Assembly: GCA_017525035.1 (NCBI GenBank) | Contig: JAFXTH010000004.1 | Coordinates: 1-48,384 of the forward strand | Source: Bacilli bacterium | GTDB taxonomy: Bacteria; Bacillota_I; Bacilli_A; RF39; UBA660 | Direction: 5' to 3' | DNA: 48,384 nt | Part shown: in pieces, positions 1-48,384 of the stretch | How positions within the stretch are numbered: position 1 is the stretch's first letter | How the letters are laid out: every line of letters starts with the position of its first letter | Translations under genes and position numbers: made by a program | The notes under the pieces: model-generated | What the model was told of the DNA's origin: nothing | Database searches by the model: none | Seen by the model: only the letters and a program-made list of their open reading frames with translations

Positions 1-468
1 GATTACAACTTCCATTCCAATACCTAACCAGATAAGTCCAAATGCTCCCATAATTCCACCAATAACAATTGCAATGTATCCTGCATATGAGCAAAGGTTT
101 ACAAATGGTACTAAACTACTTCTTATTCTTAAGAAAGAATAACCAACTTTATCTTGTATAGCATGCCCACATTCATGTGCTGCAACTGATACTGCTGCAA
201 TTGATGCTTTTTCGTAATTATCATTAGAAAGTCTTACTACTTTTGCCTTTGGATCATAGTGATCTGATAAATATCCATCAGTACTTACAACTTTAACGTT
301 ACTTAAGCCATTCTTATCAAGTATCTTTCTTGCTGCTTCAGCTCCAGTTATATTTAAATAATTTGATACTTTAGAATATTTACTATAACAAGTTGATATA
401 AATGCTTGAGCTCCTAAAGTAATTAATAATGATATAATTATTAATCCATATAATATTAAGAAATCCAT
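1..468 (-). CDS. Membrane zinc metallopeptidase, YugP family (3' part cut by window edge)
   Basis: The gene runs off the left edge, so only the first 156 codons are present. It starts at the ATG at 468 after a GGAGATGAT ribosome site. The N-terminus has one hydrophobic segment (residues about 3-20). A clear HECGH zinc-peptidase motif lies at residues 98-102, followed by hydrophobic stretches (about 118-150) that look like membrane segments. This order (anchor, short domain, HExxH, further membrane helices) is that of the YugP/Zn_peptidase_2 family of neutral membrane metallopeptidases, whose substrates are poorly known. The family call rests on the motif and layout. The C-terminal part is not visible. 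Confidence 0.85.
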   Translation of the reverse strand, partial: MDFLILYGLIIISLLITLGAQAFISTCYSKYSKVSNYLNITGAEAARKILDKNGLSNVKVVSTDGYLSDHYDPKAKVVRLSNDNYEKASIAAVSVAAHECGHAIQDKVGYSFLRIRSSLVPFVNLCSYAGYIAIVIGGIMGAFGLIWLGIGMEVVI

Positions 469-528
469 AATATCATCTCCTTTTAATTATTATGATTATA
501 CTACATAATTATGGTTAAATTGTGAAAA

Positions 529-978
529 TTATTTTCTTTTTGTTAAAGGTTTATATTTATCAAGATGTTTCCACCTAAGTGTAGCAGGAGCTTCAATACT
601 GTCTACAAGATTAAGTGGTAAATACATTTTCTTAGCTTTATCGTATATTCTTAAATATTGTATTTCTTGGGGTGCTACTCTATCAGTTAAATAGAATTCA
701 TTGCAATTTTGTTTTAACCATTTTCTGTGTTTTAAATTAAACTTTAGTAATTCTAATTCATTTACATCTTTATCTTCATATAAAGCGTCCATCCAATCTG
801 GTGCACTTCCAAGGTAATCAAAGAAAAATATTCCTTCGATATTATCTCCAACTGATTTGCTACGCTCACCACAAAGTGGTAATAATCCTTCTTTGCAGAT
901 TTTTTCCATATTATCAGTAGTAGTTATATGAAAAGCATCATGATCAGTTTGCCAAATAAATTCTTTAAGTATAATCAT
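529..978 (-). CDS. Conserved hypothetical protein, possible ADP-ribosyltransferase-like fold
   Basis: A 149-residue soluble protein with no signal peptide, starting at 978 behind GGGAGTGATT. The beginning (residues 17-40) reads FHITTTDNMEKICKEGLLP, then a GERS segment. A His near the N-terminus followed by a helix and a KEGL/P turn is the layout seen at the start of several small ADP-ribosyltransferase-like or RNA 2'-phosphotransferase-like domains. No complete catalytic triad can be seen, so this is only a suggestion. It has its own extended -10 promoter and sits alone between the zinc peptidase and the S51 peptidase. I do not recognise the family with certainty. Confidence 0.55.
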   Translation of the reverse strand: MIILKEFIWQTDHDAFHITTTDNMEKICKEGLLPLCGERSKSVGDNIEGIFFFDYLGSAPDWMDALYEDKDVNELELLKFNLKHRKWLKQNCNEFYLTDRVAPQEIQYLRIYDKAKKMYLPLNLVDSIEAPATLRWKHLDKYKPLTKRK

Positions 979-1002
979 GTAATCACTCCCTGACAGTCAC
1001 TT

Positions 1003-1011
1003 ATTATAACA
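1003..1011 (-). promoter_or_regulatory. Extended -10 promoter of the 529-978 gene
   Basis: The minus strand reads TGTTATAAT (TGn plus a perfect -10), about 25 bases upstream of the start codon. No good -35 hexamer is present, as usual for extended -10 promoters. Confidence 0.6.
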
Positions 1012-1029
1012 CAAAACTAAATTTATAGA

Positions 1030-1053
1030 TAATAAAACCCGAATACTCGAGTT
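1030..1053 (-). terminator. Intrinsic terminator after the S51 peptidase gene
   Basis: A 7-bp stem AACTCGA/TCGGGTT (one G-U pair, loop GTAT) begins at the stop codon and is followed by a T-rich tract. Confidence 0.6.
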
Positions 1054-1822
1054 ATTTTGTTACTAATTCAGTTAAAGGTTTAAATTCTTTTGATACATCT
1101 AATGCTTCGTCAGTATATTTATTGTCTTTCCAATAACACTTTCTTACAAAACCTTCAGGGCTACTTGTTAATATTCTATATTCGTCGTCAATTATTTCGA
1201 TTGCGGCATTACGTGAAGTTAAGAATCCAACTTGATCACTAGTTTTCAAGATTTCTTTAAGTGATAAATCTCTTCCTTCTTTTTCTCCATGTGGAGTAAA
1301 ATGACCATCGATGAATCCTAATGCTTTAACTCCAATTAATGGTTGATCATCACCATATAGCATTTGCATATAGTCTGTTGTACATTCTTTAAACCAACAG
1401 TTACCTCCTGCAGATAAGCCACACATTACTTTACCTTTTTGCCAAGCATCCTTTAATATCTCACCAAAACCTGTTTTCTCCCAAAGCCTTAGCATGTCGA
1501 CAGTGTTTCCACCACCTTCATATATTATGTCAGCCCAATCAATTAGTTCTTGTGTTTTTGCTTTATCAACTAATTCAGAGCTTTTTAGGTTTTTACATTC
1601 GCAATGATAAAGATCTCCATATATTCTTTTCATTAACACATAATATGAATCCTGCCATTGTCCTACTGATGCATGTGCTAAAAACAGAAAGTTAGGTTTT
1701 TCTTTACCGGTTAGTTTAATTATTTCTTCATCTATAGCTTGGTTATCATAAGTACTGATTGTACCATCAGCTTTCTTATTACCACAACCTCCACCACCTA
1801 TTGCTACTATCTTCTTTGTCAT
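1052..1822 (-). CDS. Peptidase E-like protein (family S51, type 1 glutamine amidotransferase-like fold)
   Basis: 256 residues, cytoplasmic. Family S51 enzymes are serine dipeptidases and relatives, such as cyanophycinase, that use a Ser on a nucleophile elbow. Here the elbow is CGLSAGGN with Ser137. It is preceded by the GGGNT loop (residues 103-107) and followed by a GHFTPHGE segment that would carry a catalytic His. The length is close to that of Bacillus YgaJ-type proteins. It starts at 1822 after GGAGATATTT. The gene lies between two terminators and appears monocistronic. The exact substrate cannot be told. Confidence 0.85.
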   Translation of the reverse strand: MTKKIVAIGGGGCGNKKADGTISTYDNQAIDEEIIKLTGKEKPNFLFLAHASVGQWQDSYYVLMKRIYGDLYHCECKNLKSSELVDKAKTQELIDWADIIYEGGGNTVDMLRLWEKTGFGEILKDAWQKGKVMCGLSAGGNCWFKECTTDYMQMLYGDDQPLIGVKALGFIDGHFTPHGEKEGRDLSLKEILKTSDQVGFLTSRNAAIEIIDDEYRILTSSPEGFVRKCYWKDNKYTDEALDVSKEFKPLTELVTK

Positions 1823-1841
1823 AAATATCTCCTTATAGTAT

Positions 1842-1868
1842 AAAAAGTGTTTTTAAAGCACACTTTTT
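1842..1868 (-). terminator. Terminator after the small HAD phosphatase gene
   Basis: A 9-bp perfect stem AAAAAGTGT/ACACTTTTT with a 9-base loop. T-runs on both sides mean it could work in either direction; it lies 16 bases past the stop codon at 1885. Confidence 0.7.
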
Positions 1869-1884
1869 GTTTTATATACTTGTA

Positions 1885-2343
1885 TTAGTCAACTAATTCT
1901 GAGTCTTGATATAAGATAATATCTCTTTTACTCCTAGATAATACTTCTAAGACTTTATTATCATCATCTAGCATTATTATCAATTTATCTGTATCTAAAT
2001 TTTCTAAGAAGTTTAATTTAAGTTCTGCTGATGAAAATCCCGTTACTGATTCTTTAGATATTACATTTCTATTTTCTTTTTTAAAAAATGGCGCATATAA
2101 ATCTAACCATTCATTCTTTTCTTGTATCTGATAATCTTTTCTACAAATAGATAAGATGTTCAATGTTACGTTTTCAAGTTCAGATACTTTTCTTAATGTT
2201 TCTATATTTGTCTTCATTGGTCTTTTGTTTTTAAAGTCTAATGGTCTTCCAAAATCATATGACGCTATTACACCATCCATGTCTACAAATAATAATACTT
2301 CTTTATCTTTATATTTTTCTTTCATTAATTCATAAAAATGCAT
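1885..2343 (-). CDS. Small HAD-superfamily hydrolase, 5'-nucleotidase-like
   Basis: The HAD motif I reads LLFVDMDGV with the nucleophile Asp21 and acid/base Asp23. A late acidic motif, IIMLDDDN (about residue 125), matches HAD motif IV. The small cap and 152-residue length recall the 5'(3')-deoxyribonucleotidase/YqfW-type group, but the substrate is not certain. The longer reading frame begins at 2355; I chose the ATG at 2343 because GGTGATG lies at the right distance before it. A terminator follows. Confidence 0.75.
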   Translation of the reverse strand: MHFYELMKEKYKDKEVLLFVDMDGVIASYDFGRPLDFKNKRPMKTNIETLRKVSELENVTLNILSICRKDYQIQEKNEWLDLYAPFFKKENRNVISKESVTGFSSAELKLNFLENLDTDKLIIMLDDDNKVLEVLSRSKRDIILYQDSELVD

Positions 2344-2370
2344 AAACATCACCATCTAAATTATAACATA

Positions 2371-2394
2371 AGAAAAAGTCCTTTAGTAGGACTT
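2371..2394 (-). terminator. Terminator after the lipoprotein gene
   Basis: Stem AAGTCCT/AGGACTT with a 5-base loop, followed by a T-run in the direction of transcription. It overlaps the stop codon. Confidence 0.75.
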
Positions 2395-2869
2395 ATCCAA
2401 ATATTAATGCCCATTCATCACCAAAGTTACAATAAGCTATACTTTTTGCAAAATCTAACTTATCTTCTTTGATGTTCCCTTTTAATTCAAAATAACCATC
2501 AACAACAACACATTTTTTTGGTTCTTTATAATTTTCAAATCCAGATAAGTATTCTTTAACTGCTTCAAATTCTTCATCTGTTGGATCTAATTCTTCTTTT
2601 ACTACAGCAATACCTGTAACGTCATCCCCATAATCTTCTTTAAGACTTTTCAAATAACCATCTAAGAATTCTTGGGTATATCTTTCACCAAATGCTTCTT
2701 TTAAGAAACTTGGAAGTACCGATAACACTCCTTCTCTATCTGCCTTCATTACAGAATCTGTATATTTTGTTAACATTTCTTGAGCGCTTTTTTGGGGTTT
2801 TTGATCTCCACATGCAGTTACAAATATTCCTGCAAAAATTAAAAGTAATACTAATATTTTCTTTTTCAT
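2393..2869 (-). CDS. Predicted lipoprotein of unknown function
   Basis: 158 residues. The N-terminus MKKK plus a hydrophobic stretch ends in the lipobox FVTAC, so Cys20 should be lipidated and the protein anchored outside the membrane. The mature part is acidic, Asp/Glu/Lys-rich and without a motif I know. It contains two further Cys residues. It starts at 2869 behind an ideal AGGAGG. It sits 9 bases after the GNAT gene and is likely co-transcribed with it. Function unknown. Confidence 0.8.
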   Translation of the reverse strand: MKKKILVLLLIFAGIFVTACGDQKPQKSAQEMLTKYTDSVMKADREGVLSVLPSFLKEAFGERYTQEFLDGYLKSLKEDYGDDVTGIAVVKEELDPTDEEFEAVKEYLSGFENYKEPKKCVVVDGYFELKGNIKEDKLDFAKSIAYCNFGDEWALIFG

Positions 2870-2877
2870 ATATCCTC

Positions 2878-3354
2878 CTATATTAATTTAATCATATCAT
2901 GTAACCTGTTATGGTATTCATTTTTTGTATAAAATTTTATTGCATTATCATTATATCCAAATACTTCTAAAAGTACTGCTTTGCATCCGATAGATTTTAA
3001 ATATTCTTCCATATGTTTTATAAGAATCTTTCCAATGCCTTTTCCTCTTGTGTTTTCAGTAACTATTAATTCAAGTATTCTTCCTCTTTTAGGTGCTTTG
3101 AAATCATAAACATCTATTTCTTCATTATTTACTATTCCTGCGATAAGACCAAGTATCTTTCCATCTTCTTCATATAAAAACATTTTACCATTATGATTCT
3201 TTAGTTTTCTTAATGTTTTATCTAAATATTTTCCTCCATAACCTTTAGTAAAACGATTATATTTTTCTTTATCAATACTTGCAATATATTTTTGAAGTTC
3301 TTCAATTAAAATAACTGCTTCTTTTTTATATTTTTTATTATACTCTATTACCAT
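2878..3354 (-). CDS. GNAT-family N-acetyltransferase
   Basis: 158 residues with the acetyl-CoA-binding motif A: a beta strand ILELIVTE followed by RGKGIG, then a helix and the closing FYTKNEYH segment typical of GNAT enzymes. The acetyl acceptor cannot be predicted. The open frame extends up to 3378, but the ATG at 3354 has a GGATGGG site and begins just before the first beta strand, so I prefer it. The start then overlaps the end of the upstream gene by 17 bases, suggesting translational coupling. Confidence 0.85.
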   Translation of the reverse strand: MVIEYNKKYKKEAVILIEELQKYIASIDKEKYNRFTKGYGGKYLDKTLRKLKNHNGKMFLYEEDGKILGLIAGIVNNEEIDVYDFKAPKRGRILELIVTENTRGKGIGKILIKHMEEYLKSIGCKAVLLEVFGYNDNAIKFYTKNEYHNRLHDMIKLI

Positions 3355-4150
3355 TTCCCATCCTTTTTTCTTTTGCAATATAATCTTTCATAGATTTATC
3401 AAGTTCGATATCGCCGTAATCGTGTGGTTCTTGAACTAATTGTCCATTACAATCTGTATATGTTTCCCAATCATTTGGTGCAGTGAATATCTTCATAGAT
3501 ATCATGTCATTAATTCTTGCTCCTGTATAAAAATTAATTGTTCTTGTAGACATTGCTTCAATTGGCATATCTTTATCAATTATTAATGCAAAATGAGCAT
3601 TATTGTTTGTTGCTTTTCTTGCATAGTATATAAATGATTCTAAGTTAATGAATTGTAATGCTATTGAAGTAATAGGTCTATATTGCACACCATCTTTTAA
3701 AAGTTCTATATAATTTTGTAAATAATAATCTTGTGATTCTTCTATTAGGCTTTGTGCATCTTCTAAAGATTTAACTTGTACTTTTTCTCCTGTTGCTTTT
3801 GTTAAATATCTAGTTAATGGATCCATTCTAACGTCTACTGGTTCATATGTTCTTGCTTCCATTAATCTTTTTACTATTGAATCTGCTACTGATAATTGAA
3901 AATATTCACTACTTGATATTTTCAACTGTCCTATATCTTCTTTATTTGGTTTTGCACCTTGTACTGGTATTCCATAAGGTTTTACTAGTATTGCAGCAGG
4001 CTTGTTAGTATCAAATGTTATTGGATTTTCTTCAACTATTGTATCTATTAAATCTCTTCTTTTGGCATTATTATATCCATATATCATATGATGCCTATCT
4101 TCACCCATTATTTGTTTTTTCAAATGTTCTTTGTATTTATATTCTTCCAT
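3338..4150 (-). CDS. Conserved hypothetical protein, co-transcribed with the GH10-like gene
   Basis: 270 residues, soluble, no signal peptide or membrane segment. I recognise no family. The middle (about 95-140) is helical and charged. The later part contains a hydrophobic strand, HFALIIDKDMPIEA, followed by TRTINFYTGARIN, which might be a nucleotide- or ligand-binding core but has no standard motif. Its start is 15 bases after the stop of the GH10-like gene. A longer frame starts with a GTG at 4159, but the ATG at 4150 sits 5 bases behind AAAGGTGAGG and is the better start. Probable operon: GH10-like gene, this gene, GNAT, lipoprotein. Confidence 0.7.
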   Translation of the reverse strand: MEEYKYKEHLKKQIMGEDRHHMIYGYNNAKRRDLIDTIVEENPITFDTNKPAAILVKPYGIPVQGAKPNKEDIGQLKISSSEYFQLSVADSIVKRLMEARTYEPVDVRMDPLTRYLTKATGEKVQVKSLEDAQSLIEESQDYYLQNYIELLKDGVQYRPITSIALQFINLESFIYYARKATNNNAHFALIIDKDMPIEAMSTRTINFYTGARINDMISMKIFTAPNDWETYTDCNGQLVQEPHDYGDIELDKSMKDYIAKEKRMGNGNRV

Positions 4151-4165
4151 AACCCTCACCTTTAT

Positions 4166-5662
4166 TTATAATGTAGCCTGCGGTTTTTGTGGCTCTATTT
4201 TTTTCATTAATTGTTTTTTATGTGTTGGAAATAATCCACCCAAAGCAGATGGTATTTCCTGAGCTGTTTTAATTACTCCACTTTTTAATGCATTCGATCT
4301 TATTCTTTCTAGATTACTATCAACTGCATCTGTTAAAGACCAATATGTTACTCCACTAAGTTTTACTCCACTTTCTCTAATTGTCCTAGATACATCTTGT
4401 ATCCTTTCCCCCTTAGATTTATATGCTTGTTCTTCTGTTACTTTTCTTTCTGGCCCATACACAACAGGAACTTCACTCTTACCAAGACTCATATCGAATT
4501 CAGTTATTTGAATGTTCTTTCCTTTTTCGTCTTGTAGTTTTTTTAAATCCATAAAACATCTTTTAATATTTTCTGTTCTTTCTCTAAATGTTATATGCAT
4601 TTGAGTTCCTAAAGTATCTATTGCTCCTGGTGCTAGTTCATCTATTCTATCTAAAGTTTCAAGAACTTTCTTTCTTCTTTCATCATCTTCTAAGAAAGGT
4701 TCATTGTATACATAACTAACTCCCTCTGGTTTATGTTCAAAAGCATATTTAAATACTTCCATTAATTCTTCTAGAGTTATTCCATAATTCTTTTCCCAGA
4801 TATTATAGTAGTTTCCATTTTCATCTTTATCAAAACTTATTATTTCATTAAATAAATCAACTGCTTTAATTACTGGTCTTCCATACTTCTTGTTTGTTTC
4901 ACTAATAAAATCAATTGTATGTTCTACATAAGATCTAATTATATCTAGTATTTCATTTTTATCTTTACCCCTAAATTCTCTTAAAGGTTCTTTTACTAAT
5001 AAAGAATGGAACCTAACTTGTTTATGATTCTTAACTGCAAAAGCAATGTCTCTATCTGCAGCATAATAGTCATATCTTTTATCTGGATCTTTTTGACTAA
5101 AGAATCCATTAACAACATTATAAATTCTTCCTGATCCTATTAACATAGTATCAAATGTTTGAAGTTGTTCATTTAATAAAACCATTTCATCATACATAGC
5201 TGGATCTTTTAGTTGATCTCTTTCTCTTGATACAATACGATGACTCAATTGGAAGATTTCATCACATTTATCTGGATATTTAGTTTGAATATATAATTCA
5301 ATCCACTTCATCGAATTAGGTCTATTACTTAATATTACACCAGTTAATATATCCATATCCTCTGGTCTAATGCCAATTGCTTTTAAATTATTTCTTACAG
5401 CATTTTCCATATTCTCATAATGAGAAACTAATGAGTCCTGATATCTTTTAAAAACTGCTTTTTTAGCATCTTCTAAATCCATTGTATATAACTCTTGAAT
5501 TTGTTTATCATCATAACTTGTTCTAATTTGATCACAAAACAATATGAACAATAACAATTCATCCATACATGTACATTGAATAATTGATAATAAATCAATT
5601 TGCTCCGAACTAAAGTAACCACCAGTTGATGGCGTATCTACATCTAATAAGAATGATTCCAT
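4166..5662 (-). CDS. Divergent intracellular glycoside hydrolase family 10 (xylanase-like)
   Basis: 498 residues. From about residue 180 on, the hallmarks of a GH10 TIM barrel appear in order: VRFHSLL (His219), the acid/base Glu273 in DLFNEI, a YNEP strand (319-322), GTQMHI (Gln354, His356), the nucleophile Glu388 in ITEFDM, and TYWSLTDAVDS (Trp441). GH10 enzymes cleave beta-1,4-xylan chains with retention. There is no signal peptide, so it should act in the cytoplasm, perhaps on imported oligosaccharides. The first 180 residues are an extra helical region I do not recognise. The usual VWH of the GHTLVWH motif is lost, so the substrate may differ. Start at 5662 behind AAAGAGGTGAT. Confidence 0.8.
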   Translation of the reverse strand: MESFLLDVDTPSTGGYFSSEQIDLLSIIQCTCMDELLLFILFCDQIRTSYDDKQIQELYTMDLEDAKKAVFKRYQDSLVSHYENMENAVRNNLKAIGIRPEDMDILTGVILSNRPNSMKWIELYIQTKYPDKCDEIFQLSHRIVSRERDQLKDPAMYDEMVLLNEQLQTFDTMLIGSGRIYNVVNGFFSQKDPDKRYDYYAADRDIAFAVKNHKQVRFHSLLVKEPLREFRGKDKNEILDIIRSYVEHTIDFISETNKKYGRPVIKAVDLFNEIISFDKDENGNYYNIWEKNYGITLEELMEVFKYAFEHKPEGVSYVYNEPFLEDDERRKKVLETLDRIDELAPGAIDTLGTQMHITFRERTENIKRCFMDLKKLQDEKGKNIQITEFDMSLGKSEVPVVYGPERKVTEEQAYKSKGERIQDVSRTIRESGVKLSGVTYWSLTDAVDSNLERIRSNALKSGVIKTAQEIPSALGGLFPTHKKQLMKKIEPQKPQATL

Positions 5663-5685
5663 AATATCACCTCTTTAATTATAGC

Positions 5686-5717
5686 ATAAAAAATAGTAGA
5701 TAAATATATCTACTATT
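5686..5717 (-). terminator. Terminator after the second unknown paralogue
   Basis: An 11-bp perfect stem AATAGTAGATA/TATCTACTATT with a 4-base loop and a run of T. It overlaps the stop codon at 5713 and insulates the GH10-like gene. Confidence 0.85.
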
Positions 5718-6582
5718 CACTCTTTTCAGTATTTATCGCTTTATTTGTTTTTTGTTTAACTGCACCTTTTTCTTCTTTTGGCATAAATGCTTGATACTTA
5801 TATCTTCTAGCAAGATTTTCAGTTAATATAAGTGGCATTACATCTTGTGTGAATGGTAATGTTTTATTAATTAAAAATCTAAAACGATTAAAAGCATCTA
5901 TTCCCATGTCATTCTTTGAACCTAACTCTTCTACTGTTCCTGTTGCAAATGAAATTTTGCTTTTAGTTACTACATTATTCTTAAGAGTTGTTTCATCAAT
6001 TGCTAAGCGATTTTCAAACATTTGATATCCTGTAATTCTTTGTTCAAAATTTGGCATAGGTTGTCTATCTCTTTTATCATATGCACTTATTTTATATGTA
6101 TACTCTCTCATGTAATTTGGTAATCCCCAGTTTTTACATGTCACATTTTCTATAGTTTCAAAATTTTCTGTTTCATCATTAAATTCTAAATAGAACTCTC
6201 TATTGTTTACTCTAAAACTCCAATAGTTTCTATACATATTATTCCAAATTGATATACCAGCAAAATCTCCAAGATCTAATGCTACATGAATTGGATCTTC
6301 TTGTTTTATATCAAAGTTATATGAAAAACCTTTGTGATCTTTTGATCTATTGTCTTTATAAAAAATTTTATCACTATCTATTACTGTACGATAACCATAT
6401 ATTGGTGTAAATTCATTCTCTTTATTACCATTATTAAATTTTTTATATTTGATATACCCAACTGGATTTCCTAATTCATCTAATATAGTCCATTTATTAT
6501 TTGCATCTGGTCCTTCTAAAGTATAACCAAGAAGTTCTACAAATAATTTTTCGCTTTCAATGTTATGCTCTAGTGCTTCCAT
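5713..6582 (-). CDS. Unknown protein, paralogue of the upstream gene (copy B)
   Basis: About 289 residues, soluble, rich in aromatic residues and predicted beta strands. I do not know the family. It is a paralogue of the gene at 6563-7363. Both carry, near the C-terminus, the pattern GTVEE(L/M)..K..GI.AF..F, then LPF...(V/I).PL(I/L)..E....RY..Q.F.PK. Both also have an early strand pair ending in G(K/N).VG.IK. The start at 6582 follows GGGGG, and overlaps the end of copy A by 20 bases, so the two are translationally coupled. The tail is Lys-rich. Confidence 0.7.
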   Translation of the reverse strand: MEALEHNIESEKLFVELLGYTLEGPDANNKWTILDELGNPVGYIKYKKFNNGNKENEFTPIYGYRTVIDSDKIFYKDNRSKDHKGFSYNFDIKQEDPIHVALDLGDFAGISIWNNMYRNYWSFRVNNREFYLEFNDETENFETIENVTCKNWGLPNYMREYTYKISAYDKRDRQPMPNFEQRITGYQMFENRLAIDETTLKNNVVTKSKISFATGTVEELGSKNDMGIDAFNRFRFLINKTLPFTQDVMPLILTENLARRYKYQAFMPKEEKGAVKQKTNKAINTEKSE

Positions 6583-7363
6583 TTTTTCCCCCATTAATAG
6601 TTCTTACTAATGCCTTTGCTTTTGCTTTAGTTTTCTTTGGTCTAAAGATTTGTGCACCATATCTTTCTGTTGCTTCTTCATTCATTAAAAGTGGTACTAT
6701 ATTTTCTTTAAATGGTAAATCTTCCCTTAATAGTCTTTCAAAAGTTTTGAAAGCCTTTATTCCATCCTCATGTTTTAAGGCCATTTCTTCTACTGTACCT
6801 TTTACTATATCTCTTTTACAATTATATGATTTATGAGATGCTTCTCCTCTAGTTACAGTAAGTTCTAATCTTTCTGGATTTGTTCCTAATAAATGAACAC
6901 CTTTTATTTTTTTCAAATAATTTCTTGATGAAGTTGGACGACGATAATTTAATAAATAAGTATATTCTTTACTATCATACTTACTTGCTGGATTTCTATA
7001 CCATACTATTTCTTCTATACCAAAACCACGTGGGAAAGTGGCATAGTGAAATACCATACTATAGTTATCAATTCTAAATGATGTCATATGCTTACCACTA
7101 ACTTGTGCTTTTGGAAGTTTACCAAGTGCAAATTCAATTGTTACTGGATAATCTCCACCTTCTAAATATTTAAATGATACTTCATAGTTTGGATCATAAA
7201 AACCATTGTCACCATCCATAACTGGGAAGTGTTTAATCATACCTACTTCTTTCCCAGCTGTATTAAATATTCTATAAACATCTTTGTTTAATTTTTTTAC
7301 CGTATAATCAATTGATGATAATAGCTCTATTGATTTTGCTAAATTTGGATGAATGTTTTCCAT
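6563..7363 (-). CDS. Unknown protein, paralogue of the downstream gene (copy A)
   Basis: 266 residues, soluble, beta-rich, without signal peptide. It shares its overall plan and especially its last 80 residues with the following gene (5713-6582), so the pair arose by tandem duplication and then diverged strongly. The C-terminus is basic (Lys/Arg-rich after residue 240). It starts at 7363 behind GAGGGGG and has a well-formed promoter that overlaps the terminator of the PFK gene. No known motif or catalytic pattern was seen. Confidence 0.7.
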   Translation of the reverse strand: MENIHPNLAKSIELLSSIDYTVKKLNKDVYRIFNTAGKEVGMIKHFPVMDGDNGFYDPNYEVSFKYLEGGDYPVTIEFALGKLPKAQVSGKHMTSFRIDNYSMVFHYATFPRGFGIEEIVWYRNPASKYDSKEYTYLLNYRRPTSSRNYLKKIKGVHLLGTNPERLELTVTRGEASHKSYNCKRDIVKGTVEEMALKHEDGIKAFKTFERLLREDLPFKENIVPLLMNEEATERYGAQIFRPKKTKAKAKALVRTINGGKNGSTRA

Positions 7364-7389
7364 TACAATACCCCCTCAAATTGCTGTAT

Positions 7390-7418
7390 ATTATAACACA
7401 ACAATTAAAAAAAGTAAA
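7390..7418 (-). promoter_or_regulatory. Promoter of the tandem unknown genes
   Basis: Extended -10 TGTTATAAT with a TTTACT -35 at 17 bases. The -35 lies inside the 3' arm of the PFK terminator stem, so the two signals share bases. Confidence 0.6.
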
Positions 7419-7435
7419 ACATTTCTGTCTTACTT
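7405..7435 (-). terminator. Terminator of the PPi-PFK gene
   Basis: Stem AAGTAAGACA/TGTTTTACTT (one G-U pair, GAAA tetraloop) followed by seven T. It overlaps the stop codon. Confidence 0.8.
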
Positions 7436-8662
7436 CTTCATATTTATGTGTTGTGGAACACCATTTTTATATATTTGTTTAACTTCTCCTTGGATTAATG
7501 GTCTTAAATAATTTACTAATTCGTCTTTAACATAATTGTTATCAACATCTATCCATTCAAGAGGTATTTTCTTTTCAATGTTAGCAATTTTATGAATGTC
7601 ATCAAATATTTTATATTCAATTTTGTATGGATCATTTGATACACGATCCATGTATACCATTTTACCTGATTGCCCATCAAAAGCAAGTTCTGCACCCTTA
7701 ACGCCACAGTTATATGCTTCGTCTAAATCTGTTTTAGATGCTAAATGAGCTGCTGCTCTTTGTAATGTTGAAAGTGTTATTGCTCTTGTTTTAATTCCTA
7801 ACTTTTCTTTTAATATCTTGCATAATGTTTCAGCGCATCCTGCTAATTCTTTATGTCCAAATGAATCTACCGCTAAGTTTGATGCATTCAACTCACAAAT
7901 GAATTTATCATCTTCAGTTTTAATTCCTTCTGATACTGCAATTACTAGTGATGGTTTCTTCTTTAATAATTCAGTTGTTTCTTCAACAAATGTATCTAGG
8001 TTAAATGGAATTTCTGGTAAGTAAATTGCATCTACTCCTTCGCATGTTTCATCTTTTGCTAAAGCAGCAGCTGATGTTAACCATCCAGCATGTCTTCCCA
8101 TTATTTCAACAATTGCTACGGTTGGTTTAGTAGTACCATAACAATTATTATCTTGAATAACTTCTCTTAATGTTGTTGCAATATACTTACAAGCACTTCC
8201 AAATCCAGGACAGTGATCTGTTATTGGTAAGTCATTGTCTATTGTCTTTGGTACTCCAATGAAGTTTTGTCTTTTCTTTTTTAATTCTGCATAATCAGAT
8301 AGTGATTCAACTGTATCCATTGAATCATTACCACCTATATATATAAGAGAATCAATAGAATGTTTATCTAATATTTCAAATACTTTTTCATAAGTTTCTT
8401 CATGATCTTTAATGCTTCCTAATTTAAAACGACAAGATCCTAAGAAACTTGATGGTGTTCTTTTTAATAATTCTAAGTTATCTTTATCTAAAAAGTATTC
8501 ATCTAAATCAATAATATGGTCTTGTAATAATCCTTCAATACCATTTACCATTCCATATACTTTATCAAATCCTTTTTTCTTTGCTCCATAATATACACCA
8601 GCAAGTGATGCATTAATTACAGATGTTGGTCCACCTGATTGACCTACTATTAAGCTCTTCAT
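7430..8662 (-). CDS. pfp: Pyrophosphate-dependent 6-phosphofructokinase
   Basis: 410 residues. Makes fructose 1,6-bisphosphate from fructose 6-phosphate in glycolysis. The phosphoryl donor is read from two sites: the ATP enzyme has GGDGS and PGTIDND, whereas here residues 110-114 are GGNDS (Asp113) and residues 138-144 are PKTIDND (Lys139). These are the known marks of pyrophosphate use. Asp142 is the catalytic base, and MGRHAGW (188-194) binds the sugar phosphate. The reaction is reversible and saves ATP, common in fermentative anaerobes. Start at 8662 behind GGAGTGATAAT; monocistronic with its own terminator. Confidence 0.92.
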   Translation of the reverse strand: MKSLIVGQSGGPTSVINASLAGVYYGAKKKGFDKVYGMVNGIEGLLQDHIIDLDEYFLDKDNLELLKRTPSSFLGSCRFKLGSIKDHEETYEKVFEILDKHSIDSLIYIGGNDSMDTVESLSDYAELKKKRQNFIGVPKTIDNDLPITDHCPGFGSACKYIATTLREVIQDNNCYGTTKPTVAIVEIMGRHAGWLTSAAALAKDETCEGVDAIYLPEIPFNLDTFVEETTELLKKKPSLVIAVSEGIKTEDDKFICELNASNLAVDSFGHKELAGCAETLCKILKEKLGIKTRAITLSTLQRAAAHLASKTDLDEAYNCGVKGAELAFDGQSGKMVYMDRVSNDPYKIEYKIFDDIHKIANIEKKIPLEWIDVDNNYVKDELVNYLRPLIQGEVKQIYKNGVPQHINMKK

Positions 8663-8695
8663 ATTATCACTCCATTCAAGAATTAATTATAGTAT

Positions 8696-8723
8696 AAAAA
8701 AAGAGAATTGTATATTCTCTTTT
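8696..8723 (-). terminator. Terminator after the GNAT remnant
   Basis: A 10-bp perfect stem AAAAGAGAAT/ATTCTCTTTT with a 5-base loop, followed by T residues. It overlaps the stop codon of the 36-codon remnant. Confidence 0.8.
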
Positions 8724-8832
8724 ATATTTTTTTGTGCCAAAAACCAATTGCATCTTCAGTTTCAAAACCAGCAGAATTATAAAATTTTCTAAGTATTAAT
8801 CTTTCTGTTTCTAATGTTTTTGTATTATCCAT
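8722..8832 (-). pseudogene. Collapsed GNAT acetyltransferase gene (36 codons, internal deletion)
   Basis: A short frame begins at the ATG at 8832 behind GGAAGTGATATT. The first 17 residues read MDNTKTLETERLILRKF, the standard start of RimJ/RimL-type acetyltransferases. They run directly into FYNSAGFETEDAIGFWHKK, which looks like the end of a GNAT domain. The roughly 100-130 residues that should lie between, including the acetyl-CoA site, are absent. The simplest reading is an in-frame internal deletion that kept start, stop, ribosome site and terminator. A functional micropeptide is possible but not supported. Confidence 0.7.
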
Positions 8833-8856
8833 AATATCACTTCCATTTTTATTATA

Positions 8857-9744
8857 TTAAAATAATGCCATTTGTTCATTATCTTTAATTTCTTTTTTAT
8901 AAGCCTTTATTATATCTTTCATATTATAAAGTATTCCATACTTATCACATTCATCAGTAAATACTTTATATAATTTTTTATAGTTAAGAGGCATGCAATT
9001 ATACCTATCACCATAACACTGAATATATTTTTCTTTTAATCCAGGGAAATATTTATCAAGCCTCTCATAGTAATAATCTCTTTGATTTTCTCGTAAAGTC
9101 ATTCCCATATATGTATGAATAAATTTTGCTCCACACTCATGTGCAAGCCTAACAAGTTTTACAATATCTTCTTCTTTATCTGTAATAAATGGTAATACTG
9201 GATTCATCATTATTCCAGCAAATATCCCATTATCTGTTAAGGTCTTTATAGCTTCAAATCTTTTAGATGATACACATACATGAGGTTCAATTATTTTTGA
9301 TAATTCATCACTTGGAGTAGTTATAGTAAATTTTATTATTACATTATTCTTAGAATTAATTTCTTTCAATAAATCTAAATCTCTTAAAATTAAATCACTC
9401 TTTGTATCTATTGATACTCCAAAGTTATATTTGGAAAGCAGCTTTAATGCTCCTCGAGTTTGCTCATATTCAATTTCATTTGGATTATAAGTATCTGACA
9501 TTGATCCGATACCTACAACACCATGATCTGTTTTCTTTGATAATTCTTTTTCAAGTATTAAAAGGGCATTCTCTTTTCCTTTTGGAAAATCAAAATTATC
9601 TATATGGTAACAGTTACTTCTACTGTCACAGTAAATACAACCATGGGAACAACCTCTATATAGATTCATTTTATAATCTATACCATACCACTCACTACCG
9701 TATTTTTCTTTTGATAAAATTGTCTTTGCTTTTACAAACTCCAT
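8857..9744 (-). CDS. Radical SAM protein, spore photoproduct lyase (SPL)-like family
   Basis: 295 residues from the ATG at 9744 (AGGTGATCC ribosome site; the longer frame would start with a GTG at 9753). The radical SAM cluster motif CxxxCxxC is at Cys32, Cys36 and Cys39 in RGCSHGCIYCD. Such proteins bind a 4Fe-4S cluster and S-adenosylmethionine. The opening (VKAKTILSK, YGIDYKMNLYRGCSHGC) is that of the wide SPL-like family, which includes spore photoproduct lyase but mostly uncharacterised members. Real DNA-repair activity is therefore uncertain, although the organism appears to form spores. Confidence 0.85.
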   Translation of the reverse strand: MEFVKAKTILSKEKYGSEWYGIDYKMNLYRGCSHGCIYCDSRSNCYHIDNFDFPKGKENALLILEKELSKKTDHGVVGIGSMSDTYNPNEIEYEQTRGALKLLSKYNFGVSIDTKSDLILRDLDLLKEINSKNNVIIKFTITTPSDELSKIIEPHVCVSSKRFEAIKTLTDNGIFAGIMMNPVLPFITDKEEDIVKLVRLAHECGAKFIHTYMGMTLRENQRDYYYERLDKYFPGLKEKYIQCYGDRYNCMPLNYKKLYKVFTDECDKYGILYNMKDIIKAYKKEIKDNEQMALF

Positions 9745-9769
9745 ACGGATCACCTAACTACATTATAAC

Positions 9770-9791
9770 AAAAAAACAGTCTTTCGACTGC
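9770..9791 (-). terminator. Terminator after the putative 2H phosphoesterase
   Basis: Stem CAGTC/GACTG with a GAAA tetraloop and seven T. Confidence 0.8.
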
Positions 9792-9796
9792 TCTTA

Positions 9797-10264
9797 TTAT
9801 TTTAATGGTTCATTTTCTTTTGTAACGTTATATGGTTCAAAAGATAAATATTCTTTTCCTTCATCTTTGATCCAAAAACCAAATTTTCCTCTTATAGGTA
9901 TTGGTCTTTCTAGTCTTTTAAAGTGCAAGTCTTTTGTATTTGATGCTTTTGCACCTTCTGCTAGAGATGCTGTAATGTGTGGTACTTTAAGTGTCTTACC
10001 ATCTTCTTCATAGTTTATATAATATGGCGTAACATTCTCTAGAAGCATTAATTGAAATCCACTGTTTTGTCCATTAAAACCATAACCAATTAATAATACT
10101 TCCATTTCTTTTCCAACAATTTCGTTAAATACTTCATTAGCACTAGGATGATACTTAAACGTACAATGTATTTCATCATTTACTATTGGTAATTGTTCAG
10201 CTTCTAGTGAATGTATTAAATCTAATGTTTCACCTTCGAAAAATATTCCCTCATAACTTAACAT
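9797..10264 (-). CDS. Putative 2H phosphoesterase (LigT-like fold)
   Basis: 155 residues from the ATG at 10264, which has GGAGTTAAAT before it (a longer frame would start at a TTG at 10276). Two H-x-T motifs are visible: HCTF at residues 33-36 and HITA at 96-99, about 60 residues apart. Paired HxT motifs on matching strands define the 2H superfamily, which acts on 2',3'-cyclic phosphates or 2'-5' linkages in RNA or small nucleotides. The surrounding sequence is not close to any family I can name, so both fold and substrate are inferred. It begins 15 bases after the flavodoxin-like gene and is probably co-transcribed with it. Confidence 0.55.
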   Translation of the reverse strand: MLSYEGIFFEGETLDLIHSLEAEQLPIVNDEIHCTFKYHPSANEVFNEIVGKEMEVLLIGYGFNGQNSGFQLMLLENVTPYYINYEEDGKTLKVPHITASLAEGAKASNTKDLHFKRLERPIPIRGKFGFWIKDEGKEYLSFEPYNVTKENEPLK

Positions 10265-10278
10265 ATTTAACTCCAAAA

Positions 10279-10827
10279 TTATTCATTAATTTTCTTTTTA
10301 ATATTTTCAATGATCTCATCTAACTTTTCTTGATCATATGTCTTGTTTATATCATCTACATCTATAATATCACCGCTTGAAAAGTTGTATAAATATTCAA
10401 AATCAAAATATAAAAATTCAGTTATTCCTTTAAAATATGAATCTAGAGTATCGACAACTTCTTTTTGATCTTCTTCACCCATTTGGCCAACTGTTAATAG
10501 CATTATCTTTTTACCTTTTAGTTTTTCACTAGCACAATATGGATTAAATCTATCGATTACATTTTTTAAAATACCTGTAATAAAATTCATATAGATTGGT
10601 GACATAATTATTATCTTGTCACTTTTTTCAATTAGTTCATAAACTTTTTGCATATCATCGTTAAGCACACAGCTGTTTGCTTCATTTATTTGGCATGCGT
10701 TGCATCCTAAACAATTTTTAATATTTAATTCATCTAATGATATTAATGTATCGTCATCTTCTTTTATTCTTTTTAAAAAATTATAAGAGTTATGTTTTCT
10801 ATTACTTCCACATATATATAAATTCAT
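10279..10827 (-). CDS. NAD(P)H-dependent FMN reductase-like flavoprotein
   Basis: 182 residues, flavodoxin-like fold. The N-terminal strand YICGSNRKHNSYNF resembles the FMN phosphate loop (GS.R..S). CLGCNAC (around residue 40) is the Cys-rich motif of the iron-sulfur flavoprotein/flavodoxin-2 group. The MSPIYMNFITGILKNVIDR segment matches the flavin-contact strand and helix. Such enzymes reduce quinones or other acceptors. I chose the ATG at 10827 because GGAGGAAATT precedes it and the frame then begins on the first strand; the open frame extends to 10860. Confidence 0.8.
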   Translation of the reverse strand: MNLYICGSNRKHNSYNFLKRIKEDDDTLISLDELNIKNCLGCNACQINEANSCVLNDDMQKVYELIEKSDKIIIMSPIYMNFITGILKNVIDRFNPYCASEKLKGKKIMLLTVGQMGEEDQKEVVDTLDSYFKGITEFLYFDFEYLYNFSSGDIIDVDDINKTYDQEKLDEIIENIKKKINE

Positions 10828-10875
10828 AATTTCCTCCAAGTCATTTAATTTCATAATCAAATTATATCATATTAT

Positions 10876-11796
10876 CTATATTTGTCCGTTATATTTATAT
10901 AGTTTTTTTACTATAGGTGAATACTCAACATTGGATAAATCTTTTGATTTTTTTTCTGCAATATATTTCGTTAAATACATACTCTGTACAAGCATTTGAT
11001 AATCATCTAGTATTTGATCATCAAATTTTGAGTCAATAACTATAATTGTAGAATAATATTGTCTTAACTCTTCTAGCATCATTTTATCAAACTCTGTATT
11101 TCTATTGTAATAAATTGCTATACCATTGTAATTAATTCCTAATGTACTTCTTCCATGACAATATGAATATTTATCATGTACTATTGGTAGCCCTATTCCA
11201 CCTTCAACCATCGTTGATTCTAAATATTTTGATGCAGTTGATGTATCATATCCAGTAAATATTTCATATATATCACTTCCTAAGCAGAAATTGAAAGTTG
11301 TTTCTTCTATTGAACTTAACATTTCACTATTTTTACCATCTAAATAATAATCCATTAGTATACTTACTGGCACTAGTGTTGCTCCAAGAGATATAAAGCT
11401 TCTTTCTTTATCAATTGTAGTATCATATTTTAAATATGTTACATCTTTATCATCAAAAGAATTATTAGATAACAGATATTTTTTCATACTACCTTGAAAT
11501 GATACGTCTACTCCATAATTATTTCCACTATAGCTACATGCTACTACATTATCAAATGCATTGCTCCTATAAATAAAATCTCTTGGTTCGCTATTAATAG
11601 TTATTATTCCATTCTTTTTATTAACAACTTTTGAGCCAAACTCTGATACAACACTTGATCCACCAACACCACTAAATGCTGTTGCCTTATCTATTCTTTT
11701 TAATTCATTTCTTATATAGTCTAGATCCGTATTATTTAATGAATCCACCACCCTTTCTTTTAAAAATTCAAAATTAACTTGCATATTTTTTTCCAT
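10876..11796 (-). CDS. SIS-domain (phosphosugar-binding) protein
   Basis: 306 residues. The pattern TAFSGVGGSSVVSEFG (about 39-54) followed by a VVACSYSGNN strand-loop (about 84-93) is the sugar isomerase (SIS) fold's phosphosugar-binding site. It lacks the N-terminal HTH of RpiR regulators and the amidotransferase of GlmS. It could be an isomerase, deglycase or sugar-phosphate sensor. It lies directly downstream of a WYL regulator. Its ribosome site AAAGGAG forms the 3' arm of a hairpin that also looks like a terminator (11797-11835), so its expression may be limited at that point. Confidence 0.75.
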   Translation of the reverse strand: MEKNMQVNFEFLKERVVDSLNNTDLDYIRNELKRIDKATAFSGVGGSSVVSEFGSKVVNKKNGIITINSEPRDFIYRSNAFDNVVACSYSGNNYGVDVSFQGSMKKYLLSNNSFDDKDVTYLKYDTTIDKERSFISLGATLVPVSILMDYYLDGKNSEMLSSIEETTFNFCLGSDIYEIFTGYDTSTASKYLESTMVEGGIGLPIVHDKYSYCHGRSTLGINYNGIAIYYNRNTEFDKMMLEELRQYYSTIIVIDSKFDDQILDDYQMLVQSMYLTKYIAEKKSKDLSNVEYSPIVKKLYKYNGQI

Positions 11797-11835
11797 AAAA
11801 AATCTCCTTTCAAGTTCAATATAACTTAAAAGGAG
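11797..11835 (-). terminator. Terminator-like hairpin that contains the ribosome site of the SIS gene
   Basis: On the minus strand CTCCTTT-T-AAGTT pairs with AACTT-G-AAAGGAG (13 bp including one U-G), loop of six, then ATTTTTT and directly the ATG at 11796. The 3' arm is the Shine-Dalgarno sequence and the T-run is the spacer. It can end transcription or block translation. Confidence 0.7.
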
Positions 11836-11847
11836 GTAATATTTCGT

Positions 11848-12450
11848 CTACTCATATTTTTCTTCTAACAATTCATATTTAATTATTCTTTTTAGTTCAA
11901 AGTGTCTCATATCTTGCTTTCTTTCACAAAAGGCAGCACAACACCATCCGTTTTGAAATAAAAACATTTCAGCAGGATCTATTACTCTTTCATTTTCACC
12001 TTTACCATAAGAATAATATAGTATTTTTACTTTTCTTTTTTCTTTAATTGCTCTTGTTAAGGCATTATATTTCTTTGCTGTTTCATCTTTCAAATTTAAT
12101 TCTTTTTCTTCTTGTTTACTACCTATATATACACCTTTAATTTTATCTTGTAATAAAATAAGTTTTTCTTTTATGTCTTTATCCTTTTCTTCTTTAATAT
12201 ATTTATCTAATAATTCAGCATCTTTAACTTTAAATTTTCTAATAGGTATTCTTATGCTTTGGTTTAATACATATCCTCCATATGGTCCCATGATCGTATC
12301 AATATAAATTCCAGCTTTTTCTAAATCTTCTTTATAAACTCTTATCATTCTTTCTGATACTTCAAGTTTGTTAGATAATTCTGAAATACTATACTTTCTT
12401 CCTGACTGTAATAACTCCAGCATTGTTATAACATTAGAAACTTTAGACAT
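11848..12450 (-). CDS. HTH/WYL-domain transcriptional regulator
   Basis: 200 residues. Residues 1-60 hold a winged HTH of the HTH_11/DeoR type (ISELSNKLEVSERMIRVYKEDL). The second half contains the WYL-type module (AIKEKRKVKILYYSYGK, then RVIDPAEMFLFQNGWCCAAFCE). WYL domains bind ligands or nucleic acid ends. The frame opens at 12468, but that ATG lies inside the -10 box, so the start must be the ATG at 12450 behind GCGGGTGG. The gene is directly upstream of the SIS gene, so a sugar-phosphate-responsive regulator is a reasonable guess. Confidence 0.8.
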   Translation of the reverse strand: MSKVSNVITMLELLQSGRKYSISELSNKLEVSERMIRVYKEDLEKAGIYIDTIMGPYGGYVLNQSIRIPIRKFKVKDAELLDKYIKEEKDKDIKEKLILLQDKIKGVYIGSKQEEKELNLKDETAKKYNALTRAIKEKRKVKILYYSYGKGENERVIDPAEMFLFQNGWCCAAFCERKQDMRHFELKRIIKYELLEEKYE

Positions 12451-12466
12451 AAAACCACCCGCATTC

Positions 12467-12475
12467 ATTATATCA
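12467..12475 (-). promoter_or_regulatory. Extended -10 promoter of the WYL regulator
   Basis: TGATATAAT, with no recognisable -35. It overlaps the first ATG of the open frame, which fixes the downstream start codon and implies a very short leader. Confidence 0.65.
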
Positions 12476-12525
12476 TATTTGATAATATTCCTACATTTCT
12501 CCTGATAAAATTATAGCATAACATG

Positions 12526-12554
12526 CAAAAAGCCCATGATTATTTGTGGGCCTT
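12526..12554 (-). terminator. Terminator after the HAD hydrolase gene
   Basis: Stem around GGCCCAC/ATGGGCTT with an 8-base loop and T-run, overlapping the 3' end of the gene. Confidence 0.6.
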
Positions 12555-13208
12555 CTTACTTTTATTTCTTTTAACAAGACGGGTAGTGTTTTTTTTACTA
12601 GCTTTAATTTCTTGTAATAGATTTCTTATTGTATGTTCTTTATCTACAATATAACAATCTATTCCTGCATTGTCTGCTCCTTTTTTATCACTTTTAACGC
12701 TGTCTCCTACCATTAAACAATCATCTTTTGGTGTATCTCCTATTGCTAATTCAAAAGATTCAAGATCAGGTTTCATTGCATCTTCGCCTGCAACTATTTT
12801 ATCAATATAATCATATAATCCTGTCTTTTTAAGTCTTGGTATTTGTGTTCCACTAAACCAACTCGTAAGAATAACTATTTCTTTTCCTTGCGACTTTAAA
12901 TATTCAAATAATTCAATAACACCATCTACTACAGTATCAACTATAGCTTCACCATTATGAGTCATCCAACCACTTATTGTTTCTTCACTAACAGTAAAAC
13001 CATAACTCTTAAAATAATCGCTTAAGGTTTTAAAATCATATCTAGGAAATTCTAATTCATACTTATTTAGAATATCTTGTTTTTGTTTAAAAAATTCTTC
13101 TTGTTCTTCCGGTGGAATGCTTGCTCTTAAATAATCATCTTCTTTAGACCAATCTGGAATTAATAAAGTATAGTCTAAATCAAAAATATATCTTTTATAA
13201 TCTTTCAT
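12540..13208 (-). CDS. HAD-superfamily hydrolase (phosphoglycolate phosphatase-like)
   Basis: 222 residues. Motif I is YIFDLDYTLL (Asp10, Asp12), motif II is VILTSW (Thr/Ser), a conserved Lys is in AMKPDLESF, and motif IV is MVGDSVKSDKKGA. The helical cap between motifs I and II marks it as subfamily I (phosphatase/beta-phosphoglucomutase-like). Substrate unknown. The C-terminus is a Lys/Arg-rich tail. The open frame starts at 13220; I prefer the ATG at 13208, since the first ATG would leave almost no leader after a nearby TATAAT. Ribosome site is weak. Confidence 0.8.
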   Translation of the reverse strand: MKDYKRYIFDLDYTLLIPDWSKEDDYLRASIPPEEQEEFFKQKQDILNKYELEFPRYDFKTLSDYFKSYGFTVSEETISGWMTHNGEAIVDTVVDGVIELFEYLKSQGKEIVILTSWFSGTQIPRLKKTGLYDYIDKIVAGEDAMKPDLESFELAIGDTPKDDCLMVGDSVKSDKKGADNAGIDCYIVDKEHTIRNLLQEIKASKKNTTRLVKRNKSKKAHK

Positions 13209-13242
13209 AATACATCTCATTTCTAGTAAATTATTATATAAA

Positions 13243-13698
13243 TTATCTTTTTCTTACTTTATGATATATTTTATTCTTACCTTGATGATTTTTTTCTTTA
13301 TTGCTTTTATCAATACCATAAAGTTCTTCCATTTTCTTTTTATAAATTAATGAATTAGATAATTTCTCTACACTACGAAATCTTATTACAGCAAGATATC
13401 CATCTACATTATATTGCTCACTTAATTTATCAAACCATAATACCTCATCCGTTTCATCCATCTCACTATGCTTGTAAAAATCGATATGTTCTAACATTTC
13501 AGGATATGGAATTGATATAGCTGCTTCAAGATAAGCTGCTTCATCTAAATCAGAAACATAAAATGGCATTCCGCCTTCTGCACATTGAACACATAATCTC
13601 CCACCTACAAAAGCTGGTTTTAACGACCTTTGCTCTATGTTTTCATTATTATAATCATGAACTATTTTCTCTAGTTTATACATTCTACCAATAAACAT
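13243..13698 (-). CDS. Conserved hypothetical protein
   Basis: 151 residues, soluble. The N-terminal 90 residues look like a compact alpha/beta domain with a CVQC pair (about 37-40) and an aromatic, acidic middle. The last 25 residues are strongly basic, which might contact nucleic acid. No family recognised. The ATG at 13698 follows GGGGGATAAT and is a better start than the TTG at 13713. It has its own extended -10 promoter just after the secA terminator. Confidence 0.65.
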   Translation of the reverse strand: MFIGRMYKLEKIVHDYNNENIEQRSLKPAFVGGRLCVQCAEGGMPFYVSDLDEAAYLEAAISIPYPEMLEHIDFYKHSEMDETDEVLWFDKLSEQYNVDGYLAVIRFRSVEKLSNSLIYKKKMEELYGIDKSNKEKNHQGKNKIYHKVRKR

Positions 13699-13726
13699 AT
13701 TATTATCCCCCAAAAAAATTAATTTT

Positions 13727-13735
13727 ATTATAGCA
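13727..13735 (-). promoter_or_regulatory. Extended -10 promoter of the 13243-13698 gene
   Basis: TGCTATAAT, about 28 bases before the start codon. No convincing -35. Confidence 0.6.
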
Positions 13736-13764
13736 TATTTCTTTTGAATTTGTTACATGATATC

Positions 13765-13792
13765 AAAAAAAGACCTTAAATGGTCTTTTTTT
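13765..13792 (-). terminator. Terminator of secA (symmetrical)
   Basis: An 11-bp perfect stem AAAAAAAGACC/GGTCTTTTTTT with a 6-base loop. T-runs on both strands make it bidirectional in principle. Confidence 0.9.
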
Positions 13793-13809
13793 CAAATCAT
13801 TGGTGTTTT

Positions 13810-16302
13810 CTACTTCCCACAACATTGTTTGTATTTTTTACCAGACCCACATGGACATGGATCGTTTCTTCCAACTTTTTTAGATCTCTTTGGTTCATTC
13901 TTAACTGCATCTTTTCCATCGTTAGTTATCTTATTTTTAGAAACTTCTTTTCTTTCAATGTTTTGTTTAACTTCTGCTCTCATTAAGAATGTTGTAACAT
14001 CTCTATCAATCTTTTCATTCATTTCATCGAATTGTTGGAATCCTTCAACTGTATATGCAGTTAATGGATCTGTTTGACCATAGCTTCTTAAATGAATTCC
14101 TTCTCTTAAGTGTGACATTGTATTGATATGTTCTGTCCAATACTTATCTATTGTATTAAGAGTAATAACTTTTTCAAATTCATCTCTTATTTCTTTTGGC
14201 ACTACTATAATCTTTTCTTCATATTCCTCTACTAATTGATTGTAGATAAATTCGATAACTTCATCTTCATTCTTATCATATAAAACTTGTGGTTTGATAT
14301 CTCTTTTTAATAAGTTTTCATTTACAGTTTCTACTATTTCATCAATATCATCATGATTTAATTTTGCTTCTACTTGTAAATGCTTAAATACTAGAGTAGA
14401 TACATGATTCTTTAATATATCAAGTACTGTTTCGTGAATAGATTCATTATCAAGTATTTCATTTCTTCTTCCATACATGATTTCTCTTTGATTGTTCATT
14501 ACGTCATCATATTGTAATAATTGTTTTCTTATATCAAAGTTATTTCCTTCAACACGTTCTTGTGCTTTTGTTAATGCTTTTGAGAATGTTTTATTTTTGA
14601 TTGCTTGGTCTTCTGCAAGTCCTAGAGTCTGCATCATTCTCTTTATTCTTTCACTTCCAAAACGAACCATTAATTCATCTTCCATAGAAACGAAGAATTG
14701 AGTATATCCTGGATCTCCTTGACGTCCTGAACGTCCTCTTAACTGGTTATCAATACGACGTGATTCATGACGTTCTGTACCAAATACACAAAGACCTCCA
14801 AGTTCTTTAACACCTTCACCAAGTTTAATGTCAGTTCCACGTCCAGCCATGTTAGTTGCAATTGTTACTGCACCTTTTTCACCGGCTTTAGCAATTATTT
14901 CTGCTTCACGTGCATGGTTTTTAGCATTTAATACTTCATGAGGTATTTTTCTTTTATTTAATAAGTTATCAATTAATTCGTTTGTTTCGATTGCTATTGT
15001 ACCAACAAGAACTGGTTGTCCTTCTTTATGTTTATATTCAATGGCATCGATTAATGCTTTGTATTTCCCTGCTTGTGTTGTATAAATTAAATCTGGTTCA
15101 TCAATTCTTATTATTGGTTTATTTGTTGGTATACAAATAACATACATGTTATAAATATTTCTAAACTCTTCTTCTTCTGTTTTAGCTGTACCAGTCATAC
15201 CTGATATTTTTTTGTACATTCTAAATAAATTTTGGAATGTAATAGTTGCTAAAGTTTTTGTTTCTTGATTAATCTTAACTCCTTCTTTAGCTTCTACTGC
15301 TTGATGTAATCCATCGCTCCATTGTCTTCCCTTCATTAAACGTCCAGTGAATTGGTCAACAATTACGATTTCTCCATCTTGAACAACGTAATCTACATCA
15401 TTCTTCATTCCATAGTTAGCTTTTAATGCTTGATTAATATGATGTACTAAAGTTGTTTGTTCAATATCATATAAGTTATCTACTTTAAATGCTTTTTCAG
15501 CTTTCTTTACTCCTTCTTCTGTAAGAGTTACTCCTTTAGTTTTTTCATCATATAAGTAATCTTCATCTGCTTTTAATCTTTTTGCAAAGCTATCAGCATC
15601 TGTATACATTGAAGCAGCTTTTAATTCACCACCTGAAATAATTAACGGTGTTCTTGCTTCATCTATTAATACTGAGTCAGCTTCGTCGATTATAACGAAG
15701 TTAAGTCCTCTTTGAACTCTATTTTCTTTCTTAACAACCATGTTATCTCTTAGATAATCGAAACCTAATTCATTGTTTGTTGAATACATAATGTCACAGT
15801 TGTATTGATCTCTTTTTTCTTGTGGTGTTAAGCTTCTTAAGTTTGTGCCTACTGTTAAACCTAAGAATCTATGAATGCTTCCCATCCAGTTACTATCACG
15901 ATCTGCTAGGTATTCGTTAACAGTAATAATGTGTACACCTTCACCGCTTAAAGCGTTAAGGTATGCTGGCATTGTTGCAACTAAAGTTTTTCCTTCACCT
16001 GTTTTCATTTCAGCTATATTACCATAGTGTAATGCAATACCACCAATTATTTGTACTCTAAATGGTTTTAATCCAATAACTCTCATTGCAGCTTCTCTTA
16101 CTGTTGCAAAAGCTTCAGGTAAGATATCATCAAGAGTTTCACCATTTGCTAATCTTTCTTTAAATTCTGGAGTCTTTGCTTGTAATTCTTCATCAGATAA
16201 TTTTTGATATTCTTCATCTAATGCTTCAACTTTATCTGCAAGTTCTCCAAACTTTTTTAATTCTTTATATTCATGATCAAATAATTTCTTAAATAAACCC
16301 AT
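13810..16302 (-). CDS. secA: Preprotein translocase ATPase SecA
   Basis: 830 residues, full length. SecA is the ATPase motor that pushes unfolded proteins through SecYEG. Walker A is MKTGEGKT (about residues 98-105), Walker B is VIIDEADS, and the helicase-type motif VTIATNMAGRGTDIKLG and RGRSGRQGDPG are present. The wing and scaffold regions follow. The C-terminus ends in the zinc motif CPCGSGKKYKQCC that binds SecB or the ribosome. The start at 16302 follows GGAGATGATAAC. It has its own promoter and a strong terminator. In B. subtilis too, secA lies near hpf (yvyD). Confidence 0.98.
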   Translation of the reverse strand: MGLFKKLFDHEYKELKKFGELADKVEALDEEYQKLSDEELQAKTPEFKERLANGETLDDILPEAFATVREAAMRVIGLKPFRVQIIGGIALHYGNIAEMKTGEGKTLVATMPAYLNALSGEGVHIITVNEYLADRDSNWMGSIHRFLGLTVGTNLRSLTPQEKRDQYNCDIMYSTNNELGFDYLRDNMVVKKENRVQRGLNFVIIDEADSVLIDEARTPLIISGGELKAASMYTDADSFAKRLKADEDYLYDEKTKGVTLTEEGVKKAEKAFKVDNLYDIEQTTLVHHINQALKANYGMKNDVDYVVQDGEIVIVDQFTGRLMKGRQWSDGLHQAVEAKEGVKINQETKTLATITFQNLFRMYKKISGMTGTAKTEEEEFRNIYNMYVICIPTNKPIIRIDEPDLIYTTQAGKYKALIDAIEYKHKEGQPVLVGTIAIETNELIDNLLNKRKIPHEVLNAKNHAREAEIIAKAGEKGAVTIATNMAGRGTDIKLGEGVKELGGLCVFGTERHESRRIDNQLRGRSGRQGDPGYTQFFVSMEDELMVRFGSERIKRMMQTLGLAEDQAIKNKTFSKALTKAQERVEGNNFDIRKQLLQYDDVMNNQREIMYGRRNEILDNESIHETVLDILKNHVSTLVFKHLQVEAKLNHDDIDEIVETVNENLLKRDIKPQVLYDKNEDEVIEFIYNQLVEEYEEKIIVVPKEIRDEFEKVITLNTIDKYWTEHINTMSHLREGIHLRSYGQTDPLTAYTVEGFQQFDEMNEKIDRDVTTFLMRAEVKQNIERKEVSKNKITNDGKDAVKNEPKRSKKVGRNDPCPCGSGKKYKQCCGK

Positions 16303-16323
16303 GTTATCATCTCCATACTAGTT

Positions 16324-16351
16324 ATTGTATCAAAAAACGCTAATAATTCAA
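16324..16351 (-). promoter_or_regulatory. Promoter of secA
   Basis: TTGAAT, 16-base spacer, extended -10 TGATACAAT. The leader before the start codon is about 20 bases. Confidence 0.7.
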
Positions 16352-16362
16352 AGGATTTACAT

Positions 16363-16389
16363 AAAAAAAGTATTACTTTCGTAATACTT
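16363..16389 (-). terminator. Terminator of the TM2-like gene
   Basis: A 9-bp stem AAGTATTAC/GTAATACTT with a GAAA tetraloop followed by a T-run. Confidence 0.9.
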
Positions 16390-16397
16390 CTTTATTA

Positions 16398-17036
16398 TTA
16401 TCCAAAGATTTTGTCATCATCATCTTTTAAACTGATGAATGAGAATACTGCTTCTATAACATTTAATACTAGTATTCCAATTATAAATACTAAACTAAAT
16501 TTATATGCGCAGTGGAATGCTAAATATTCGTTATATGTATCAACAGCAAATGTTTTAACTAGCCATGATACTGCAAATGCTATAAAGTTTACTAAATAAA
16601 TATAACCAATTGGTTTGTTATAAGTTCTAAACTTGTGTGCTCCAGTATAACCAAGAAGTAATGTATAAAGAATATGTTGATTCTTATTAACTTTTTCTTC
16701 TTCTAATTCATTAACATCTAATTGATTGATCTTTAGTAATGCTAATTTTTGTAGTACTAATACTACTACAGCAGCAATACCTAAGATTACACAAATTAAT
16801 ATATGATTGTTTATAAAGAATGCTAACAATCCTGTAGACATGTTTTCACATACTAGCATATCTTTTGTGTAATTAATTGATTCTAGATTGTAGTAATCAA
16901 CTCCTGTACAATCCAACATTGATACCGAATATACAAGTGCATATAAGATGAATAAACCAAATATACACATTAATATTTTATTATAATTAATAACTTTCCT
17001 TCTTAAACCTAAGAAATACTTTTTTTCGTTTTTCAT
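16398..17036 (-). CDS. TM2-domain-like membrane protein
   Basis: 212 residues with about five hydrophobic segments. The central part has the TM2-like pattern: a helix, then LLGYTGAHKFRTYNKPIGYIY, then another helix. In TM2 proteins this is a GxxGxHRFYxG turn. Function of the family is unclear. A large extracytoplasmic loop (about 45-80) contains two Cys residues. Start at 17036 after GGGGGAGT; a longer frame would use TTG at 17048. It follows hpf by about 20 bases and may be co-transcribed with it. Confidence 0.7.
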   Translation of the reverse strand: MKNEKKYFLGLRRKVINYNKILMCIFGLFILYALVYSVSMLDCTGVDYYNLESINYTKDMLVCENMSTGLLAFFINNHILICVILGIAAVVVLVLQKLALLKINQLDVNELEEEKVNKNQHILYTLLLGYTGAHKFRTYNKPIGYIYLVNFIAFAVSWLVKTFAVDTYNEYLAFHCAYKFSLVFIIGILVLNVIEAVFSFISLKDDDDKIFG

Positions 17037-17055
17037 ATACTCCCCCAAAATAGAA

Positions 17056-17598
17056 CTATTCAGATTCTATTATACCATAATCTCCTTCTTTTCTCTTGTA
17101 TACTACAGCAACCTTATTAGTTTCTGAGTCTTTAAAAATATAGAATTGATGTTCAAGTAATTCCATTTGAAGAATAGCTTCTTCTTCACTCATTGGTTTT
17201 ACTTCAACTGATTTTCTCTTTACAATCTTATTTTGTTCTTCACTATCATCTTCTAAAGTAGCAATTGCATCATAAATTAAGTCTTTAGAGAATTTTTCTT
17301 TCATCTTTTTAGATTGTAATTTTGTCTTGTTCTTTCTAATTTGCCTTTCTAACTTATCTGTAACTATGTCGATAGCTGCATATAAATCATCTTTAGTTTC
17401 CTCTGCTCTTAAAATAATAGATTTTAATGGAATAGTTACCTCAACTTTTTGGTTGTGGTTTTTTACACTTACAACAACTGTTGCTCTTACTTTTCCTGAA
17501 TCGCCGATATATTTTTCGATTCTGCTAAGTTTTTCATTTGCATATTCTTGTATTGCTTTTGTAACTTCAATTTTGTCACCACGTACAAATATTTCCAT
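17056..17598 (-). CDS. hpf: Ribosome hibernation promoting factor, long form
   Basis: 180 residues. The first 95 form the RaiA-type domain (EIFVRGDKIEVTKAIQEYANEKL..IEKY), which sits in the tRNA and mRNA sites of the small subunit. Residues 125-180 form the C-terminal dimerisation domain (VEVKPMSEEEAILQMELLEHQFYIFKDSET), which pairs two 70S ribosomes into a 100S dimer. The long form is typical of Firmicutes. Start at 17598 behind GGAGGACAG. It lies upstream of secA as in many Bacilli. Confidence 0.96.
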   Translation of the reverse strand: MEIFVRGDKIEVTKAIQEYANEKLSRIEKYIGDSGKVRATVVVSVKNHNQKVEVTIPLKSIILRAEETKDDLYAAIDIVTDKLERQIRKNKTKLQSKKMKEKFSKDLIYDAIATLEDDSEEQNKIVKRKSVEVKPMSEEEAILQMELLEHQFYIFKDSETNKVAVVYKRKEGDYGIIESE

Positions 17599-17635
17599 AA
17601 ACTGTCCTCCTTGTCTTTATAATAACACAAATACA

Positions 17636-17664
17636 TAAAAAAAACTACCTAATTAGTGGTAGTT
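17636..17664 (-). terminator. Terminator of the cold-shock gene
   Basis: Stem AACTACC/GGTAGTT with an 8-base loop, then seven T. It overlaps the stop codon. Confidence 0.8.
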
Positions 17665-17867
17665 ATTTCATTTACTACACTTACATCTAGTGCTTGATAG
17701 CCTTTTGCAGTTTCTAATAGTTTGAATTCTACATATTGTCCTTCTGCTAATGATTTATAGCCATCTTGTTTAATCGCTGAATAATGAACAAATATATCTT
17801 CATTCTCTTTATAATCGATAAATCCATATCCCTTTTCATTATTGAACCACTTTACTCTTCCTTTCAC
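17649..17867 (-). CDS. Cold-shock protein (CspA/CspB family)
   Basis: 72 residues. An OB-fold single-stranded nucleic acid chaperone with RNP1 KGYGFIDY and RNP2-like DIFVHYSAI. It binds mRNA and melts secondary structure. A frame opens at an ATG at 17885, but the family starts at MKGxVKWFN; here a GTG at 17867 gives exactly VKGRVKWFN and lies behind AGAGGAGAG. I therefore take the GTG. The leader of about 50-60 bases from the predicted promoter is long, as often seen for cold-shock genes. Confidence 0.92.
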
Positions 17868-17923
17868 TTCTAACTCTCCTCTCATTTACTCTTTTCTTCA
17901 ATTTTAATCTGCGCGCATGTCTA

Positions 17924-17953
17924 ATATTATCATGTTTTGTCGAGAATATTTAA
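17924..17953 (-). promoter_or_regulatory. Probable promoter of the cold-shock gene
   Basis: Extended -10 TGATAATAT with a weak TTAAAT -35 at 18 bases. It gives a 5' leader of about 50 bases. Confidence 0.5.
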
Positions 17954-17990
17954 TTTTTCCTTAAACTGTCATTTTCTTTCCTTTTTTGGC

Positions 17991-18020
17991 AAAAAAAATG
18001 TTACTTATAATTAGTAACAT
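17991..18020 (-). terminator. Terminator of the LytTR regulator gene
   Basis: Stem ATGTTACT/AGTAACAT with a 7-base loop, then eight T. It overlaps the stop codon. Confidence 0.85.
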
Positions 18021-18708
18021 AATTGCTTATATCTTTTTTCTTTTCTCTTGCTACATCTTGAAAAACCATACCATTTCTAAGTAGTAGCTTATTTTCATTA
18101 GAATTATATTCTACTATCTCATCTCCATTGATAATACAACTTCTATTGGTTTTAACAAATCTTTTATCAAGTCTTTTACTTATCTTACATAACGATTCAG
18201 GAACATAGTAATTGCCATGTAATGATTTTAACAAACATTTCTTGCTATCTTTTTCTTTGCTTATCATTATGATGCTTTTAAAATCTACTTTTTTAATTAT
18301 TCTATTATTTTCAAATATTAAACATTTTTCTCTATGATCATAATTTTTTATTATTCTTCTTAAATCTTCTTTTAATATTTTTTCAAAAGAAGCATTTCTA
18401 TAAATAACATCAAACAAGAATAATCTAGTTCCTAGTATGCTTTCTATTCCTCTATTTTCTGCCAAAAGAATAATGATTGAGTTCCAATCATCTAATTCTT
18501 CTCTTATATGTTTCACTAAGTCATATGGATTGTTATCTATTTCTATTAGATATACTTTATATCCATGAATTTTTCTAAGTTCTTCTTTATTGTTATTAAA
18601 CAAATGATATTTAACTTCAATGTCATAGTTCATCATATAACTATCTATTATTTCTTTTGTTTCTTTTCTACTGCTATAGTTACTACTACAAATTATAAAG
18701 TTTATCAT
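18001..18708 (-). CDS. LytTR-family response regulator with atypical receiver
   Basis: 235 residues. The first 115 residues resemble an AgrA/ComE-type receiver, and residues 130-230 are a LytTR DNA-binding domain (IIMISKEKDSKKCLLKSLHGNYYVPESLCKI, KRFVKTNRSCIING). In the receiver the strand that should end in the phosphate-accepting Asp reads VYLIEID, so the aligned residue is Glu56. A Glu there can mimic phosphorylation. No histidine kinase is nearby. The gene follows tagO by about a dozen bases, so it may be in that transcript. Start at 18708 behind AAAAAGGAGAC. Confidence 0.8.
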   Translation of the reverse strand: MINFIICSSNYSSRKETKEIIDSYMMNYDIEVKYHLFNNNKEELRKIHGYKVYLIEIDNNPYDLVKHIREELDDWNSIIILLAENRGIESILGTRLFLFDVIYRNASFEKILKEDLRRIIKNYDHREKCLIFENNRIIKKVDFKSIIMISKEKDSKKCLLKSLHGNYYVPESLCKISKRLDKRFVKTNRSCIINGDEIVEYNSNENKLLLRNGMVFQDVAREKKKDISNYVTNYK

Positions 18709-18721
18709 TGTTGTCTCCTTT

Positions 18722-19798
18722 TTATTTCTTTATGTGTTCTTCTTCAAATTCTTTTACTTTCTTTTCTACTTTTTCTGAAATAATTGAAGTATGCATTACT
18801 ATCCACAAAACAATTACTAGAAGTATTAAGTAAATTATCATTCCAAAGAACGGATCTTTTAATGCATAGAATATTGATGCGATAGAGAATAATATATCTA
18901 TTGCATAAATAATTATTACTGTTCTTCTTTGAGAATGGTTTCTTTTCATAAATTGGTGATGCAAATGTTCTTTATCTGCTTCAAATATTGGTTTTCCTTT
19001 AAGCGCTCTTCTTAATATTGCAAAAAGTGTATCAAGTATTGGTACTGCTAAAATTAATATTGGTACAAATACTGATGTTAATAATGTTCCCTTGTATCCA
19101 AGAAGCGAAATTATTGCTATTGTAAATCCCATAAAAGCACTTCCTGCTTCTCCCGCAAAAAGTTTTGCTGGATAGAAGTTATGTACCAAGAATCCAAGTG
19201 TTGCTCCTAACATTATAAACGTTAAGATTATTTCTAGTGTTTCAACTCTTCCTTGGAAGAATGCTATTATTCCTATTGTTAAATAGAATATTGAAGAAAT
19301 TCCAGAACTTAATCCATCAATTCCATCAATTAATCTTATTACATTTGTACAACCTAGAATAAAGAATATTGTAATTGGATATGCAAATATTCCAAATTCT
19401 ATTTCGCAGCCGAATGCTGTTATATTTGTTAGTAATATTTGGCCATAAAATACTATTGTTGATGCTGCAAGAAATTGACCTAATAGTTCATACTTAGCAG
19501 GTAATGTTTTTATATCATCAATAATTCCATACATAATAATTATGAAACTTCCTATAAGTATAGAATTCATTTGTATACTCTGTATTCCAAATAACATGTA
19601 ACCAAATAAGAATCCAGTAAATATACCAAGACCTCCTAATTTAGGTATTGGTTTATCATGTACTCTTCTATTATCTTTTGGTACATCTATTGCTCCAATA
19701 TGATGGGCAATAATATTTGTTAATGGCATTATTAATGCTGTAAATACAAAAGTAGTAATAACCATTAAAAATATTTGGTCTAAATAATCATTAAACAT
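18722..19798 (-). CDS. tagO: Undecaprenyl-phosphate GlcNAc-1-phosphate transferase (TagO/WecA family)
   Basis: 358 residues, polytopic membrane protein with about ten helices. It joins GlcNAc-1-phosphate to undecaprenyl phosphate, the first step of wall teichoic acid or related glycopolymers. Family marks: the cytoplasmic DNRRVHDKPIPKLGG loop, the Mg-binding IIDDIK, LIDGIDGLSSG, and the His-rich KEHLHHQFMKRNHSQR loop. The frame opens with a GTG at 19810; the ATG at 19798 after GGTGATTGA is preferred. The promoter with TGCTATAAT is immediately upstream. The LytTR gene follows. Confidence 0.93.
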   Translation of the reverse strand: MFNDYLDQIFLMVITTFVFTALIMPLTNIIAHHIGAIDVPKDNRRVHDKPIPKLGGLGIFTGFLFGYMLFGIQSIQMNSILIGSFIIIMYGIIDDIKTLPAKYELLGQFLAASTIVFYGQILLTNITAFGCEIEFGIFAYPITIFFILGCTNVIRLIDGIDGLSSGISSIFYLTIGIIAFFQGRVETLEIILTFIMLGATLGFLVHNFYPAKLFAGEAGSAFMGFTIAIISLLGYKGTLLTSVFVPILILAVPILDTLFAILRRALKGKPIFEADKEHLHHQFMKRNHSQRRTVIIIYAIDILFSIASIFYALKDPFFGMIIYLILLVIVLWIVMHTSIISEKVEKKVKEFEEEHIKK

Positions 19799-19818
19799 TT
19801 CAATCACCACTTATATGT

Positions 19819-19827
19819 ATTATAGCA
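19819..19827 (-). promoter_or_regulatory. Extended -10 promoter of tagO
   Basis: TGCTATAAT about 20 bases upstream of the start codon, following the spoIIID terminator. Confidence 0.6.
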
Positions 19828-19829
19828 AA

Positions 19830-19862
19830 AAATAAATAAAAGTCATATATTAATGACTTTTT
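19830..19862 (-). terminator. Terminator of spoIIID
   Basis: An 8-bp stem AAAGTCAT/ATGACTTT with a 6-base loop and a T-rich tail. It overlaps the stop codon. Confidence 0.7.
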
Positions 19863-20107
19863 AATTTCAAATATTTATTTTTAGTGGCATTTCCACCATT
19901 GATATGTCTTATTTCTATATGATAGTTAAATATATCTTTTACTTTGTTATATAAGTCTAAATCTATTTCTAATAATCTATCTTGCATATCTTTGTGTACT
20001 GTACTTTTACTAACTTTGAATATTTTGGCTACTTCTCGTACTGTTTCTTTTGTTTTAGAAATATATTTAGCTTCTTTTAATACTCTGTTAATAATCTTTT
20101 TATTCAT
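19850..20107 (-). CDS. spoIIID: Sporulation transcription regulator SpoIIID
   Basis: 85 residues from the ATG at 20107 (AAAGGATGATAAT ribosome site). The longer frame to 20146 begins inside the spoIIQ terminator and is not used. SpoIIID is a small HTH protein that tunes sigma-E genes in the mother cell and helps switch to sigma-K. The HTH is TVREVAKIFKVSKSTVHKDMQDRL, and the family pattern KEAKYI..TK.TVR at the start plus the GG-(N)ATKNKY end are clear. It lies downstream of spoIIQ, as in B. subtilis, but is separated by a terminator. Confidence 0.96.
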   Translation of the reverse strand: MNKKIINRVLKEAKYISKTKETVREVAKIFKVSKSTVHKDMQDRLLEIDLDLYNKVKDIFNYHIEIRHINGGNATKNKYLKLKSH

Positions 20108-20133
20108 ATTATCATCCTTTGTTAAATAATATG

Positions 20134-20159
20134 AAAAAAAAGACATTTTAATGTCTTTT
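20134..20159 (-). terminator. Terminator of spoIIQ
   Basis: A 9-bp perfect stem AAAAGACAT/ATGTCTTTT with a 4-base loop and eight T. Confidence 0.85.
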
Positions 20160-20778
20160 AAATGTTATTAATATTCTGTCCTATTACTCTATTAGGATCA
20201 ATTAAGGAACCATCTTTTATTACTTCAAAATATAAATAGTTACCATTTTCAAATATTTTTGATGTGCCACTTTCTGCAATAACATCTCCTGCGTGAACAA
20301 TTTGTCCTTCACTAACTTTGATGTTACTTACTGTTTGATAAATGCTTTTAATGCCATTATCGTGTGTAACTTCAATAACATTACCTAGCATTTCATTTGA
20401 ATAAATTTTTGTAACCTCACCATCAATTATAGCAACTACGTTAAACCTATTATCACTTTCATATGTTAAGCCACTATTTTGCAAATATGTGCTTTCATAC
20501 TTGATTATTGACCCTTCTTGTGTTTCGTTACTATCGTTTTCATTATAGTAATTAATTTTTATTTTAATATCATCACCAGAATATGGGTTTAACACATAAA
20601 CTTCATCATTAACAACTGGCGTTGTTTCAAGAATAGGTTCTTCACTCACATATAAAGTAGTGTCTTCTTTTGGTTTTTCTTTATAAGTAAGTTTTACTGC
20701 AATCATGATTGTTAATACAATTAATATTGTATATAACATTGGTACCACAAATGGTTTTAAAACTAATCTCTTTTTCAT
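20158..20778 (-). CDS. spoIIQ: Forespore protein SpoIIQ-like, degenerate LytM/M23 domain
   Basis: 206 residues: a short basic start, one membrane helix (about 10-30), and an extracellular LytM domain (about 105-200). SpoIIQ meets SpoIIIAH across the forespore membranes to form the feeding channel. The zinc site is gone: the HxxxD motif is absent and the usual HLHFE reads YLYFE, so no peptidase activity is expected, as in B. subtilis. A stem CTAGTAA/TTACTAG (20789-20808) directly precedes the GAGGTG ribosome site. The position upstream of spoIIID supports the name. Confidence 0.88.
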   Translation of the reverse strand: MKKRLVLKPFVVPMLYTILIVLTIMIAVKLTYKEKPKEDTTLYVSEEPILETTPVVNDEVYVLNPYSGDDIKIKINYYNENDSNETQEGSIIKYESTYLQNSGLTYESDNRFNVVAIIDGEVTKIYSNEMLGNVIEVTHDNGIKSIYQTVSNIKVSEGQIVHAGDVIAESGTSKIFENGNYLYFEVIKDGSLIDPNRVIGQNINNI

Positions 20779-20830
20779 TTATTCACCTCTAGTAATAGTT
20801 TTTACTAGATAGTGATTAATATACATACTT

Positions 20831-21019
20831 TTAAAGATTTAAATATAAATCATAAATGAAATTAGTTACTAAATAAACAATTGATATTGTTAAAAAGAAA
20901 TAAAATAATCTTGCTTGTGTTACTCTTTTCTTTTTGAATATAGCATTTATATTAATTGATTCCATTGACCAAATAACTACTACTGAAACTAGCATGTATA
21001 ATACAAATTTTGTTGTCAT
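20831..21019 (-). CDS. DUF1146 (YwzB-like) membrane protein
   Basis: 62 residues with two hydrophobic helices around the conserved middle SINI..IFKKKRVTQARLFYFFL. This central motif and size are those of DUF1146/YwzB, a small Bacilli membrane protein of unknown function that is usually encoded near the ATP synthase and murA-spoIID genes. It starts immediately after the rpiB stop codon behind GGAAGGTG and should be co-transcribed with rpiB. Confidence 0.88.
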   Translation of the reverse strand: MTTKFVLYMLVSVVVIWSMESININAIFKKKRVTQARLFYFFLTISIVYLVTNFIYDLYLNL

Positions 21020-21463
21020 CTAAACACCTTCCTCATAAGAAGTAATTTTACCAACTCTTCTTAAGTGTCTTTCCTCAAGTGAACCTTTTGTGTTTAGGAA
21101 AGTATCAATTATTTCTAATAATACATTTAAGTCTTGATTATATCCCAAACACAACACATTTGAATGATTATCGTTTCTTGTGTGATATGCATCCATAGGA
21201 GATGTACATCTTGCTGCTCTTATTCCTTTAACTTTATTAGCAGCAATGCTCATTCCTATACCTGTCCCACAAATTAAAATTCCAAAAGAGTCTTTATCAT
21301 TCTTTACTTTGTTTGCTACATCAAATGCAAAATCTACATAGTCATCTGTATCGCTATGTGGAAGATTGCTTTCTTCTACTTCATAATTATTATCTCTTAA
21401 ACTTGAAACAATTTGCTTTTCTATTTCAACTCCTCGATGATCTGTTCCGATATATATTTTCAT
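21020..21463 (-). CDS. rpiB: Ribose-5-phosphate isomerase B
   Basis: 147 residues. Interconverts ribulose 5-phosphate and ribose 5-phosphate in the pentose phosphate pathway. RpiB marks: IGTDHRGVEIEK at the start, ILICGTGIGMSIAANK with the catalytic Cys in CGTG (about residue 66), and the RNDNHSNVLCLG segment. Full length for the family. Start at 21463 after GAGGTGATTAT. B. subtilis ywlF (rpiB) also lies in the prfA-spoIIR-atp region. Confidence 0.96.
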   Translation of the reverse strand: MKIYIGTDHRGVEIEKQIVSSLRDNNYEVEESNLPHSDTDDYVDFAFDVANKVKNDKDSFGILICGTGIGMSIAANKVKGIRAARCTSPMDAYHTRNDNHSNVLCLGYNQDLNVLLEIIDTFLNTKGSLEERHLRRVGKITSYEEGV

Positions 21464-21501
21464 ATAATCACCTCATTTTAATTATATATGTATTTTGAGA
21501 T

Positions 21502-21526
21502 AAAAAAAAGAGTAGATTTACTACTC
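21502..21526 (-). terminator. Terminator of the zinc-ribbon membrane protein gene
   Basis: Stem GAGTAG/CTACTC with a 5-base loop and eight T. Confidence 0.75.
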
Positions 21527-21537
21527 CTTTTTTATAA

Positions 21538-22131
21538 CTACATTTTTTTACCACATGATGGACAGAATTGAGCACCGTCTTCGCATTTAGTTCCGCAAGC
21601 TGGGCAGAAACTTCCTGCTCCACCTTTACCAGGAGCTCCTTTGTCTTCTTCATAGAATTTGTTTGTAGCGAACATTTCAATCTTTTCTGCAAATCCTTTG
21701 AATGGCCAAATAGTTGTTGCGTTCTTATTAGCAAGCATTGAAACAATGAATTTTAGTTTTGCTAATAGTAATAAGAATGCTACGATTGATCCGAAAATTT
21801 CAACTAATAGGTTAATTGGTGTGAATGCATATCTATTAGCATTTACTACTAAGTTTGCATCAACTCCCCATGATACTAACATATTGAAGAATCTGTTTAG
21901 ACCTCCCATAGTCATATCAACACCTTGAACTATTAAATCCCATCCAAGTGCGATGATTGCTAAAGCTCCAAATACTGCAAATACTTTAACAGTTAAATTT
22001 TGTAAGCTTTTACCTGCCTCACAGAATGCCCAAATGAATGCTGTTACAATAACTAAATATTGCCATCCAGCAAAGATTGAACCAAACATAAGTAATGCAA
22101 GTATATTCTCGTTTACCTTGATTTTCTTCAT
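21538..22131 (-). CDS. Membrane protein with C-terminal zinc ribbon
   Basis: 197 residues. About four hydrophobic helices fill residues 10-130. The C-terminus is a glycine-rich linker and a double-CxxC zinc ribbon, CPACGTKCEDGAQFCPSCGKK. Zinc-ribbon membrane proteins of this plan are common in Firmicutes and mostly uncharacterised. It has its own promoter (22153-22181) and terminator, and start at 22131 behind GAGGAGGAT. Function unknown. Confidence 0.75.
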   Translation of the reverse strand: MKKIKVNENILALLMFGSIFAGWQYLVIVTAFIWAFCEAGKSLQNLTVKVFAVFGALAIIALGWDLIVQGVDMTMGGLNRFFNMLVSWGVDANLVVNANRYAFTPINLLVEIFGSIVAFLLLLAKLKFIVSMLANKNATTIWPFKGFAEKIEMFATNKFYEEDKGAPGKGGAGSFCPACGTKCEDGAQFCPSCGKKM

Positions 22132-22152
22132 AAATCCTCCTCTACAATATAT

Positions 22153-22181
22153 ATATTATCACAAAGGAAATATTAAAACAA
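22153..22181 (-). promoter_or_regulatory. Promoter of the zinc-ribbon membrane protein gene
   Basis: TTGTTT, 17-base spacer, extended -10 TGATAATAT. Confidence 0.6.
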
Positions 22182-22192
22182 TAGAATAAAAT

Positions 22193-22222
22193 AAAATAAA
22201 AAAAATACCAAATTGGTATTTT
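22193..22222 (-). terminator. Terminator of rpmE
   Basis: An 8-bp stem AAAATACC/GGTATTTT with a 5-base loop and a T-run, just past the stop codon. Confidence 0.8.
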
Positions 22223-22224
22223 GA

Positions 22225-22440
22225 TTATGCATTTTCTTCTTGAGTGAATCCATACTTTTTGTTAAACTTATCAACTCTTCCTGTATGTGTTTTTCTAGAT
22301 TGTTGATTAGTATAGAATGGATGACATTTTGAACAAACTTCAACTTGAATATCTTCTTTAGTTGATTCAACTTCAAAAGTTTCACCACAAGCACATGTTA
22401 CTGTTGCTTTTTTGTAATCTGGATGTATACCTTTTTTCAT
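22225..22440 (-). CDS. rpmE: Ribosomal protein bL31, zinc-binding type
   Basis: 71 residues. Start MKKGIHPDY is the family signature. Four cysteines (CAC at 16-18 and CSKC at 36-39) make the zinc-binding C+ form. The KCHPFYT and [11 protein letters not shown] segments are conserved. Located on the large subunit at the central protuberance. Start at 22440 behind GAGAGGAGAG. It follows a 45-codon membrane peptide gene. Confidence 0.97.
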
Positions 22441-22490
22441 ATTCTCTCTCCTCTCGCCATGAACTCTGTCATAGATAATTGATAAGGATT

Positions 22491-22628
22491 TTACCCTTCG
22501 TTAATACTTGATGAGTGTCTTTTTTTGGTAAATTTAACAGTTTTAGTTGCAATAAAAGCCGGAATTGTACCTGGTACAAATAGTAATGCAAGTATTCCGC
22601 CAGCAAATAAAAGTCCCTTTTTAGCCAT
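22491..22628 (-). CDS. Small membrane protein (45 residues), unknown
   Basis: A 45-codon frame between the SGNH hydrolase and rpmE. It starts at 22628 right after GGAGTGAGAGGA. One hydrophobic helix (residues 5-27: [16 protein letters not shown] and on) is followed by a basic tail (KFTKKRH). The positive-outside charge pattern suggests a single-span peptide with its tail in the cytoplasm. The ribosome site, tight spacing and lack of an alternative gene support it being real. Too short to assign. Confidence 0.6.
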
Positions 22629-22681
22629 TCCTCTCACTCCTCAAACGTCAATAATATACACTTTTTTCCCTATTTTGTCAA

Positions 22682-23428
22682 CTATTCGATGTATTTTATT
22701 AATTTGTTGGCAATTGTTTCATATCCTTTAACATTAGGATGAATATCGAATGGATTAGGTAAAAGTTCTTCATTATTATCAAATATATCAAAGATATCAA
22801 CGTAATCTACATTGTATTCTTCACATAGTTCTTCTAGTTCATTATTAAAATATTTTACTACTTCATCTATTTCTTTTTTATATGTAGTAAATCTTGGTAA
22901 TGGATTATAGTATCCAATTACTATTATTTGTTCTTTAGCATATTTTTTTACTAACACTATAACCTTTTCTACTTCTAGTATTATTTTATCAGCATCTTTT
23001 TTTAGTTCAGGTATGTTATTTAACTTTTCTTCTAAGTTAGTAAGTGATACTCCATGAATAAAATTATTAGCACCTATTTGTAATGTTACGAGATCTGATT
23101 CTCTTAATGCTTCTTTTAAGTAAATAGTTTTGTTATCTACTTTTGTTGTGTAGTTACCTTCGATTTCTTCAATTATATCATCTGTTGTATAACCTGATTT
23201 TGTGAACGCCTTAGTGTAAAAAGAAAGTCTTCCTTTATCATCTAAATAATCTTTAATGTAGTCAGTATAACCATATCCTTCTACTCCATAAGAGTCTCTT
23301 CCTGCAGCTACTGAGTCTCCAAGTGCTATATAACTTAATTTGTTAGTTTCCTTAGAGAATACTTTGTATGTTAAGAAAACTGCTAATATTGCAAAAAAGA
23401 ATACTGCTAGTTTTGTAAATTTTTTCAT
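22682..23428 (-). CDS. SGNH/GDSL-family lipase or esterase, membrane-anchored
   Basis: 248 residues: an N-terminal signal anchor (about 5-22), then an SGNH hydrolase domain. Block I is ALGDSVAAG (Ser nucleophile), block III is IGANNF (Asn), and block V is DIHPNVKGY (Asp and His). The active site faces outside. The relatives in Bacilli (YpmR-like) are predicted lipases; acetyl removal from wall polymers is also possible. Start at 23428 behind TTAGGTGAG. It follows murA by 16 bases and is likely in one transcript with it. Confidence 0.9.
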   Translation of the reverse strand: MKKFTKLAVFFFAILAVFLTYKVFSKETNKLSYIALGDSVAAGRDSYGVEGYGYTDYIKDYLDDKGRLSFYTKAFTKSGYTTDDIIEEIEGNYTTKVDNKTIYLKEALRESDLVTLQIGANNFIHGVSLTNLEEKLNNIPELKKDADKIILEVEKVIVLVKKYAKEQIIVIGYYNPLPRFTTYKKEIDEVVKYFNNELEELCEEYNVDYVDIFDIFDNNEELLPNPFDIHPNVKGYETIANKLIKYIE

Positions 23429-23444
23429 ATGCTCACCTAATTTA

Positions 23445-24698
23445 TTATATTTCTTCTATTTTTATTTTAGCACCCACATCTGTTAGTTTTTCTACTATTC
23501 CCTCATATCCTCTTAAAATGTGTTCAACATCAGTGATTGTTGTTTCACCTTCTGCTGCTAAAGCTGCTGCTACTAAAGCTGCTCCTGCTCTTAAGTCAGT
23601 CGCTTTTACTTCTGCACCTTTTAATTTATTTGGCCCTGTAAATGTTGCAACCATTCCTGTTCTTTCAACTTTCATTCCAAGTTTTTCAAGTTCAGGAAGA
23701 TGCATAAATCTATTTTCCCAAATTGTTTCTTCTACTTTCATTTTTCCATTACATCTTGCTGCTAATACAGAAAATGGTTGTTGTAGGTCTGTTGCAAATC
23801 CAGGATATACCATTGTTTTAATATTAACAGGTTTATAACTTTCTTTGCTACTAACAACGATTGAATCGCTTCCAATTGTTATGTTAACTCCCATTTCTTG
23901 TAATTTTGATGTTAATGCTTCAACGTGTTCTGGGATTACATTAAATACTTTTAGGTTTTCACCTACTAATGCTCCAATTATTAAATATGTACCAGTTTCG
24001 ATTCTGTCTGGAATTACTTCGTGATAACATCCGTGTAACTTTTCTACACCTGTTATTCTAATTTCTGAAGTTCCTGCACCAGTTATTTTTGCACCCATAT
24101 TATTTAAATATGTTGCAATGTTAACTATTTCTGGTTCTTTTGCAGCATTGTCAATAATTGTTTTACCATTTGCCAAAACTGCTGCTAACATGATATTTAT
24201 TGTTGCTCCTACTGATGCAATATCAAGGTATATATTAGCACCTTTTAATTCTTTTGCATCAACAACATATTTACCTTCATCGTCATTTGTTATAGTAGCA
24301 CCTAAAGCTTCAAATCCTTTTAAATGTAAGTCTATTGGTCTTTTACCAATTGAACATCCTCCTGGAAGATAAATTTCTACATGTTTATACTTTCCAAGTA
24401 ACGCTCCCATAAAGTAATAAGATGCTCTTAACTTTTTAGTAAGTTCTTGAGGTATTACTTTGTTTTCTATTGTTGGTGTTATTACAACACTTTCAGATGC
24501 ACGTCTTACATCTGCACCAAGATATTCAAGTGTTTCACATAACACATCAGTATCAGTAATTTCTGGAACATTGCAAATAGTAACATCTGTGTCTGCTAAA
24601 AGGGATGCTGGTAGTAATGCTACCGAACTGTTTTTAGCACCACTAATCTTAATTGTTCCACTTAGTTTATGATTACCTTCAACCTTCATTATTTTCAT
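23445..24698 (-). CDS. murA: UDP-N-acetylglucosamine 1-carboxyvinyltransferase MurA
   Basis: 417 residues. First committed step of peptidoglycan synthesis: transfers enolpyruvate from PEP to UDP-GlcNAc. The substrate loop Lys22-Asn23 is in ISGAKNSSVALLPAS. Cys115 in LPGGCSIGKRPIDLH is the fosfomycin-sensitive residue. Full length, two inside-out barrels. Start at 24698 after GGCGGTGATC. Its promoter lies in the 111-base gap after the YtaF-like gene. Confidence 0.98.
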   Translation of the reverse strand: MKIMKVEGNHKLSGTIKISGAKNSSVALLPASLLADTDVTICNVPEITDTDVLCETLEYLGADVRRASESVVITPTIENKVIPQELTKKLRASYYFMGALLGKYKHVEIYLPGGCSIGKRPIDLHLKGFEALGATITNDDEGKYVVDAKELKGANIYLDIASVGATINIMLAAVLANGKTIIDNAAKEPEIVNIATYLNNMGAKITGAGTSEIRITGVEKLHGCYHEVIPDRIETGTYLIIGALVGENLKVFNVIPEHVEALTSKLQEMGVNITIGSDSIVVSSKESYKPVNIKTMVYPGFATDLQQPFSVLAARCNGKMKVEETIWENRFMHLPELEKLGMKVERTGMVATFTGPNKLKGAEVKATDLRAGAALVAAALAAEGETTITDVEHILRGYEGIVEKLTDVGAKIKIEEI

Positions 24699-24772
24699 AA
24701 GATCACCGCCTGTAATATTTTATTTAATTAAAGGATATTTGTAACTATAAATTCATTATTACTCCTAATAAA

Positions 24773-24800
24773 ATTGTACCATATTAAGAGAAGTAGTCAA
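24773..24800 (-). promoter_or_regulatory. Promoter of murA
   Basis: TTGACT, 16-base spacer, extended -10 TGGTACAAT: the best -35/-10 pair in the window. The leader is about 70 bases and contains a three-codon mini-frame after AGGAG. Confidence 0.75.
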
Positions 24801-24809
24801 TAGAACTAT

Positions 24810-25343
24810 TCATTTTACAATATAATAAATCGCTAATAACATTAGTGATATTACGCCAAAGATTTCAGCCTTTATTCCTACTACTTTCTTAATCATCTTT
24901 CCAAAAAAGAGACCAATAAGAGTAAATATTGCACTTACTATCATAAATACCATAGTTACTAAGAAAATCCTATCATCTATTGCATTCAAAGTTATTCCTA
25001 CTGTTAAACTATCAAGGCTAACAGCAAGAGAAAATAAAAGTACTTGAATATTATCATTAATACCTTTTAAATCTTTATCTTTAAACATATTGATTAATAG
25101 ATCAATGCTAAGTATTAAAAATATTATTCCCATAAGTAAATCTTCTTTAATATCTATTACTTCATAAATAAAACTTCCAAGTTTTAATCCAATAAGTGGC
25201 ATGAAGAAATGAAATACTCCCACTAATAAAGATACTCTTATTATCATAGATTTCTTAATATTGAGCATTCCGTAACTTATGGATAAAGTAAAAGCATCCA
25301 TACTTAATGTAATTGCAATTAATAAAATAGTAAAAAAAGACAT
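24810..25343 (-). CDS. ytaF: MntP/YtaF-like six-helix membrane protein
   Basis: 177 residues, about six membrane helices arranged as two repeats. Each half carries a Ser-Asp motif: SMDAFTLSISYG near the start and AVSLDSLTVGI in the middle. This is the MntP manganese-exporter fold; the sporulation-linked YtaF branch shares it. Position after spoIIR favours YtaF over a manganese pump. The start ATG at 25343 lies in the 3' arm of a 12-bp hairpin with its GGAGG in the loop, so it may be under structural control. Confidence 0.8.
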   Translation of the reverse strand: MSFFTILLIAITLSMDAFTLSISYGMLNIKKSMIIRVSLLVGVFHFFMPLIGLKLGSFIYEVIDIKEDLLMGIIFLILSIDLLINMFKDKDLKGINDNIQVLLFSLAVSLDSLTVGITLNAIDDRIFLVTMVFMIVSAIFTLIGLFFGKMIKKVVGIKAEIFGVISLMLLAIYYIVK

Positions 25344-25372
25344 AGTTCCTCCTATATATACTATGTCTTTTT
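25331..25372 (-). terminator. Terminator-like hairpin after spoIIR holding the ytaF start codon
   Basis: A 12-bp perfect stem AAAAAGACATAG/CTATGTCTTTTT with a 15-base loop. The GGAGGA ribosome site is in the loop and the ATG of the next gene is in the 3' arm, followed by further T. Moderate strength because only three G-C pairs per stem. Confidence 0.6.
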
Positions 25373-25374
25373 AA

Positions 25375-25884
25375 TTATAAGTATTTATCTAAAATATCTT
25401 TTACTAAACTTCTATACTCATATTCATCTTTTCTATCATTGAAGTCTGCAATACATAAAGGTGGATATAAAACACACCAGTAGTTATCTCCTAAACCTTT
25501 ACCAATTGTAATAACTAATGATTCATAAAAACCACTATTATAGATAACACCTTTAAATATTTTCTCTGGAAAATAATTTAATCCATAGTTTATTGTGAAA
25601 TCTTTGCTTTTTAAACTTTTTTCCACTTCTTTTGTTATTAAATCTATACTATTTTCAAGTTTTGTTCTTGCTTCGTCTAAAGATTTGACATTCTCAAGTA
25701 TTTTTTCCACTGTTTTGTTGATATCTTTTTTTAAATCATTCTTTGTTTTTTGATCTTCTTTTGTATTACTATTAGCAATTATTCTAATTCTTATTGAATC
25801 ATTAGGTATTATTAATTGTTCTTTATCATTATTGTAAAGAATTACTCCCATTATTATTGATAGTATTATTAACATTTTCTTCAT
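25375..25884 (-). CDS. spoIIR: Stage II sporulation protein R
   Basis: 169 residues with an N-terminal signal-like helix. SpoIIR is secreted from the forespore and triggers SpoIIGA to process pro-sigma-E in the mother cell. Family marks: SIRIRIIANSNTKEDQ.TK at residues 30-48, NYFPEKIF.GVIYNSGFYESL, and the near-invariant GxGDNYWCVLYPPLC. Start at 25884 after TTGGTGAT. Downstream of prfA-prmC, as in B. subtilis. Confidence 0.97.
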   Translation of the reverse strand: MKKMLIILSIIMGVILYNNDKEQLIIPNDSIRIRIIANSNTKEDQKTKNDLKKDINKTVEKILENVKSLDEARTKLENSIDLITKEVEKSLKSKDFTINYGLNYFPEKIFKGVIYNSGFYESLVITIGKGLGDNYWCVLYPPLCIADFNDRKDEYEYRSLVKDILDKYL

Positions 25885-25928
25885 TCTATCACCAATATAA
25901 TAATGGTCTATTTATTTTATTTTTATAC

Positions 25929-25952
25929 AAAAAAATAGGATTTCTCCTATTT
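25929..25952 (-). terminator. Terminator of prfA-prmC
   Basis: Stem AAATAGGA/TCCTATTT with a GAAA tetraloop and a T-run. Confidence 0.85.
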
Positions 25953-26762
25953 ACTTGTTATAAATATCATTCTATCTCTTCCAGATAAATCCTTCTTAGC
26001 AGTTACTTCTATATTCTCTAAATACTTTTCTGCTAAGTTAATTACGTCATCTTTTTGACTTTCACCAATTTCAAATGCAATTAAGAACTTATCATTTAGA
26101 TATGGCTTTATATCCTTTAATATTTTGTTGTAGAAATATAATCCATCTTCTCCAGCATATAATGCTAAGTGTGGTTCATTATTCTTAACTATATCTTCTA
26201 TTTCTTCGTTTGTTTTTATATATGGCGGATTACTTACTATGCAGTCAAACTTACCATCAATGTTTTCAAATAAGTCACTTAGTATGATATTACATTCCAT
26301 ATTTAAGTCTTGTCTATTCTTTTCTGCTACTACTAAAGCTTCTTTACTAACATCAGACATCGAAATGTCCGAATTATATATTCTACTTTTTATTGATAAG
26401 CCTATTGCCCCACTTCCACAACACAAATCTAATACTTTTGGTTTATCAAACATTTCTCTTAGATATTTGATTGTATTATCTACCAACTCTTCTGTTTCAA
26501 ATCTTGGTATTAGAACGTTTTCATCTACATATAATGGAAGTCCATAAAAATCTACGCTATTGGTAATATATTGAACTGGTTTATCATTAATTTTTAGATT
26601 AATTAGTTCTTTATATTGTTCCTCTTCTTCTTTAGTTAATTCATCATGTAAATGATTAATAAGATCTAAAGCATCATAACCAGTTACTTTTGATAAAAAC
26701 ATTTTAGCTTCAACAGAATGAACATACTTCTTTCCGTAAACAATTCCTTCTTCAATAGTCAT
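25947..26762 (-). CDS. prmC: Release factor glutamine methyltransferase PrmC
   Basis: 271 residues. Methylates the Gln of the GGQ motif in release factors using SAM. The SAM site is VLDLCCGSGAIGLSI and the catalytic motif is IVSNPPYI. The N-terminal helical domain that contacts the factor is present. The ATG at 26762 lies behind AGGGGAATAAT; a longer frame would use TTG at 26777. It starts 2 bases past the end of prfA coding sequence, so the enzyme and its substrate are made together. Confidence 0.97.
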   Translation of the reverse strand: MTIEEGIVYGKKYVHSVEAKMFLSKVTGYDALDLINHLHDELTKEEEEQYKELINLKINDKPVQYITNSVDFYGLPLYVDENVLIPRFETEELVDNTIKYLREMFDKPKVLDLCCGSGAIGLSIKSRIYNSDISMSDVSKEALVVAEKNRQDLNMECNIILSDLFENIDGKFDCIVSNPPYIKTNEEIEDIVKNNEPHLALYAGEDGLYFYNKILKDIKPYLNDKFLIAFEIGESQKDDVINLAEKYLENIEVTAKKDLSGRDRMIFITSK

Positions 26763-26763
26763 A

Positions 26764-27819
26764 TTATTCCCCTGCAAGTATTCTTCTTTGGTCTTCTGTG
26801 ATTAATGCTTCGATAATAGGTCCTAGATCTCCTTCCATAACTCTATCTAGTTGCATTAGAGTAAATCCAATTCTATGGTCTGTTACTCTATTTTGTGGAT
26901 AGTTATATGTTCTTATTTTTTCAGATCTATCACCAGTACCTATCTTGCTACGTCTTTCTGCTCCTTCTTTTTCTTCTTTTTCTTGAAGTTTCATATTATA
27001 AAGACGAGTCTTTAATGTATTTAATGCCATTTCCTTGTTTTGTGTTTGGCTTCTTCCAACTTGGCAATATACGATTGTTCCTGTAGGTATATGTGTTACA
27101 CGTACAGCTGAGTCAGTAGTATTTACTCCTTGTCCTCCAGCTCCACTTGATCTTGTTATGTCTACTCTTACTTCATTCATATCAAGTTCAAAATCAAATT
27201 CTTCTGCTTCAGGCATTGCAATTACTGTTGCAGTTGAAGTATGTACTCTTCCTTGTGTTTCTGTAACTGGTACTCTTTGAACACGATGAGCACCGCTTTC
27301 ATATTTCATCTTAGAATATACATTATCTCCCTTAATCATAAAGCTTACTAAAGAGAATCCTCCACCTTCAGAATATTCTTCTGTTATTGGTTCAACTTTC
27401 CATCCTTCTTTTTCAGCATATTTTAAGTACATTCTATATAAGTCACCAGCAAAGATATTTGCTTCATCTCCACCAGCAGCTCCACGAATTTCAACAATAA
27501 CGTTTTTACCATCGTTAGGATCTTTTGGTATTAAAAGAATTTCTATCTTCTTCTCTAGTTCTACTTTTCTTGTTTCAAGTCCTTCAAGTTCTTCTTTTGC
27601 AAAATCACCCATTTCAGGATCTTTAGCCATTTCTTTAGCAGCTTCAATATCTTCTAAAACTTTCTTATATTCTTCATAAGTATTAACTGTTTCTTCAAGA
27701 TCTTTTGCTTCTTTAGATAATTCTCTAGTCTTTTTTATATCTTTTAATACTTCTGGATCTAGTAATTCTTTATTTAATGTTTCATAACGTTCTTTAATAA
27801 TATTTAATCTTTCAATCAT
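26764..27819 (-). CDS. prfA: Peptide chain release factor 1
   Basis: 351 residues, full length. Recognises UAA and UAG and triggers peptide release. The GGQ loop is SSGAGGQGVNTTDSAVRVTH. The coiled N-terminal domain (1-100) is highly charged. Translation starts at 27819 after GAGATGAG. prmC, which modifies its GGQ glutamine, follows immediately. Confidence 0.98.
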   Translation of the reverse strand: MIERLNIIKERYETLNKELLDPEVLKDIKKTRELSKEAKDLEETVNTYEEYKKVLEDIEAAKEMAKDPEMGDFAKEELEGLETRKVELEKKIEILLIPKDPNDGKNVIVEIRGAAGGDEANIFAGDLYRMYLKYAEKEGWKVEPITEEYSEGGGFSLVSFMIKGDNVYSKMKYESGAHRVQRVPVTETQGRVHTSTATVIAMPEAEEFDFELDMNEVRVDITRSSGAGGQGVNTTDSAVRVTHIPTGTIVYCQVGRSQTQNKEMALNTLKTRLYNMKLQEKEEKEGAERRSKIGTGDRSEKIRTYNYPQNRVTDHRIGFTLMQLDRVMEGDLGPIIEALITEDQRRILAGE

Positions 27820-27865
27820 AATCTCATCTCTTTTTCTATAGTTATTATAACAAACTCTTTAAGTT

Positions 27866-27891
27866 AAAAAAAGAACAAATATTATTGTTCT
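27866..27891 (-). terminator. Terminator of rpoE
   Basis: Stem AGAACAA/TTGTTCT with a 6-base loop and seven T. Overlaps the stop codon. Confidence 0.8.
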
Positions 27892-28325
27892 AATTCTAAT
27901 TCTTCTTCATCTAAAACGACTAAATCTTTTAAATCGTCGTCTCCATCATCGAAGTCGTCTTCATCAGATATTTGATTATCGTAATCTTCTTCATCTTCAT
28001 CCATTTCAACTTTTTCTTCGATTTCTTCTTCCTCTTCTTCTTCATCGTCAGTATCTGGTGCTTTAAGAACTTTATCAGAAGTATGTTTGCTTCTTAAATC
28101 CCATTTACCATTTTCTAATAATAAGAAGTTTTTATCAGTTGATAATGTAGTATAATAATCACCAATTTTCTTCTCTACAGTAGATTCTGGTAAATCTAAC
28201 AATTTAGCTATTTTATTAAATAAATCTAAAGTCTTCATTGGACCTTTTTCTTCCAATATCATGACTGTAATGTCTTTATATGATAATAATTCTAATTCTT
28301 CTTTTTTCATCTTACTTAGTTTCAT
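27882..28325 (-). CDS. rpoE: RNA polymerase delta subunit
   Basis: 147 residues. The first 85 form the HARE-HTH domain (SYKDITVMILEEKGPMKTLDLFNKIAKLL; DKNFLLLENGKWDLR). The rest is an almost purely Asp/Glu tail that competes with nucleic acid. Delta speeds polymerase recycling and sharpens promoter choice. It is essentially confined to Bacilli, so it supports the assignment. The gene sits between argS and prfA as expected; start at 28325 behind TGGAGGAC. Confidence 0.96.
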   Translation of the reverse strand: MKLSKMKKEELELLSYKDITVMILEEKGPMKTLDLFNKIAKLLDLPESTVEKKIGDYYTTLSTDKNFLLLENGKWDLRSKHTSDKVLKAPDTDDEEEEEEEIEEKVEMDEDEEDYDNQISDEDDFDDGDDDLKDLVVLDEEELELEQ

Positions 28326-28379
28326 AATGTCCTCCAGAAATTAGTATTTTGGTAAGTTCAATTAAAACTTTCAATAAAA

Positions 28380-28408
28380 CTTATATCACTATTTATATTC
28401 AAAAGCAA
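28380..28408 (-). promoter_or_regulatory. Promoter of rpoE
   Basis: TTGCTT, 17-base spacer, TATAAG, in the 90-base gap after argS. The leader is about 50 bases. Confidence 0.6.
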
Positions 28409-28415
28409 TATATTT

Positions 28416-30158
28416 TTACATTTTTTCAGGGCAATTAATTCCCATGATATTTAATAGCATCATATTTGTATTATAAACAAGCTTAGAAAGCACTAACCAA
28501 GAGGCTTTTAATTCGGCATTTTCCTCAGTTAATATTCTATTTTCTGAATAGAATTTATTATAAATACTAGTTAGTTTATAAATATATTCTGCTACTTCGT
28601 TAATTGATTTAGATTCATATGCTCTATTAAGTATTATTGGTAATTGTAATAGAGTTAATAGTACTTCTCTATCTGTTTTATTAGTTAAGATAGAATAATT
28701 GTTAAATTCGAAGTTTTCTTCACTTGCTTTATTTAATAAAGATTTTATTCTTATTGTTGAATAAAGTAAGTAAGGTCCTGTTTTACCATCTAAATCAGTG
28801 AATTTATTTATATCAAATATATAATCTGTTTCTCTATATGGTAGGTAATCTGCATATTTTAATGCTGCAAGTGCAATCTTCATTGCAGTATCTTCTTTCT
28901 TTGATGCTTCGACAATATCATCATTTATTCTTGAATAACAAGCATCATAAATCATTTTAATTAATTCTTCAAGGCTCATGACACCACCAGCACGTGTTTT
29001 AAATGGTTTTCCGTCTGGTCCATTAAGTGTTCCATTCCCTAAATGTCTAAGTTCAGTATTAGGAACATATCCTGCCATTTTAGCTGCTCTAAATACTTGT
29101 TCAAAGTGAAGAGATTGTCTTAAGTCTGTAACATACCAGATTTCATCTGGATTAAATCTTTCCATTCTTTCTTTTATAGTAGCTAAATCTGTTGTTGCAT
29201 ATAAATATGCTCCATCGCTTTTAACAAGGATAACTGGTGGCATTTCTTTTGTATCAGTATCTTGTTTAATATCTATTACTGTTGCACCTTCACTCTTAGT
29301 TAATAAGTTCTTGTTTTCAAGATCTTTTAACATATCTGGAATATATTTAAAGCTGTCTCTTTCACCTTCATAAAGATCAAAGTCACAGTTTAACAAATCA
29401 TAAGTTTCTTTTATATCTGCAACTGATAGTGCAGTAATTTTATTCCATAATGTGTTGTAGCATTTATTATCTCTTTGAAGTTCAAATGTTATTTTTCTTG
29501 CTTCTTCCATTAAAGCTTCATCTTCGTGTGCTTTTTGGCTTCCTGTTGGATAAATCTCTTTTAAATCTTCTTTAACAATTGGAAGTTCAAAGTCTTCTCC
29601 GTTATATCCTTCTTTAAAACATGGTAAATCAGGAAATCTTGATTTCATCTCAAGCATAACAATACCTGCTTGAAGTCCAGAATCTCCTAGATGAACATCA
29701 CTTATTGTTTTGTGACCTAAAGTTTTTGCAAGACGTTTTAACCCCTCACCAATATTTGCAGGACGTAAGTGCCCAACATGAAGTGCTTTAGCAACATTTG
29801 CTCCACCATAGTCTAAGAATATAGTCTTAGCTTCCATCTTATCTATATTACTATTAACATCATCTTTAATTTCATTAACAAAATCTACTAAAACGTTATC
29901 GCTTAGTGTTAAATTAATGAATCCAGCTCCTGCTATACTTACTTCTTTAAATAAACCAGTTTTATCTAATTCTTCTTTAATTGTATTTGCTATTTCTACT
30001 GGATTTTTGTGATAAATCTTAGCAAATCTCATTGCATCATTTATTTGAAACTCTCCTAAATCAGGTCTATTAGATATAGATAATGTTACTTCATCATCAA
30101 ATCCACATCTTTTTACAGCTTCATTTATTTGCTTTCCTAAACTTAAAAATTTGCTCAT
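28416..30158 (-). CDS. argS: Arginyl-tRNA synthetase
   Basis: 580 residues. Class I synthetase. The HIGH motif is HVGHLRPANIGEGL (about 126-139). Arg-specific N-terminal Add-1 domain (1-100) and C-terminal DALR anticodon domain (about 460-580, ALKYADYLPYRETDYIFD) are both present. ArgRS often lacks a canonical KMSKS; here the equivalent is GPDGKPFKTRAGG. Start codon overlaps the stop of the DUF1934 gene (TAATG), a conserved ywiB-argS pairing of Bacilli. Confidence 0.97.
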   Translation of the reverse strand: MSKFLSLGKQINEAVKRCGFDDEVTLSISNRPDLGEFQINDAMRFAKIYHKNPVEIANTIKEELDKTGLFKEVSIAGAGFINLTLSDNVLVDFVNEIKDDVNSNIDKMEAKTIFLDYGGANVAKALHVGHLRPANIGEGLKRLAKTLGHKTISDVHLGDSGLQAGIVMLEMKSRFPDLPCFKEGYNGEDFELPIVKEDLKEIYPTGSQKAHEDEALMEEARKITFELQRDNKCYNTLWNKITALSVADIKETYDLLNCDFDLYEGERDSFKYIPDMLKDLENKNLLTKSEGATVIDIKQDTDTKEMPPVILVKSDGAYLYATTDLATIKERMERFNPDEIWYVTDLRQSLHFEQVFRAAKMAGYVPNTELRHLGNGTLNGPDGKPFKTRAGGVMSLEELIKMIYDACYSRINDDIVEASKKEDTAMKIALAALKYADYLPYRETDYIFDINKFTDLDGKTGPYLLYSTIRIKSLLNKASEENFEFNNYSILTNKTDREVLLTLLQLPIILNRAYESKSINEVAEYIYKLTSIYNKFYSENRILTEENAELKASWLVLSKLVYNTNMMLLNIMGINCPEKM

Positions 30159-30487
30159 TATTTCACCTCTAATTCGAATTCAATTTCTTCTTTATCTATA
30201 CTATATATTATTTTTATATAATTGCTACTAATTTTTTTGCTTTTTATTTTAATCTTTATATCTAAAGATGTATCTTTTTCATATACTTGTATCATTTCTT
30301 TTTCAAAATCAATAACTATTCGATATCCGTTTTTAGTTTTTGTTAAACGATTAATCTTCATATCATATAAGTAATTATCATCATTATCGTTAAACTCTAA
30401 TATGTCTTTGTTTAACACCGCTTCACCAGAATACTGATAAGGTAATTTACTATTCTTGATTTTAAATTCAATATTAATTTTTTGCAT
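30158..30487 (-). CDS. DUF1934 beta-barrel protein (YwiB-like)
   Basis: 109 residues, almost entirely predicted beta strands, charged. It matches the YwiB/DUF1934 small beta-barrel family in size, strand pattern and position directly upstream of argS with a one-base overlap. The function is unknown. Start at 30487 behind AAAGGTGTGG. The promoter with TGTTATAAT for this two-gene unit lies just upstream. Confidence 0.75.
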   Translation of the reverse strand: MQKINIEFKIKNSKLPYQYSGEAVLNKDILEFNDNDDNYLYDMKINRLTKTKNGYRIVIDFEKEMIQVYEKDTSLDIKIKIKSKKISSNYIKIIYSIDKEEIEFELEVK

Positions 30488-30515
30488 AATACCACACCTT
30501 TAAAATACAACACGA

Positions 30516-30524
30516 ATTATAACA
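30516..30524 (-). promoter_or_regulatory. Extended -10 promoter of ywiB-argS
   Basis: TGTTATAAT, about 30 bases before the start codon. It lies back to back with the PBP promoter on the other strand. Confidence 0.6.
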
Positions 30525-30531
30525 TAATAAT

Positions 30532-30560
30532 TTGAAAAATCATACATATTTTTTCATTAT
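30532..30560 (+). promoter_or_regulatory. Candidate promoter of the PBP gene
   Basis: TTGAAA, 17-base spacer, CATTAT on the plus strand, about 34 bases before the start codon. Confidence 0.45.
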
Positions 30561-30593
30561 TTAGAAACAATAATATTGAAACGAGTTGATTAG

Positions 30594-32540
30594 ATGAAGA
30601 TTATTAAAAAGATTTTTAAATTTTTTATTATAATTGTAGTTTTACTTGTTGTTACTTCTTATGGTATATATGAATATTCTAAACACTCTCCTAAGGTTGA
30701 AATTAGGAATGCAAATAACATTGCTTTATACGACAAAGATGGTACTGTTTTTTTCACAGGTAATGGCAACAGTGAATGGATAAGTCTTGATAAGATATCT
30801 AAACATCTAATCGATGCGACAATTTCTACTGAAGATAAAAACTTCTATAACCATTTTGGCTTTGATTTAGGTAGAATACTAAAGGCTGGATGGGTAAATT
30901 TAACTAATGGTAAGACGCTACAAGGTGCATCTACAATTACGCAGCAGTATGCTAAAAACTTGTTTTTGGATTTTGAAAAAACATGGGAAAGAAAGCTAAA
31001 TGAGTTTTGGCTAACATTAAATATTGAAACACATTATAGTAAAGATGAAATATTAGAAGGTTATTTAAATACTATAAATTATGGGCATGGGATGTATGGA
31101 ATTGAAAACGCTAGTAAGTTTTATTTTGGTAAAAGTGCAAGTGACTTAACGCTTGCAGAGGCTACGTTACTTGTAGGTATCCCTAAGTCACCATCTAACT
31201 ATTCTCCTATAATTAATTATGATTTAGCTAAAAAAAGACAACATTACGTTCTTTTGAATATGGTTAATAACAATTATATTAGTAAAGATGAAATGGATAA
31301 TGCATATAACGAAGAACTAACTATAATTGGTAAAAAGAATAATGTTAATTTATCAACAATTATGTATTATCAAGATGCTATATATAAAGAACTTGAATCA
31401 ATTGAGAATATACCTAAATCTTTTTTAGAAACAGGTGGATTAAAAATATATACTGCTTTCGACATGGATGCTCAAACAATGCTTGAAAACAGTATTAATA
31501 AAGATCTGAAAAATAATAATTTACAAGTAAATGCTGTTATGATGAATCCTGATAATGGTCAAGTTATTGCCCTTGTTGGTGGTAGGGATTATGGATCATC
31601 ACAATATAATAGAGCTATTTCATCATACAGACAAATTGGCTCAGTAATGAAACCAATATTATACTACTTAGCACTTGAAAATGGTTTTAATTCTTCCACT
31701 TGCTTTACCAGTGAGGAGACAACTTTTACTTTTTCAAACAATCAAAGTTATTCACCTAAGAATGCTAATGAAGTCTATGGTAATAGACCTATATCTTTAG
31801 CAGCAGCTATTGCTTATTCAGATAATATATATGCTGTTAAAACTCTTTTGTTTTTAGGTGAAGAAAATCTAGTTGCTATGGCAAAAAGATTAGGGATCAA
31901 CTCTAAAATGCAAGAAGTACCATCCCTTGCTTTAGGTACAAGTGAAATGAATATACTTGAATTAACTGGTGCCTACTCCTCTTTTGCAAATATGGGATAC
32001 AAAGTAAAACCACATTTAATAACAAAAATTGAAGATAGTGAAGGAAAAGTATTATATGAGGCAGATGAAGAAAAAGAATTAATATTAAATCCTAGCTTAG
32101 TTTTCATTCTTAACAATTTATTAACAAACACATATGATAAGGCTTTTATTGACTATAATTATCCAACTATATATGGTATTTCCACTAAATTATCAAGAAA
32201 GTATTCAATTAAGTCTGGTACTACCGCTACTGATAGTTGGACAGTTGGATATACGCCTGATGTTATAACGTCCATTTGGGTAGGATACGATGATAGTACT
32301 AACATTTCGACTAAGGATTATATGTATACAAAAAACATCTTTGCAGATGTTATGGAATCATATTTAAAAGATACAGAAGAACATTGGTATTCTATGCCAA
32401 GCAACGTTGTTGGTGTCTTAGTAGATCCAATAAGCGGCCTACCTGCTTCTGAAAATAATGAAAAGAAAAAGATTCTGTACTATCTTAAAGGCACAGAACC
32501 TAGTAATAATCAAATAGTTTTTGATGAAATTACGGAATAA
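30594..32540 (+). CDS. Class A penicillin-binding protein (PBP1/2a type)
   Basis: 648 residues, one of only two plus-strand genes. An N-terminal membrane anchor (8-25), a GT51 glycosyltransferase domain with the catalytic Glu80 in STEDKNFYNHFG and QGASTITQQ (110-118), then a transpeptidase domain: Ser350-x-x-Lys353 (GSVMK), the SDN motif at 409-411 and KSGTT at 540-544. It polymerises and crosslinks peptidoglycan outside the membrane. The upstream ribosome site is weak (GAGTTGATT). The last 11 bases overlap the convergent pduL gene. Confidence 0.96.
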   Translation: MKIIKKIFKFFIIIVVLLVVTSYGIYEYSKHSPKVEIRNANNIALYDKDGTVFFTGNGNSEWISLDKISKHLIDATISTEDKNFYNHFGFDLGRILKAGWVNLTNGKTLQGASTITQQYAKNLFLDFEKTWERKLNEFWLTLNIETHYSKDEILEGYLNTINYGHGMYGIENASKFYFGKSASDLTLAEATLLVGIPKSPSNYSPIINYDLAKKRQHYVLLNMVNNNYISKDEMDNAYNEELTIIGKKNNVNLSTIMYYQDAIYKELESIENIPKSFLETGGLKIYTAFDMDAQTMLENSINKDLKNNNLQVNAVMMNPDNGQVIALVGGRDYGSSQYNRAISSYRQIGSVMKPILYYLALENGFNSSTCFTSEETTFTFSNNQSYSPKNANEVYGNRPISLAAAIAYSDNIYAVKTLLFLGEENLVAMAKRLGINSKMQEVPSLALGTSEMNILELTGAYSSFANMGYKVKPHLITKIEDSEGKVLYEADEEKELILNPSLVFILNNLLTNTYDKAFIDYNYPTIYGISTKLSRKYSIKSGTTATDSWTVGYTPDVITSIWVGYDDSTNISTKDYMYTKNIFADVMESYLKDTEEHWYSMPSNVVGVLVDPISGLPASENNEKKKILYYLKGTEPSNNQIVFDEITE

Positions 32541-33093
32541 ATATTTCTATTTCTTCACCTGTTTTAGCAAGTGCTCCGTTACCATCATCAGTATCTAAGT
32601 GAAGCTCTAGAGTATAGTCTTCACTTTCTTTTATATATACATCTTCAAATATTGTTGTCTTTTCTCCAACCCATTTAGCATTAATTTTATCAATACCTAC
32701 AAGCCCTAATTCTCTTCTTTGTGCTGGATTGATGTGTAGGTGTCTATTGGCAATAATACAACATGGTTTTGTTACTTCTCCCATAGGACCTACTATTGTA
32801 ACAACTGCTGCACCTTCTAAATCTCCAGAATTTCTAACTGGTGGATCAATTCCTAATGAGAAACTATCAGTCTTAGATACTTCTACTTGCGTATAACTTC
32901 TAAGTGGTCCTAAAAGTCTTACATTATCTATAGTTCTCTTCTCTGTCTTAATAGATACTTTCTTATCACTAGAAAATTGTCCTGGTTGAACTAAATCCTT
33001 TACTTTATTTAATGGTTCATTTCCAAAAAGAATTTTATAATCTTCTTCAGTTAAATGAACATGTCTGTTTGATATTCCTAATATAACTTTCAT
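32530..33093 (-). CDS. pduL: Phosphotransacetylase PduL
   Basis: 187 residues, two PTAC barrels. Interconverts acetyl-CoA (or propanoyl-CoA) and the acyl phosphate, giving ATP via acetate kinase. Zinc-binding His residues are visible in ISNRHVHLT near the start and IANRHLHINP in the middle; PPVRNSGDLEGAA and LHLDTDDGNGA are conserved. It lacks an extra N-terminal targeting helix and has no microcompartment genes nearby, so it is probably the soluble housekeeping form. Start at 33093 behind AGAAGGTGAT. The end overlaps the PBP gene by 11 bases. Confidence 0.93.
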   Translation of the reverse strand: MKVILGISNRHVHLTEEDYKILFGNEPLNKVKDLVQPGQFSSDKKVSIKTEKRTIDNVRLLGPLRSYTQVEVSKTDSFSLGIDPPVRNSGDLEGAAVVTIVGPMGEVTKPCCIIANRHLHINPAQRRELGLVGIDKINAKWVGEKTTIFEDVYIKESEDYTLELHLDTDDGNGALAKTGEEIEIFIP

Positions 33094-33235
33094 CTAATCA
33101 CCTTCTAAAATAATTATATCATTATTTAATGTTTTGTAGAAAATTATGAACAATAATTATGTTAAGTGTACATATTTTTTTATTTAATAAAAATGCATTA
33201 AATAACAAAGTTTACTAGTATATTTTTTTATTATT

Positions 33236-33244
33236 TGATATAAT
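33236..33244 (+). promoter_or_regulatory. Extended -10 promoter of the LemA-like gene
   Basis: TGATATAAT on the plus strand, about 25 bases before the start. No clear -35. Confidence 0.6.
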
Positions 33245-33268
33245 TTAATTACAATTGAGGTGTTATTT

Positions 33269-33802
33269 ATGTGGATATATATCTTATTGGCAATTATTTT
33301 AATAATAGTTTTAAGTTTTATAAGTCTATTTATAATATGCAAATTGAAGTTTGATAACAGTATTATTAGAATAGATGAAGCGTTAGGTCAAGTAACTGAA
33401 TTATTAGAGAAAAAGTTAGTATTACTTCAAAAAGTTAATAAAGCAGTTAAAAAGAAAACTAAGGAAGACTTTTTACCTGATGTAGAAAATATTAAACTAG
33501 ATGAGTTAGATGTTTTTCAAATTAATTCTGAAATAGCTAAATATGATACAGATATTACTGAATTAATTGATTACAATAGAGAAGAAAAAGTTGATTCTAA
33601 AGATTTTAAACTTTTAGATGAATTAAATAAAGTAAATATAGACTGTGCTGCTGTTATTAAATATTATAATGAAAATGTTTTAAAATATAATGATTTATTA
33701 CATTCGTTTCCTTATAGTATGACAGCTAAGCTAAGACATCATAAAGAAAAGAAAATTTTTGAAAATCAAAAAGAAGAGATATTTGAAATACTTAAAAAGT
33801 AA
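33269..33802 (+). CDS. LemA-like membrane protein
   Basis: 177 residues: an N-terminal membrane helix (residues 2-24) followed by a long helical, coiled region. LemA proteins share this plan. The sequence is divergent, but the end YNENVLKYNDLLHSFPY...KLRHHKEKKIFE is the LemA closing motif (YN..V..YN..I..FP). Function of the family is unclear. Start at 33269 after GAGGTG; a GTG at 33260 is less likely. It meets ung tail to tail with a single base between them. Confidence 0.75.
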   Translation: MWIYILLAIILIIVLSFISLFIICKLKFDNSIIRIDEALGQVTELLEKKLVLLQKVNKAVKKKTKEDFLPDVENIKLDELDVFQINSEIAKYDTDITELIDYNREEKVDSKDFKLLDELNKVNIDCAAVIKYYNENVLKYNDLLHSFPYSMTAKLRHHKEKKIFENQKEEIFEILKK

Positions 33803-33803
33803 A

Positions 33804-34472
33804 TCAAATATCTTTTATTTTCCAATCAATAGGTTTTATATTATTTTTTATTAAGAAGTCATTTGTTTTTGAAAAAGGCTTGCTTCCAAAGAACCCCCTA
33901 TATGCAGATAGTGGTGATGGGTGTGCTGATTCAATTATCAAATGTTTTTTATTATTGATTAAATACTTTTTGCTTCTTGCATCGCTTCCCCATAAGATAA
34001 ACACAACAGGTTGTTCTTTTTTGTTTATTAATCTTATTACTTCATCGGTAAAAGTTTCCCATCCTTTGTTTGAATGTGACTTAGGTGTATCTTTTACTAC
34101 TGTTAATGTTGCGTTTAATAATAATACGCCTTCCTTAGCCCATGATACTAAGCTTCCGTGGTTTGGAGGATCAATACCCAAATCACTTTTTAATTCACTA
34201 AATATATTAATTAATGATGGTGGTTTTTGAATCCCTACTTTAACTGAAAAAGATAGACCTTCAGCTTCGTTTTCACCATGGTATGGATCTTGCCCAATTA
34301 TTACTACTTTTACATTTTCATATGATGTTTTAGTAAAAGCATTAAATATTTCTGACATCTTAGGATATACAGTTTTTGTTTTATATTCTTCGATAACAAA
34401 TTTTTGTAATTTTTTAAAATAGTCTTTATTATATTCATCTTTTAGAAGTAGATCCCAATCATTTCCTATCAT
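33804..34472 (-). CDS. ung: Uracil-DNA glycosylase
   Basis: 222 residues, family 1. Removes uracil from DNA as the first step of base excision repair. The water-activating motif GQDPYHGENEAEGLSFSV and the minor-groove loop HPSPLSAYRGFFG are complete. Cytoplasmic. Start at 34472 behind GAGGTGTAATT, overlapping the end of the AGCS gene by 14 bases, so translation is coupled. A dUTPase gene at 46.4 kb serves the same uracil-exclusion task. Confidence 0.97.
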   Translation of the reverse strand: MIGNDWDLLLKDEYNKDYFKKLQKFVIEEYKTKTVYPKMSEIFNAFTKTSYENVKVVIIGQDPYHGENEAEGLSFSVKVGIQKPPSLINIFSELKSDLGIDPPNHGSLVSWAKEGVLLLNATLTVVKDTPKSHSNKGWETFTDEVIRLINKKEQPVVFILWGSDARSKKYLINNKKHLIIESAHPSPLSAYRGFFGSKPFSKTNDFLIKNNIKPIDWKIKDI

Positions 34473-35655
34473 AATTACACCTCAAATATCTTCTTAATTT
34501 AATTATTGCATATACATTTATTAATGTTACTAAACTAGATAATATATCAGTTAAAGTCCAAATGATATTTGGATTAACAAAGTTACTTAATATCAATATT
34601 ATTATAACAATTATTTTGACCATTGTTTTATTATTTGTATTTATATTTTCTTTTGCGTAAAAGTATGATGTTATAATCGTAGAATATGCGAATAAAAACG
34701 TAATAATAGATAATATTATAATTCCAATTTCTTTAAAATGATAGTTAAAAGCATAAATAACTATTTCAATACCATTTATATTCGTTATATTCAAACTATC
34801 ATAGTTAGAAGTAAGTATTATAAATGCTGAGATAGTACATATTACAAGTGTTATAAAATAGGTACCAATCACTTGCATGGTTATTTCCTCTTTTGCTTTG
34901 CTTTTAGATATAGAAAGAAGTGTGGATGTTGTACCAGTTCCTGCTTCTGTTGAAAATATTGCTCTTTGAAATCCAACAATTATTGGAAGTGATATTAATG
35001 ATTTTATTGATATACTCTCTTTTAATATATCTTTAATTATAGTTGGAATCATAACTATGTTATTTAGTATTACTATTAGTCCAATTACTATATATAAAAA
35101 GCCCATTATTGGTACAATAATAGAAACAATATTAGATATTCTTTCTATATCTTTATTAATGGATATGATAACTATTATTATTAAAAAGATTAATATTAAC
35201 AATCTATTAAAGTGAAACGTGTGTTGTAAAGATATTATTATTGTGTTTGATTGAATTAAGATAAAAGATATTAAGTATATAAATACAATTAATATTGAAT
35301 ACAATTTTGATAATCTTTTTTTATTTAAATTTTCTTTTATGTATTTTTTTGGAGATCCGATAGTAGCTCCTAACTTTGCTTCGCTATATGTTATGATGCC
35401 AAGAATTATTGATGAGATCCATATCCAGAAAATTGTTCCTTTACCACCTATTAAAATAGAAATGGCAATTCCTGAAATAGAACCTACTCCTATCTTACCT
35501 GCAAGTGATACATTTAGCAGTTTGAAAGCGTTTTTATTAACTATATTTGTTAATTTCATATGTCCAAATCTTAAGTAAAAAGATAGGTAAAGTCCGCTTA
35601 ATGTTATAAAAAGTGTTGTTACAATCCATAATATTGTACTTATGCCAGTTAACAT
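34459..35655 (-). CDS. Divergent AGCS-family amino acid:cation symporter
   Basis: 398 residues, about ten or eleven membrane helices. The best match is the AGCS (sodium:alanine/glycine) signature in GFQRAIFSTEAGTGTTSTLLS (canonical GFKRGxFSNEAGxGS), preceded by GKIGVGSISGIAISILIGGKGTIFWIW, also AGCS-like. It is shorter than usual (about 450-480) and departs strongly from the family in the substrate-contact helices. It may move a small amino acid with sodium or protons. Start at 35655 behind ATGGTGATT. Confidence 0.8.
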   Translation of the reverse strand: MLTGISTILWIVTTLFITLSGLYLSFYLRFGHMKLTNIVNKNAFKLLNVSLAGKIGVGSISGIAISILIGGKGTIFWIWISSIILGIITYSEAKLGATIGSPKKYIKENLNKKRLSKLYSILIVFIYLISFILIQSNTIIISLQHTFHFNRLLILIFLIIIVIISINKDIERISNIVSIIVPIMGFLYIVIGLIVILNNIVMIPTIIKDILKESISIKSLISLPIIVGFQRAIFSTEAGTGTTSTLLSISKSKAKEEITMQVIGTYFITLVICTISAFIILTSNYDSLNITNINGIEIVIYAFNYHFKEIGIIILSIITFLFAYSTIITSYFYAKENINTNNKTMVKIIVIIILILSNFVNPNIIWTLTDILSSLVTLINVYAIIKLRRYLRCNYDRK

Positions 35656-35680
35656 GTAATCACCATTAAATTATACAAAA

Positions 35681-35703
35681 TAAAAAAGTTGCTTATGCAA
35701 CTT
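35681..35703 (-). terminator. Terminator of the walJ-rlmH transcript
   Basis: Stem AAGTTGC/GCAACTT with a 4-base loop and six T. Overlaps the rlmH stop codon. Confidence 0.85.
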
Positions 35704-36157
35704 ATTTATGATATTCTTCATTATTGTTAATTTTGAATGCTCTATATATTTGTTCTAGTAAAATTAATCTAAACAATTGATGTGGGAAAGTCATCTTAGA
35801 AAAAGATAGTTTATGATTAGACATATTTTTAATCTCATCATCTATTCCATAAGATCCACCTATTATAAAAGTTATATTACTATTCTCGATAAATAAATTA
35901 TCAAGTCTCTTAGCAAATTCTACTGATGTATCTTCTTTACCTTCTATTTCTAATGTAATGATATAATCTTTTGGATTAAGTACTTTTAGAATCTTTTCTT
36001 TTTCTTTCTTTAGTGCCACCTTAATATCATTAGTTCCCTCATCAGGTAATTCAACTATTTCTAAATTATGGTATTTAGAAATTCTTTTTTTATATTCGTT
36101 GATAGCATCTTCTAAGTATTTCTCTTTTATTTTTCCTACACAAATTATTTTAATCAT
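35702..36157 (-). CDS. rlmH: 23S rRNA pseudouridine-1915 N3-methyltransferase RlmH
   Basis: 151 residues, SPOUT fold with knot. Methylates pseudouridine 1915 of 23S rRNA in the assembled 70S. Marks: MIKIICVGKIKEKYLEDAI at the start, FIIGGSYGIDDEI (SAM loop), and LSFSKMTFPHQLFRLILLEQIYRAF at the knot. Its start codon overlaps the stop of walJ (TAATG), so the two are coupled. In B. subtilis (yydA) it also lies near the origin. Confidence 0.97.
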   Translation of the reverse strand: MIKIICVGKIKEKYLEDAINEYKKRISKYHNLEIVELPDEGTNDIKVALKKEKEKILKVLNPKDYIITLEIEGKEDTSVEFAKRLDNLFIENSNITFIIGGSYGIDDEIKNMSNHKLSFSKMTFPHQLFRLILLEQIYRAFKINNNEEYHK

Positions 36158-36915
36158 TATATCTCAACCATTTCTGTTTCTTCATGTTGCTTTGCAATTA
36201 TTATTCTGTTGTTATATTTGTCTTTTATTTCTTCAGTAACCTGTTCTAAGGCAAGTTCTGGAGTATTATTATTTTCACTTAAGTGAGCTAGGACAATATA
36301 TTTTGTTCTTTCTCCAATTGTTTTATTTAAATATCTACCAGTATATTTGTTAGATAAATGTCCTTTGTCACTTATTACTCTTTGTTTAAGTATATAAGGA
36401 TATGGTCCTTCCATTAACATTTTTTCATCATGATTAGATTCAATTATATATGCATCCAAGTTTTCTGATTGCTTGAAATACTTTCTATTTATGTATCCTG
36501 TATCTGTTAGATATAATACTCTATTTTCGCTATCACCAATTATGAAACCATATGCTGGCACGTCATGCGATGCATTAATTATTTCTATATCTAATCCTTT
36601 TATACAGAATTCATCACCATCGATTACTACTATATTGCTCTCTGGTATTATCTTTTTAATATCATCTTTTAAATCTTCTTTTATGAATACAGGAATATCT
36701 ATTTTCTTTATTACTGAAGCAAGTCCTCCTATATGATCACTATGTGTATGAGTGATTATTATGCCATCTAAAGTATTTAAATCTACATTAATTTTTTCTA
36801 AAGATTTTTTTATTCTAGTATAGTTTATACCTGCATCGATTAATATTCTTGTATTGTTTGATTCTATAAACGTGGAATTACCTTTAGATCCACTTGCTAA
36901 TATCTGTATTCTCAT
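36157..36915 (-). CDS. walJ: Metallo-beta-lactamase-fold hydrolase WalJ (YycJ)
   Basis: 252 residues. The zinc motif is IITHTHSDHIGG, with further His and Asp ligands at NASHD and LTDTGY, and VLAHLSENNN near the end. This is the YycJ/WalJ family, often in the walRK operon and thought to be a double-strand exonuclease linking replication and the cell wall. Here walRK is not in view. It starts one base after the stop of the M23 gene with only a poor ribosome site, so it relies on coupling. Confidence 0.93.
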   Translation of the reverse strand: MRIQILASGSKGNSTFIESNNTRILIDAGINYTRIKKSLEKINVDLNTLDGIIITHTHSDHIGGLASVIKKIDIPVFIKEDLKDDIKKIIPESNIVVIDGDEFCIKGLDIEIINASHDVPAYGFIIGDSENRVLYLTDTGYINRKYFKQSENLDAYIIESNHDEKMLMEGPYPYILKQRVISDKGHLSNKYTGRYLNKTIGERTKYIVLAHLSENNNTPELALEQVTEEIKDKYNNRIIIAKQHEETEMVEI

Positions 36916-36916
36916 A

Positions 36917-38386
36917 TTAATAAAATTGTTGTGGGTTTACAAAGTATCCTCCGTAGAATGGGTATCCTACTGAAATACTGAAGTGTAGGTGACAACCGTA
37001 AGCTAAACCTGTTGCTCCCATTGTACCAATTTTGTCCCCCATTGCAACTACTTGTCCTTTCTGTACTGATAATGATGATAAATGCGCATACAAAGTATAA
37101 TAGCTATTATTATGGTTAATTATAACATAATATCCATTTACTGATGTGTATGTTGCAGCTTCTACTGTACCATTGTTTGCAGCATAAATTGGTGATCCAC
37201 AACCTGTTCCAGAAATATCTATTCCTTCGTGTAGTTTTCCCCAACGCCAACCATATGGTGATGTAATCTGATATGGTTTAGCTGTAGGCCATGCCCAAAT
37301 TCCAACGTTACCTATTGATGGAACTACTTTATTTCCTTTTACGATTATCTTAGGAACTGCCTCTTTTATAACTTCTGTTTTAGTGATAACAGCTGAGTTA
37401 ATCTCACCATTTGTTTTTTGGATTTTCTTAGTAACTCTTACTCTACCATTTGAACCGTTTTGTTTTACTTTTTCGTATCCTACAAGCATCTTCTCATCGT
37501 ATTCAATTTTTGTATCATATTTCTTTGTTTGAACTTCTACTACGTGATCTTCTTCAATTAATTTAAATAGCGGATTGATAAGTCCTAAATTAACTTCATC
37601 TCCTGCTCTTAAAATATTATTTTCACTTGTATATTCTGGATTTGCAATTAAGAATTCTTCTACTGATAACTTATTCTTATACGCGATACTACTAATTGAA
37701 TCTCCTGATTTAATTGTATATTTGCGTTGCTCATCTAAAGTTCCATATAACATATACTTATCTAGTTCTTCTACAGAAGTAAATATCTTTTCCTCAGCAG
37801 AAATTCTTCCTTCTGTAATTGTTATCTGGTTCTTTATATAAATATCCTCTATTAATGTTCCTGTATCTTTTAATTCTGGTTGTGTATTATTAATAAAGTT
37901 TTGATAATCTGTATCTGATACGAATACAGATACTGTATTATTAACTGCTTCTTCAAATAGAGATCTATCTATAACATAAATTTTAATATCTGGTGTTTTC
38001 TCTATTTTACCAGTTGCTTCGTCTCCTTCTTCAACACCTTTAATAGTTATTGTGTATCCACTGATTGTAAAAGGAGCGATATCCTTTATTTTTTCATATA
38101 TTTCTCTTTCAGTAGATGCTGTCTTACCATATGTTATTTCTTTAACAATATCCAAATCATTTGGTAAGAATACTTTATCTACTTTGTATTTCTCTTTTAA
38201 TTCATATTGTTCTCTATCGATATATTCTTCTAGTAATTGTTTGTTTTCAATGTACCCAATTGTTTCACCTTTTAAATATACACGATATAACTCTTTTGGT
38301 TCTGCCTTTCTTGTATAACCAACCAAAAAGACAAGAGAACTTAATAGTAAAGCGAAAAATGCTAATAGTAAGTCCTTTTTATTCAT
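36917..38386 (-). CDS. Peptidoglycan hydrolase with LysM, G5 and M23 domains
   Basis: 489 residues. A membrane anchor (5-24), a 200-residue region of unknown fold, a LysM domain (about 223-268, KYTIKSGDSISSIAYKN), a G5 domain (about 285-365, VVEVQTKKYDTKIEYDE..VKQNGSNGRVRVTKK), and a C-terminal M23 zinc endopeptidase (about 385-489) with HEGIDISG and CHLHFS intact, so it should be active. It cuts stem-peptide crossbridges. It is located between dnaB and walJ. Start at 38386 behind AAAGGAGAAT. Confidence 0.95.
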   Translation of the reverse strand: MNKKDLLLAFFALLLSSLVFLVGYTRKAEPKELYRVYLKGETIGYIENKQLLEEYIDREQYELKEKYKVDKVFLPNDLDIVKEITYGKTASTEREIYEKIKDIAPFTISGYTITIKGVEEGDEATGKIEKTPDIKIYVIDRSLFEEAVNNTVSVFVSDTDYQNFINNTQPELKDTGTLIEDIYIKNQITITEGRISAEEKIFTSVEELDKYMLYGTLDEQRKYTIKSGDSISSIAYKNKLSVEEFLIANPEYTSENNILRAGDEVNLGLINPLFKLIEEDHVVEVQTKKYDTKIEYDEKMLVGYEKVKQNGSNGRVRVTKKIQKTNGEINSAVITKTEVIKEAVPKIIVKGNKVVPSIGNVGIWAWPTAKPYQITSPYGWRWGKLHEGIDISGTGCGSPIYAANNGTVEAATYTSVNGYYVIINHNNSYYTLYAHLSSLSVQKGQVVAMGDKIGTMGATGLAYGCHLHFSISVGYPFYGGYFVNPQQFY

Positions 38387-38387
38387 T

Positions 38388-39743
38388 TTATTCTCCTTTA
38401 TTTTTATCCTCGTATACAGAGAAGAATTTAGAAATATCTCTCTTAAATCTTAATTTAACTGTTCCTGTAGCACCATTACGATGCTTTGCAATAATAAACT
38501 CTAGATCACTTATTTGTTCCTTTGAGTCTTTATTATTATCTTTATCATAATAGTCTTCTCTATATAAGAATGCAACAATATCTGCATCTTGCTCGATTGA
38601 TCCTGATTCTCTTAAGTCACTTAATAATGGACGTTTATTTTCTTTTCTTTGCTCAACAGAACGTGAAAGTTGTGCTAATGCAACTACTGGAACTTTAAGT
38701 TCTAGTGACATTAATTTAAGTGCTCTTGAAATATCTGATACTTCTTGTTGTCTGTTACCATTATAATTTGCTTGTGAAGAAATTAATTGTAAGTAGTCGA
38801 TTATAACTAGGTCTAATCCAGAATCTGAATTTGCTAGTTTTCTACATTTACTTCTTATTTCTCCAATAGTAATACCTGGAGTATCATCTATATATATGTT
38901 TGTGCTTTCAAGTTTTGCTAAAGCTTCATTTACTTTATCCCAATCATCTTGTAAGTTACCTGTTGCTAATTTATTTCCTTCGATATGACCTAAAGATGCA
39001 ATCATTCTTGTTGCTAAACTTTCAGCACTCATTTCTAGGTTAAATATTGCAACTGTTGCATTTGAATTAACTGCTGCGTTTGTTGCAAGGTTTAAAGCCC
39101 ATGCTGATTTACCTACTGCTGGACGCGCAGCAATAATTATTAATTGCCCTTCATGAAGTCCCGCAGTAATTTTATCTATTATTTCCCATCCGGTAGATAG
39201 TCCAGTTACCTCACCTTTTTGTGTTGATAATTTTTCAAGTTGTGCTTTGGTAGAACTAGCTACTTCTCTTATTGTTCTAAATTCAGTCGTTCTTCTATTG
39301 TTAACAACATTTAAAATTTTTCTTTCCGCTTCATCCAAAGTTTTATTAATATCTGTAGTACTATCGTAAGCATTTGTTGCAATATCATTAGATACTTCAA
39401 TTAATCTTCTTTGTAATGCAGTTTCTTCAACCATCTTAATATATTGTTCAACATTGGCTGCAGTTGGTACTATATTAAATATTTCTGTTAAGTAATCAAC
39501 TCCACCAATTTCTTTTAAAATACCTTTGTTTCTTAACTCTGATGTTACAGTAGTAGCATCAATAGGTACACCTTTGTTATATAATTCTGCCAATGTGTTG
39601 AATATTTTAGCATTGTTGTCATAGTAAAATGATTCTGATTGCAAATCATCGCAAGCTTTTCTAAGTGCATTTGTTGATAAGAACATTGATCCTAGAACAG
39701 ACTGCTCTGCAACCATATTGTTAGGTATTTCTTTAACTGGCAT
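38388..39743 (-). CDS. dnaB: Replicative DNA helicase DnaB (B. subtilis DnaC)
   Basis: 451 residues, full length. Hexameric helicase of the replication fork. The N-terminal helical domain that binds primase is at 1-110. Walker A is ARPAVGKSAWALNLA (about 205-219), Walker B is LVIIDYLQL, and the EQDADIVAFLYRED and KHRNG (arginine finger) motifs follow. Start at 39743 behind GGAAGTGATAAT. It follows rplI by 12 bases, the standard rplI-dnaB pairing. Confidence 0.98.
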   Translation of the reverse strand: MPVKEIPNNMVAEQSVLGSMFLSTNALRKACDDLQSESFYYDNNAKIFNTLAELYNKGVPIDATTVTSELRNKGILKEIGGVDYLTEIFNIVPTAANVEQYIKMVEETALQRRLIEVSNDIATNAYDSTTDINKTLDEAERKILNVVNNRRTTEFRTIREVASSTKAQLEKLSTQKGEVTGLSTGWEIIDKITAGLHEGQLIIIAARPAVGKSAWALNLATNAAVNSNATVAIFNLEMSAESLATRMIASLGHIEGNKLATGNLQDDWDKVNEALAKLESTNIYIDDTPGITIGEIRSKCRKLANSDSGLDLVIIDYLQLISSQANYNGNRQQEVSDISRALKLMSLELKVPVVALAQLSRSVEQRKENKRPLLSDLRESGSIEQDADIVAFLYREDYYDKDNNKDSKEQISDLEFIIAKHRNGATGTVKLRFKRDISKFFSVYEDKNKGE

Positions 39744-39754
39744 ATTATCACTTC

Positions 39755-40195
39755 CTATTTTTCTAATTTTACTTTTACAACCCCTATAACATCCTTGTAT
39801 AATTCTATTTTAACATCATGATATCCTAGTGAAGATATTCCTTCATCCAACATGATTTGTTTTTTATCAATTATTATCTTTTGCTTTTCTAATTCTTCTT
39901 TAATTTGTTTTGTACTAATGCTTCCGAAGACTCTGTCCTCTGTTCCTGTTTTAACTTTGAATACTAATTCTTTTGTTTTTAGTACTTCTTTAAGTTTCTC
40001 GGCTTCTTTTCTGTTTTTCTCATCAAGTGCTTGCTCTTCTTGTTTGTCTTTTTGATATTGTGCATAATTTTGTTCTGTTAGTTTCTTAGCATAGCCATTC
40101 TTTATAAGGAAGTTTTCTGCATATCCATCCTTTACTTCCTTAATTTCCCCTCTTTTTCCTTGACCCCTTAGGTCCTTAACAAATATTACTTTCAT
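39755..40195 (-). CDS. rplI: Ribosomal protein bL9
   Basis: 146 residues. N-terminal domain [36 protein letters not shown] binds 23S rRNA; a long exposed helix (about 45-80) links to the C-terminal domain. L9 helps keep the reading frame. Start at 40195 behind AAAGGAGTA. Between the DHH phosphoesterase and dnaB, as in B. subtilis (yybT-rplI-dnaC). Confidence 0.98.
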
Positions 40196-40207
40196 AAATA
40201 CTCCTTT

Positions 40208-41179
40208 CTAATTTAGAGATTTTATTATATTCATTAATTCCTTTTCAACATCTTTTATTCTAGAGTTTTCTATTAGTGCTCCTGCTTCGTTATTATCTCC
40301 ACCACCGTTTAGATTTTCAAGTACTTTTCCAACATTAATGTTTCCAAGTGATCTAGCACTAATTCCAATGTTATGATTTTCTAATCTTCCAATTACAAAC
40401 GATGCTTCGATCTTATCAAATTGTATTAGTGTATCTGCAATTCTAGCTAAATCTTCTCTTCTATAACGAATAGATGATTTACCTGCAGTTATTAACATAT
40501 TTTTATATTGTTTAACATTTGTAATTACTCTTTGTCTTGCAACATAATTCTTTAAATCTTGTTTTAACAGAAATTGTACTTGTTGTGGTTCCGCTCCTGC
40601 TTTTGTTAATAGATAACTTGTCCTAAATGTTTCATTTGTAGATCTTATAACAAAGTTATTTGTATCAAGTACAATACCTGATAACAATAACGTTGCAACA
40701 TTCTTAGTTATTTCTATTTTTTCTTTATCAAAAAGCGCTGTTATCATTTCACAAGTGCTTGATGACTCTGGATCTATGATAACGAGTCCTTTTTTTATTG
40801 ATTGTTCGTTTGGATCGTGATGATCTATTACAATTACTTTATTAAATAAACTTAATAGTGTTTTATCTTGTAATAGATACTCTTTGTTTGTATCTACAAT
40901 AATTAATAGGCTATCTTTGTTTATTTTGTTCTTTATCTTTGAGCTTCTACTTATTGAATATTCATTTATAATTTTATCTAATACTTTCTTAACACCTTTT
41001 TCAAATCTGATGTCATTTATTATGATTGTTGACTTCTTGTTTTTTACTTTTACATACTCTTGCATAGCTATGGAAGCTGCTAAAGCATCTAAGTCTATAA
41101 ATCTATGGCCCATAATAAAAATACCATTTGATGTCTTGATTAATTTATTTATTTCTTCGATATTTTTTAATAACTTCAT
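40208..41179 (-). CDS. DHH-DHHA1 phosphodiesterase, GdpP catalytic part only
   Basis: 323 residues. The position before rplI is that of gdpP (yybT), the c-di-AMP phosphodiesterase. Canonical GdpP has two membrane helices, a PAS and a degenerate GGDEF domain before the DHH domain, about 660 residues in all; here only DHH-DHHA1 is present. Metal ligands are visible at GHRFIDLDALAAS (His25, Asp29, Asp31), IIVDTN and IDHHDP (119-123). The DHHA1 glycine motif reads GGGDNNEAGA, with Asp instead of the usual His. It could degrade c-di-AMP, pApA or nanoRNA. Start at 41179 behind GGAGGTCTT. Confidence 0.85.
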   Translation of the reverse strand: MKLLKNIEEINKLIKTSNGIFIMGHRFIDLDALAASIAMQEYVKVKNKKSTIIINDIRFEKGVKKVLDKIINEYSISRSSKIKNKINKDSLLIIVDTNKEYLLQDKTLLSLFNKVIVIDHHDPNEQSIKKGLVIIDPESSSTCEMITALFDKEKIEITKNVATLLLSGIVLDTNNFVIRSTNETFRTSYLLTKAGAEPQQVQFLLKQDLKNYVARQRVITNVKQYKNMLITAGKSSIRYRREDLARIADTLIQFDKIEASFVIGRLENHNIGISARSLGNINVGKVLENLNGGGDNNEAGALIENSRIKDVEKELMNIIKSLN

Positions 41180-41221
41180 AAGACCTCCAATTTCTCTTTT
41201 ATTATACAATAGAAGAGCCCA

Positions 41222-41249
41222 AAATAAAAGAAAAGATTAGCCTCTTTTC
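41222..41249 (-). terminator. Probable terminator of yabP-yabQ
   Basis: Stem GAAAAGA/TCTTTTC with a 6-base loop holding the stop codon, followed by an impure T-run. Weaker than its neighbours and possibly leaky into the DHH gene. Confidence 0.5.
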
Positions 41250-41533
41250 CTTTTTTTCGCATTTATTCTGACATTCTTTGTTTTTATGTTTCCTAATATG
41301 AATCCTGCTACTAAAAGGAATACAAAATATGGGTGAATATCTGCATAATTAATTAGATACATTACATAGAAGAATAAGATCATAAGTGACATATTAAAAA
41401 CAATTGTAAATGTTATCTTAATTACTTTGTTATTACTATAAAGAAGAAAATGAAAAATATTAAATAGTAGAGAATAGAAAAGTCCCAAAACAAAGGATAT
41501 TATTATTGATTTAATCTGTGTTTCTAAGTCCAT
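41237..41533 (-). CDS. yabQ: YabQ-like spore cortex membrane protein
   Basis: 98 residues with three to four hydrophobic helices and a basic tail (KTKNVRINAKKRKRG). The start MDLETQIKSIIISFVLGLFYSLLFNIF matches the YabQ pattern (long first helix, G..Y/S turn). Its start overlaps the stop of yabP by one base (TAATG). In B. subtilis yabQ is needed for the spore cortex. Divergent by sequence; the context carries much of the call. The usual next gene, divIC, is missing. Confidence 0.8.
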   Translation of the reverse strand: MDLETQIKSIIISFVLGLFYSLLFNIFHFLLYSNNKVIKITFTIVFNMSLMILFFYVMYLINYADIHPYFVFLLVAGFILGNIKTKNVRINAKKRKRG

Positions 41534-41823
41534 TATTTAAAAAGTCTTGATATAATTCCATCTTTTTCTTTATCTTTCGTGTTTTCTATATATTCGATTG
41601 AATTAATTTTACCTTTAATTGAAACGCTTCCTTGCATAGTATCTAGTTTAATTAGTTCTAATTCTTCTCCTTTTATTGCAAGCATTCCCATAGTTGTTTC
41701 CATTAAGAATTCATTTTCATCAAAGTTTTCAATCTTTTTAACGCCACTTACGATTAATGATTTTCTTTCGGTAATATTAATGCCATGATTATATGTACTA
41801 AAGTCATTCTCTTGTTTTTCCAT
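41533..41823 (-). CDS. yabP: Sporulation protein YabP
   Basis: 96 residues from the ATG at 41823 behind GGGAGGACTAG. The YabP/YqfC fold is read from HGINITERKSLIVSGVKKIENFDENEFLMETTMGMLAIKGEELELIKLD, with the family's repeated strand pattern. YabP is a mother-cell spore protein made under sigma-E. It is followed by yabQ with overlapping codons, the conserved pair of endospore formers. Confidence 0.93.
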   Translation of the reverse strand: MEKQENDFSTYNHGINITERKSLIVSGVKKIENFDENEFLMETTMGMLAIKGEELELIKLDTMQGSVSIKGKINSIEYIENTKDKEKDGIISRLFK

Positions 41824-41869
41824 GCTAGTCCTCCCAATTAACAATATGCTCGGACTAATAAGATATTAC

Positions 41870-41898
41870 AAAAAAATAAAAGCATTTCTGCTTTTATT
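41870..41898 (-). terminator. Terminator of spoVG
   Basis: A 10-bp stem AATAAAAGCA/TGCTTTTATT with a GAAA tetraloop and seven T. Confidence 0.9.
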
Positions 41899-42192
41899 CT
41901 ATTCTGCTTCTTTTAAAGCTCTTTGATACTCGTCTAAAATTGCTTTTTCAAGTTTATCTCTAGTTTCTTGATTAATAGGATGAACAATGTCGCTATGAAC
42001 AACAACTGTTTCTCCTTCTTCATTAACTACTTCTCTAGAAGTGCTAGGCATAGCGATAAATAATCCTTTTTTACCTTCAATAATTCTAATGTTATGAATT
42101 ACTAAAGCATCATCGATTTTAACGTATGCTCTTCCCTTCATGTGAGAACCTTCACGCTCTTCAGGTTTGACATTTACTTGTGTAATTTCCAT
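41899..42192 (-). CDS. spoVG: SpoVG, RNA-binding regulator
   Basis: 97 residues from the ATG at 42192 behind GGGGAGGATA; the frame stays open further upstream but the family start is MEITxVxVK. Small RNA-binding protein that affects septation, cortex formation and many genes. Family marks: KGRAYVKIDDALVIHNIRIIEGKKGLFIAMPS and the DIVHPIN segment. It is shorter than the B. subtilis form by few residues at the C-terminus. Located after veg with a TGGTATAAG promoter-like sequence in between (about 42218-42226). Confidence 0.97.
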   Translation of the reverse strand: MEITQVNVKPEEREGSHMKGRAYVKIDDALVIHNIRIIEGKKGLFIAMPSTSREVVNEEGETVVVHSDIVHPINQETRDKLEKAILDEYQRALKEAE

Positions 42193-42272
42193 TTGTATCC
42201 TCCCCATCCATAAAGTTTCTAACCTTATACCATAATCGTATACTAAAATTAAACAAAATGCAAACAATTTTT

Positions 42273-42488
42273 TTATATAAAGATTTCTAAGCTTTCGGTA
42301 ATAATATCACTGTAAGTAAATGATTTGATGTTGCTATTATCTTCAAGTTTGATAGTAAAGATTGCATTATAGATATTTTCTATCTTTCCATCGAACTCTT
42401 CTATCTGATTTCTTGCACCATTGTATCTAAAGTGCAGCAGCTTCCCTTTATACTTTAATATGTCTTCTTTTACTTTAGAAATATTCAT
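42273..42488 (-). CDS. veg: Veg protein
   Basis: 71 residues, beta-rich. It matches the Veg family (small barrel) by the pattern LK.Y.GK.L.FRYNGARNQIEEFDGKIENIYNAIFTIKL and the end SYSDIITES-like strand, FTYSDIITESLEIF. In B. subtilis Veg promotes biofilm gene expression and is very strongly transcribed. It sits between rsmA and spoVG as in other Bacilli. Ribosome site before 42488 is AAAGGACAATT. Confidence 0.9.
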   Translation of the reverse strand: MNISKVKEDILKYKGKLLHFRYNGARNQIEEFDGKIENIYNAIFTIKLEDNSNIKSFTYSDIITESLEIFI

Positions 42489-42510
42489 TAATTGTCCTTT
42501 CTTAGAGATT

Positions 42511-42547
42511 AAAAAAACATATAATCATCTCTTCTAGATTATATGTT
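42511..42547 (-). terminator. Terminator of rsmA
   Basis: An 11-bp perfect stem AACATATAATC/GATTATATGTT with a 10-base loop and seven T. Confidence 0.9.
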
Positions 42548-42554
42548 TATTAAC

Positions 42555-43337
42555 TTATAAATTATTACTAATTTCTGCAAATACTTCTAAAGATATATTT
42601 TCTGCTCTTACATCAAGAGGTAAATTATTCTTAAGTAATATTTCTTCTACTTTAGAAAAATCATATTGTTTCAAATTATTTCTTAAAGTCTTTCTTTTTT
42701 GAACAAAAGAATCTTTTATTAGTTTGAAGAATAATTCTTCATTATTAACTTTTACTCTATTATCTTTCTTTGTAAATGATAGGATGATACTATCGACGTT
42801 AGGTTTTGGATAGAAAGCATTACGTGATACTATAAATTCTTTTTTAATATTAAAATAGTAGTTTAAAAATATTGTGATTGATGAATAATCTTTTGTACCA
42901 ATTACTGCACTGAATCTTTCACCAACTTCTTTTTGAACCATTAATACCATTTTATTAACGTCTACTTTTTCTTCAATAATTTTTGTTATTATTGGAGTAG
43001 TTATATAGTATGGAAGGTTTGCTATTACATATAGATTTTTATAATCATAATCTTTTAAATCTTTTTTTACATCTCTTTTTAAAAAGTCATCTAGAATTAT
43101 ATTAAAGTCATAGTCTTTAAACTTTTCTTTTAATACTTCTTCTAGATCTTTATCTATTTCGTATGCTAGGACTTTTGACTTTAATACAAGTTCTTCAGTA
43201 AGAGCTCCTGCTCCTGGACCTATTTCAATAATTAAATCTTCTTTATTTGTTTCACATACGTTTGCAATCTTTTTAATAATATTTTTATCTTGTAAAAAGT
43301 TTTGACCAAACTTCTTTTTAAAATTATGATCTATCAT
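42555..43337 (-). CDS. rsmA: 16S rRNA dimethyladenosine transferase RsmA (KsgA)
   Basis: 260 residues from the ATG at 43337, where KKKFGQNFLQDKNI, the family start, follows. The longer frame (to 43403) begins inside the terminator of the 3D gene and is rejected. It dimethylates A1518 and A1519 of 16S rRNA. SAM motifs are IIEIGPGAGALTEEL, and IANLPYYITTPI is the catalytic NLPY. Ribosome site GGAAGTGATT. The rnmV gene that normally precedes it is absent here. Confidence 0.97.
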   Translation of the reverse strand: MIDHNFKKKFGQNFLQDKNIIKKIANVCETNKEDLIIEIGPGAGALTEELVLKSKVLAYEIDKDLEEVLKEKFKDYDFNIILDDFLKRDVKKDLKDYDYKNLYVIANLPYYITTPIITKIIEEKVDVNKMVLMVQKEVGERFSAVIGTKDYSSITIFLNYYFNIKKEFIVSRNAFYPKPNVDSIILSFTKKDNRVKVNNEELFFKLIKDSFVQKRKTLRNNLKQYDFSKVEEILLKNNLPLDVRAENISLEVFAEISNNL

Positions 43338-43365
43338 ACAATCACTTCCAAACAAAGATATTATA

Positions 43366-43400
43366 CTTAAAAAAAAGATATCTGCAAATAGATATCTTTT
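43366..43400 (-). terminator. Terminator of the 3D-domain gene
   Basis: An 11-bp perfect stem AAAAGATATCT/AGATATCTTTT with a 6-base loop and eight T. Confidence 0.9.
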
Positions 43401-43404
43401 CATT

Positions 43405-44025
43405 TTATTTCTTTTTTGTTATTTCAACGGTTACCATGTTTCTTCCTTTGTAACCTCTATCAATAGTGTGTGCTCCATCTTTAACAAATAGATCTATTCT
43501 TTCATCATGATAACAAGCACCGCATGTATCAAGGATAATTCCTGGATATACTTTTCCATCGATTGTAACATTTACTTCATCATAATATTTAAAATATACT
43601 TTGTCCTTTTTATAACCAAATGTATTGATCATATAAGTTGTAGCTGCAGCAAGTACTAATTTACCTTTGTAAGTGTACCAACCTTTGTCATTTAATTTTA
43701 AATCCCATGTACAAAATCCTGCACCAGTACAACTTCCTGTTTTTAATTCATCGTTTGCATAAAATGAAGTTAATCTGTATTTTCTAGTTCTTAATAAATT
43801 TGCTCTTTCTTTTGCCAATCTCTGTTGTTCTAATTCTTCTGGTGTTGGCTTAGGAACATACTTATCAACCATATGTGATGATTGAAGTGAACTTACACCA
43901 TTTACGTTATATGTTGTTACTTTGTTTACTCGCCCTATTGTAGTTGCTATTGCAAATAATGCGATAACATAAAGCACTACTAGAGTTTCGTTTCTAATCA
44001 TTTTTAGTGTGTTACTTTTCTTCAT
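43405..44025 (-). CDS. 3D-domain (double-psi beta-barrel) cell-wall protein, YabE-like
   Basis: 206 residues: a membrane anchor (13-31), a charged linker, and a 3D domain (about 80-206) with the three conserved Asp residues around the end segment ILDTCGACYHDERIDLFV. Such domains are lytic transglycosylase-like and act on glycan strands. Unlike YabE there is no DUF348 or G5 repeat, so it is a minimal form. Two cysteine pairs (SCTGAGFC and TCGAC) suggest disulfides. Position between rsmA and tatD is that of yabE. Start at 44025 after CAGGGA. Confidence 0.88.
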   Translation of the reverse strand: MKKSNTLKMIRNETLVVLYVIALFAIATTIGRVNKVTTYNVNGVSSLQSSHMVDKYVPKPTPEELEQQRLAKERANLLRTRKYRLTSFYANDELKTGSCTGAGFCTWDLKLNDKGWYTYKGKLVLAAATTYMINTFGYKKDKVYFKYYDEVNVTIDGKVYPGIILDTCGACYHDERIDLFVKDGAHTIDRGYKGRNMVTVEITKKK

Positions 44026-44079
44026 ATCCCTGACTACCTTACCTTTAATACTTATACATAAATGATAACATATTATAGG

Positions 44080-44856
44080 TTAATAATCAATATTTCTGTT
44101 AAAATCTTTGTTAAACATTTTGCTAGCATTTTGTGTCGTTATTTCACCAATTTCTTCTTTTGTTTTGTTTAACAAATTACCAATTTCTTCTGCAATAATT
44201 GGAATATATCTTGATTCATTTTTTTCTCCCCTGTATGGTGTCGGTGCAAGATAAGGTGCATCTGTTTCAAGTAGAATTTTATCAACAGGAATTTCTTTTA
44301 TTGTTTCTTTTAAGTTTGTATTTTTAAAAGTTATTACTCCTCCAATTCCAAGATAGAATCCGATTGATAAATACATCTTTGCGTTTTCGCTATTTCCAGA
44401 GAAACAATGAATTACTCCTTTGTAGTTAGCTTCTTTTAAAATATCGTAAGTGTCTTGAAATGCATCACGTGAGTGAATTACCAATGGAAGATCATATTTT
44501 TTTGCTAAATCAATTTGTTTTTTAAACAATTCTTTTTGTTCTTCTTTGTTATCTTTTTCCCAATGATAATCAAGACCTATTTCCCCAAGTGCAATTACTT
44601 TTTTATTATTTTTTATTATCTCTTCTAATTCTTCTAAATCCTTTTCTGTTGTTTTATTTGTCTCACTTGGATGATAACCCAATGATAGGTAAATATTATC
44701 ATGTGAAGTTGCTATTTCAACTGACTCTTTTATTCCTTCTTTATCACATCCACTTATTATTAGATATTGAACATCCTTATCTTTCGCATCTTTAATTACT
44801 GTTTCTATATCATCATAATCTTTTTTAGACAAATGAGTGTGAGTATCTATGTACAT
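44080..44856 (-). CDS. tatD: TatD-family metal-dependent hydrolase
   Basis: 258 residues, TIM barrel. Metal ligands are seen in order: THTHLS (His5, His7), GEIGLDYHW (Glu), VIHSRDAF (His), VIHCFSGN (His) and LETDAPYL (Asp). TatD proteins are 3'-5' exonucleases that act in DNA repair and RNA turnover. The usual neighbour of metG in Bacilli (B. subtilis yabD). The ribosome site AGGAGGAAT lies directly after the T-run of the metG terminator. Confidence 0.96.
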   Translation of the reverse strand: MYIDTHTHLSKKDYDDIETVIKDAKDKDVQYLIISGCDKEGIKESVEIATSHDNIYLSLGYHPSETNKTTEKDLEELEEIIKNNKKVIALGEIGLDYHWEKDNKEEQKELFKKQIDLAKKYDLPLVIHSRDAFQDTYDILKEANYKGVIHCFSGNSENAKMYLSIGFYLGIGGVITFKNTNLKETIKEIPVDKILLETDAPYLAPTPYRGEKNESRYIPIIAEEIGNLLNKTKEEIGEITTQNASKMFNKDFNRNIDY

Positions 44857-44866
44857 AAATTCCTCC

Positions 44867-44890
44867 TAAAAAGAAGACATAAAGTCTTCT
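44867..44890 (-). terminator. Terminator of the T-box metG operon
   Basis: Stem AGAAGAC/GTCTTCT with a 5-base loop and five T, overlapping the metG stop codon. Confidence 0.8.
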
Positions 44891-46433
44891 ATTGTGCGTT
44901 TTCTATTTCTTCTAATTTCTTTTCTTTATCTATTCTTTGGAATAATGGTGATGGTGTACCTGTTTTATATTCTAATGAATCATTAAATGATTCTTCAGTG
45001 TTTTCAATATTTAATTGCTTTAATATTTCATCAGATGTTTCAGGTAAGAATGGTTTTAAGAATACAGCGCTTACTCTTATTGATTCAAGTAGATTATATA
45101 TTACTGTTTGTAATTCATCTTTCTTTGCTTCATCTTTTGCTAAAACCCATGGTGTTGTTTCATCAATATACTTGTTGCTTCTTCTTAATACTTCAAAGAT
45201 TTCATCAAGTGCTGCTCCAATTTCAAGTTTGTTCATTCTCTTTTCGATGTTTTCTGATAAGTTGTTAACTTTTTCAATTAAATCTTTATCAAACTCAGTT
45301 GTTACATTAGTCTTAGTAACATTACCATCAAAATATTTATTTGCCATAGAGATTGTTCTGTTAACTAGGTTACCTAAAACATTAGCTAAGTCACTATTTA
45401 TTTTTTCAATTATTAGATCATATGTAATTGTTCCATCATTTGCAAAAGGTATTTCATGTAGAACATAATATCTTATTGCATCTACCCCAAATAGTTTTAC
45501 TAAATCATCAGCATACATTACATTTCCGCGTGATTTACTCATCTTATCCATTCCGCTTAGTAACCATGGATGTCCAAATACTTGTTTTGGAAGTGGCAAA
45601 TCAAGTGCCATTAATATTATTGGCCAATAAATTGTATGGAATCTTATTATATCTTTTCCAATTAAGTGTAACTCTGCTGGCCACCATTTGTTAAATTCTT
45701 CGCTTGATCCATCTGGGTCGTATCCGATGTTAGTAATATAGTTTGATAGAGCATCTATCCATACATATACTACATGCTTATCATCAAATGTTACTGGTAT
45801 TCCCCAATCGAATGTTGTTCTTGAAACACAAAGATCTTGTAATCCTGGTTTTAAGAAATTATTAATCATTTCGTTTTTTCTAGATTCTGGCTGAATGAAT
45901 TCTGGGTGTGATTCTATGTATTCAATTAATCTATCTTGATATTTAGATAATTTAAAGAAATATGCTTCTTCACTTGCTATATGAACTTCTCTTCCACAGT
46001 CTGGGCATTTTCCATCAACCAATTGGCTCTCAGTCCAGAATGCTTCACAGTCAGTACAATATAATCCTTCATATGATCCTTTATATATATCCCCTTGATC
46101 ATATAATTTTTTAAATATTTTTTGTACTACTTCTTCATGATGTGGATCTGTTGTTCTAACAAACTTATCATAAGAAGTATTCATACAATCCCAAATAGCT
46201 TTAACTTGTCCTGCTATGTCATCAACATATTCTTTTGGACTAATTCCTTTTGCTATTGCTTTTTGTTGTATCTTTTCACCATGTTCATCTGTACCTGTTT
46301 GAAAGTATACATCAAATCCTTTTTGTCTTTTATATCTTGCTATAGCATCTGCTAAAACTATCTCATAAGTATTACCTATATGTGGTTTAGAAGATGTATA
46401 TGCAATTGCTGTTGTTATATAATATTTATCCAT
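44889..46433 (-). CDS. metG: Methionyl-tRNA synthetase
   Basis: 514 residues. Charges tRNA-Met for both initiation and elongation. HIGH is PHIGN (17-21), KMSKS is 297-301, and a zinc knuckle is formed by Cys126, Cys129, Cys143 and Cys146. The long form found in many bacteria carries a C-terminal tRNA-binding/dimer domain of about 110 residues; this protein ends after the anticodon domain. It overlaps the stop codon of dut by one base (TAATG) and is the third gene of an operon led by a methionine T-box (47292-47515). Confidence 0.97.
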   Translation of the reverse strand: MDKYYITTAIAYTSSKPHIGNTYEIVLADAIARYKRQKGFDVYFQTGTDEHGEKIQQKAIAKGISPKEYVDDIAGQVKAIWDCMNTSYDKFVRTTDPHHEEVVQKIFKKLYDQGDIYKGSYEGLYCTDCEAFWTESQLVDGKCPDCGREVHIASEEAYFFKLSKYQDRLIEYIESHPEFIQPESRKNEMINNFLKPGLQDLCVSRTTFDWGIPVTFDDKHVVYVWIDALSNYITNIGYDPDGSSEEFNKWWPAELHLIGKDIIRFHTIYWPIILMALDLPLPKQVFGHPWLLSGMDKMSKSRGNVMYADDLVKLFGVDAIRYYVLHEIPFANDGTITYDLIIEKINSDLANVLGNLVNRTISMANKYFDGNVTKTNVTTEFDKDLIEKVNNLSENIEKRMNKLEIGAALDEIFEVLRRSNKYIDETTPWVLAKDEAKKDELQTVIYNLLESIRVSAVFLKPFLPETSDEILKQLNIENTEESFNDSLEYKTGTPSPLFQRIDKEKKLEEIENAQ

Positions 46434-46921
46434 TATTTATCACTCCTTCTTAAATAGTCATTTTGACCCATTCTTTTTTCTTTTTCTTGATCTGCATCAT
46501 TATCTGTTAATAAGAATTTTGCAAAAATACCTTGAGCTATTCCTTGTCCTTTTTTAATTATGTAGTCATCTTTTACTTCATTCTGTAATGCAATCCATAT
46601 GTGTCCTTCATTACCTGGATTATTATAGTAATCTTTATCTACTACTCCAACTTGATTGCATAATCTAACATTATATTTAAATCCTTGACTACCACGAACA
46701 TGAATATATAGCACTTCATCATCTTCCATCGTTGCTTTTATTCCTGTTGGTATTCTTTTTATCTCTTGTGGCTTTAATGTCATTTCTTCAAGTGCATGAA
46801 AGTCATATCCCGCTGAATGTGTAGTTTCTCTACTAGGCATTTCAAACTCTTCATACATCTTTTTGTCATCTGCAACATCTTTTTTAAATTGTTCAAAACT
46901 TATTTTTTCAAATTTTCTCAT
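46433..46921 (-). CDS. dut: Trimeric dUTPase-like protein
   Basis: 162 residues. Hydrolyses dUTP to dUMP and keeps uracil out of DNA. Motif I is SAGYDFHA (36-43), motif II RGSQGFKYN, motif III GVVDKDYYN (92-100) with the base-activating Asp, and motif IV GQGIAQGIF (125-133). The C-terminal motif V, usually RxGGFGSTG, is not recognisable: the end is RMGQNDYLRRSDK, so the lid is altered or lost. Its start is one base after the stop of the EF-Tu-like frame and its ribosome site GGAAGTGG is inside that frame, so translation is coupled. Confidence 0.9.
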   Translation of the reverse strand: MRKFEKISFEQFKKDVADDKKMYEEFEMPSRETTHSAGYDFHALEEMTLKPQEIKRIPTGIKATMEDDEVLYIHVRGSQGFKYNVRLCNQVGVVDKDYYNNPGNEGHIWIALQNEVKDDYIIKKGQGIAQGIFAKFLLTDNDADQEKEKRMGQNDYLRRSDK

Positions 46922-46922
46922 A

Positions 46923-47279
46923 TTACCACTTCCTTAAAAAATTTCTTTTTAACATTTTTGATTTACCTTTAAAGCTTTTGGCATCAGAACTTACTTTTGT
47001 TCCTTTAATATCTCTTCTGTTGCTAGTAGCTTTTTTATTAAGAGCAAGTTTTGTGTCTTTTGCAAAGCTTTCAATATTGATACTAAAATCTGCTCCTTTA
47101 ATTTCAATTAATAGGTTATCCTCCATATTTTCTGTTTTACCATCAGTTGATGGATTATTCTCCATTACTTCAAGAGTTTTTCTTATAGCAGCAGTTAATG
47201 TTGTTTTGCCATGATCAACATGTCCGATAGTACCAATATTAACATGCTGTCTAATATGGTTATTTTTTTGTTTAGCCAT
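46923..47279 (-). CDS. Short ORF starting as EF-Tu, then an unrelated basic tail
   Basis: 118 residues. Residues 1-32 resemble the start of elongation factor Tu, including [21 protein letters not shown] with the P-loop GHVDHGKT (19-26). After residue 32 the likeness stops: the switch regions, the rest of the G domain and domains 2 and 3 are missing, and a Lys-rich, mostly polar tail follows with no known family. So it cannot be a working GTPase. The ATG at 47279 has GGAGG at 7 bases, just after the T-run of the T-box terminator, so it is the first gene of the operon. It is either a tuf fragment captured by recombination or a leader protein; no frameshift or stop interrupts it. Confidence 0.75.
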
Positions 47280-47291
47280 TATATTTCCTCC

Positions 47292-47331
47292 AAAAAAAAG
47301 CACGATATATTCTAAGGACGAATATACCGTG
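47292..47331 (-). terminator. T-box terminator hairpin
   Basis: Stem CACG-G-TATATTC/GAATATA-T-CGTG (12 bp with one G-U), 7-base loop and eight T. The T-box sequence overlaps its 5' arm, allowing the antiterminator form. Confidence 0.9.
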
Positions 47332-47515
47332 TTACCACCTTAATTCATAGATTAAATCTATCTCATTATTTTAACGCTTTTAGCGTACTTACCTAAATAT
47401 CAGTAAGTCTGTTCCGGAGCCATTTTCAATAATCCTCTATGTCTTCTTTCACCTTACAAGACTCTCTAAAGATAGATTCATATATCTCTTTCCTTCAACA
47501 CATTTAATTAATTAT
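47292..47515 (-). promoter_or_regulatory. T-box riboswitch, methionine type
   Basis: Minus-strand leader of about 225 bases. Features in order: AGAGAG (GA motif), the stem GTCTT/AAGAC with loop GGTGAAAG, the specifier region TTGAAAATGGCTCCGG with AUG at 47423-47421, base-closing pair AGTCT/AGACT, the hairpins CTTAC/GTAAG, ACGCT/AGCGT and ATAGATT/AATCTAT, the T-box AAGGTGGTAACACGG (47341-47327) with UGGU facing an ACCA tRNA end, and a terminator. Uncharged tRNA-Met would stabilise the antiterminator and permit transcription of the EF-Tu-like ORF, dut and metG. Confidence 0.88.
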
Positions 47516-47521
47516 GCTAGT

Positions 47522-47550
47522 ATGATAGCACTAATTATCATTATTTTCAA
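47522..47550 (-). promoter_or_regulatory. Promoter of the T-box operon
   Basis: TTGAAA, 17-base spacer, TATCAT. It overlaps the last codons of the upstream coiled-coil gene. Confidence 0.6.
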
Positions 47551-48166
47551 TAGTAGTTTTATTTAAATTATCATATTTACTATATGACTCCAAAGACATG
47601 TTTCTTAATGATTCATCTCTAAATTTTGTTTGCTCATGAATTTTTGAAATAACACTATCTGCAAATAAATCATTTATTCTTGAATTGATTCTATCCATTT
47701 GCTCAACTGTTTCTAGTTTATATTTTTTGATAATATTAGTTGAGAAGTTAGTGCATATCTCTGTTTTAAGTTCTACTTCTATTTCTTCATTTATTTTTTC
47801 TGTTTCTTTTAATAACTCTTGATAATATTCTTCTAAATATTCTTTTGATAGAATACCATCTTCTTCTTTTGATAAGAAGTTTTCTTTTAGTCTATTTTTT
47901 TTATCTTCTATTTTTGCATTAACTATGTCATTAATTGTTTTCTTTTCTTTATATAAAATACCTAATAATTCTTCTTTAGTATATTCGATATTTGTTTCTT
48001 CAAAATAACTTTTAAAGAATAAGAATAATTTGTTTATCTCTAATGCAACACAGTTGTCTGTTGTGCTTTTTAGAGATTCAAGGTTTCTTTCCATTTCAAG
48101 AACTAGACTATTTTTAAATATTTCTTTGTTTTTAGTTTCAAACATCTTGCTTACGTCTATATCCAT
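47531..48166 (-). CDS. Hypothetical coiled-coil protein
   Basis: 211 residues, soluble, highly charged and almost entirely helical, with long Glu/Lys-rich stretches (about 60-150) that should form coiled coils. No catalytic motif or membrane helix. It starts at 48166 behind AGAAAGGTATG and has the promoter at 48195-48223. It ends just where the promoter of the T-box operon begins. Function unknown. Confidence 0.65.
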   Translation of the reverse strand: MDIDVSKMFETKNKEIFKNSLVLEMERNLESLKSTTDNCVALEINKLFLFFKSYFEETNIEYTKEELLGILYKEKKTINDIVNAKIEDKKNRLKENFLSKEEDGILSKEYLEEYYQELLKETEKINEEIEVELKTEICTNFSTNIIKKYKLETVEQMDRINSRINDLFADSVISKIHEQTKFRDESLRNMSLESYSKYDNLNKTTIENNDN

Positions 48167-48194
48167 AAAATCATACCTTTCTTATCTTATATTG

Positions 48195-48223
48195 ATATTA
48201 ACAAAAAATGGCATTATAGTCAA
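48195..48223 (-). promoter_or_regulatory. Promoter of the coiled-coil gene
   Basis: TTGACT, 17-base spacer, extended -10 TGTTAATAT. Leader is about 25 bases. Confidence 0.65.
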
Positions 48224-48227
48224 GATT

Positions 48228-48384
48228 CTAGGCTTGCTCTATTTCTTCTTTTAGCCTTATATTACTTAGCAATTCTGTTAATAGCAATACGTAGTTTTTA
48301 TCAAGTTTTATTGTGTCAAGAATTACAATTAAGTTATTGTGTTTCATTTGAAATCTAAACATACGTGATAAGTTAAATGCGGTC
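48228..48384 (-). CDS. C-terminal end of an unknown protein (cut by window edge)
   Basis: The last 51 codons of a gene entering from the right edge, ending in TAG at 48230-48228. The visible part has an internal hydrophobic strand (NLIVILDTIKL) and a helical acidic end (LLSNIRLKEEIEQA). Not enough to name a family. The promoter of the next gene lies directly behind its stop codon. Confidence 0.55.
   Translation of the reverse strand, partial: TAFNLSRMFRFQMKHNNLIVILDTIKLDKNYVLLLTELLSNIRLKEEIEQA

Follow-up and report, generated by a model that had tools for sequence, protein, structure and literature searches.

The window, which is the whole stretch of DNA analysed here (48,384 nucleotides), contains a GH10-like gene at positions 4166–5662 on the minus strand. 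The gene starts with ATG and encodes 498 aa (stop included), as judged from the open reading frame, Pfam and the model described below. A ribosome-binding-like sequence is located 5′ of the ATG. The Pfam profile GH10 (PF00331) matches residues 194–446 with 76.5 bits (E = 2.8e-21), above the curated cut-off of 22.1, which places the protein in the GH10 sequence family. Solved GH10 xylanase chains are matched by sequence using phmmer (best E 2.2e-12), and no NCBIfam match near a cut-off was obtained for this protein. The gene is the single GH10 hit in its own genome, a 1.25-Mb draft of 24 contigs with 88% completeness.

The next gene downstream (3338–4150, minus strand) encodes 270 aa from the ATG at 4150 and begins 15 nt after the GH10 stop. 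Pfam gives it no more than a hit below the cut-off (E 0.15), and NCBIfam gives no match, in agreement with the linkage to an unknown gene that had been noticed from the letters of the DNA (the sequence-only reading). On the upstream side, 5713–6594 and 6563–7363 encode two related proteins (25% identity), which have one homologue in G010, a genome of the same genus; they show no Pfam match and only sub-cut-off NCBIfam hits. Between the nearer paralogue and the GH10-like gene, an AT-rich 10-bp hairpin followed by a T-run is located at 5692–5717 (minus strand). It is terminator-like according to the sequence, and it fails the G+C rule of the terminator scan. The two paralogues thus adjoin the gene as had been described, but their linkage to it is weak, because the terminator-like hairpin lies between them and most of the focal homologues defined below have other neighbours. 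A TGcTATAAT box at 5686–5678 was considered as a promoter of the gene itself; at a distance of 15 nt, it lies so near the ATG that it does not convince, and it is not claimed. No sugar transport gene is present among the ten genes scanned (529–8662), as the sequence-only reading had stated. A phosphofructokinase gene is located at 7430–8662, and elsewhere in the window (47311–47507, minus strand) a T-box leader scores above the Rfam gathering score.

Relatives and conserved neighbours

A profile search of genome contigs using the alignment detected 27 loci, and a single-protein search of the same contigs found nothing. Together with the window, these loci give 28 focal rows. Two of the rows are cut by contig ends: L072 lacks the first strand, and L069 lacks the C-terminus. 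The records of the 27 loci are titled Bacilli, Bacillota, Tenericutes, Clostridia, Clostridium sp. and, in one case, uncultured bacterium, and several seem to come from rabbit gut (judging from the name of the 'Lapin' isolates) and rumen. Among 395 genomes of the class, the alignment profile matched eight, and full-length focal matches (E below 1e-200) were found in three. PF00331 matched 33 of 386 genomes of the bacterial family, many of them with other architectures. In viral contigs, 17 pattern matches were obtained and no relative was confirmed; no relative was matched in plasmids. The phage set gave one weak match, MT839786.1 (L129). This record, filed as bacteriophage, encodes a canonical GH10 with a signal-like start, which adjoins amylase-like and sugar-transporter-like genes, and we read it as a mislabelled bacterial contig. 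Carriage by phage or plasmid was rejected. One focal protein (L078:8001-10355) is 784 aa long owing to an extra C-terminal region, for which only a sub-cut-off Pfam hit (NIF) was obtained; by eye, we take this region to resemble an ADP-ribosyltransferase-like fold.

The tree comprises 57 rows (271 columns). Partial, degenerate, duplicate, multi-domain or wrong-frame rows had been removed beforehand (six in all: L009, L049, L093, L096, L034 and L089), and L019, L098–L104 and L106 were never in the tree. The 20 Bacilli-type and 8 Clostridia-type focal rows group together (98/94). The focal group adjoins a group of tail-anchored proteins, inside a clade (100/100) that also contains the GH10-PHP proteins. 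Short intracellular GH10s are located outside this clade. Five GH10s of the same class serve as the outgroup (L091, L092, L094, L095 and L097); they are labelled secreted by us, and L091 and L092 have no clear signal in the frames read. These five share PF00331 and the catalytic motifs with the focal rows but lie outside the focal clade.

The GH10-like gene, the 270-aa gene and the genes after it (GNAT, HAD-like and peptidase S51) are found together again in G010, and the window and G010 are the two of the 28 focal loci in which the 270-aa gene family was seen. In six of the eight Clostridia-type loci, a gene of the c2 family (about 150 aa) is located directly downstream. In six of the 28 focal loci (window 13810–16302, L058, L059, L062, L075 and L080), the GH10 gene has a secA gene upstream of it in the same orientation, with a spacing of about 0 to 8 kb in searched flanks of unequal length. 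The records of these loci are titled Bacilli, Bacillota, Clostridia and Clostridium sp. We take the position near secA as an ancestral position or insertion site rather than a proven functional link. The focal neighbourhood is otherwise little conserved.

Predicted fold and the helical insert

An AlphaFold2 model was built on eight homologues (pLDDT 85.5, pTM 0.87), and strands were assigned by DSSP. Eight core strands are present in the model (13–17, 172–175, 215–218, 265–272, 316–322, 350–356, 383–390 and 435–440). The top structural match is 1us3 (Z 27.6, r.m.s.d. 2.9, 311 residues aligned), and the predicted model has the GH10 (β/α)8 topology. All of the 50 structural alignments shown (VIA-align) are to GH10 proteins, one designed enzyme included, with Z of 26.2–27.6. 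In the predicted model, Glu273 comes directly after strand 4, the position of the GH10 acid/base, and Glu388 occupies strand 7, the position of the nucleophile. The acid/base pair Asn272-Glu273 (4844–4849, minus strand) forms the NE motif, and Glu388 (4499–4501, minus strand) is in the ITE motif; both sites are occupied identically in all 28 focal rows. The sequence-only reading had described a strongly diverged GH10 barrel with both catalytic glutamates retained, and had proposed structure prediction and superposition on GH10 as the check, with glutamates misplaced in the barrel as counter-evidence. The Pfam match, the Z values and the predicted strand positions of the two residues bear this description out. 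According to sequence and model, the gene product is a genuine GH10-fold protein that looks unlike a standard xylanase.

The region before the Pfam match had been described as an unknown N-terminal domain of 180 residues. This description was not supported. The 50 structural alignments begin at model residue 1–9, and residues 13–17 at the extreme N-terminus (5612–5626, minus strand) form barrel strand 1. The N-terminal region thus consists of strand 1 and an internal helical insert, and a separate N-terminal domain is ruled out by the model and the alignments. The insert comprises about residues 30–155 (5198–5575, minus strand; the exact limits are our reading) between strand 1 and the helix preceding strand 2. 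Its size is about 130 residues, and the helix 156–165 follows it. The FDT/FNS motif comes after this helix, as in the secreted rows, and on this ground we take the helix to be barrel helix 1. In β/α barrels, a loop between strand 1 and helix 1 would sit on the catalytic face.

The insert folded alone gave a poor model (pLDDT 71, pTM 0.50), for which Foldseek found no match with E ≤ 0.001. Of the insert positions, 9% are conserved in 27 or all of the 28 focal rows, compared with 24% of the barrel positions. A conserved patch is present at the C-terminal end of the insert, with His141 and Glu147 in 28/28 rows, Asp149 and Gln150 in 27/28, and Arg148 in 26/28. The segment from strand 1 to strand 2 is 134–213 residues long (median 155) in the 27 complete focal rows (L072 left out), and 154–172 residues long in ten GH10-PHP rows. 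Its length is only 19–20 residues in four secreted rows (L097 left out), 59–68 residues in the three short intracellular ones, and 89 and 180 residues in two other rows, so that the segment lengthens along the series from secreted to focal rows.

Active site, cell location and host sugar metabolism

According to PMC6163442, the conserved GH10 residues of subsite −1 are His104, Trp108, Asn152, Glu153, Gln228, His230, Glu259 and Trp308, and those of subsite −2 include Glu67, Asn68 and Lys71 (TmxB numbering). These residues were transferred by motif, without alignment to that protein, and the mapping of Trp308 is the least sure. The columns of Glu67 and Asn68 were read from the printed alignment of the focal rows. 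According to this mapping, seven of the eight −1 residues are present in the window protein, and Trp108 is gone. None of the 28 focal rows deviates at His219, Asn272, Glu273, Gln354, His356 or Glu388, and Trp441 is retained in 27. Gln354 and His356 are on strand 6 (4595–4603, minus strand).

Several residues of the xylan glycone site are lost. The former RGHTLVWH motif is now R217-F-H-S-L-L-V-K224 (4991–5014, minus strand), in which the first His is kept, Trp is lost and the His of VWH is replaced by Lys. The VWH substrate loop, which the sequence-only reading had regarded as lost, is indeed replaced by LVK. The place of Trp108 is V, T or D in 28/28 focal rows, and it is Trp in 5/5 secreted rows and in the three short same-family relatives (L007, L008 and L045). 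In place of the VWH His, all 28 focal rows have Lys or Arg (K/R224). The remodelled turn of residues 174–181 (LIGSGRIY; 5120–5143, minus strand) corresponds to TPENxxKW of xylanases. In the focal rows, the place of Glu67 is an alignment gap (28/28), and that of Asn68 is Gly in 21, Ala in 6 and Glu in 1. Of these three −2 residues, just the Lys71 place stays basic (R179 in the window protein; R/K179 in 28/28 rows). At the presumed +1 Tyr, Pro is present in 28/28 focal rows, and the same column in the five secreted controls contains Tyr in two and Phe in three.

According to hydropathy, no signal-like start is present in the 27 focal rows with a complete N-terminus, and no membrane tail in the 27 with a complete C-terminus. 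The window protein has a single hydrophobic stretch (residues 24–42), which lies within the modelled helices after strand 1. The absence of a signal peptide and the intracellular location, both proposed earlier, are thus supported as far as sequence goes, and by the same hydropathy measure the protein resembles the IXT6 type in having no signal peptide.

The intracellular xylanases IXT6 (1n82, 2q8x) and TsXylA (3w24) are among the best structural matches. They share the barrel fold (Z 26.7–26.8, with 26.8 for 1n82; 292–301 residues aligned), the catalytic Glu pair and the intracellular location with the focal protein. One alternative is that the focal protein is an intracellular GH10 of the ordinary kind, which acts on xylo-oligosaccharides imported by the cell and is only fast evolving. 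The nearly intact −1 site and the Trp of VWH kept in the three short relatives are consistent with this explanation. The identity to IXT6 and TsXylA is, however, 17–18%, the focal protein has the insert of about 130 residues, and Glu67, Asn68 and Trp108 are replaced in every focal row. The hosts also differ: xylose isomerase above the cut-off was found in 0/23 of the carriers searched (of 28; mostly draft MAGs, in which missing genes may be assembly gaps), with one sub-cut-off partial match, and GH43 likewise in 0/23. In control genomes, xylose isomerase was matched in 6/14 and GH43 in 5/14. The xylan or xylo-oligosaccharide metabolism expected of a host of an endo-xylanase was therefore not seen in the 23 draft genomes searched. 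We consider the xylo-oligosaccharide explanation unlikely. The glycan is probably other than xylan, as had been suggested from the sequence; the wall or internal polysaccharide named there as an example is conjectural.

Sister proteins and the proposed function

Within the 100/100 clade, GH10-like proteins with a HisJ-like PHP domain are present in related genomes, with sizes of about 870–1100 aa (L022/L046, at L046:7632-10820 in G003, which is of the same genus, L010, L011, L012, L013, L016, L021, L023, L030 and L033). The PHP assignment is based on Pfam PF02811 in L046 and L010, the two scanned, and the remaining ones were assigned by inspection of their sequences. The HisJ type is assigned from NCBIfam hits below the cut-off and PDB 2yxo. 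These proteins resemble the focal rows in clade and in the similar long insert, and they differ in the extra PHP domain and in two active-site replacements, namely the −1 His by Asn and the Trp of VWH by Phe, both in 10/10 rows. No paper pairing glycoside hydrolase family 10 with a PHP domain was found. Literature searches on intracellular, cytoplasmic or tail-anchored GH10 and on RF39 GH10 gave no title on the focal family among the matches listed, and the family may be described elsewhere.

A PHP query matched 4/23 carriers versus 0/23 non-carriers, a contrast that is biased in that the non-carriers were picked from the Bacilli family, the carriers include Clostridia, and G003, a same-genus non-carrier with a GH10-PHP gene, was left out. 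The five places in carriers include three GH10-PHP proteins (G740, G747 and G750); G750 additionally encodes a free-standing PHP-type protein (L134), and the remaining place is in G752 (L133). In L130 (G740) and L131 (G747), the GH10 half has lost the catalytic motifs and the PHP motifs look intact, and an intact focal enzyme is present in the same genomes. Read by eye, L050 (G034) seems to show the opposite pattern, in which the PHP-like half is eroded.

Degenerate relatives also occur elsewhere in the clade: L027 and L032 have lost the NE pair, and L034 has lost its Glu. A non-catalytic role is possible because L027, L032, L034 and L130, which are of the same clade, lost catalytic residues. 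The barrel would then bind a glycan or metabolite and signal or scaffold without hydrolysis. For the focal protein we regard such a pseudo-enzyme as quite improbable, because all 28 focal rows agree at the catalytic positions despite a variable insert (9% conserved versus 24% of the barrel).

According to hydropathy, a C-terminal membrane tail is present in 9/56 family rows, none of them focal. The GH10-like proteins L086, L087, L017, L020, L027, L032, L035/L043, L010 and L050 are tail-anchor-like, with almost no residues past the helix. The tails of L017 and L020 are similar (66% identity) though their GH10 parts are apart in the tree. Pfam hmmscan gave no GH10 for L043 and L086, and both were placed by similarity to the focal protein; L043 was also picked up by a six-frame PF00331 search. 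The N- and C-terminal modules of the sister proteins were considered as a general targeting system and found no support: the tail profile matched 1/39 genomes and the N-terminal profile 2/59, one of the latter being itself a GH10-PHP gene, where short module profiles miss much. The membrane tails, the upstream secA and the c2-family gene of the Clostridia-type loci would be in line with a housekeeping role, in which the enzyme would act on a glycan that the cell itself links to its membrane or wall, working at the cytosolic membrane face with partner proteins. The patchy distribution (full-length matches in three of the 395 class genomes) is unlike an essential wall function, and the neighbourhood is otherwise little conserved. 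Such a role for the focal enzyme is very doubtful.

We presume that the focal protein is a cytoplasmic retaining β-glycosidase of GH10 fold for a short, non-xylan glycoside, with a probability of about 0.6. According to sequence and model, the barrel is complete, with the Asn-Glu acid/base after strand 4 and the nucleophile Glu on strand 7. Gln-x-His and the further His, which would hold the −1 sugar, are invariant in the 28 focal sequences. The expanded loop between strand 1 and helix 1, with seven or eight helices, may lie over the glycone side of the cleft. This insert may take the place of the xylan −2 subsite, which has lost Glu67, Asn68 and the Trp-His of VWH. The open cleft would thereby become a pocket for a short glycoside instead of a xylan chain. 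Hydrolysis would proceed in the cytosol by the normal GH10 double displacement, and the enzyme would lie outside xylan catabolism. The rebuilt site has conserved basic residues (R/K179, K/R224 and mostly R148), which may fit an anionic or phosphorylated substrate. These three positions together with the sister fusions suggest an anionic substrate, and a phosphorylated one is made conceivable by the PHP fusions and the GH10-PHP proteins in G740, G747 and G750. Evidence to the contrary is that most GH10-PHP fusions are encoded in genomes lacking the focal enzyme, one of which (G003) was omitted from the controls of the PHP query.

A wider reading is that small-genome Bacilli and Clostridia have a cytoplasmic pathway, so far undescribed, for a phosphorylated or anionic β-glycoside. 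A GH10 barrel with a helical cap that bears basic residues in place of the xylan −2 site would cut the bond, and the barrels of sister lineages would be fused to a HisJ-like PHP phosphatase or tail-anchored on the inner side of the membrane. G740 and G747 each encode both the intact focal enzyme and a GH10-PHP protein with an eroded GH10 half and a largely intact PHP half, as if both activities might cooperate. This pathway is tentative and rather unlikely; it is made less probable by the origin of the ten GH10-PHP rows in the tree, all from genomes without any focal-type hit.

The best-known members of GH10 are xylanases, and automatic annotation by GH10 similarity would probably label the focal protein a xylanase. 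This GH10 branch, which looks confined to the cytoplasm and in which the xylan glycone site is lost and a helical insert is gained, would offer a case for studying how a classic family changes its substrate, among carriers in which no xylose isomerase above the cut-off was found (23/28 searched). The focal enzyme is also a testable handle on the carbohydrate chemistry inside uncultured small-genome bacteria.
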